Below, piece by piece: positions 1 to 26,166 of a stretch of DNA of 26,166 nucleotides. The stretch covers positions 1 through 26,166 of IMG/VR virus record IMGVR_UViG_3300012936_000143; one strand, given 5' to 3'. This stretch comes from a virus. Position numbers and translations under genes: made by a program. Every line of letters begins with the position of its first letter. Positions within the stretch are counted from its first letter, which is position 1. A model generated the notes under the pieces. It saw only the letters and a program-made list of their open reading frames with translations. It made no database searches and had not been told where the DNA came from.

Positions 1-104
1 GTTGGTGTTGCTGCTACTGCATCAGCCGAACCTACTGTACTGCCACCAGTATTCGGGTTATTGTAGACTACGATACCTGTTGAAGTGGTTGTGGTATTAC
101 TCAT
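1..104 (-). CDS. Unknown protein, 5' end only (cut by window edge)
   Basis: An ATG at 104-102 opens a minus-strand frame that stays open to the window edge (34 codons). The visible N-terminus is MSNTTTTSTGIVVYNNPNTG, followed by a Gly/Ser/Ala-rich stretch. The start overlaps the last 8 bases of the outer-spanin gene, the kind of overlap seen throughout this gene block, which supports it as real. The Thr/Gly/Asn-rich composition would suit a virion or fibre-type protein, but I do not recognise the family and the rest lies outside the window. Confidence 0.6.
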   Translation of the reverse strand, partial: MSNTTTTSTGIVVYNNPNTGGSTVGSADAVAATP

Positions 105-354
105 CCCGTTTTTCCTGTTCTTTGTGGCAAGCAGATATTTTATCTCTGAGAACCATGTAGTCCATAACCACAGTCTCTAAGGCAGACCCCTCATTTGGGA
201 TAACTTCTATTTCGTCTGCAAGCTTACTATTAAACTCTGAATTATACTGCTTCAGTGGTGGGCAGTATATTTCTAAATCAGTTTTATAGACCGTTCCCAC
301 GCAGCCTGTCAGTAAGACTGCTACGGTCACTAGGAGCATTGTTTTCAATTTCAT
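97..354 (-). CDS. Outer-membrane spanin lipoprotein (Rz1-like)
   Basis: The protein starts MKLKTMLLVTVAVLLTGC: a basic N-terminus, a hydrophobic stretch and a lipobox (L-L-T-G-C) ending at Cys18. This predicts a signal-peptidase II substrate anchored in the outer membrane. Its gene begins inside the inner-spanin gene in another frame (overlap about 70 nt), the classic nested Rz/Rz1 layout. In the family, the outer spanin joins the inner spanin across the periplasm to fuse the two membranes at the last step of lysis. I chose ATG 354 over the upstream in-frame start at 402 because the longer form would put 16 extra polar residues before the signal peptide. The mature part, about 68 residues, is charged and lacks the Pro-rich tract of lambda Rz1, so the assignment rests on lipobox and context. 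Confidence 0.78.
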   Translation of the reverse strand: MKLKTMLLVTVAVLLTGCVGTVYKTDLEIYCPPLKQYNSEFNSKLADEIEVIPNEGSALETVVMDYMVLRDKISACHKEQEKRDE

Positions 355-541
355 TATTATGTTTTTCCATTGAACGATAGAACTCAGCTTTGTCTTGTTC
401 ATTTTCTAGCGCATCCTCTAGAACTTTTGATTTTTCTAGATTTTTACCATCTTTACGACCTAAGACGTAGAGGATGGGAAGTAGAACAGCTAATCCAGCA
501 ATAAGGTAAGTTTTAATCTTACCCGTTATCATACCGAACAT
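284..541 (-). CDS. Inner-membrane spanin (Rz-like)
   Basis: An 85-aa protein with one N-terminal transmembrane segment (about residues 11-27, TYLIAGLAVLLPILYVLG), then a charged, probably coiled-coil periplasmic region (about 32-70) rich in Glu, Lys and Asn. This is the usual inner-spanin architecture, though it is shorter than lambda Rz. Its ATG overlaps the endolysin stop by one base (TAATG), so translation is probably coupled. The lipoprotein gene is nested in its 3' part. Family role: an N-in, C-out anchor in the inner membrane that pairs with the outer spanin. The identification depends on topology and gene order, since spanins diverge too far to recognise by sequence alone. Confidence 0.75.
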   Translation of the reverse strand: MFGMITGKIKTYLIAGLAVLLPILYVLGRKDGKNLEKSKVLEDALENEQDKAEFYRSMEKHNNEIENNAPSDRSSLTDRLRGNGL

Positions 542-1269
542 TAACGCTCACCTTCTTTATGATCGCTGTATCTTGCCCAAGCTGCTAAAGCGATACCGCC
601 AATCGCACAAATTAAAAAAATTGTCTTTAAACTACTAGAATAGGCCATAAGACCCTCTAGCTGAGAAGAAACCTCATTCATTGTGGTAGCTAAACCAGCA
701 ATACCTACACCAGCCATTGTTTTACTTTTACGCAGTGGCTTCTGTGCTTTTTGCTCAACCTTCTGTGGCATAATATCGCCACCTTTAGACGGTAGAGTAG
801 AGTCCATAGAAAATAGTGCAGCTTCTGCAGTACGCCTACGAACCAAACCTTTTACTACTTTAAGTTCCCCTGCTACTCGCGCCTTATTCCATCGAAGTAT
901 TTGTTCAGGAACTTCATCATACAAGCCCTTGTTAATTTTTTTCACAAGAGTCGATTTAGAAAAATTAGCACCGCCTATGTTAAATGCTAGTGATACCAAA
1001 CCATCAAATTGATTTTGAGTTAATGGTACCTGAACATATCGTTTGATATCATTCTCAAAGGTCTTCAAATCATCTGCTAGACGCTCTTCGGCCTCTTGCT
1101 CTGTAATACGCATTCCGCTGCGTACACCCTTCGTGGAACCAAATCCTATCGTCCACCGTCCAGCAATACAACGATATGAATGGATAAGCCCGTCTTCACC
1201 TTTTTTGTGCAAGCCCTCAAACGACTTAATTAAATTTAGACCTGTTTCTGAAATATGTTCAGGATGCAT
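541..1269 (-). CDS. Endolysin, GH24 lysozyme with C-terminal membrane segment
   Basis: Residues 1-155 form a phage-type lysozyme (glycoside hydrolase 24) that cleaves the MurNAc-GlcNAc bond of peptidoglycan. Visible hallmarks are the catalytic Glu18 in KSFEGL, the T4-like Thr40 in WTIGFG, and LTQNQFDGLVSLAFNIG at about 83-99. The position equivalent to T4 Asp20 is Cys34, six residues before the Thr, a substitution found in other phage lysozymes. Residues 156-184 are a polar linker, and 214-233 (LKTIFLICAIGGIALAAWA) a clear transmembrane segment with a charged tail. Phage GH24 enzymes are commonly about 150-180 aa, so the C-terminal 80 residues are extra. No separate holin lies beside it; the membrane segment may tether the enzyme or help release. 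A stem-loop abuts its ribosome binding site. Confidence 0.9.
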   Translation of the reverse strand: MHPEHISETGLNLIKSFEGLHKKGEDGLIHSYRCIAGRWTIGFGSTKGVRSGMRITEQEAEERLADDLKTFENDIKRYVQVPLTQNQFDGLVSLAFNIGGANFSKSTLVKKINKGLYDEVPEQILRWNKARVAGELKVVKGLVRRRTAEAALFSMDSTLPSKGGDIMPQKVEQKAQKPLRKSKTMAGVGIAGLATTMNEVSSQLEGLMAYSSSLKTIFLICAIGGIALAAWARYSDHKEGER

Positions 1270-1278
1270 TTTTTACCT

Positions 1279-1295
1279 CTTAGGCCCACCCTAAG
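1279..1295 (-). promoter_or_regulatory. Stem-loop just upstream of the endolysin ribosome binding site
   Basis: On the minus strand CTTAGG, a five-base loop GTGGG, then CCTAAG form a perfect 6-bp stem. It ends directly against the ribosome binding site (AGAGGT) and start of the endolysin gene. There is no T-run, so it is not a good terminator. It could restrain ribosome access or protect a processed mRNA end; neither is shown. Confidence 0.45.
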
Positions 1296-1305
1296 TTTCT
1301 ATATT

Positions 1306-2706
1306 CTAACCTCTGGCAAAGCGTCTTCCCCTACGCATTGAACGGCTGTACGGAGACATAATGCCACCAGCGCCACGGTTATATGGATTAGATAATTGAC
1401 CCATGTTATAATTGCCGCCAGCTTGGAATTGCATCAGTGTTGCATTCATTTGCTGCAGCATATTATTGATATTGTATTGCTCTTGGTTTTGAAGGTTATT
1501 GTTTGAGTCAAATCGTGCAAGAAGCAAGTTACCCTGTTCATCAATAGCCCTAGCAGTACGAACACCATTATCATCAACTGTGTTAGCAAGTAGCTTACCT
1601 GTGTTGTCAAATGAGTTAGCCAATGCAGTGTAGCTGTAACGCATGTCTTGATCCATATTGGCACCCTGAGTTTGAATGAGGGTACGAATAGAATTAAGCT
1701 GCATAGCCCAATCGGCAGCATTTGATTGACCATCTTGAACCTGATTAGATACGCCTGTTGATACCTCTTTAGCGATACGAGCGTAATCAACCTGCCCAGC
1801 GGCTGCTTGGGGGTTAGCTTGAGCGATAGCCCGTTGAACAGCGGCCTCTACTTGCTCTATTGTTAGGCCACCACCGCCCCTTCTTGCCATAGCCGCATCT
1901 GCAGCATCTTGCGCCCTAGCTGCATTACCTTCTTGAGCTTCAAAACCAGCGCCCATGTTATTTGCCATTTCACCTAAAAAGTTAGATGTAACTGCGTAGT
2001 CTGTTGAGTATTGATCTTGAAAATCTGTTAAGCCTGTTTGAAGTGCGCCTTGACCCTCAGTTAAAGCCTGTTGGCCTGTAACCAAGCTTCCTAGTTGTGT
2101 ATCTGCAGAGGCTCGAAAGTCAGAAAGATCACTAGTAATTCCTGTAGTAGCCCCTAGAATAGCCTCTTGCATTGCCGCACGATTAGTCTCTGCGTCTGCA
2201 AATCCTTCTGCTTGGGCGGTACCTAGGTCAGTTACGTTGCCCCCTAGTGAATCGAGAGATTCATTAACCCCTGCAAACCCTTCTGTGACATTTGTTCCAA
2301 TGGTACCTAAACTACTATCAACAGTATCAAACCGACCACCCATCGTGTCAAAACCAGATTGGGTAGTTCCTTCAAGTGTTCCAATACGATTTTCGATACC
2401 GCTAGTATCTACTGTTTGTGTAACAACTTGAGTTTGTGGAATTGCTGCAATAGCTGAAGTAATACCAGCTTGCCCTGCTTTAAGGGCATCCTGATTACCA
2501 ATAATGGTGCCTTGATTATCAGTCATGGTTTGCTGATTGGCGGTAATTACCCCCTGACCATCAACTAACTGTGCGCCTGTTGCCGCTGCGTTTGTAAAGC
2601 CCTCATTAACCTGATTTGATATATTGGCTTGATTGCCAGTTATTGTGGCAACCTGTTCTTCACCAAGGGCTGTTTCCTTAATTGTGGTAGACTTTTTCTT
2701 ACCCAT
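1306..2706 (-). CDS. Long coiled-coil, repeat-rich protein, probably virion-associated
   Basis: A 466-aa protein not recognised by family. The N-terminal 250 residues carry a loosely repeated pattern of Gly-Asn-Gln or Gly-Phe followed by 10-15 residues (TGNQ, TANQ, TDNQ, IGNQ, then EGF, SGF, AGF). This suggests a long amphipathic or fibrous segment. The middle has an Ala-rich tract with a Gly run (about 277-281), and the C-terminus is Gly/Tyr/Arg-rich, ending in a basic tail (SMRRGRRFARG). Cys is absent and there is no signal peptide. It lies between the HlyC-like gene and the endolysin and its start overlaps the HlyC-like stop by one base. A fibre, internal virion or ejection protein is plausible from shape and position; no function can be assigned. 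Confidence 0.7.
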   Translation of the reverse strand: MGKKKSTTIKETALGEEQVATITGNQANISNQVNEGFTNAAATGAQLVDGQGVITANQQTMTDNQGTIIGNQDALKAGQAGITSAIAAIPQTQVVTQTVDTSGIENRIGTLEGTTQSGFDTMGGRFDTVDSSLGTIGTNVTEGFAGVNESLDSLGGNVTDLGTAQAEGFADAETNRAAMQEAILGATTGITSDLSDFRASADTQLGSLVTGQQALTEGQGALQTGLTDFQDQYSTDYAVTSNFLGEMANNMGAGFEAQEGNAARAQDAADAAMARRGGGGLTIEQVEAAVQRAIAQANPQAAAGQVDYARIAKEVSTGVSNQVQDGQSNAADWAMQLNSIRTLIQTQGANMDQDMRYSYTALANSFDNTGKLLANTVDDNGVRTARAIDEQGNLLLARFDSNNNLQNQEQYNINNMLQQMNATLMQFQAGGNYNMGQLSNPYNRGAGGIMSPYSRSMRRGRRFARG

Positions 2707-3134
2707 TACATTTTGCCTCTATGAATTTTTTCTGAAGTGTTTCTGTTGATACGAAGCCAATGTACTTTTTGAGGTCCGTACAATTTTTGGCAGTGGTTAC
2801 TCATTTGCCGCCATACTTGACGAAAATGACCAAACGGAGCTATTAACCAAATTCCCCATAGCTGGTCACCGCTTTCTCTTCGGTAATCCTCTAGGGATGG
2901 GCTAAAATCACCTTGTTTAAAGGCTTCGGCTTCTTCGTTAGTGAACCAACACCAAGTCGTTAGACCTGCAGGACCTTTGATGCCGTTTGGTTTCTCCGCA
3001 TAATACAGTTTTGCATGCCCTGTAGTTAGCGGATTAATATAATCAGCGCAGAATTCTGCTACTGAAACTTCTGTGGCAAGTTCTGTATTAGAAAACAGGT
3101 ATATGCCATCAAAAACTTCTTGTGTTGAAGGCAA
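2706..3134 (-). CDS. HlyC-like toxin-activating lysine-acyltransferase homologue, probably inactive
   Basis: The 142-aa sequence aligns by eye with the RTX-toxin acyltransferase HlyC of E. coli almost without gaps over its first 130 residues. The strongest block is SGDxLWxIxxIAPFG at 88-102, against SGDRKW..WIAPFG in HlyC. HlyC transfers a fatty acyl chain from acyl-ACP to toxin lysines using His23 and Asp92. Here the aligned positions are Ala20 and Trp96, and the last ~40 residues of HlyC are absent. The protein may therefore bind rather than acylate, or be a structural reuse of the fold. The start is TTG (3134), forced by an in-frame stop just upstream, with AAGGGG as ribosome binding site. 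No RTX toxin is visible. It has its own promoter (3157-3186). Confidence 0.72.
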   Translation of the reverse strand: MPSTQEVFDGIYLFSNTELATEVSVAEFCADYINPLTTGHAKLYYAEKPNGIKGPAGLTTWCWFTNEEAEAFKQGDFSPSLEDYRRESGDQLWGIWLIAPFGHFRQVWRQMSNHCQKLYGPQKVHWLRINRNTSEKIHRGKM

Positions 3135-3136
3135 TG

Positions 3137-3149
3137 TAACCCCTTGTTA
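3137..3149. repeat. 13-bp repeat TAACCCCTTGTTA, copy 1
   Basis: This exact 13-mer recurs at 26081-26093, also just upstream of a minus-strand gene. The first 10 bases also occur at 23406-23415. Here its minus-strand form supplies the AAGGGG that acts as ribosome binding site for the HlyC-like gene. A near copy (TAACCCCTTA, 3161-3170) sits inside the adjacent promoter. Confidence 0.6.
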
Positions 3150-3156
3150 TTAAATC

Positions 3157-3186
3157 ATTATAACCCCTTATACAGGGTTTTAACAA
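3157..3186 (-). promoter_or_regulatory. Sigma70-type promoter for the HlyC-like gene and lysis block
   Basis: Minus strand: -35 TTGTTA (3186-3181), an 18-bp spacer, then a perfect -10 TATAAT (3162-3157). The spacer and the edge of the -10 hold an inverted repeat (AACCC / GGGTT, 3162-3166 with 3175-3179) and one copy of the AAGGGGTTA motif, so a repressor or activator could act here. Expected start is near 3150, giving a very short leader before TTG 3134. Confidence 0.6.
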
Positions 3187-3214
3187 GGAAATACAAGCCC
3201 TTAACACTTTTTAA

Positions 3215-3616
3215 TTATGGAGCGTCAGGCCAATCGTCTTTTTCCAACATAGGCCACGAAGAATTAGTTGGCAAATCGCGCAACAAGGTTCTATATGCAG
3301 CCCATTCAGCCTTATCATCATCACTTAATGGGCAGTCTGCCATTTGTGTCCAATCAGACTGTGCTAGTAGATTGTTTCGCTCCATACGGTTTTGCGTAGC
3401 AGCCGCAGGGATAGCCATTTCAGCAATCTCAGCATCACGCTGTTCCTCAGTCATTGGAACGATTCCACCATCCTCATCTTCGATAAATCGAATTACTGAG
3501 GGTTCCTCTTCAAGTTCAACTACATGCTGACCTGCTTCTAGTTCTTCAGGCGCTTCATCAATGGTTTTAACGGCAATTGATTTCCCGTCACCACCCATAC
3601 TTACTAAATATAGCAT
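3215..3616 (-). CDS. Tail-assembly chaperone-like protein (APC-type C-terminal domain)
   Basis: A 133-aa acidic protein. Its C-terminal half carries the pattern RxNLLxxSDWTQ (about 80-92), then CPLSDDDKAEWAxYRxxLRDLP (99-119) and two Trp near the end. I recognise this as the domain of phage tail-assembly chaperone-like proteins commonly encoded right after tail-fibre genes. The N-terminal half (1-60) is Glu-rich and variable in such proteins. Position fits: it directly follows three tandem adhesin-like genes and is the last gene before an 80-bp intergenic region with a new promoter. Likely role: folding or assembly of the fibre or adhesin proteins. It is probably not a virion component. Confidence 0.75.
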   Translation of the reverse strand: MLYLVSMGGDGKSIAVKTIDEAPEELEAGQHVVELEEEPSVIRFIEDEDGGIVPMTEEQRDAEIAEMAIPAAATQNRMERNNLLAQSDWTQMADCPLSDDDKAEWAAYRTLLRDLPTNSSWPMLEKDDWPDAP

Positions 3617-3637
3617 TTTTAATCTCCTAGTTTATTG

Positions 3638-4570
3638 CTATGCAGGGGTGCGGTTTCCAAAAAGTTCACCGCATTTATTGTAGAAATGAAAGAAACTCTC
3701 ATTCTGGTTATAATTTTCACTCTGATGTGCTGTGATTGTCGCTTGCTTGTATACTTGCGACATTTGCAAATCACACACTAACTGACCAGTACCATCAAAT
3801 ATGTTGTCTATTTGACTGAAGTGGTTAGCCATTCTTGAGTGTGTCCAGTACGAACTGTTAGTCCAATAACTTGCTGTGCAAACTAGCATCAAAGCCGTTG
3901 TCTTATTTGCAGGGAAAGTTACGTTTACATTATCACCTGTATACTGCCCACCACCTGATGAAGTATTCCAAGGCGTAGACCAACTATTATTCTGTCGAGT
4001 TACGCTCGTGTAATCTTGGTGGTTTGGCTTGTATACATGTAATGCTGCACCTTCGTATCCTTGATGCCAGTAATTAGTGTAGTGAAAGTTAACATTTTTG
4101 GCTATGCTATTATTAGTCGTATTACGAACGAACATAATATTACAAACTATAGGCATATAATTCTGCGTTGCTCGACCATGCAGTGTTTGCATGTGCTTTA
4201 AGCCAACAGAACGCTTATTCGCGTAATGCGTCCTTATCCCTTTAACATTATTACCAGTGTTATAAGAGTTACCACCGCCATACCTATAGAAGCCTACTCC
4301 GCGAGGTATTCTCCAACAAGCCTCTATTTTTCGCCAATCACTTGCTTCATAGACATAAAAAGTAGAACCATAGTAAGGGTGACCAGTATTCCAATCTCTA
4401 GACTGATGAAAATAACGCTCTTGAATACCACTAAAGGAAACAACCGTATGCGCTGCTTCTACTGTCGTAGTCGCTTCATTAGGATATATTCCTGGGGATG
4501 TTTCACCACTAGATGACGCACCTCCACCGCTTTTTAATTTTTGTATTTCATTAAGTAAATAGAGGTCCAT
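3638..4570 (-). CDS. Tail adhesin-like paralogue 3 (Trp/Tyr/Asn-rich)
   Basis: The third of three tandem paralogues (310 aa). It opens with MDLYLLNEIQKLKSGGG, the N-terminal peptide shared by all three, then a Gly/Ser linker. The body is very rich in Tyr, Trp, Asn, His and Ser. A conserved central block reads FVRNTTNNS (about 152-160) and later YEGAALHVYKPN, matching the equivalent blocks in the two genes upstream. No known enzyme motif is visible. The aromatic, polar composition fits a beta-rich sugar- or receptor-binding protein. The shared N-terminal peptide may dock all three onto one virion site. Its ATG overlaps the preceding stop (position 4570 is shared), with GGAG upstream. Receptor-binding role is inferred from context and composition. 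Confidence 0.7.
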   Translation of the reverse strand: MDLYLLNEIQKLKSGGGASSSGETSPGIYPNEATTTVEAAHTVVSFSGIQERYFHQSRDWNTGHPYYGSTFYVYEASDWRKIEACWRIPRGVGFYRYGGGNSYNTGNNVKGIRTHYANKRSVGLKHMQTLHGRATQNYMPIVCNIMFVRNTTNNSIAKNVNFHYTNYWHQGYEGAALHVYKPNHQDYTSVTRQNNSWSTPWNTSSGGGQYTGDNVNVTFPANKTTALMLVCTASYWTNSSYWTHSRMANHFSQIDNIFDGTGQLVCDLQMSQVYKQATITAHQSENYNQNESFFHFYNKCGELFGNRTPA

Positions 4571-5490
4571 TAGTTATCTCCGAATGTTTCGCCAAGCGAT
4601 TTCCAGAAGGTTACAAGGTCATTATCTTGGGCGTGATTTCCATTATAGTTAGCCACACGGTTACACAGATAATGTTGTGTCGCTTTGTTATCGATCACTA
4701 GCCCTGCATTGATAGGAACATGAGTGTTGTACCAGTTATTACCTTCGTAAACCCAATAACCGTTATCGGTGTTTGTGTAATACATGAACGAATTACAGAG
4801 AACATACGCCCTTGTCTGGTAAGGTCCGACTGTTATACTTGTACTTCCAGTTGTGTACCAAGTGTTATTGGTGTAAGTCCATTTGGTAGTTCTATTTACA
4901 GACGTTACTTGCGAGTATGCCGTATTGTTGGGGGTGTATTCTATTAAACACGCTCCATCATAACTATGAGAATAGCGACAACTAAACTGGTAGTATAAGT
5001 CACAACTAATTGAACTCCCTGTTGGGTTCCGCAAGAAGACTATGTTATTACCAAAAGATGCATAGTTATCGTGGTATCTAATAACGTGCGTTAATTGGTT
5101 TATGCCACAAGTCTTATATAGCGAATGGTAGAGCCTTTGTGAGGAATTGGTGGTTCCTCTGTTTTCCATTGTTGTATTATAATACCTGTTAGCGGAACTG
5201 TTATCATGCGATTCATTTGCTGAAAAGAAAATTGCCCTTTGATCTGATGCACCGAACTGCGCTGAAGTAGAGAAATTTGAGTAGTGGTTACTACTTGACC
5301 ATTCCCCGTTATCGTAAGCGTAGCGTCCGTTAGTTGAGTATACTGAATAAAAAGGTATACGATTAGTTGAGAAATTTGTTTTATTTGAATTGTGGGGGGC
5401 AATTAAGTAACCCCCTGCGGCTCCACCGCCACCTGTATTACCGTCTTTTAGTTGAGACAGTTTATTCAGTAAAAATAAGTCCATATCCAT
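4570..5490 (-). CDS. Tail adhesin-like paralogue 2 (Tyr/Asn-rich)
   Basis: Second of the three tandem paralogues (306 aa). The N-terminus is MDMDLFLLNKLSQLKDG; an internal Met at residue 3 gives a start matching the sister proteins exactly, and either could be used (AGGAG lies upstream). A Gly-rich linker (about 18-27) precedes a Tyr/Asn/Ser-rich body. The conserved central block is FLRNPTGSS, followed by YDGACLIEYTPN and SQVTSV, aligning with both neighbours, then the alternating hydrophobic RAYVLCNSFMYYTN. Overall divergence between paralogues is high outside these blocks. I infer a surface-exposed receptor or glycan contact role; the family itself is unknown to me. Confidence 0.7.
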   Translation of the reverse strand: MDMDLFLLNKLSQLKDGNTGGGGAAGGYLIAPHNSNKTNFSTNRIPFYSVYSTNGRYAYDNGEWSSSNHYSNFSTSAQFGASDQRAIFFSANESHDNSSANRYYNTTMENRGTTNSSQRLYHSLYKTCGINQLTHVIRYHDNYASFGNNIVFLRNPTGSSISCDLYYQFSCRYSHSYDGACLIEYTPNNTAYSQVTSVNRTTKWTYTNNTWYTTGSTSITVGPYQTRAYVLCNSFMYYTNTDNGYWVYEGNNWYNTHVPINAGLVIDNKATQHYLCNRVANYNGNHAQDNDLVTFWKSLGETFGDN

Positions 5491-5505
5491 TTTACTGTCT
5501 CCTTT

Positions 5506-6402
5506 TTATGGTGTTTCTGGGTAATTGTAGGCGCACATACGATACAAATTACGAACTCTATTGCTGTGGCTATAACTAAAATCCCCACTACTGGCATCCC
5601 AATTTGCATCACGGGCTAGTAAGGAAGTTTTGTACATATCATAATCAGGCCGCCACCCTGCGTTATAAAGGTCATGTATATTATAAAATGTAGACAAATC
5701 TTGCCACCCTGCAACATTACTACTGTCTTGGTAGTAATACAGTGAGTGCATCATCAAACAGACTACAGTTTTACCTGCTTCAATGCTGCCTCTACTGACA
5801 CTTCCACTCCAATCGGTGCTAGTACCAGTATAATTATTGTTACTCCAATCCAAATCGGTTACTTGCGATTTGTCTGCATAATTAGGCTCACCAATCGATA
5901 TGGATGCACCATCATGCCCTGACTGCCAGTTTGAACTCATTTTTCCATAAAGGTTCATAGTCAGATCGCCATTAGTAGTGTTTTTTAACCACATGATAGT
6001 CGTGCGGAAAGGGGGATAACTTTGACCATTCCAGCGTGTGTTATACATGCTAAATGGGCCACCATGTCTGCCCCCATTAATAAAGAGTAAATGAGGTGGA
6101 CCACCGTTATCGTAAGCCGATCTCTGGTTGGTTTCCGTATAGGGTTTACCTATCGCATTAAAAACACCATATTCATAATCGCTACGACCAGCACCGCCAT
6201 ATGTATAGAACGAGGTGTATGGGCTACTAGAACTCCAAGTCCAGTTATCCGTTTGCTGACGATCATTTACGCGAGTGATAATAGGCCAAACAGTCTCATT
6301 GCCACTAGCATCATTAGGGAGAAACATACTCCCTGCTTCAGAGGTTGACCCTGCGCCACCTGCCTCTAATTTGTTTAATTCGTTAAGGAGATATAAGTCC
6401 AT
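5506..6402 (-). CDS. Tail adhesin-like paralogue 1 (Trp/Tyr/Asn-rich)
   Basis: First of the three tandem paralogues to be translated (298 aa). It begins MDLYLLNELNKLEAGGAG, sharing the 12-residue N-terminal peptide, with AGGAG ahead of the start. The body has the same layout as its neighbours: an aromatic/Asn-rich region, a central block LKNTTNGDLTMNLYGK, then HDGASISIGEPN and SQVTDL, then the hydrophobic strand VVCLMMHSLYYY. It ends without the FG-containing tail the other two share. The gene is separated from paralogue 2 by 15 bases. Tandem divergence of an exposed protein is typical of host-range determinants, so a role in adsorption is likely but unproven. Confidence 0.7.
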   Translation of the reverse strand: MDLYLLNELNKLEAGGAGSTSEAGSMFLPNDASGNETVWPIITRVNDRQQTDNWTWSSSSPYTSFYTYGGAGRSDYEYGVFNAIGKPYTETNQRSAYDNGGPPHLLFINGGRHGGPFSMYNTRWNGQSYPPFRTTIMWLKNTTNGDLTMNLYGKMSSNWQSGHDGASISIGEPNYADKSQVTDLDWSNNNYTGTSTDWSGSVSRGSIEAGKTVVCLMMHSLYYYQDSSNVAGWQDLSTFYNIHDLYNAGWRPDYDMYKTSLLARDANWDASSGDFSYSHSNRVRNLYRMCAYNYPETP

Positions 6403-6420
6403 AACCTGTTACTCCTATTC

Positions 6421-7419
6421 CTATGGTACTATTTCGATTGCTTCAATAAGACCATCTGAGTCAGTAAGAACATTATAGACTTTCGTTACTGGAACTCCCC
6501 CGATTTGAATTGTTTCTCTGAAGCCTTCTAGATACCCGTCTGAGTCATAGGTAATGTTCCAGACAAGTTTGCCGTGAGAGTTAATCGAAGTAAGCCGCCC
6601 ATCTGAGTCATGTGAAATGTTAGATGAAGAGATTGCGCCAGTGAACAAAGTATCATCAATTTGAGCCTTTGTGTATGATGCGTTATCCTGAGTATATGTA
6701 CCTAAGTTAGCCTCTAGGTCAGAAAATTTAGTATCAAACTGACCAGCGTACTCAACTTGCTCTTTAGCAATCTGTGACGCGAAGGTTGTACCATCAGTAC
6801 GCATACTTTCTATCGCTGCGTTGATTGCCGCAATTACAGTAGCATTCAGGTAAGTCTCAATACCGTCAATAAATGTATTAACATCACCAACAACAACATC
6901 TGCAAAGTTATCGTTAATGTGTGTTTTAAAGTCGGCTGCGATACTGTTTAGTTTTGTTGGAATTTCTCGCGCTAATGTATTCGTAAAAATACTTGTGTTT
7001 GCGCTGAAGTCTGTGACTGAAATATCTGCTACTGTGGTGTGATCTGCAATTTGAGCAATTGTTACACCTGAAACATGAATCGCTGCACCAGCCGCACCAG
7101 CGCCAGCCATTTCTGAGTGTAAGGTACAGTAGTAGTACAGTGTATCGGGCGCATCATCAGCGACTACGATAGAAACTGAAGCTCCCGACTGCCCATGGGT
7201 TCCTGTAGTGGTTACCCCCGTGGTATATTCGGTGCTACCTGCAGCATCGGCTGCGCTTGCAAAGGCAAGTACATGCCCTGAATTTGTAGAATCACTTACG
7301 TTGAAATTGTAAGTATTTCCTCTTACTAAAAACAGGTTAGGGTGTTTGGCACCGTCAATTTGCCAACGGTTTCCTTCGGTATACGCCCCAACCGTCACGT
7401 TCATATTTACGGTTGCCAT
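6421..7419 (-). CDS. Tail/virion protein with N-terminal cupredoxin-like domain
   Basis: Residues 5-118 look like a cupredoxin (beta-barrel blue-copper fold). YNFNVSDSTNSGHVLAF contains His49, and LYYYCTLHSEMAG contains Cys98, His101 and Met104. The Cys-x2-His-x2-Met spacing matches amicyanin, so all four type-1 copper ligands are present by position. I recall similar domains in marine phage structural proteins. Residues 120-260 are helical and Ala/Thr-rich. The C-terminus has three DSDG-containing turns (SDGRLTSI, SDGYLEGF, SDGLIEAI), a repeat typical of fibre-like beta structures. Gene position between a small protein and the three adhesin paralogues supports a tail-tip or fibre role. Copper binding is a prediction from residues only; the fold could be purely structural. 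Confidence 0.72.
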   Translation of the reverse strand: MATVNMNVTVGAYTEGNRWQIDGAKHPNLFLVRGNTYNFNVSDSTNSGHVLAFASAADAAGSTEYTTGVTTTGTHGQSGASVSIVVADDAPDTLYYYCTLHSEMAGAGAAGAAIHVSGVTIAQIADHTTVADISVTDFSANTSIFTNTLAREIPTKLNSIAADFKTHINDNFADVVVGDVNTFIDGIETYLNATVIAAINAAIESMRTDGTTFASQIAKEQVEYAGQFDTKFSDLEANLGTYTQDNASYTKAQIDDTLFTGAISSSNISHDSDGRLTSINSHGKLVWNITYDSDGYLEGFRETIQIGGVPVTKVYNVLTDSDGLIEAIEIVP

Positions 7420-7431
7420 TTATTTATCCTC

Positions 7432-7848
7432 TTAAGTTTGCACTGCATAAAAAGTTTCCAAAATCGCATCCCCAAAGGATTCTAGGGTGCGTTCACCGAC
7501 TACCACTTGACCATGCCAATCGATATTTTCTGAATCCTTGTGGCGAATTTTCCACCACCATTCAGAACCATAGGGGACTCTCCCGTATGATATTGCGCGA
7601 ACGACATACATCATATCGTCCATTGCTAGTGATGTATCCATTACGTCATGGGCAGCTTGAACTAGCTTCTCAACTAGAGCATCATACCCGTTAGCGCCTA
7701 TGGCATCATCATCCATTATCTCTAATGATTTTACCGTCACGATAACATCACGAACCGAAGGTGAATCCAACATTAAAGAGAGATTAGTAATAGCTTTCTC
7801 TGCAGTTGTTCTTTTAAGATTCCAGTATGCTAGTGTTCTCTCTGACAT
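7432..7848 (-). CDS. Unknown protein of the tail-fibre region
   Basis: A 138-aa protein without a family I recognise. It has a largely helical N-terminal half (SERTLAYWNLKRTTAEKAIT, then alternating acidic helices to about residue 80). A Trp/Tyr-rich segment follows (YGRVPYGSEWWWKIRHKD, about 88-105), with a short beta-like end. No signal peptide, membrane segment or nuclease motif is seen. The gene starts one base after the stop of the long fibre gene and ends 12 bases before the cupredoxin-like gene, so it is co-transcribed with virion genes. A minor tail component or fibre-assembly factor would fit. Confidence 0.6.
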   Translation of the reverse strand: MSERTLAYWNLKRTTAEKAITNLSLMLDSPSVRDVIVTVKSLEIMDDDAIGANGYDALVEKLVQAAHDVMDTSLAMDDMMYVVRAISYGRVPYGSEWWWKIRHKDSENIDWHGQVVVGERTLESFGDAILETFYAVQT

Positions 7849-7849
7849 A

Positions 7850-9109
7850 TTAAATTAAACTCCCAATTAATCTCTGTGCGTATTGAGAAGAGTCGTACAA
7901 GTTGGATATTTCACTAGCCTTACTGACTGATATATCTCTTGCTAAATTTGCCTCGTCCCTTGCTGCAAATGTTTGGTCACGAAAACCTTCAGTTTCATTT
8001 CGGAAAGCCTCTGTTTCGTTTCGGTATCCTAAAGCTGTGTCTCTTGCTTCCCTTGCGTCTGCGAGACTCCCTGCGATACCTTGCTCTGACCCTGATAAAA
8101 CCTGATTAAAATACCCAAGGCTTAGAGCGTCTGATGTGTCTACTGGGTCAGCAACATTCAGAATTCTTGTGTTCTGAGCATCAACTGCCCCTGTATGTAC
8201 CCCTGACGAATTACCCGTTAGATTACCAGTAACGTCACCTGTTACATTGCCCGTCACATTACCTGTTACGTCACCAGTTAAATCACCTGTGATATCACCC
8301 GTAAAAGTTGCAGTTACTGTTGTGGCAGTTATGTCTGTCGCGGTAAGTGTTGCGAAAGCTGAAGTTCCGCTAGATGTAATATCACCTGTTACACTACCTG
8401 TTACGGAGCCTATAAAGGATGCGTCTGTACCGTCTGTTCCATTATTAAGAACTAAGGTATCATCAACGGAGTAAATATCTCCTTTAAAATTACCAGTGGC
8501 ATTACCAAGCAAGTTACCAAAGATGGTGTGTGCGTTGCCTACGGGAGTAGCTGTGATACTGTCAGCGGTAATATCTGTGGCAGTAATTGAGGCTGGAGTT
8601 ATGGACCCTAACTCACCATCTAATGTAGCAGTTTCAAGGCCCCCTGACAAGAACAAATTTCTAAACTTATTAGTGGTGCTACCTAGGTCTGATGCAGAAC
8701 CCTCTGGTATTAGGTGTCCTTGCGGATTGAGTGCTAGAACTCCATGCCATTGTGCAGAACCAGCCGTTGCATCTGTACAGATAAAAATTTTACGGGTTGT
8801 TACATTAACCCATACGCTTCCTACTGCGTATCCATCGTCTGTATCATCTAGTCCTACTGGATTAGAGGTAGCATCAAGTTTATTCTTACCACCAACGCCA
8901 CCATGTACTGCAGGTAAGTATCCAGTGATAGAACCTACAAGGTTAATCTTAGGTGCGTTTCCTAAAGAGCCATCGTGGGAGTGTCCGTCTGCCCCATCAA
9001 ACGCTGTTTCAATTGCGTTGTATTCAGCATTTATTGGTGGCGCTGTAATATTCTCGCCATTAACTATATCTGCAATTGATCGTCTTGTGTAACCAGAACC
9101 TGCAGCCAT
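7850..9109 (-). CDS. Tail fibre protein with tetrapeptide repeats
   Basis: A 419-aa fibre. Residues 1-60 (IADIVNGENITAPPINAEYN, then FDGADGHSHDG) resemble the N-terminal attachment part of podovirus-type fibres. The centre is Thr/Gly/Ser-rich with two ITATDIT-type segments, and residues 270-300 are eight consecutive TG[D/N][I/L/V] tetrapeptides. Repeats of this sort form triple-stranded beta shafts in other fibres. Residues 345-400 are a coiled coil with repeated RNETEAF / RNETEGF / RDQTFAA units, probably a trimerisation region. It ends in a short tail (YAQRLIGSLI) with no obvious receptor-binding head, so host recognition may be delegated to the downstream proteins. It abuts the nozzle gene. 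Confidence 0.82.
   Translation of the reverse strand: MAAGSGYTRRSIADIVNGENITAPPINAEYNAIETAFDGADGHSHDGSLGNAPKINLVGSITGYLPAVHGGVGGKNKLDATSNPVGLDDTDDGYAVGSVWVNVTTRKIFICTDATAGSAQWHGVLALNPQGHLIPEGSASDLGSTTNKFRNLFLSGGLETATLDGELGSITPASITATDITADSITATPVGNAHTIFGNLLGNATGNFKGDIYSVDDTLVLNNGTDGTDASFIGSVTGSVTGDITSSGTSAFATLTATDITATTVTATFTGDITGDLTGDVTGNVTGNVTGDVTGNLTGNSSGVHTGAVDAQNTRILNVADPVDTSDALSLGYFNQVLSGSEQGIAGSLADAREARDTALGYRNETEAFRNETEGFRDQTFAARDEANLARDISVSKASEISNLYDSSQYAQRLIGSLI
8210..8302 (-). repeat. In-frame tetrapeptide repeat tract (TG[D/N][I/L/V] x8)
   Basis: Eight consecutive 12-bp units encode Thr-Gly-Asp/Asn-Ile/Leu/Val in the fibre gene. Codons vary at third positions, so this is an old, selected protein repeat rather than a fresh slippage array. 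It could still change length by recombination. Confidence 0.75.
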
Positions 9110-10777
9110 TTATCTTCTCCCTGCTACGCTAAACTCAAAGACCATGCCTTGGATTGAATGAGGGGCATTTTCTCCCAGAGTAACGTAGGTAACTTTTGTT
9201 GCGTAACCTGACCCTTGAATGTCAGTGTTCATAATAGGTTTTTCACTACCACCGTAGATAACCGCGCTATCGCCATATGTTATGTTTCTACCGTTATAAA
9301 CAACGGGTGCGCCTTTAGACTCTTCAGCATAAGAGCTTGGCCTAGCTGTGTCTGTATCATCCCAATCGTAGGAAATAGATATGTTAATCTCTACTGGACC
9401 CTCTGCACGAATAAACGTGTTCAGTTTTCTTAAAATTTTCCGTACTTCAGTATCTCCGAAGTCAAAATATGGAGTACTATAAACTCCTAAGATACCATTA
9501 CCGTTAAAGGAGTTACCATCTTCCTGTCGGTATATCCCCCCGTTGTAATCGCCATGCAAAACAAACTCTGTCCTACCAATGTATCCTGAGTCTGCACAGG
9601 AAGCCCGTATACCTAGCAATTCACCAAATTCCCATCCTAGGGTTTGGTCCGAAGTTCTTAGCCCCCCTACGATACCTACGGAGTCCTGTGGTGTTCTTAC
9701 ATCATCCCCAACAAAGTACCTCAGTTGAGATTTTGTTCTGATAACGACACCTGTAAGTAAATTATCCAAATCAAAGTCAGTAGGTAGATCGACAAGTAGA
9801 GATTGGATAGATTTAGATATTGTTTCCAATTCAACGTCACCGATACGGGAAGTACCAGCAACAGGGCGAATTCCATCAGGAGCCAGAAATACGAGATCAC
9901 CACCAATTTCTAGAACACTATCTTGAGCAACACATCCAACATTTGTTGTAACATTTTCCAGACTAAATTCTTGGGTGTTTCCTATTGCCGTAAGCAATAT
10001 TTTTTTAATCGCATTACGCCCGAAAACAAATAAGTTTTCCCTAAATGGTTTAAACTGAACGGCATCAAATCCTACACTTATCTGCCCTGCATCACCGCTT
10101 GTAAAATTCCAGTTATACACGTCCTTTGACGAACTATGACAAATGGTACCTAGATTGGCTTCATCACCGCCTAGAAAGACAAAGTTTTGGAAAACGTCTA
10201 CTAGAGAAGGTTGTGCTAAAAGTTGGTCACCTCCAGCGTCTGCCTGAGTACCTGCTACTGGGGCTATTGAGGTACCAACCGTTAGTTCTGTCCATGTAGT
10301 CCCATCGAATACAATCGGCTCGTTAACCCCATCAACAAAGATAATCGTGTTACCATCACCGAAGTTAAATGAAGCGAACCGTATCTTTTCTACTGTCCGT
10401 AGATTATCAGCCATATCACGGGTATAACCCGTTGGCATTTGCACCCAGCCAGTAGCCCCTGTATTCTTGTAGAATGAGTAGGTGTCGGACCCTTGATCTT
10501 TTCTTGCACAAATAGGGTAAGTTGTTCCGAACAAATCATCCTTAAATAAAGCAACGCAAAGTATCTTACCTTCCGCGCCTGACGGGTTAACAAACTCATG
10601 TTGTGAGTCATAAGGTGCAAACCCATTAATTCTTCTATAGCCCCCAAAGAGGCTTGTCTCGTAGTTAACTAAACGAGTAGCAGAGCCTGGAGCATTCTCA
10701 GCTAAGTCGAGGTGGTTTTCATTTGAGTTTAGTCCACCAGCCGAAATAACCTTATACGACTGAATCCTATCTGCCAT
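9110..10777 (-). CDS. Neck/nozzle or packaged-DNA stabilisation protein (beta-propeller type)
   Basis: A 555-aa protein rich in short beta strands with recurring FVDGVNEPIVFDG, FVFLGGDEA, VYNWNFTSGD and LVFLAPDGIRP motifs. This is the look of a beta-propeller tail protein, as in P22 gp10 or the podovirus nozzle (T7 gp12). The N-terminus (GGLNSNENHLDLAENAPGSA) matches the usual opening of such proteins, where a loop sets out the gene's ligands. It lies directly downstream of the adaptor gene, ending one base before the fibre gene begins, which is the canonical podovirus order. Function: prolongs the portal-adaptor channel, seals packaged DNA and carries fibres. Homology to either named protein is a fold-level inference. 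Confidence 0.7.
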   Translation of the reverse strand: MADRIQSYKVISAGGLNSNENHLDLAENAPGSATRLVNYETSLFGGYRRINGFAPYDSQHEFVNPSGAEGKILCVALFKDDLFGTTYPICARKDQGSDTYSFYKNTGATGWVQMPTGYTRDMADNLRTVEKIRFASFNFGDGNTIIFVDGVNEPIVFDGTTWTELTVGTSIAPVAGTQADAGGDQLLAQPSLVDVFQNFVFLGGDEANLGTICHSSSKDVYNWNFTSGDAGQISVGFDAVQFKPFRENLFVFGRNAIKKILLTAIGNTQEFSLENVTTNVGCVAQDSVLEIGGDLVFLAPDGIRPVAGTSRIGDVELETISKSIQSLLVDLPTDFDLDNLLTGVVIRTKSQLRYFVGDDVRTPQDSVGIVGGLRTSDQTLGWEFGELLGIRASCADSGYIGRTEFVLHGDYNGGIYRQEDGNSFNGNGILGVYSTPYFDFGDTEVRKILRKLNTFIRAEGPVEINISISYDWDDTDTARPSSYAEESKGAPVVYNGRNITYGDSAVIYGGSEKPIMNTDIQGSGYATKVTYVTLGENAPHSIQGMVFEFSVAGRR

Positions 10778-11475
10778 TAATAAGCCACTCTTCTATCTGT
10801 GACAGATTCGTAGTTGTTAATGTAAAGAGTCTGTAAGTTTTTCAGTCCCTGTTCAAAAACTAATTTAGCAACCTGCGCTGCCTCTACGTTGTCCTTAAAC
10901 ATATAAAGGTGCATTAAAGCACCATCTACAATTACGTTAGAAAATGATTGCGGAACTCTAGTTTCATCATCGAATAACTGAAGGTCAGCGTAATTTAAAA
11001 AGTAATTAAAGCGTACTGAATACGCCTTGTCGGGTGAGGGGGTAACTATATAGCCGTTACCATGTGAAGGGCATACCAAACGGGGCCGTTCAATCCCATC
11101 AAAATGTGAGTTATTATCTCTATCTCTGTAGAGGTCTAGGTAAACGTCCCTTTCAATATACTGAAGTTTAAAGAACTTACCTGCAGTTAAATCTTCTGTG
11201 TAATTATCAATTACTTGGAAGCTGTTATAATCTACTACTTTAAAACCAGTAGGCCAGTTATATTCGGTACGACCAATAACTAATGGTTCTACATGCTGTG
11301 CCGCATTAAAAGGCCATTCAAATTCACTTTGATTTATAGATGCAACCGCTGATCTAATAGCGTCTTTGACCAAGGCTTGCACACCACGGGCAGTTGCAAA
11401 TTCAGAGGGGGGTATTTCTACCTCATTTAACCTACGAAGTACCTGATTGCATAAATCGATGTAGGTATCTGGCAT
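10777..11475 (-). CDS. Head-tail adaptor protein (tail tubular protein A-like)
   Basis: A 232-aa protein starting MPDTYIDLCNQVLRRLNEVE, a helical opening I recognise from podovirus adaptor proteins (T7 gp11 / P22 gp4-like role). Helices to about residue 55 (VKDAIRSAVASINQSEFEWPF) lead into a beta-rich centre with the motif GRTEYNWPTGFKVVDY (68-83). A helical end (about 180-225) then covers FSNVIVDGALMHLYMF. The adaptor ring docks under the portal and receives the nozzle, matching the neighbouring genes: capsid upstream, nozzle downstream. Its ATG follows the capsid stop by 54 bases, which contain a hairpin that could lower its expression relative to the capsid. Confidence 0.75.
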   Translation of the reverse strand: MPDTYIDLCNQVLRRLNEVEIPPSEFATARGVQALVKDAIRSAVASINQSEFEWPFNAAQHVEPLVIGRTEYNWPTGFKVVDYNSFQVIDNYTEDLTAGKFFKLQYIERDVYLDLYRDRDNNSHFDGIERPRLVCPSHGNGYIVTPSPDKAYSVRFNYFLNYADLQLFDDETRVPQSFSNVIVDGALMHLYMFKDNVEAAQVAKLVFEQGLKNLQTLYINNYESVTDRRVAY

Positions 11476-11487
11476 CCATAAAACTCC

Positions 11488-11521
11488 AACAAATTATGGG
11501 GGCCAGTATTAACCAGCCCCC
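11488..11521 (-). terminator. Hairpin between capsid and adaptor genes (weak terminator/attenuator)
   Basis: Minus strand: GGGGGC (11521-11516), a 12-base loop, then GCCCCC (11503-11498), followed by ATAATTTGTT. The stem is strong but the T-rich tail is poor, so partial read-through is expected. This would give excess capsid mRNA over downstream tail genes. Confidence 0.5.
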
Positions 11522-11529
11522 AATGTTTG

Positions 11530-12585
11530 CTATGCTATGTTGTAGTTAGCTGTGAAAAGTGACTCTGGACGAAGAATCTTGCGCCCGAATAAGTTCATTC
11601 CTCTCACCACATCTGCAAAGGTATCAGGACTACGGAAACTCTCAGTTTTTGAGATTTGCTGTGCAGTTGCTACCGCACCAGCATGCCCACAAACAATCAC
11701 TCCAAAGTTAGTCGTTGACCCACTAGCCGCTGCAGTTCCAGCGCCAGTGCCTTTGTATGGAAGGTTATTTGACTTATAGAGTTTGAAGCCACGGATTAGA
11801 CCAGAAACAACACGCCCATTTCTGAGCATATCACCAGCATCTTGACCGCCAGCAAAATCATTATTGATTAATTTGCTGTTTTCGTCTTGTAGCATTTCGT
11901 AAAACACGGGGTCAGCAACCATGTATCTATCTTCTGAAGGTACATTTGCTTCATCCATTTTACGAGCAATACGGTTAAGTAATGCTAGAGGTGATGTAAC
12001 TGCGCCAGAACCGCCACCTGCAGCTAGAGGGACAGAGTTACCTGCTGTTCCACCGAACTCGCCAGCTTTGATTTTGTTTGCAGCAAATAGTTCATCATTA
12101 CCAGCGCCAGCGTCTGCTTTATCGCCTGATGATGCTGTGATAGCGACCCAAGCAGAACCATTCCACTCATACCCCATCATGTAGCCAAGTACGTTCTTAT
12201 CAAATGCATCTTTTAGTTGATAAGCTGCATTATCAGAAGCAAGGCTAATGAAATTGGCGTGTGAATGCTGACTTTCAATATCGTCAACTTGAAATTGGAA
12301 CGCATTCGCTTGATCGACAACTAGTGAGAAGTCTGCGTCTGTCAAATCTTGAGATGACATTGCAGTACCACGTTTGTAGTCTACGATATCCACACTTGGC
12401 TCTTTCAGAATTCTAACTGAATCGCCCATTGCAGAAATTTCTCCAAAATAATCCGTATTGGTTACCGCTTCACAAACTGATTCCTTGCGTAGCGCCAACT
12501 GGACTTTTTTGGAATATAAGACGGGGCTGAACGCTCCGTTTGAAGATGCTAGGTTGTTATAACCTGATGCTCTTGGAAATGCCAT
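11530..12585 (-). CDS. Major capsid protein
   Basis: A 351-aa protein with the features of a phage coat protein of the HK97 fold family. The N-terminal arm (SPVLYSKKVQLALRKESVCE) precedes an E-loop-like region (GDSVRILKEPSVDIVDY, 54-70) and long helices. RYMVADPVFYEMLQ lies at about 220-233, and the C-terminal strand ends VVRGMNLFGRKILRPESLFTANYNIA. There is no N-terminal delta domain, consistent with a separate scaffold gene next door. It forms the icosahedral shell. The start has a strong ribosome binding site (AAGGAG). It has its own sigma70-type promoter (12834-12863) and a long leader, and is followed by a hairpin, which fits its need for high copy number. Confidence 0.9.
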   Translation of the reverse strand: MAFPRASGYNNLASSNGAFSPVLYSKKVQLALRKESVCEAVTNTDYFGEISAMGDSVRILKEPSVDIVDYKRGTAMSSQDLTDADFSLVVDQANAFQFQVDDIESQHSHANFISLASDNAAYQLKDAFDKNVLGYMMGYEWNGSAWVAITASSGDKADAGAGNDELFAANKIKAGEFGGTAGNSVPLAAGGGSGAVTSPLALLNRIARKMDEANVPSEDRYMVADPVFYEMLQDENSKLINNDFAGGQDAGDMLRNGRVVSGLIRGFKLYKSNNLPYKGTGAGTAAASGSTTNFGVIVCGHAGAVATAQQISKTESFRSPDTFADVVRGMNLFGRKILRPESLFTANYNIA

Positions 12586-12601
12586 GATTAAATCTCCTTC
12601 T

Positions 12602-12745
12602 ATGGCAATTAGAATAAACCCCTACGAGGGGGTTGCTAAAAACCAGAAGTGGATTCAAAGGGCAGAAGCCTACAAGGGTGCGTATATACTAGGTATAACG
12701 GGCCTATTGGCTCTGGTAATCTTTTTGCCAATTCTTCTGTGTTAG
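12602..12745 (+). CDS. Possible 47-aa membrane peptide on the opposite strand (doubtful)
   Basis: Plus-strand frame ATG 12602 to TAG 12745 encoding 47 aa: a polar N-terminus (MAIRINPYEGVAKNQKWIQR) followed by a clean transmembrane segment (about 27-46, ILGITGLLALVIFLPILLC). It lies antisense to the capsid mRNA leader, where no minus-strand gene exists. It would be the only plus-strand gene in the window. Against it: no Shine-Dalgarno before the ATG, no clear promoter, and its first codons overlap a leader hairpin. It could be a small holin-like peptide or a chance frame. Confidence 0.3.
   Translation: MAIRINPYEGVAKNQKWIQRAEAYKGAYILGITGLLALVIFLPILLC
12617..12634 (-). other. Leader hairpin upstream of the capsid gene
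   Basis: Minus strand AACCCC, six-base loop, GGGGTT, followed by TATTCTAATT about 25 bases before the capsid ribosome binding site. A second hairpin (TATCCC-TTTT-GGGATA, about 12799-12814) lies further upstream in the same leader. They may stabilise the mRNA; a terminator role is less likely because the following T content is low. Confidence 0.35.
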
Positions 12746-12833
12746 TTTTTGAGAAAAAGAGGGTAGGCTACTTTAAAACTAGCGGCCTCAGTTTCTGATA
12801 TCCCAAAAGGGATAGAGACCCTGAATACTGTGC

Positions 12834-12863
12834 ATTATACCACCATATAAAGGGTCCCTGCAA
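12834..12863 (-). promoter_or_regulatory. Sigma70-type promoter for the major capsid gene
   Basis: Minus strand: -35 TTGCAG (12863-12858), 18-bp spacer, perfect -10 TATAAT (12839-12834). Predicted start is near 12827, giving a leader of about 240 nt with two hairpins and no minus-strand ORF. The -35 lies only about 7 bases past the scaffold stop. Confidence 0.6.
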
Positions 12864-12869
12864 GACATA

Positions 12870-13643
12870 TTATCTAGCCGCGCCTGACACATCATAAAGA
12901 AACTGTCCTTTACGCATAGACTCCATAATTGCTGCCTCATTCTTTTCGTATTCAGCATCAGACATTTTCGAAATTTGACTTTCTGAAAAACGAGCTTGTG
13001 TACCGCCTGATGGGGCTGAAGCTGAAGTACGTCCTACCGACTGTGCCGCACCGTTTGATTGACGTTTTTTAATTCCGTTATCAACTTTGTACAAATCGAT
13101 TGCACGACTTGCGGCACGAGCATCTGTAGAATTCTTATAAAGAGCATCCTGTACCCATTGAGGTTGTACCCCAACCCAATCATGGAAAGCTTTAGTTGCT
13201 CTTATCTTATCAAAATCAGGATGTAAGGCCCGTAGCTCTTGCTCTGCCTTTTCCCTTTTTATATCCGCTTCCATTTGCTCAAGATTTTTGATTTTCTTTT
13301 CGCCAATCTCTAGTGCTTCATTTGCACGTTTACGAGCAATGGTATCAATTATTTTTGCAACCTCTGGATAACGCTCACTCCAAGCCTCAACCTCTTCATC
13401 AGTCTTTGGAAACTTAATCTGGGTGCGAGTTGCATCCTCAAGTTGCTCTTTTAGCGCCTCAATCTCTTGATCTTTGTTAGATTGGACACTTTGTAGGTGC
13501 CTACGCAAATCCCCATACCTCTTTTTAAAAGAAGTTTCTTCTGGGTCTTGCGTAGGTAGTTGCTGTTCTTGAACAGGAGTAGGTTCATACCCTTCTAGTT
13601 CCTTTTCCAAGTCTTCAACGTGGTTATTACTATATTTTGCCAT
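12870..13643 (-). CDS. Capsid scaffolding protein
   Basis: A 257-aa, highly charged, mostly helical protein with an acidic N-terminus (VEDLEKELEGYEPTPVQEQQ) and a coiled-coil middle (about 38-140, including DQEIEALKEQLEDATR and KKIKNLEQMEADIKREKAEQ). A Ser/Gly/Gln-rich hinge (195-217) leads to a helical end (SESQISKMSDAEYEKNEAAI). It lies immediately upstream of the capsid gene, the standard location. Scaffolds guide shell assembly, bind coat subunits through a basic or helical C-terminus and leave before DNA packaging. The sequence family is too diverged to match by eye, so the call rests on composition, size and position. Confidence 0.8.
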   Translation of the reverse strand: MAKYSNNHVEDLEKELEGYEPTPVQEQQLPTQDPEETSFKKRYGDLRRHLQSVQSNKDQEIEALKEQLEDATRTQIKFPKTDEEVEAWSERYPEVAKIIDTIARKRANEALEIGEKKIKNLEQMEADIKREKAEQELRALHPDFDKIRATKAFHDWVGVQPQWVQDALYKNSTDARAASRAIDLYKVDNGIKKRQSNGAAQSVGRTSASAPSGGTQARFSESQISKMSDAEYEKNEAAIMESMRKGQFLYDVSGAAR

Positions 13644-13696
13644 ATAATTATCTCAATAAATTGGGGGCCGCGCAGGGTAGCCCAAAAGATCAACGA

Positions 13697-15160
13697 TTAA
13701 GCTGAATTTTTGAAAACAAGGAGTACCTGTTCATCCCCGACAGTAAAGTTTTGACCCACCTCAGTCGGATATGCTTTTATTCCCTCAGAGTCCCCTTTCA
13801 TTGGGTACTCTTCTTCAACAATAGTTACTTGGGCTGTTTCAATGTTTGAACCCATGTCTCCATCATCTGTTCCTGAGTCTTTTGAGTAGTCTTCATCCAC
13901 TCCCATGCAACTGTCGCAGTTTTCATCGAAGCCTCCGCAAACGCTGCATGTATTTTCTGCATCAAATCCATAGTCTATTCCTTTTAGTTGACCCATAGAA
14001 GCCATAGCCATTAGGCCCATTTTAGCTTCCTCTTGCATTTCCATATAAGTTTTAAGTCCATGCCACCGCACAACATCTGCAGGGGCCACATATTCTCCCT
14101 CAGAGAGTGCCGCTGGGATATCATCCCTTACGTTGCTTGCAGTAGACCCTAGTGGGATTGGGTTACCAGATACTGGGTCAATCCCTGTTATTACATCGGG
14201 TGTCATAAGCCCCATTGCAATACCACCATGGTTCATACTGATAGGGTCTGGTATTTCTTGATACCCTTCCTTAGATGAAGCCACTGCTACACTATCAACT
14301 TTAGCTGGTTTTTTCGTATCTGCTTCAGGGAGTGCGTCTGCTTTAGCTGGTAGCTTATCACTTTGTAATCTGCGTCTATCAGCAAGCTCTTGCGGTGTAG
14401 AGATAATCTCTTCAGTCTGTTTTAATGCAGCTTCAGAAACTGGCTTACGGGTTTCTTTATCACTAACACCTTGGGCCTCTTCTATCCGCTTTTGTTCGAC
14501 AGGTTTTGCTATCTCTTCGACAGATTGATCCTGTTGTGCAATCGCGTCTTGTTTTTCACTTTCAACACGATCTGAGTACCCTTGAATTGATCTTAGAAAC
14601 TCTCGTCTACGTTTTCGGCCCCCTTCATCTGGCTGACCACCTCTTCGGAATGTTTGAACTGTCATGTCTTCCTCTTCTGGAAAAGTTATTTTTACGTTGT
14701 GAGAGAAGGTAGTATCGGTAACAGGCTCTTGACCTTCGTACCCTTTAGTAAATGTATGCTTCCCGATTACTAACGGGTCTGGACCATCAAAATCTGTCCC
14801 TCGCGCAGTTGTGGTCTTTTTATTCTGAAAGAAGGTACGACCTTCAGTAATATCATCACCTAGAGAAATTAAATCAGCAAATTCTGCTATACCTTCGTAA
14901 AGTTCATCCTCAGTAATTGGTATGTTATCAATACTTCCATGAATCTGAACTGGCTCAAATTCTTCTTGTGTAAGTACTGAGTTTACATCATTTCCAAATC
15001 TATCTGATGCAAGCCTATTTAATATGACAGAGCGAATAGCATCACGCCCTTTAACACCCTCATTACGAGCCTCTGCCCAAACTACCTTTTCAATCTTTTC
15101 GATATCGTCATAAGGTAGCGAAATAAATGGGCGTGGCTGTGGACGCGGTGAGCTATCCAT
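13697..15160 (-). CDS. Virion-module protein with SleB-type cell-wall hydrolase domain
   Basis: From ATG 15160 the protein has 487 aa. Residues 18-142 match the SleB/cell wall hydrolase 2 domain: VVWAEARNEGVKGRDAIRSV contains the expected catalytic Glu30, followed by ILNRL and later FFQNKK and IGKHTFTKGY. Such enzymes are muramidases or lytic transglycosylases. The middle is Glu/Lys-rich and disordered. Near 310-390 there is a stretch I recall from marine podovirus virion proteins (DDIPAALSEGEYVAPADVVR, then HGLKTYMEM). Four Cys at about 405, 408, 415 and 418 (CxxC-x6-CxxC) could hold zinc. In-frame starts at 15229 (ATG) and 15259 (TTG) would add a hydrophobic leader, but only 15160 has a purine-rich GGGGG six bases upstream. 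Likely role: opening the wall during DNA entry. Confidence 0.72.
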   Translation of the reverse strand: MDSSPRPQPRPFISLPYDDIEKIEKVVWAEARNEGVKGRDAIRSVILNRLASDRFGNDVNSVLTQEEFEPVQIHGSIDNIPITEDELYEGIAEFADLISLGDDITEGRTFFQNKKTTTARGTDFDGPDPLVIGKHTFTKGYEGQEPVTDTTFSHNVKITFPEEEDMTVQTFRRGGQPDEGGRKRRREFLRSIQGYSDRVESEKQDAIAQQDQSVEEIAKPVEQKRIEEAQGVSDKETRKPVSEAALKQTEEIISTPQELADRRRLQSDKLPAKADALPEADTKKPAKVDSVAVASSKEGYQEIPDPISMNHGGIAMGLMTPDVITGIDPVSGNPIPLGSTASNVRDDIPAALSEGEYVAPADVVRWHGLKTYMEMQEEAKMGLMAMASMGQLKGIDYGFDAENTCSVCGGFDENCDSCMGVDEDYSKDSGTDDGDMGSNIETAQVTIVEEEYPMKGDSEGIKAYPTEVGQNFTVGDEQVLLVFKNSA

Positions 15161-15213
15161 ATTATACCCCCAAACTGTTGTGCAGTAAACAAGGGGAATA
15201 ACAGCAATACATT

Positions 15214-15900
15214 TTAGCACTTTCTCCATGTGTGTATAGGCGGCAATCCTATTTCCCAATCATTAGCGTTTTTCAAAATGCACATTATGTCTGTCGCTAT
15301 TGAGTAGCGTGGACTAGAGCTTTGACTTATCCCTGTCCTGTGGGCAGTCTTAGAGGGGAAAATTAGAATTAAATCGTCTTCTACTTTTATAGGAAGCTCT
15401 GCAGAACTCAGTTGAGAACCACTTTTAACCACACCCTTTTTATATTGCTCTTCTCTAAATAGCCCCGTTATAATTTCATTTTGGTGGTTGTCTGTTGCTA
15501 CATAAAAGTCACCAGATTGTTCTGGAACAGATGGGTAGTAGACAACGCTTATGTGAGATTGCTCGTGCCTATGGTGGGCAATCATTTTATCTTGGACTTG
15601 TTTGGTGGCCCAAGAACGTGTGTAGTAATAGTCGAATAAGTGTTCATTGATTTGGAGTCCTGAGATATACTCTCTGACTTGCTCACCAATGATGCCAAAT
15701 AAACGTAAATAAGTAGGATGATTGTGAAGCTCATGGAAACCATGCACATCACCTGTCCAAGTACTTTCGCTATTACTTCTATCGACTTTTGTAAAAGATT
15801 CATCAATCTGATCTATAATTAATTGACGCTCTTCTACTGTTAAACCTGCCTTTGCCGCATATACGGAAACTGGCAAATAATTAAAAAACCGCCCCTTCAT
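15214..15900 (-). CDS. Putative 2OG-Fe(II) oxygenase
   Basis: A 228-aa protein with the signature of phage/marine 2-oxoglutarate and Fe(II)-dependent oxygenases. SWATK (Trp97) precedes HHRHEQSHISVVYYP, with an HxH pair (His110, His112), then GDFYV. The distal block LILIFPSKTAHRTG has His187, followed by PRYSIATDI with Arg198 to bind 2-oxoglutarate. The family couples decarboxylation of 2-oxoglutarate to hydroxylation of a substrate, unknown here. Placement inside the head operon, overlapping the 72-aa gene by 4 bases, suggests a capsid-linked or late-infection target, perhaps modification of a virion protein. It shares no visible similarity with the second oxygenase at 22002-22676 beyond the general fold. 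Confidence 0.75.
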   Translation of the reverse strand: MKGRFFNYLPVSVYAAKAGLTVEERQLIIDQIDESFTKVDRSNSESTWTGDVHGFHELHNHPTYLRLFGIIGEQVREYISGLQINEHLFDYYYTRSWATKQVQDKMIAHHRHEQSHISVVYYPSVPEQSGDFYVATDNHQNEIITGLFREEQYKKGVVKSGSQLSSAELPIKVEDDLILIFPSKTAHRTGISQSSSPRYSIATDIMCILKNANDWEIGLPPIHTWRKC

Positions 15901-16115
15901 TCTTCTGCAGCCGACAATATTTCTTCGCGTAAATGTTGAAATCTGCGAAGCTCTGCCAAGGCCCCTTGAGCTTTAGGAACACGCTCTGGGTCTTCTGCGT
16001 ATTCTAGTAGGTTACGGTAGACTTCGATCTTATGTTCTATAAGACGTTGAAGTCGATCATACATTTCTCTGTCGTTAACTAATAACAACAAATAACGCGC
16101 AAGTTCACGGTCCAT
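15897..16115 (-). CDS. Small helical protein next to portal (unknown)
   Basis: A 72-aa, highly charged, helical protein (MDRELARYLLLLVNDREMYD at the start; ELRRFQHLREEILSAAEE at the end) with heptad-like Leu spacing. It begins 3 bases after the portal stop and overlaps the oxygenase start by 4 bases. Small helical proteins in this slot are common in phages of this type, so a portal-associated or assembly role is possible. No motif supports anything more specific. Confidence 0.65.
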   Translation of the reverse strand: MDRELARYLLLLVNDREMYDRLQRLIEHKIEVYRNLLEYAEDPERVPKAQGALAELRRFQHLREEILSAAEE

Positions 16116-16117
16116 TA

Positions 16118-18223
16118 TTATCCTTGTGGTGGTTGTACAGGTGGACCTGCCTGTGGTTCAGGCTGTCCCCCATTATTTCCCCCACCCGTTCCAGTGAAAC
16201 CCTGTTCATCTGGCGTTGGTGCCGTTCCCCCTTGTGGCGGTCCCATTGGACCTTGTGCTTGTTGTGGCTGTTGTGGAGCATTAGGGTCTTCGCCCATCAT
16301 TTTCTGCATTTCAGCCATCATTTTTGCTTGTAGCTGCGCTTCCCTAGCATCATTCAAGATTAGGTCTTCATCTAAGTCCATAGATGCAGCTAATTCTCTT
16401 AGGATGTAGTCGTAGCGTACAAATGGTGCCATCATCTGATTAGATGAAAGCTGCATAAACTGTAGTAATCTCTGGGAACGTATTTCATTACGCATCAAAG
16501 ACTCTGTACCTTTAGAAACAACTTCTAAATCGCCTAGCAAATCCTTAGAAAAACGAAACTGCATATTAAAGGCGAACATGGAACGTCCTAGAGGTCCCAA
16601 TAGGTAATCATCGATATTTTTTACGACACTTTTGATATTTTGCGCTGCAGCCCCTAATAACATGGACATGCCTGACGCTGTGCGTCCTGTACTCATAATG
16701 CCCGTAGAGCCGTGAGCATATGAGGGCATGCCCGTACTTTCATCAGCCAATTGACGGGCCTTATCGAACATCATTATTAACTCATTGGAAACATTGGGGA
16801 ATTTGGTGCCAAAGATGCTCTGGCCTGGGCTACCCTGCTGTCTCCTAAACACTCGGCCTGGGTATATATCCATTGATTGGCCTGGGACTAAATTAGTTTC
16901 ATCTACTTCTATTAATAGGTTACCAGACAGTGCAGCATTATCTACGCTCATACGCATAAAGCCATTCATCAGCATTTGAGTGTCTGCCATATTTTCTGCG
17001 ATACCTACCCCAAAGAAGCTATAAGGATTAGATTCATAAGGTGCCGCATGGTATGGAATACGGGCTGGAACAAATGGGTTTATAACAAGTCTAAGTGTCT
17101 GTCCGTTGCATACCCAAGCATTAACTTGGACTTGATCTTGGTCAGAAAACTCTGAAGGAAATTCGATGCCAGCTTGTTCAGCTATTTCAGAATCCATCAT
17201 ACCCCAGAACTCTAAAATTTCAAAGCGTTCTGTAGGACCTGCATTACTTACATTAACATTATCTTCTAGTACTGTTTCCCAATACTCAGGTGTATAATTA
17301 GGACCTAAAGCAATTGCTTCCTCAACGCTTTCTTCTCTAAACATTGGGCGGTTCTTAAGACCACGCAACTGTGTTCTACTCATACGATGCCGCTGGATAA
17401 TATATTCAGCTTCTGACATTGAGCGAGACTCTGGGTCAGGATAGAAGTCCCAAACGCTACAGTGTTCGATCTTAGCTATGGTTTCAAATACTGGCTCGTA
17501 CTCTCCATCCTCATTCCATTTGGGATATTCTTTGTCCTGTGCAAAAGGCCCCTTACAAACGCCTGTACCAAACAATGCCATTTCGAAAGCAATGGACCGT
17601 AGGTGTTTAGATGCCTCTGACTCTTCTAGCTGGTCATGGATTAACTTTTCCATTTTCTTTGCAGCTAGTTTTGTTGGCTCCCATACAAGAGCGCCTAACT
17701 GTCCAGACGCACCCTCGTTAAGTTCATCCTCTACCTCTTCTAATAAATCTGCATACGGACCAGTTTTTACAAGCTCTACCCGTTTGGCGGTTGAAGTAGA
17801 CTTTTTATCTTCTGGCTCTTCCTGTGTTTTAACGTGTACTGCATCAGCGGCACCAGATGATATTTGGGTTGGCTGTATGCCTATAGGGAACTTACCACCA
17901 GCAAACAAAATATCCGAAATCTGAGCGAATGCAGCAAGAACTTTTGTTTTGGTTATCTTTATAAATGCTCTGGACTTTTCTTTATCCGTAAATGCAACAT
18001 CAGGCCCGTATATTCCACGATAGTTTCTGTAGTTAAGAAGCCAACGCTCTTCATCCTCGTGTCGAGCATCTTTAGCTCTTTTATATCTGTTTGTTACCCA
18101 TGCAACTAAATCAGATAGCTCTCTGTTTTCTTGTTGGACGTTATCACCCTCTGCAGCAAAACTCATTGGTGTAGTTGCGTCAGAATCTAGGTTTAAATCG
18201 TCTGGGGGTGAAACTAAGGCCAT
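16118..18223 (-). CDS. Portal protein
   Basis: A 701-aa protein, in the upper size range typical of podovirus-type portals. The N-terminal part (ELSDLVAWVTNRYKRAKDAR, then RWLLNYRNYRGIYG, about 35-73) and the clip/stem region with YHAAPYESNPYSFFGVGIAE (about 394-413) and MADTQMLMNGFMRMSVDNAA match portal signatures I know. The C-terminal 65 residues are low-complexity, Gln/Pro/Gly-rich, after a Met-rich helix. The dodecameric portal sits at one capsid vertex, is the docking site of the terminase motor during packaging and later joins the adaptor. The gene lies between terminase (3-base gap) and the late operon, the conventional order. Confidence 0.9.
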   Translation of the reverse strand: MALVSPPDDLNLDSDATTPMSFAAEGDNVQQENRELSDLVAWVTNRYKRAKDARHEDEERWLLNYRNYRGIYGPDVAFTDKEKSRAFIKITKTKVLAAFAQISDILFAGGKFPIGIQPTQISSGAADAVHVKTQEEPEDKKSTSTAKRVELVKTGPYADLLEEVEDELNEGASGQLGALVWEPTKLAAKKMEKLIHDQLEESEASKHLRSIAFEMALFGTGVCKGPFAQDKEYPKWNEDGEYEPVFETIAKIEHCSVWDFYPDPESRSMSEAEYIIQRHRMSRTQLRGLKNRPMFREESVEEAIALGPNYTPEYWETVLEDNVNVSNAGPTERFEILEFWGMMDSEIAEQAGIEFPSEFSDQDQVQVNAWVCNGQTLRLVINPFVPARIPYHAAPYESNPYSFFGVGIAENMADTQMLMNGFMRMSVDNAALSGNLLIEVDETNLVPGQSMDIYPGRVFRRQQGSPGQSIFGTKFPNVSNELIMMFDKARQLADESTGMPSYAHGSTGIMSTGRTASGMSMLLGAAAQNIKSVVKNIDDYLLGPLGRSMFAFNMQFRFSKDLLGDLEVVSKGTESLMRNEIRSQRLLQFMQLSSNQMMAPFVRYDYILRELAASMDLDEDLILNDAREAQLQAKMMAEMQKMMGEDPNAPQQPQQAQGPMGPPQGGTAPTPDEQGFTGTGGGNNGGQPEPQAGPPVQPPQG

Positions 18224-18226
18224 ATA

Positions 18227-20092
18227 TTAGTATCCAAAAATATTGTCGCTAGGCTGGAAACCAGCATTAAAATCTGTACCCATTTCTTCGAAGATAGATT
18301 TTGACCTTGGGCGAGACATTACGGCATACCGTACAGAGTCATAAGCATGGTCATTTTTATATCTTGGGTCTATATCGTCACTCCCTTTCGGGTCTGAAGG
18401 AATGGTTGGTAAATCAGAAATTATTTGTCTGCAGGTATTAAAAAATTGAATTCCTGATAATCCTGTTTCTTGATCTACCTTCAATAATTCGTGCAGTCGG
18501 TTCTTACCTGCTATTCTTGAGCCAGCGCTTCTGTCGGAAGGTCTCCACCGACAACCCTGTGAAATCATTTCTTCTGCTATAGACGGTCCAATCTGGCCTC
18601 TTTGGTGCCAGCATGAGCTATCAAGCATTCCGTAGGAAATTCGTTCCCCGTATTCAGCATCTAGTACGGCTTTTGCAAGGTCCCTACCTGTGTGCTTACT
18701 TAGGTATAACTCCCTATAACATATCAAAGTCTCATACGCAGGGTCAATGGCGAACCAATGGACTGCACTAAAACTAGAGTACCCATAATCACAGCTTCTG
18801 AACCTTCTCCAATCGTGGGGGATATCGAAAGGCTCTACAACGTGATCTTTTTCCCTAAACTCTGAAAATGCTGCGCCATCAGCAACATTCCAATCTCCTT
18901 CAAGCAACTGTCTACGTTGCATTTCAGGTAGGGAAAGAAGGTTAGCCTCATATTGTCCATCTGCAGTAAGATAAGGATTATCTTTTAGTGATGCTGGTAT
19001 GAAGCGTCTATAAAAAAGAGGTTCCCCTGCTTTTGAATGACCTTCTGGGTAAACTAGTATGTCTCCTGTTTCTATATCAGTAGCTGCAAACTTCTGATTA
19101 GCTGGTGCAGGTTCAATAAATAACTTTCGAACCCATTGATGGCCTGGCCCCCCAGGATTAGTAGTAGCGCGGATAAAGATTGGTAACGAAGGATCAGTTG
19201 TTCTCAATCTTGAGCGCATATAATTGTACGCAAATGGAGTAGGATGCTGTGTTAATTCATCGAACCCCACATAACTAAAAGCCTGTCCCTGATATCGCAA
19301 AACATCTTGATCTCTTTCAAGATAAGTTAGCCATAATCTTGCACCAGAGGGGAATATCCATTGGCTTTTTCTTTCTTGCCATTTAGCCCCTTTAAATGCT
19401 TTGGGATATAGCTCTTGCGTCTTCCATACAATCTCTCTTAATTCATCAGTTGTTCTTCGAAGAATTAACCCGTTGAAGTTTGGGTTTGAGAAGTATCGCA
19501 TAGGGTCTGCGATTAGAGCTAGAGTCTTACCACCACCAGCCGCGCCCCCATATAGAACCTCTCGTTCACTTGCTGCTAAGAAATCTGTTTGGGGTCCTTG
19601 GTTAGGTCTGAATAAGACCTCTTCTTCTGTTTTAACAGGTGTAACAGAGAAGTCAAGCGTATCTGAAAAACTACTTTCTGTTTCTTCACTTTCCTGTTTT
19701 ATTTTCTTTTCGGCAATTGTTAAGCGTCTTCGCGCCTGTGCTAGGTTTTGCCGTAAAGCCTGTTCCTTTTTTGCCTCTTTGGTTTTAGGTTTTCGTTTTC
19801 GGTTCTGCTTATCTAATGTTTTAATTCTCTGCGTCTTTTCAGAACCCTGCCTATGTTCTTTCCAAATTTTAGATAGCCCTTGGTGGGAAATTTTTCTTCC
19901 CACTTCCCTCGTGAGCCACTCTGCCGTTTGACGTAACGAGTGACCTTCATCCAGATATTCAAATGATTGTTCAATATAAGGAGTTACACTATCATCTGGT
20001 ACGAGAACTAAAGGATCGTCCTCACTTGGCTTATAACCATACGCAACTCTAGCTGTAGCGTTGGGTCTAGCCTTATTCTTCCATTTCGTCAT
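18227..20092 (-). CDS. terL: Terminase large subunit with N-terminal recombinase-like extension
   Basis: A 621-aa packaging motor. The ATPase part has Walker A GAAGGGKT (183-190), Walker B SYVGFDEL with Asp278-Glu279, and the coupling motif TTNPGG (310-315). The nuclease domain has Asp435 (SCDYG), Asp491 (MLDSS) and Asp581/Asp585 (DHAYDS). It cuts concatemeric DNA and pumps it through the portal. Residues 17-81 (VAYGYKP..., LVLVPDDSV, FEYLDEGHSLRQTAEWL) resemble the Recombinase domain of large serine recombinases, a DNA-binding helical domain. A Lys/Arg-rich helical linker (88-135) follows. So the N-terminus may add DNA recognition, part of which TerS usually gives. The start overlaps TerS by 20 nt. 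Confidence 0.93.
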   Translation of the reverse strand: MTKWKNKARPNATARVAYGYKPSEDDPLVLVPDDSVTPYIEQSFEYLDEGHSLRQTAEWLTREVGRKISHQGLSKIWKEHRQGSEKTQRIKTLDKQNRKRKPKTKEAKKEQALRQNLAQARRRLTIAEKKIKQESEETESSFSDTLDFSVTPVKTEEEVLFRPNQGPQTDFLAASEREVLYGGAAGGGKTLALIADPMRYFSNPNFNGLILRRTTDELREIVWKTQELYPKAFKGAKWQERKSQWIFPSGARLWLTYLERDQDVLRYQGQAFSYVGFDELTQHPTPFAYNYMRSRLRTTDPSLPIFIRATTNPGGPGHQWVRKLFIEPAPANQKFAATDIETGDILVYPEGHSKAGEPLFYRRFIPASLKDNPYLTADGQYEANLLSLPEMQRRQLLEGDWNVADGAAFSEFREKDHVVEPFDIPHDWRRFRSCDYGYSSFSAVHWFAIDPAYETLICYRELYLSKHTGRDLAKAVLDAEYGERISYGMLDSSCWHQRGQIGPSIAEEMISQGCRWRPSDRSAGSRIAGKNRLHELLKVDQETGLSGIQFFNTCRQIISDLPTIPSDPKGSDDIDPRYKNDHAYDSVRYAVMSRPRSKSIFEEMGTDFNAGFQPSDNIFGY

Positions 20093-20459
20093 TGGACACC
20101 TTTTTAGGCGGCATTATAAAAATACCACCTTCTGGACCCTTGACTTCAATCTGTTCTTTCTTGACCAGCCCTGTCCGATCAAGCACCTCTTTTGCTGCAG
20201 CTACGGCATTTCTAGCTCCCATCGATGATGGGTCTTCTAGTACACCTATAACTCCGAATGCAGCTTTGGGCGCATTCATAGCTAACAGCATCTGACTACG
20301 CTCAATAATTTCATCTTTAAGAGGATCAACTACTTCGCTGGTACGAGTATTATCAGAATACCCAGCTTGGCGCATTGCCTCACGCACATTACCTCTAGCA
20401 TTACCCACTAAGGCATCAAGAAACGATAGCTGTTTCTCAGTGTATGTCTTTGCTTCCAT
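20073..20459 (-). CDS. terS: Terminase small subunit (probable)
   Basis: A 128-aa protein from ATG 20459. The start is chosen because GAGG lies seven bases upstream; the longer frame to 20513 would add residues encoded within the preceding gene. It starts MEAKTYTEKQLSFLDALVGN and has a helix-turn-helix-like stretch (EAMRQAGYSDNTRTSEVV). It then has a helical oligomerisation region and ends EVLDRTGLVKKEQIEVKGPEGGIFIMPPK, a tail I know from phage terminase small subunits. It recognises the packaging site and stimulates TerL. It is translationally coupled to TerL (20-nt overlap). Because TerL has its own candidate DNA-binding domain, the division of recognition between them is open. Confidence 0.75.
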   Translation of the reverse strand: MEAKTYTEKQLSFLDALVGNARGNVREAMRQAGYSDNTRTSEVVDPLKDEIIERSQMLLAMNAPKAAFGVIGVLEDPSSMGARNAVAAAKEVLDRTGLVKKEQIEVKGPEGGIFIMPPKKVSNDEMEE

Positions 20460-20461
20460 CT

Positions 20462-20731
20462 TTACCTCAGATATACAAACGCCAAACCTACGGCACCTGT
20501 ACAAACCATCCAAAAAATTCTTTCTGCGAAAGCTATTTTCTGTTCTCTAGCCACACTTTGCTTTTCTTCCGCATCCATTCTTTCATCGAAACGCTTTATA
20601 GCTGTGTCTAGGTGGTCCATTCTCTTAAAGACGGATACCATACGCTCTTCCATACGGGCCATGGCAATAATAGCCTCTGACACCCTATCGATTTTTTCTT
20701 CCATACGGTCTAACCGATCTTCTACTGACAT
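20462..20731 (-). CDS. Coiled-coil protein with C-terminal membrane anchor (XhlA-like)
   Basis: An 89-aa protein. Residues 1-65 are a continuous heptad-like coiled coil (SVEDRLDRMEEKIDRVSEAI, then RMEERMVSVFKRMDHLDT). Residues about 70-88 are a transmembrane segment (ERIFWMVCTGAVGLAFVYL). This is the layout of XhlA/hemolysin-type phage membrane proteins, which work with holins in some phages. No holin is seen in the lysis block, so this is one candidate, though its place next to TerS is far from the endolysin. It could equally act in packaging or superinfection exclusion. Confidence 0.65.
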   Translation of the reverse strand: MSVEDRLDRMEEKIDRVSEAIIAMARMEERMVSVFKRMDHLDTAIKRFDERMDAEEKQSVAREQKIAFAERIFWMVCTGAVGLAFVYLR

Positions 20732-20735
20732 TTTC

Positions 20736-21209
20736 TTACCACTTGCCTTGATTAATACCTAGATAATAAAGTATGATGCCTAGTAGTCCGACACCCAGAC
20801 CCATTGCAGATACAGCAACGGTTGCTTCCAAGGCTTTGCGCTTAAATTCAGCTTTGGCGTACTCTGTTTTCCTCTTATGCTCTCGCATATTTCGAAGTGT
20901 ATCTTTGTACTCTCTAAGACCTGATGGACCGTAAACGAATTGAATTGTACTCTCTAATTCAGCCTTAAGTTCCATGGCCTTTCGTTTAGCACCAAAGGCT
21001 TGTGCGGCCCTCTCTTCTAAACTGCCACTAAATTTTTCAACAAAACTTGGATTATTTGCTCTTCTTTCGGCTTCGTTAATGTCAGCCCAAGCACCAGAAA
21101 ATTTTGTTAGTGCTTGCGTGGCATCCCTGCCAGCATTCACCAAAGTTTTAAATTGCGAAACAGCGGTACTCGCAACAGCGAGTGCGCTCAACGGTTCAAT
21201 CATAGCCAC
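20736..21209 (-). CDS. Helical protein with C-terminal membrane segment (unknown)
   Basis: A 157-aa protein. Residues 1-25 (MAMIEPLSALAVASTAVSQF) are Ala-rich and hydrophobic, followed by long charged helices (about 40-120, AERRANNPSFVEKFSGSLEE, then EYKDTLRNMREHKRKTEYAK). Near the end is a transmembrane stretch (VAVSAMGLGVGLLGIILYYL, about 130-150). It ends 5 bases ahead of the XhlA-like gene start, and both have C-terminal anchors, so they may act together. I know similar proteins as conserved hypotheticals next to terminase in marine phages. No function can be assigned. Confidence 0.65.
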   Translation of the reverse strand: MAMIEPLSALAVASTAVSQFKTLVNAGRDATQALTKFSGAWADINEAERRANNPSFVEKFSGSLEERAAQAFGAKRKAMELKAELESTIQFVYGPSGLREYKDTLRNMREHKRKTEYAKAEFKRKALEATVAVSAMGLGVGLLGIILYYLGINQGKW

Positions 21210-21232
21210 CCTCCCTGTGCAGCTAGATCAAC

Positions 21233-21382
21233 TTACTTTTTTGATCTTTTAGCCTTATTCTTTTTGGAGTTAGGCCAGCCAGCTTTCATATCCTTGTAAG
21301 CTTTGTCACTGACCGTAGATTTACTTTTAGGCCGACTAGTGCCAGCCTTTCTGCGCTTATTTATATTATTAACTAATGACAT
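21233..21382 (-). CDS. Small Lys/Arg-rich protein (unknown)
   Basis: A 49-aa basic protein (from ATG 21382, MSLVNNINKRRKAGTSRPKS), rich in Lys, Ser and Arg and ending in KKNKAKRSKK. A longer form from a TTG at 21421 would add 13 residues. Neither start has a good ribosome binding site. Such small basic proteins often bind nucleic acid, but composition alone does not prove it. It lies between conserved hypotheticals at a normal spacing. Confidence 0.5.
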   Translation of the reverse strand: MSLVNNINKRRKAGTSRPKSKSTVSDKAYKDMKAGWPNSKKNKAKRSKK

Positions 21383-21467
21383 GCGATACCGTTCATATAC
21401 GCCTTTACAGGTGGTAAGCAAAAGTAACTGCCCAGACTCCGAATAGAACCTATATTTGTGGGAATTT

Positions 21468-21758
21468 TTACCAATCCTTACACGCCCAATATTTGGCTTT
21501 CAGTTTGTTTTTAGCCGCCTCAGTATCGCAACCATGTCTCGCTCTAAAAGATTTACGAGCCGCTGCATTATTGGGACGGTTTCTCATTTCAGGGTCCCCA
21601 TACCGTACCAGAGCTATCTGGTCCCCCTGTTTCGCAAGAACAGCTTTAGCCTTTGGGCCATCAGGTGTCCTCTTAGGTTTATTAAACCCTGCGAATGTTT
21701 CTCCCCGATACTTAATACGTCCACTAGGTAGACGCTCTACATCTTTAGCTGTTGGCAT
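21468..21758 (-). CDS. Conserved phage protein with RARHxC...YWxCKxW end
   Basis: A 96-aa basic protein whose C-terminal third reads RKSFRARHGCDTE and then KAKYWACKDW. I recognise this ending from small conserved proteins of marine phages (possibly the family called DUF6321; not verified). His75, Cys77 and Cys93 could co-ordinate a metal, though a fourth ligand is unclear. The N-terminal part is rich in Lys and Arg, with motifs such as FAGFNKPKRTPDGPKAKAV. Nucleic-acid binding is a reasonable guess. Its ATG overlaps the end of the DUF1127 gene by 14 bases. Confidence 0.62.
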   Translation of the reverse strand: MPTAKDVERLPSGRIKYRGETFAGFNKPKRTPDGPKAKAVLAKQGDQIALVRYGDPEMRNRPNNAAARKSFRARHGCDTEAAKNKLKAKYWACKDW

Positions 21759-21918
21759 TATGTCTTTCTATCGCTTCTCTGATGGAGCCGCGACTTATGC
21801 CTAAATCTCTTAATTCTCTATCGGATAAAGAATGGAGAAGCATATAGTCTGCACGTTTCTGTTGGTATGCTGCAAATGACTTCATAATAGAAGTCGCATA
21901 TTCCATAATGTATTTCAT
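21745..21918 (-). CDS. DUF1127-family small protein
   Basis: A 57-aa protein, too short for usual ORF listings. It starts MKYIMEYATSIMKSFAAYQQ and ends with a textbook DUF1127 core: LHSLSDRELRDLGISRGSI, then REAIER. In bacteria, DUF1127 (YjiS-like) proteins are small regulators linked to phosphate, lipid or stress responses, acting with RNA or other proteins in the few cases studied. A perfect AGGAGG sits six bases before the ATG, but it lies inside a predicted stem-loop at 21927-21947. An extended -10 promoter (21952-21960) lies about 34 bases upstream. It probably heads the operon leading to TerS/TerL, which is unusual for a phage. Confidence 0.85.
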   Translation of the reverse strand: MKYIMEYATSIMKSFAAYQQKRADYMLLHSLSDRELRDLGISRGSIREAIERHNANS

Positions 21919-21926
21919 TATAACCT

Positions 21927-21947
21927 CCTGTAAGTGGTATGTACAGG
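21927..21947 (-). promoter_or_regulatory. Stem-loop sequestering the DUF1127 ribosome binding site
   Basis: Minus strand CCTGTA (21947-21942), a nine-base loop, TACAGG (21932-21927). The 3' arm runs into AGGAGG at 21929-21924, and two more G-C pairs can form past a mismatch with the flanking CCC. The transcript from the promoter above would start almost at this hairpin. It would hide the ribosome site unless something opens it. Confidence 0.55.
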
Positions 21948-21951
21948 GGGT

Positions 21952-21960
21952 ATTATAACA
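21952..21960 (-). promoter_or_regulatory. Extended -10 promoter of the DUF1127/packaging operon
   Basis: Minus strand TGTTATAAT (21960-21952), an extended -10 with perfect TATAAT, preceded by A/T-rich DNA and no clear -35. The sequence TAATACCCCCT beginning inside the -10 is repeated exactly inside the promoter upstream of 23350. Confidence 0.5.
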
Positions 21961-22001
21961 TACTGATAATTAAGACACTTGTAGGGTATTTTGCATACCC
22001 G

Positions 22002-22676
22002 TTAGTCTCTTGCGGTAAGCCTCGCTACAGTTCTATTTAAGAACCATACTACGAGTTTTGAATGCCAAGACTTCATCTTTCTCTCAACATCCAGAAATAA
22101 AATAATGCGCGGATAAAGGGTGTTATTCTGAACGTAGTGTTCGTAGGTATCATCGAATGCTAGTACCTGCCCATCATTCCAAAAATAACTCTGCCCATCG
22201 ACCATTAAGAAGCAGTCTTTTCTGTTGGGTGTTTTTAATCCTATATGGACTCTTACACTCCCTTTCCAAGGTCCTTCATGGGCCTCTATCCGCGCTTGCG
22301 GTTCCAAACACGAAACCATAGCTAATCTAATGTCTTTATGGCGTTTCAAGATTTTTAATGTCTTAGGACACTGAACACGGGCGTTTGGTGTTGGCCTTGA
22401 ATACCACTTTAAAATAAACTTATGCCACTTACCGTCATTGGTAACATCTTCGTCAAAAAACATATCACCCTGAATAGGGGTAGCATAATTTGCAGCCTGT
22501 AGAAGTTCTTGCTGCACTTCTTCAAAATTATCTAACAGGTCTTTTATTGACTTCCTTTCAGTCATTGCCTCTGTCAGATCAGCTTGCACAGGATCAAACG
22601 AATGACGGGCCACATAAGTATTAACCTTATCTAGCCACCTGTATAAAATCTCTGTGCTAAAAATTCTTGATAACAT
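22002..22676 (-). CDS. Aspartyl/asparaginyl beta-hydroxylase-like oxygenase
   Basis: A 224-aa protein. Its last 100 residues align by eye with AspH. CLEPQARIEAHEGP matches the PHTGP block (His133 as iron ligand) and VRVHIGLKTP the RMHLGL block (Arg142, His144). AFDDTYEHYVQN contains His180, the second ligand, and YPRIILFLDV has Arg190, which binds 2-oxoglutarate. The carboxylate ligand used by most 2OG enzymes is absent, as in AspH. The family hydroxylates Asp/Asn in EGF-like domains in eukaryotes and acts on lipids in some bacteria (LpxO type). The substrate here is unknown. It follows a small exported Cys-containing protein without a gap, so that protein is a candidate partner. Residues 1-70 are helical. 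Confidence 0.82.
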   Translation of the reverse strand: MLSRIFSTEILYRWLDKVNTYVARHSFDPVQADLTEAMTERKSIKDLLDNFEEVQQELLQAANYATPIQGDMFFDEDVTNDGKWHKFILKWYSRPTPNARVQCPKTLKILKRHKDIRLAMVSCLEPQARIEAHEGPWKGSVRVHIGLKTPNRKDCFLMVDGQSYFWNDGQVLAFDDTYEHYVQNNTLYPRIILFLDVERKMKSWHSKLVVWFLNRTVARLTARD

Positions 22677-22880
22677 CTATGTTTCGATGCCCCTAGAGAT
22701 AGGCAAACAATGATTAGTGATACTAATTGAAATGCCCTCGTACTGAGCTTCAAAGTTTCTCTTAGCTATTCGTGAAGCATCCTCACAGAATTGTCTGTCT
22801 GCAAAGAGGACGGGGGCTACTGAAAATGAACAGGTATCAATAGTGGTACTGAAGCACATCAGTATTACCGCTAAAAACAT
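22677..22880 (-). CDS. Small exported Cys-containing protein (unknown)
   Basis: A 67-aa protein with an N-terminal hydrophobic stretch typical of a signal peptide or membrane anchor (MFLAVILMCFSTTIDTCSFS) and Cys at 9, 17, 32 and 58. The part after residue 26 is polar (FADRQFCEDASRIAKRNFEA). It overlaps the upstream gene by a TGATG start/stop, and the next gene (the AspH-like oxygenase) begins on the base after its stop. That layout suggests the two are made together. No lipobox is evident. The family is unknown to me. Confidence 0.55.
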   Translation of the reverse strand: MFLAVILMCFSTTIDTCSFSVAPVLFADRQFCEDASRIAKRNFEAQYEGISISITNHCLPISRGIET

Positions 22881-23068
22881 CAGGAAGCTTTCTTAGCTTT
22901 CTTCCCCTTTTTAGCATACCCACCATATGCGTAGCCAGCTTTTGGCTGTTTCAAATTTGTAATATCTATGCCATTGCCTTGCACCGCCATGTAGCCACCA
23001 CCAGCGGCTTTTACGGAAGCTCCACAATTGGCAGGTTTGATTTTGGCAACTTTGTATCCCATGTTCAT
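22880..23068 (-). CDS. Small basic Gly/Ala/Lys-rich protein (unknown)
   Basis: A 62-aa protein with a Gly-rich middle (GASVKAAGGGYMAVQGNGID) and a Lys-rich end (KKGKKAKKAS). Only one Cys (15) is present. It starts MNMGYKV with AGG ten bases upstream; a start at the second Met is also possible. It ends in a TGATG overlap with the exported-protein gene. Resemblance to nucleic-acid or capsid-decorating basic peptides is compositional only. Confidence 0.55.
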   Translation of the reverse strand: MNMGYKVAKIKPANCGASVKAAGGGYMAVQGNGIDITNLKQPKAGYAYGGYAKKGKKAKKAS

Positions 23069-23071
23069 CTT

Positions 23072-23350
23072 CTACCTATTCTCAAAAAGTTTCTTTGCAA
23101 TTTCGGTAGCCTCTCTATCTTGTTTAGACGGTACGAAATTATGTTCAGTTTCGAAAAAATCTGCGTACCCACTAAAGGGCTGTGCATTTCTTCTAGCTTG
23201 TTCTGGGGTGATAAGGCCCTCTTCGACAAGATATTCTCTAGTTCTAACTAAGGACAGTCTTACACCTGTGTTTGCTTCTATAGCTGCCCTTATATAATGG
23301 AGATTTATGGTATACTTATCGGTGCCTGTATTGGATGGTCTGTTTTTCAT
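23072..23350 (-). CDS. Small protein, possible DNA-binding (unknown)
   Basis: A 92-aa protein with a helical N-terminal half (HYIRAAIEANTGVRLSLVRT, then REYLVEEGLITPEQARR) that could form a winged-helix or helix-turn-helix. A C-terminal part follows with SGYADFFETEHNFVP and ends in an acidic/basic helix. I do not recognise the family. It is first in its operon, behind a good promoter (23370-23399) whose spacer carries the recurrent G-rich motif. A regulator that acts on such sites is a possibility, not shown. Confidence 0.55.
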   Translation of the reverse strand: MKNRPSNTGTDKYTINLHYIRAAIEANTGVRLSLVRTREYLVEEGLITPEQARRNAQPFSGYADFFETEHNFVPSKQDREATEIAKKLFENR

Positions 23351-23369
23351 TCTAATCCATCTAGTAATC

Positions 23370-23399
23370 TTTATAACATAGGGGGTATTAGCTAGTCAA
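23370..23399 (-). promoter_or_regulatory. Sigma70-type promoter for the 23350-22002 operon
   Basis: Minus strand -35 TTGACT (23399-23394), 18-bp spacer, extended -10 TGTTATAAA (TATAAA 23375-23370). The spacer contains TAATACCCCCT, an exact copy of the sequence at the DUF1127 promoter. The start would be near 23363, only about 13 bases before the ATG. Confidence 0.6.
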
Positions 23400-23405
23400 C
23401 TGAAA

Positions 23406-23415
23406 TAACCCCTTG
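23406..23415. repeat. 10-bp copy of the TAACCCCTTG motif
   Basis: TAACCCCTTG on the plus strand, the first 10 bases of the 13-mer found at 3137 and 26081. It sits just upstream of the -35 of the promoter at 23370-23399, a position that fits an operator or activator site. Confidence 0.45.
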
Positions 23416-23434
23416 CCAAGACCCCTAATCCATG

Positions 23435-23456
23435 ATAAAATTCAGATGTCCTCTGA
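23435..23456 (-). terminator. Weak intrinsic terminator after the HNH-like gene
   Basis: Minus strand TCAGA (23456-23452), loop GGACA, wait-free closing arm TCTGA (23446-23442), then ATTTTAT. The stem is short and the T-run imperfect, so termination is likely partial. It lies between the HNH-like gene and the next promoter. Confidence 0.4.
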
Positions 23457-23463
23457 GGGGGTC

Positions 23464-23871
23464 CTATATATACAATGCTAGGTTAGCTTTTAGTACGCTG
23501 TACGGAATATCTAGCTGATAGGCCAACACTCTAATCGTTTCCTCTTTGCAAGAGTCTTGTTTCAAACGATTAGCTTTCTGGGACACCACCCTTACATTTC
23601 CACGAATATACCCTTTAGATGGGTCTATCCTGTCTATTGACGGGCTACTATTGGCTGGGCCTTTCTTTTTCTTAAAATAATCTATTGGTATGCCCAGAAC
23701 AGGGCAGCGTAAGGGAAAAGGGGAGAGATCGTCTAATGAGATATCAAACTCAATATCATCTTTCCTACATCTTGAAGAGATATTATTGAGTGTTGTAAGA
23801 AACTTTAAGCGACAATACGCTTCAAATACCTCTTCGATATTAAGATGCTGCAACTCTCTTGGGTCATACAT
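23464..23871 (-). CDS. HNH-like nuclease family protein
   Basis: A 135-aa protein. The core reads RCPVLGIPIDYF (Cys56), then SPSIDRIDPSKGYIRGNVRV (about 76-95) and VSQKANRLKQD. I know this pattern from phage HNH-type endonucleases and their relatives. The first His of HNH is replaced by Asp here (SIDRID), and only one Cys remains of a usual CxxC pair, so activity is uncertain. Residues 1-45 are helical. The start overlaps the preceding gene by 8 bases. It may be a free-standing homing-type nuclease, a packaging-linked nuclease or a degenerate copy. Confidence 0.62.
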   Translation of the reverse strand: MYDPRELQHLNIEEVFEAYCRLKFLTTLNNISSRCRKDDIEFDISLDDLSPFPLRCPVLGIPIDYFKKKKGPANSSPSIDRIDPSKGYIRGNVRVVSQKANRLKQDSCKEETIRVLAYQLDIPYSVLKANLALYI

Positions 23872-24211
23872 CGTCCTCTGCCCCTTCGAATAGGGGGATT
23901 TGGCCTTGTCCAGTTACATAGTTTTCTTGCTGTTCTGCAGCTTTAAGAAACTCTTCAGAAGCTTCTCTTAAGGCATGCCCCATCTTGTACATATCCCCAA
24001 ATCCATCTGCAGACAGGTCTTCACGGGAATATTCAATAGCGTTTTCAACTAAGGTTCTAAAAGGGACCACGACAACCTTTGCATCATCGTCATCATCTTC
24101 AGGAGTGTACGCAAAGCAAGAGACTGTTAGTATACCATCTTGATCTACTTCAAGTTCATGCTCCACATCTAATTCAAATTCGAATTTAATAGTTTCTGTG
24201 GTAGTTGTCAT
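23864..24211 (-). CDS. Acidic protein (unknown)
   Basis: A 115-aa acidic protein from ATG 24211 (MTTTTETIKFEFELDVEHEL). A frame open further upstream to 24298 starts with GTG inside the promoter, so the shorter start is preferred. The first 55 residues look like beta strands with a DDDDDD-like run (PEDDDDDAK), the rest helical (YSREDLSADGFGDMYKMGHA, then LREASEEFLKAAEQQ). Such acidic proteins often mimic DNA or bind host factors; that is a guess. Its stop overlaps the HNH-like start by 8 bases. Confidence 0.6.
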   Translation of the reverse strand: MTTTTETIKFEFELDVEHELEVDQDGILTVSCFAYTPEDDDDDAKVVVVPFRTLVENAIEYSREDLSADGFGDMYKMGHALREASEEFLKAAEQQENYVTGQGQIPLFEGAEDDV

Positions 24212-24266
24212 TTTCTGTACTGCTCTATCAGGGACCACACCCGTAGATTTATTTATTATATTGGAT

Positions 24267-24295
24267 GGTATACACCATATATTGTGGTAGGTCAA
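24267..24295 (-). promoter_or_regulatory. Sigma70-type promoter upstream of 24211
   Basis: Minus strand -35 TTGACC (24295-24290), a 17-bp spacer and -10 TATACC (24272-24267). An inverted repeat ATGGT-GTAT-ACCAT overlaps the -10, and a copy of the GGGGTTA motif (24301-24308) with a near-complementary partner (TAACCCT, 24314-24320) lies just upstream. Both could be regulator sites. Expected start near 24260. Confidence 0.55.
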
Positions 24296-24400
24296 CACTT
24301 AGGGGTTACTTTATAACCCTTACTTAATGGATTACGCGGATGGACCTAGTTTACAATAGCCCCGAAGGTGTATTTTAAAGTTATCTACGAAGTTTACATT

Positions 24401-24550
24401 TTAAATCAACGCGGATCGATTATTCTCCATAGTGCAACCTAATGGTTTACAGCCCATTTTTCCTAATTTTGTGCAGAGCTTGTATACGATACCGCCACCC
24501 ACCCCCCATGGCGCTTGGCCCCCCTCGCATTTTTTAAGATAGCAAGTAAG
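24401..24550 (-). pseudogene. Open frame of 49 codons without an ATG (possible remnant)
   Basis: A minus-strand frame runs from just after a stop (TAG at 24553-24551) to TAA at 24403-24401. It encodes a Cys/Gly-rich sequence that includes KKCEGGQAPWGVGGGIVYK and GKMGCKPLGCTMENNR. It has five Cys and reads like protein, but lacks an upstream ATG. Internal ATGs exist at 24457 and 24430, and a GTG at 24502. No ribosome site is clear. It may be the end of a broken gene or a chance frame in G-rich DNA. Confidence 0.2.
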
Positions 24551-24792
24551 CTATTGTTTTTTAACGCTTTTCTTCTGTAAACTTATAATATAATAAGAAA
24601 AGAAAGAGCTAAAATAAAACCAAAGAGAAATTAAGAAAAGAAATTGTAATAATATCAAGAATTTATAGCTTTGGGGCTTATACTTTTTTGTTATCAGGCT
24701 AGGAAAATTGCTCCAGATTTTTAACTTGACGAAAATTAATTGGCTGGTGGTGCCTCTTTCGCGTGTACGTTTTAAGCCTCTTATAATCTAGT

Positions 24793-24889
24793 AATAGCTG
24801 CAGGGGCTATTCTAAAGCCCGTACAAGGGGGTTATTACTCTTTAGCAAGTTACCCTAGCTTAACCCCGTAAAGCTTCCCTACGGGCTTT
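24793..24889. ncRNA. Nested-stem element, possible structured RNA or cis-site
   Basis: Perfect outer stem AAAGCCCGTA (24814-24823) with TACGGGCTTT (24880-24889); inner stem GGGGTTA (24828-24834) with TAACCCC (24861-24867); a flanking hairpin AATAGC/GCTATT (24793-24798 with 24806-24811). Alternative pairings exist: GGGCT/AGCCC (24804-24808 with 24816-24820) and CCCGTA/TACGGG (24865-24870 with 24880-24885), the last followed on the plus strand by CTTTTAATTA, like a weak terminator. A plus-strand TATAAT sits at 24782-24787. It may be a small RNA, an attenuator-like switch or a DNA site. Confidence 0.35.
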
Positions 24890-24935
24890 TAATTAGCTTT
24901 TGGCGCTCCAAGACTCTTGCAATGTTTCAGGGCAA

Positions 24936-24960
24936 TAAAAAAGCCCCCAAAAAGGGGGCT
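24936..24960 (-). terminator. Intrinsic terminator of the three-gene cassette
   Basis: Minus strand AGCCCCC, loop TTTTT, GGGGGCT, then a T6 run and ATTGCCCTG. Strong stem and T-run make this a confident terminator after the gene ending at 24997. Stem, T-run and downstream ATTGCCCTG are nearly identical to the terminator at 26134-26159. Confidence 0.85.
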
Positions 24961-24996
24961 AATCATTATCATATTATAAGCTGGTTATTAGTCTAA

Positions 24997-25275
24997 CTAA
25001 AACCCCTGCATTTTATGCACAAGGTCATTAAGCTGGCTATGTACATCATAATATTTTTTAAGAGCTTTCTTACTGTTTTCCAATTGGCGCTCTAACCTAG
25101 CGACTTTGCTTAGTAGCTCCAAATTGCGCTCTTGCTTAGTACGGGCAATGTTAACCAGTTTCTGCAAGTCTTTAGCCGTTTCAAAGCGCTGCGCCTCTTT
25201 AGTATCTGGAATAAGAGTTTCCTCAATAAAAGCTAAAAAATTTCTAAGCCCGTTACTTCCGTTAAATTCAGTCAT
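24997..25275 (-). CDS. Coiled-coil protein of the three-gene cassette (unknown)
   Basis: A 92-aa protein. Residues 30-90 are a strong coiled coil (AKDLQKLVNIARTKQERNLE, then LLSKVARLERQLENSKKALK). The N-terminus is short and polar (MTEFNGSNGLRNFLAFIEET). There is no Cys, signal or membrane segment. It is the last of three genes linked by ATGA overlaps, followed by a strong terminator. I do not recognise the family. Confidence 0.65.
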   Translation of the reverse strand: MTEFNGSNGLRNFLAFIEETLIPDTKEAQRFETAKDLQKLVNIARTKQERNLELLSKVARLERQLENSKKALKKYYDVHSQLNDLVHKMQGF

Positions 25276-25748
25276 AGCAAAGCCCCCTCTTTTAAATGCT
25301 TTTCAATTAGCTTATCAAAACGATTTTCTAGCTGTTCTGTAAAGCGCTCACACAAAGCAGGGTTATCAGTCATATTAAACCTTGTTAGACAGTAAGCTTC
25401 ACCAGCTAGAATAAATGCGTCCGAATGCTCTATACATTCCAAAGCAAAAACGAATTTATCAGTAGTCAAATGATAAGTTTTCGCATTGTCTAAAGTAGCG
25501 CATTCCGCAACGGCTAACCTGCAAATTTTATTAATATCCTTTGCATCATTTTTTAAAAGAAAAGCTGCATCGATTGCCGCCAAAGCTTTATCTTTTCCAA
25601 AGAATTGGCAAATTGAAATAAGCCAGTAGTGACTAACCATTTGCGCTTTATTGCTGTAGTTTTGGCCCCATGCATTGGGGGCCTTATCTAAGCACGTTAC
25701 ATAGTCCATTGCGCATTGGTTCAGGTTCATACCTTTTAAAAGTTTCAT
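25272..25748 (-). CDS. Cys-rich helical protein of the three-gene cassette (unknown)
   Basis: A 158-aa, helical, Cys-containing protein (about seven Cys, mostly isolated). It has MKLLKGMNLNQCAMDYVTCL at the start, HYWLISICQFFGKDKALAAI and KICRLAVAECATLDNAK in the middle, and ERFTEQLENRFDKLIEKHLK at the end. No signal peptide is seen. The ATG overlaps the preceding stop by 4 bases, and its own stop overlaps the next start. An internal start at 25730 is possible. I do not recognise a fold; a host-takeover protein would fit the position. Confidence 0.65.
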   Translation of the reverse strand: MKLLKGMNLNQCAMDYVTCLDKAPNAWGQNYSNKAQMVSHYWLISICQFFGKDKALAAIDAAFLLKNDAKDINKICRLAVAECATLDNAKTYHLTTDKFVFALECIEHSDAFILAGEAYCLTRFNMTDNPALCERFTEQLENRFDKLIEKHLKEGALL

Positions 25749-26050
25749 TGTACTGGTACCCCGTTGATTTTTAGGTTTACGGGTATCTGGCTTTCAAGGT
25801 CTAGCATTTGAGCTTTTAAAACTTGATCTTTGTAATACTCCAAAGCTTCGGTTTTATCTGCAAACCCTGCCAGCGTTTTAGTACCTTGGTTTTTTATACT
25901 TCTAACCAATTGATAAGCAAAATTAGCTGTTGTTACCATTTCCACAAGTACCAAATAATGGCCCCCGTTAGAATATCGGTTACTTTTCCAGCTTTCCATT
26001 ACAAGGCCGAAACCTGTATCAGTACAAATTTGATCTTTCTTATTAATCAT
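25745..26050 (-). CDS. First gene of the three-gene cassette (unknown)
   Basis: A 101-aa protein with a likely alpha/beta N-terminal half (TGFGLVMESWKSNRYSNGGH, then YLVLVEMVTTANFAYQLVRS) and a helical end. No motif is recognised. The start has AAGGA nine bases upstream. Its leader carries the 13-bp repeat (26081-26093) flanked by a direct repeat of GTTAAGCTAT. It is the first gene of a cassette that lies between two matched terminators, so it probably uses a promoter in 26051-26131, which I could not place with confidence. Confidence 0.65.
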   Translation of the reverse strand: MINKKDQICTDTGFGLVMESWKSNRYSNGGHYLVLVEMVTTANFAYQLVRSIKNQGTKTLAGFADKTEALEYYKDQVLKAQMLDLESQIPVNLKINGVPVQ

Positions 26051-26071
26051 AGCGTGGTATCCTTTTGTTAA

Positions 26072-26099
26072 GTTAAGCTATAACCCCTTGTTAAGCTAT
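26072..26099. repeat. Direct repeat GTTAAGCTAT around the 13-bp motif, copy 2
   Basis: GTTAAGCTAT occurs at 26072-26081 and 26090-26099 (period 18). Between and overlapping them is TAACCCCTTGTTA (26081-26093), the exact 13-mer of 3137-3149. The arrangement upstream of the gene at 26050 looks like an operator for a dimeric or tandem-binding protein. Confidence 0.5.
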
Positions 26100-26133
26100 T
26101 TCTTATCATATTACAAGGCTTATTAGCAGGGCA

Positions 26134-26159
26134 TAAAAAAAGCCCCCATTTAGGGGGCT
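26134..26159 (-). terminator. Intrinsic terminator of a gene beyond the window
   Basis: Minus strand AGCCCCC (26159-26153), loop TAAAT, GGGGGCT (26147-26141), then T7 and ATGCCCTG. It ends transcription coming from higher coordinates outside the window. It is a near copy of the terminator at 24936-24960. Confidence 0.82.
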
Positions 26160-26166
26160 AATCTTA

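Follow-up and report, generated by a model that had tools for sequence, protein, structure and literature searches.

The terminase large subunit (TerL) gene of a marine phage, at 18227-20092 of the window (the whole stretch of 26,166 nucleotides that was analysed) raises the question of what a region resembling the DNA-binding part of a large serine recombinase (LSR) is doing at the start of a packaging motor. An earlier note, made from the letters alone, had read the gene as TerL with such a domain at its N-terminus and a basic, helical connection between this and a standard ATPase-nuclease. The identity of the gene and the ATPase-nuclease beyond the linker were both upheld. The protein matched PF03237 (E 1.2e-10, residues 181-414) and PHROG_979 (E 1.4e-61), its Walker A motif GGAAGGGK (residues 182-189) occupied columns nearly invariant in the TerL alignment, and an AlphaFold model of the full-length protein (pLDDT 83.3) had D6E (5oe8, E 4.8e-17) as its closest solved TerL and the TerL nuclease domains of P22, SPP1 and G20c as structural matches. 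A Walker A ATPase, an RNase H-like nuclease, a small subunit gene (terS) upstream and a portal gene downstream were all found:

18227-20092, minus strand: terL, terminase large subunit (621 aa, ATG at 20092, stop included; from the ORF list)
18833-19624, minus strand: ATPase domain of TerL (about residues 157-420; PF03237 over 181-414)
18293-18820, minus strand: RNase H-like nuclease domain of TerL (about residues 425-600; PHROG_5653 over 399-598, E 6.7e-17)
20073-20459, minus strand: terS, directly upstream of terL (probable ATG at 20459, open frame from 20513)
16118-18223, minus strand: portal gene, directly downstream of terL (PF23899, E 9.3e-22)

The terS gene, which overlaps the start of terL by 20 nt, was called from PHROG_51 (E 5e-4) and from its alignment with the annotated TerS of CRP-738, CRP-1 and others. 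The portal gene further matched PHROG_332 (labelled head-tail adaptor, E 8.1e-74) and PHROG_1216 (portal). The nearest isolates were of the HMO-2011 type, namely Roseobacter phages CRP-738, CRP-212, CRP-3 and CRP-235, with 69-72% identity to the window TerL over its whole length; the rhizobial phages Sinorhizobium phiM6 and Rhizobium RHph_N3_19 reached 54%, also over the whole length.

Elsewhere in the window, three tandem paralogues of about 300 aa (3638-6402, minus strand) have a short peptide, MDLYLLNE..KL..GG, in common at their N-termini. Identity to the first copy is 26-29%, and the three may be proteins of the tail tip or of a fibre. The N-terminal part of the product of 6421-7419 (minus strand) is cupredoxin-like, with possible copper ligands in YYYCTLHSEMAG, and gave no Pfam match. 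Two further genes were found on the minus strand, one for a 2OG-Fe(II) oxygenase at 15214-15900 (PF13759, E 1.8e-13) and one for an aspartyl/asparaginyl beta-hydroxylase at 22002-22676 (PF05118, E 1.4e-40). About 700 bp at 24299-24996, flanked by two minus-strand ORFs, hold no clear gene and could contain regulatory or packaging sites; GC-rich terminator-like repeats lie at 24928-24964 and 26127-26163.

The N-terminal region of TerL was modelled with AlphaFold on residues 1-150, using 46 sequences (pLDDT 88.5). The prediction consists of a beta-hairpin (strands 20-22 and 29-32) and then three helices (37-48, 53-64 and 70-80) of helix-turn-helix (HTH) type, after which a helical linker and a hinge lead into the ATPase:

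19847-20053, minus strand: N-domain, a relative of the Recombinase domain (PF07508), residues 14-82, from AlphaFold, profile-profile comparison and Foldseek/VIA
19853-19885, minus strand: putative recognition helix HQGLSKIWKEH, residues 70-80
19679-19831, minus strand: basic helical linker, residues 88-138 (helix 88-100 and helix 105-138, the second extending to 143 in the model of residues 1-150)
19625-19678, minus strand: low-confidence hinge, residues 139-156 (pLDDT <50 at 138-156)

The pattern AYGY...VPDD...FEYLDEGHSLRQTAEWL...ISHQGLSKIW, from which the recombinase-like domain had been proposed, is present in the window TerL, and the proposed boundaries of 17-81 lie near the measured 14-80/82. 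Mean identity was 0.59 in the N-domain, 0.81 in the ATPase-nuclease and 0.46 in the linker, so that the N-domain is less conserved than the ATPase-nuclease. Its dN/dS of 0.02-0.09, where dS was measurable and unsaturated, indicates purifying selection.

Taken alone, the window TerL matched PHROG_95 (integrase) at E 0.007 and PF07508 at E 0.088 (13.5 bits, residues 38-67), the latter short of the curated cut-off of 21.1 and not significant. The phiM6 homologue matched PF07508 weakly over positions 1-93 of 102 (E 0.003 per genome). In an alignment of 27 N-domain sequences (A1), PHROG_95 was matched by 20 members (best E 1.9e-5), a count that no other family came near, and PF07508 by four (best E 0.014). 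We then compared A1 by hhalign with an alignment of 24 full-length LSRs, comprising proteins from clostridial genomes, the phiC31 and A118 integrases and two A118-like proteins. This gave P 2.9e-7 (probability 93%, score 49.8) over 66 columns, with TerL residues 14-80 falling on the start of the Recombinase domain and the alignment ending at residue 80. Scores did not exceed 17.0 in 100 column shuffles of A1 and were 16.6-16.8 for reversed profiles, and control profiles set against the N-domain reached 20.5 (sigma-70 region 4), 17.7 (HTH_23) and 11.0 (TerS); on this last score the TerS HTH was rejected as a relative. The same LSR register was recovered separately with the marine fused (35.9), split HMO-2011/CRP-1 (33.5) and rhizobial (36.3) subsets, and the N-termini of CHOED-like TerLs, used alone, aligned with the LSRs in the right register at P 0.0012 and with A1 at P 3e-8. 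In a search of 15,098 ORFs with the N-domain profile, the only matches beyond TerL-linked proteins were two LSRs (E 0.027 and 0.087), both in the Recombinase region. Sequence searches of the PDB with the N-domain or its profile returned chance-level matches only.

By these profile comparisons, residues 14-82 are homologous to the core of the LSR Recombinase domain, made up of hairpin and HTH. The order of elements is that of the LSRs of A118/LI, phiC31 and Bxb1, with a GY-containing hairpin first and an HTH core of three helices after it. Unlike these LSRs, the window TerL has no catalytic serine domain and no zinc ribbon and is attached to a packaging ATPase; it gave no match to a Resolvase-family Pfam entry, and the protein starts only about 14 residues before the Recombinase-like domain. 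What is shared is therefore a domain, and the protein is not a recombinase. What can be recognised of the Recombinase domain is its first two thirds, counted from the N-terminus, and the model continues past residue 80 with long helices that lie beyond the hhalign alignment. The likeness that the earlier note had claimed thus survived for the hairpin and HTH core as a family-level profile match, with all controls far below; it fell short of significance in the single-sequence search against PF07508, and the stretch past the core is touched by the weak phiM6 match but not by the hhalign alignment.

Comparison of folds, starting from the structure prediction that the earlier note had suggested, pointed in the same direction. 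When the N-domain was compared with 350,542 PDB chains by Foldseek, LSRs led the ranking (ranks 1, 3, 4, 8 and 9, including the LSR-DNA complex 4kis at rank 1, 6dnw at 3 and Bxb1 9iu8 at 9), all at E >0.6 and not significant alone. VIA aligned the serine integrase 9y66 over 90 residues at 4.1 A (Z 6.2) and Bxb1 9iub at Z 5.3, the top value being that of G20c TerS (Z 7.0, rmsd 11.9, an HTH plus a long helix); Z up to 7.0 is a range also reached by unrelated helical models and is not decisive. In the viral model library BFVD, ranks 1-5 were small TerL-associated N-domain proteins, the third (S4T784) having the length of HMO-2011 gp53, followed by an integrase at rank 6 (E 0.027) and by named serine recombinase or resolvase-type proteins at ranks 9-10. 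The structural evidence agrees with the profile evidence and would not stand alone.

Candidate DNA-contact residues were sought by comparison with LI integrase, in which Tyr207 and Asn208 of helix H make the base contacts of the Recombinase domain in the major groove (PMC3783163). The hhalign alignment with the A118/LI integrase places TerL His70-Gln71 on this pair, a mapping from a single profile alignment that could have slipped by one residue. Tyr20, Arg54, His70 and Arg81 are invariant in 46 sequences. Gln71 is replaced by Val in the split HMO-2011 type, which leaves His70 as the only constant member of the pair.

To place the N-domain among terminases, we used a tree of 64 TerL rows based on the ATPase-nuclease part and rooted on 14 TerLs without a detected N-domain. 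All 50 rows that carry the domain, from HMO-2011-type, Rhizobium and CHOED-like phages, formed one clade (100/99), in which the domain was fused to TerL in 31 rows and split from it in 19. The state changed at least three times on the tree, and one sister pair differs (L251 fused, L253 split). A locus pattern scan recovered 70 fused and 85 split cases, counts that follow the queries and are not a frequency. The statement that TerL usually lacks such a domain is qualified in two ways: the module is shared by the whole clade (50/50 rows), and the TerL of P2, gpP, and its relatives have an N-terminal HTH of their own. That HTH, of about 60 residues, is a precedent that belongs to a different family, PF06056 (Terminase_5, E 2.3e-27), which is related to HTH_23. 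In a Pfam search PF06056 had no match in the window TerL, and the P2 gpP HTH, tried as a relative of the N-domain, showed no detectable relation (P 0.24).

The fused TerLs of CRP-738, CRP-3, CRP-212, CRP-235, phiM6 and RHph_N3_19, all annotated simply as terminase large subunit, have the same architecture as the window protein and differ by sequence divergence only; CHOED-like phages carry a divergent fused N-domain. A separate small ORF for the module lies in the terS-terL interval of HMO-2011 and of CRP-1, -2, -9, -13, -207, -345 and -603. HMO-2011 gp53, CRP-1 gp52, CRP-2 gp62 and HTVC115P gp79 are products of such ORFs between terS and terL and match the domain with HMM E-values as low as 5e-32. 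Their ORFs overlap the terL frame by about 10-245 nt, and the four are annotated only as hypothetical proteins, as is the split N-domain of HTVC103P. In Pelagibacter phage HTVC033P, a split N-domain ORF in this interval (L007:2065-2400, HMM E 7e-18) is unannotated.

In nearly all split genomes of the HMO-2011 type, terL is read in the +1 frame relative to the module ORF, with its frame opening 116-245 nt inside that ORF, and for this reason a programmed frameshift joining the two was considered. It is disfavoured by the conserved M/V/L-S(E/D) starts and KKR-rich N-termini within the overlap, and we favour separate initiation of the two ORFs on these sequence features. Because of the conserved +1-frame starts, several annotated terL starts, those of CRP phages L005, L344, L348, L349 and L350 (e.g. 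CRP-345 and CRP-603), appear to lie too far downstream. Two TerLs with a separate N-domain (L253:3437-3560 and L351:1504-1560) start with an AT-hook-like GRPxGS (GRPQGS, GRPKGS) and then a coiled linker. Group I introns (Rfam RF00028, above the gathering score) were found in terL at L004:2019-2236 (Rhizobium phage RHph_N3_13) and L086:1567-1786; the former splits the Walker A motif, so that the annotated TerL of RHph_N3_13 is the second exon only.

A trade-off between the N-terminal extension and TerS, for which the earlier note had suggested looking, was not seen. An upstream TerS was found at 47 of 49 loci, in the fused and the split state alike. The exceptions are a short contig and CHOED, for which the ORF tried as TerS proved not to be one. 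On this count we reject a replacement of TerS by the N-domain, and since TerS is retained, the N-domain adds to it.

We consider it rather likely that residues 14-82, the basic arm and the hinge form an extra DNA-engaging module of the terminase, which probably acts when packaging is initiated or when the DNA is cut. We infer from homology and genomic context that it binds DNA, and likewise which surface it uses and at which step it acts. DNA is suggested as the target by the kinship with a DNA-binding domain, by the basic arm and by the invariant residue that occupies a base-contact position; the order terS-module-terL suggests a role in initiation or cutting. Helix 70-80, which begins with the invariant His70, would most likely lie in a groove of the DNA, close to the site where packaging starts or the cut is made; the module may help TerS to load the ATPase and may help to position the nuclease, and the hinge (139-156) would leave the motor free to translocate afterwards. 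Since related phages encode the module as a separate small protein, we expect it to function whether it is joined to TerL or supplied in trans.

HTH folds serve protein contacts too, and the module might instead be an adaptor that has kept no DNA binding and docks TerL to TerS, the portal or a host factor. Its coding sequence lies between those of TerS and TerL at every locus examined, and repeated fusion and fission of neighbouring genes, commonly read as a sign of joint action, suggests physical association. We nevertheless hold an adaptor to be unlikely, given the strongly basic linker and the invariant polar or basic residues at the ends of helices 2 and 3, of which one aligns with the position that contacts bases in LSRs. 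Less probable still is a non-specific DNA clamp that makes translocation more processive or the grip on DNA firmer, and has no part in initiation. The basic linker and flexible tether would suit it, as would the precedent of the LI integrase Recombinase domain, which reads only 3 bp directly although its contacts span 13 bp (PMC3783163), but the occurrence of the module as a separate protein in many phages fits a recruitment factor better than part of a translocating ring. That the resemblance is convergent, the region being a usual kind of TerL extension whose HTH is generic and neither derived from recombinases nor related to them, as the sub-threshold single-sequence scores, the weak fold-search E-values and the equally high VIA scores of TerS HTHs might suggest, is very improbable in view of a 66-column match that includes the GY hairpin ahead of the HTH, scores of 11-20 for generic HTH profiles and shuffles against 49.8, and the same register given independently by the CHOED-like N-termini (P 0.0012).

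We found no earlier description of the N-domain in the open-access papers that were searched. HMO-2011-type phages are described as dominant and widely distributed in the sea (PMC9038755). Tentatively, and with somewhat more doubt than belief, we suggest that the recombinase-related module is a third terminase component of this large and abundant marine phage group, one that would recognise a packaging site alongside TerS and has alternated between a separate, overlapping gene and a fusion to the motor. Through its link to the DNA-binding core of serine recombinases and its repeated fusion to the motor, the small gene between terS and terL of HMO-2011-type phages, so far hypothetical or overlooked, becomes a testable packaging factor, and the fused and split systems offer a natural pair for asking how terminases find and cut DNA.

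Follow-up and report, generated by a model that had tools for sequence, protein, structure and literature searches.

Here we describe the leader of a small regulator gene in a phage genome fragment of 26,166 nt (IMG/VR record IMGVR_UViG_3300012936_000143, positions 1 to 26,166; the whole stretch is called the window below), together with its counterparts in other phages. The window phage is a relative of the HMO-2011-type roseophages, with a portal protein 61–67% identical to those of CRP-212, CRP-3, CRP-235 and CRP-738 (67% for CRP-212); its membership in the group rests on homologous portal and terminase proteins and on a gene order as in CRP-212. A DNA polymerase A whose central part is DnaJ-like is a trait of HMO-2011-type phages; the 26-kb record covers the structural arm.

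A DUF1127 gene heads the packaging module; behind it come the genes for terminase and portal as well as four small ORFs (Table 1). Both the DUF1127 identity of the 57-aa protein and its place at the head of the packaging operon had been proposed from the sequence in a preliminary description, and both are confirmed: the match to PF06568 (32.8 bits, cut-off 23.3; residues 12–46 on positions 2–36 of the 37 in the profile) exceeds the gathering score, and a DUF1127 ORF occupies the same place in CRP-212, CRP-3, CRP-13, CRP-207, CRP-603 and CRP-345, among which only that of CRP-603 (gp69) is labelled as such. A search of solved structures gave no convincing relative, and host relatives were found at 3 loci out of 249 pattern matches. 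RNA binding has been reported for the DUF1127 protein CcaF1 of Rhodobacter sphaeroides (PMC10253847), and binding to the sensor kinase PhoR for small DUF1127 proteins of Agrobacterium (PMC12501420). The phage protein shares PF06568 with these proteins, which are host proteins, unlike itself; it may be an RNA- or PhoR-directed host regulator. An effect on host phosphate or stress physiology, suggested in the preliminary description, is hypothetical. Transcripts of the hydroxylase gene upstream are expected to read through into the DUF1127 leader. An ORF that resembles this hydroxylase by eye also lies upstream of DUF1127 in another of the collected sequences (L002).

Table 1. Features of the DUF1127 locus in the window
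Feature	Position	Strand	Basis or remark
Terminase large subunit gene	18227..20092	-	PHROG 979, E 1.4e-61; in the module downstream of DUF1127
DUF1127 gene, ATG start, 57 aa	21745..21918	-	ORF; PF06568, E 5.8e-8; PHROG 26566, E 3.8e-5
Shine-Dalgarno (SD) sequence AGGAGG	21924..21929	-	sequence; 5 nt before ATG
3' arm of the predicted lock, TACAGGAGG, includes SD	21924..21932	-	sequence, fold
9-nt loop, CATACCACT	21933..21941	-	fold
5' arm of the predicted lock, CCCCCTGTA	21942..21950	-	fold, arm search; pairs with the 3' arm at 8 positions, one C/A mismatch
Predicted transcription start	21944..21945	-	inference; offset 7-8 after -10, G at offset 8
Extended -10 element, TGT-TATAAT	21952..21960	-	sequence; perfect TATAAT, TG one base ahead
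Promoter box, CGGGTATGC	21993..22001	-	only exact match in window; directly past the stop codon of the upstream gene
Aspartyl/asparaginyl beta-hydroxylase gene, upstream of DUF1127	22002..22676	-	PF05118, E 1.4e-40; stop codon abuts promoter box

Several other features of the window were recorded. An endonuclease VII/HNH-like protein is encoded at 23464–23871 (minus strand; PHROG 3322, E 1.3e-25). Two near-identical terminators (AGCCCCC..GGGGGCT followed by a T-run) lie 1.2 kb apart at 24942–24960 and 26141–26159 (minus strand), and behind the first, a strong one, is a non-coding gap of about 640 nt (24299–24941, minus strand), which may be regulatory or encode an RNA; CRP-212, CRP-3, CRP-235 and CRP-738 have similarly sized gaps at the matching place, and short similar blocks recur among these. 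Three tandem ORFs at 3638–6402 (minus strand) with similar N-termini (MDLYLLNEI/L..) are probably duplicated tail or fibre genes. Rfam gave zero families at gathering score on the window and weak matches only, at 21700–25100.

Leader and hairpin in the window

The stem of the window leader is formed by CCTGTA (21942–21947) and TACAGG (21927–21932) and continues past the C/A mismatch with pairing of 21949–21950 to 21924–21925. The proposal that the SD is buried in a hairpin is thus borne out as far as the pairing itself is concerned, and the comparison described below supports it for the family; within the window alone the hairpin is not above chance (p 0.10–0.22), as judged from the uninterrupted stem (p 0.22, 200 shuffles) and the energy needed to open the SD (p 0.13 and 0.10), and the whole-leader fold has a z of −0.87. 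A plain sigma-70 consensus scan of the window returned 16 sites versus 13.5 expected, and the DUF1127 promoter, which has no −35 element, was not among them.

The preliminary description had the stem starting almost at the transcript start, which does not agree with the placement of its arms. Counted from the −10 element, the 5' arm comprises offsets 2–10 and the SD partners offsets 2–7, with the canonical start at offset 7–8, so that most of the 5' arm should be missing from the local transcript. The computed SD opening energy is about 8–11 kcal/mol on longer RNA; with starts progressively closer to the gene it is 7.3 at offset 5, 6.2 at offset 6 and 3.8 at offset 7, in a region where a C-run is followed by T and G. 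The local transcript keeps a structure of 3.8 kcal/mol at the SD, some of it due to a second hairpin in which the AUG can take part. No upstream ORF was seen in the leader from the predicted start onward.

A common promoter and two classes of leader

Leaders were collected with the DUF1127 protein, a DUF1127 alignment, two terminase proteins and named phages, which yielded 163 distinct DUF1127 leaders in 69 clusters, or 70 after addition of CRP-1; anchoring on the next downstream gene returned unrelated phages and was dropped. Sixty-six of the 70 clusters, those in which a box (CGGGTATK or CGGGGTTG) is followed by a −10 hexamer (scan range 40–47), were kept, and four without a box promoter (L188, L032, L031 and L034) were left out. 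The −10 hexamer lies 41–45 bp after the start of the box in all 66 clusters (42–44 bp in 64 of them) and is TATAAC, TATAAT or TAAAAC, with one case each of TACAAC and TATAAA, behind a CGGGKWTKC box.

The DUF1127 ORF stands behind this common promoter in all 11 CRP isolates that group with the window by portal similarity (CRP-1, CRP-2, CRP-3, CRP-9, CRP-13, CRP-207, CRP-212, CRP-235, CRP-345, CRP-603 and CRP-738). In these 11 and in the window, the strict box with its −10 occurs exactly once per genome and always before DUF1127, versus about 0.2 occurrences expected per genome; the scan took in about 8 kb apiece for CRP-345 and CRP-603 and, for each of the other nine CRP genomes, its final 50 kb. 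In the 50 kb of HMO-2011 searched there was neither this promoter nor a DUF1127 match. Of six other phages considered for DUF1127, two had no scorable SD and four were scored for the lock: it was not found in CRP-5, CRP-6 and DSS3_MAL1, and the phiM12 leader gave p 0.03 with an only loose box match. The DUF1127-like ORF of P12053L, CRP-5 and CRP-6 (L375, L376 and L380) lies between a MazG gene and the ribonucleotide reductase region, and the strict type of box promoter is absent there.

A second set was obtained by scanning viral contigs for the box alone and then with the DUF1127 profile, with no hairpin criterion. GCATAACGGGGTTGCA was found in at least 103 distinct contexts; among the matches listed, 102 had a −10 at 40–47, 99 a DUF1127 ORF called next, and 98 both. 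GCATARCGGGTATGC was found in 67 contexts, 31 of them with a −10, and DUF1127 came next in 31 of these 31.

Two classes of leader were distinguished among 107 clusters. The consensus of the box is GCATARCGGGKWTKC. In class A, to which 51 clusters and among them the window belong, there is a single −10 and the box forms a 15-bp partial dyad; in class B (56 clusters) the box is fused to a −35-like TTGCA. An additional promoter with a consensus −10 (TATAAC) located 14–15 bp upstream, here termed P1, is present in 43 of the 56 class-B clusters versus 1 of the 51 in class A, and the downstream promoter is present in all 107. An upstream ORF of at least 60 codons ends at −60 to +42 of the box in 101 of the 107 clusters, and a T5 run occurs in only two of them, so that a U-run terminator is missing before the promoter in 105; given these two observations, read-through from upstream is the expected default.

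Opening energies and pairing across the leader family

For each of the 66 clusters, leaders were folded at 22 °C, and the energy required to free the SD was computed once for read-through RNA and once with the 5' end set 7 nt past the −10. The medians were 8.6 kcal/mol for read-through RNA and 1.8 kcal/mol for the local start. With the upstream part dinucleotide-shuffled, the median was 3.1 kcal/mol, and with the upstream part swapped between phages it was 4.2 kcal/mol (Wilcoxon p 2.6e-11). Individually, 52 of the 66 clusters reached p ≤ 0.05 against shuffles, and six (L220, L151, L224, L315, L281 and L342) had no clear lock (p > 0.2). The 42 new clusters of the second set gave medians of 8.2 kcal/mol for read-through and 0.9 kcal/mol for local RNA, with p ≤ 0.05 in 33 of them and no clear lock in L527.

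Control genes were other genes from nine genome records. A total of 169 were found, and 34 of these, including four DUF1127 genes, were set aside on a loose box scan match. Among the remaining 135, seven were at p ≤ 0.05 (median 2.1 kcal/mol); the corresponding numbers were 3 of 30 for the set-aside controls other than DUF1127 and 10 of 165 for all controls pooled. The coat protein gene accounts for three of these seven controls with an unusually buried SD, each time in another phage (window 12585, L365:33106 and L368:35304, all on the minus strand; p 0.02, 0.02 and 0.05), and its leader may also be structured.

The median opening energy of the 66 clusters depends on where the RNA starts: RNA that begins upstream of the −10 needs about 9 kcal/mol, and the value drops to 5.9 for a start at offset 0, 2.9 at 3 and 1.8 at 7; it is nearly flat from offset 5 to offset 9 (1.9 to 2.0). 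In the best stem, no SD partner lies downstream of offset 8 in 65 of the 66 clusters, versus 80% in shuffles; the base at offset 8 is most often G (39 of 66). The pairing stretch matches the interval from the −10 to +1. The stem of CRP-235 has 14 bp, and its whole 5' arm precedes the −10 hexamer; CRP-738 and L275 show this arrangement too. The sequences of arms and loops differ widely among clusters, and the spacing between arms ranges from a few nt to more than 30 nt; the constant feature is that the 5' arm is encoded before the start site. The preliminary description held that a transcript start far upstream, with an alternative fold freeing AGGAGG, would speak against its proposal. The prediction is the reverse, with upstream starts locking the SD and the local start freeing it.

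Covariation was tested by swaps because the MAFFT alignment of the leaders was out of structural register. When only the segment around the −10 was replaced by that of other phages, the median fell from 8.6 to 4.2 kcal/mol (p 6e-11); since such swaps lower the opening energy, each arm fits the SD region of its own phage. In 54 leaders, G-U combinations in the arms number 40 and A-C combinations 11 (p 5.7e-5), although both were scored alike in the search, which points to pairing that acts as RNA, because this asymmetry is not expected of a DNA dyad. As opening energies, G-U excess, partner placement and the second set agree, the sequestering helix is, judged from the sequences, real for the DUF1127 leader family. 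The suggestion that the phage DUF1127 gene is under translational control is strongly supported by the 66 and 42 leader clusters, with the geometry of the hairpin reversed from that first proposed.

Interpretation and relation to known systems

The DUF1127 leader is probably a translational lock that is bypassed by the gene's own promoter. Read-through RNA from the upstream genes would carry the stretch between the −10 and the start, which would pair with the SD and block ribosomes, so that DUF1127 would not be made from this RNA. RNA polymerase starting at the adjacent promoter (box and TATAAY) would produce a transcript that begins near the end of the pairing stretch; with the SD partner missing, the SD would be open and DUF1127 translated as the first product of the packaging and structural transcript. 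The protein would thus be made only once its own promoter fires. We infer late timing of that promoter, repression on read-through RNA and some reason for keeping DUF1127 off early, just as the start sites and the read-through itself are predictions.

The main complication for this simple model is P1 of class B, since RNA made locally may in some cases not be open: the median opening energy in class B is 9.2 kcal/mol for P1 RNA versus 1.2 kcal/mol, and P1 RNA is predicted to be locked. One tentative suggestion, which we think could be correct but would not expect to be, is that the box is the site of a dedicated activator of a single master late promoter, and that the choice between the two class-B promoters sets whether DUF1127 accompanies the packaging genes. 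If true, two promoters 14–15 bp apart would transcribe one operon, one giving RNA that carries the SD lock and the other RNA that lacks it.

The predicted locking of RNA from P1, a promoter of 43 of the 56 class-B clusters, would also fit an autoregulated or sensor leader of the kind first proposed for the window, in which the hairpin forms on the local transcript and is opened by a factor such as the DUF1127 protein, a host factor or temperature; the RNA binding reported for CcaF1 (PMC10253847) is consistent with this as well. We consider such a leader unlikely: the downstream promoter is found in every cluster and P1 in only one of class A, to which the window belongs, the SD partner is at or upstream of the predicted start in all but one of 66 clusters and sometimes wholly upstream of the −10, and the arms and loops vary widely, unlike a specific protein site. 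The reading that the local mRNA begins with the hairpin was rejected as the main one, the SD partner being at or upstream of the predicted start. In most clusters the inverted repeat shares bases with the −10 and the start site, which would agree with a DNA operator bound by a repressor, yet arm sequences that differ by lineage and still always pair with the SD, together with the variable spacing between arms, argue against it; it is disfavoured by the G-U/A-C asymmetry and seems very improbable.

In switching of the pyrC type, nucleotide pools set small shifts of the start site, which make or break an SD hairpin by adding or removing its 5' arm. The window, with its steep change in opening energy between offsets 5 and 7 and its C-run followed by T and G, would allow such a switch, but small shifts would not switch most members of the family, because the median barely moves over offsets 5 to 9, and we give this explanation little credence. 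It is also hardly credible that the complementarity is a mere by-product of a pyrimidine-rich discriminator with no regulatory role. Offsets 3–7 are indeed pyrimidine-rich in many clusters, and the window alone is not above chance, but swapping the 5' segment lowers the median as described above, and in CRP-235, CRP-738 and others the arm lies outside the discriminator. The lock bypassed by the gene's own promoter remains the preferred interpretation.

To our knowledge, an SD lock released by a promoter is known only from T4-like phages, where the T4 late genes soc and 49 have their SD hidden on long early or middle RNA. For T4 gene e and I-TevI, the SD is reported to be hidden on long early RNA, and the RNA from the late promoter to lack the 5' strand (PMC3014915; PMC2988022). 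The DUF1127 leaders resemble these two genes in that the SD is paired on read-through RNA and the promoter lies in or beside the 5' strand, here by computation and with a predicted start. They differ from them in belonging to unrelated roseobacter phages and in their promoter of box and TATAAY: the T4 late promoter TATAAATA was not found at DUF1127 leaders, which have their hexamers behind the CGGGKWTKC box instead. Further differences from T4 are that the locked gene is a DUF1127 regulator heading the packaging module, and that the lock is kept over about 100 diverged leader clusters, many with a second promoter 14–15 bp upstream giving RNA predicted to be locked. Leader-based post-transcriptional control by uORF attenuation is reported for a DUF1127 gene of Sinorhizobium meliloti (PMC12218461); that leader attenuates transcription via translation of the uORF, whereas the phage leader has a predicted block at the SD and no uORF was seen. 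A term search for DUF1127 and promoter found neither in the main text of a paper on the HMO-2011-type group (PMC9038755), and a search of the open-access literature returned no paper on this promoter or leader and, among the matches listed, none joining DUF1127 and HMO-2011.

With the proposed lock, a T4-type mechanism would also hold for unrelated phages of alphaproteobacteria, in which about 100 natural variants exist, and the analysis provides a one-per-genome promoter signature for the packaging module. For a widespread DUF1127 regulator of a dominant marine phage group, sequence alone would then predict when, and from which RNA, the protein is made. The model also makes it a concrete question why the phage would need to be free of DUF1127 until the promoter fires.
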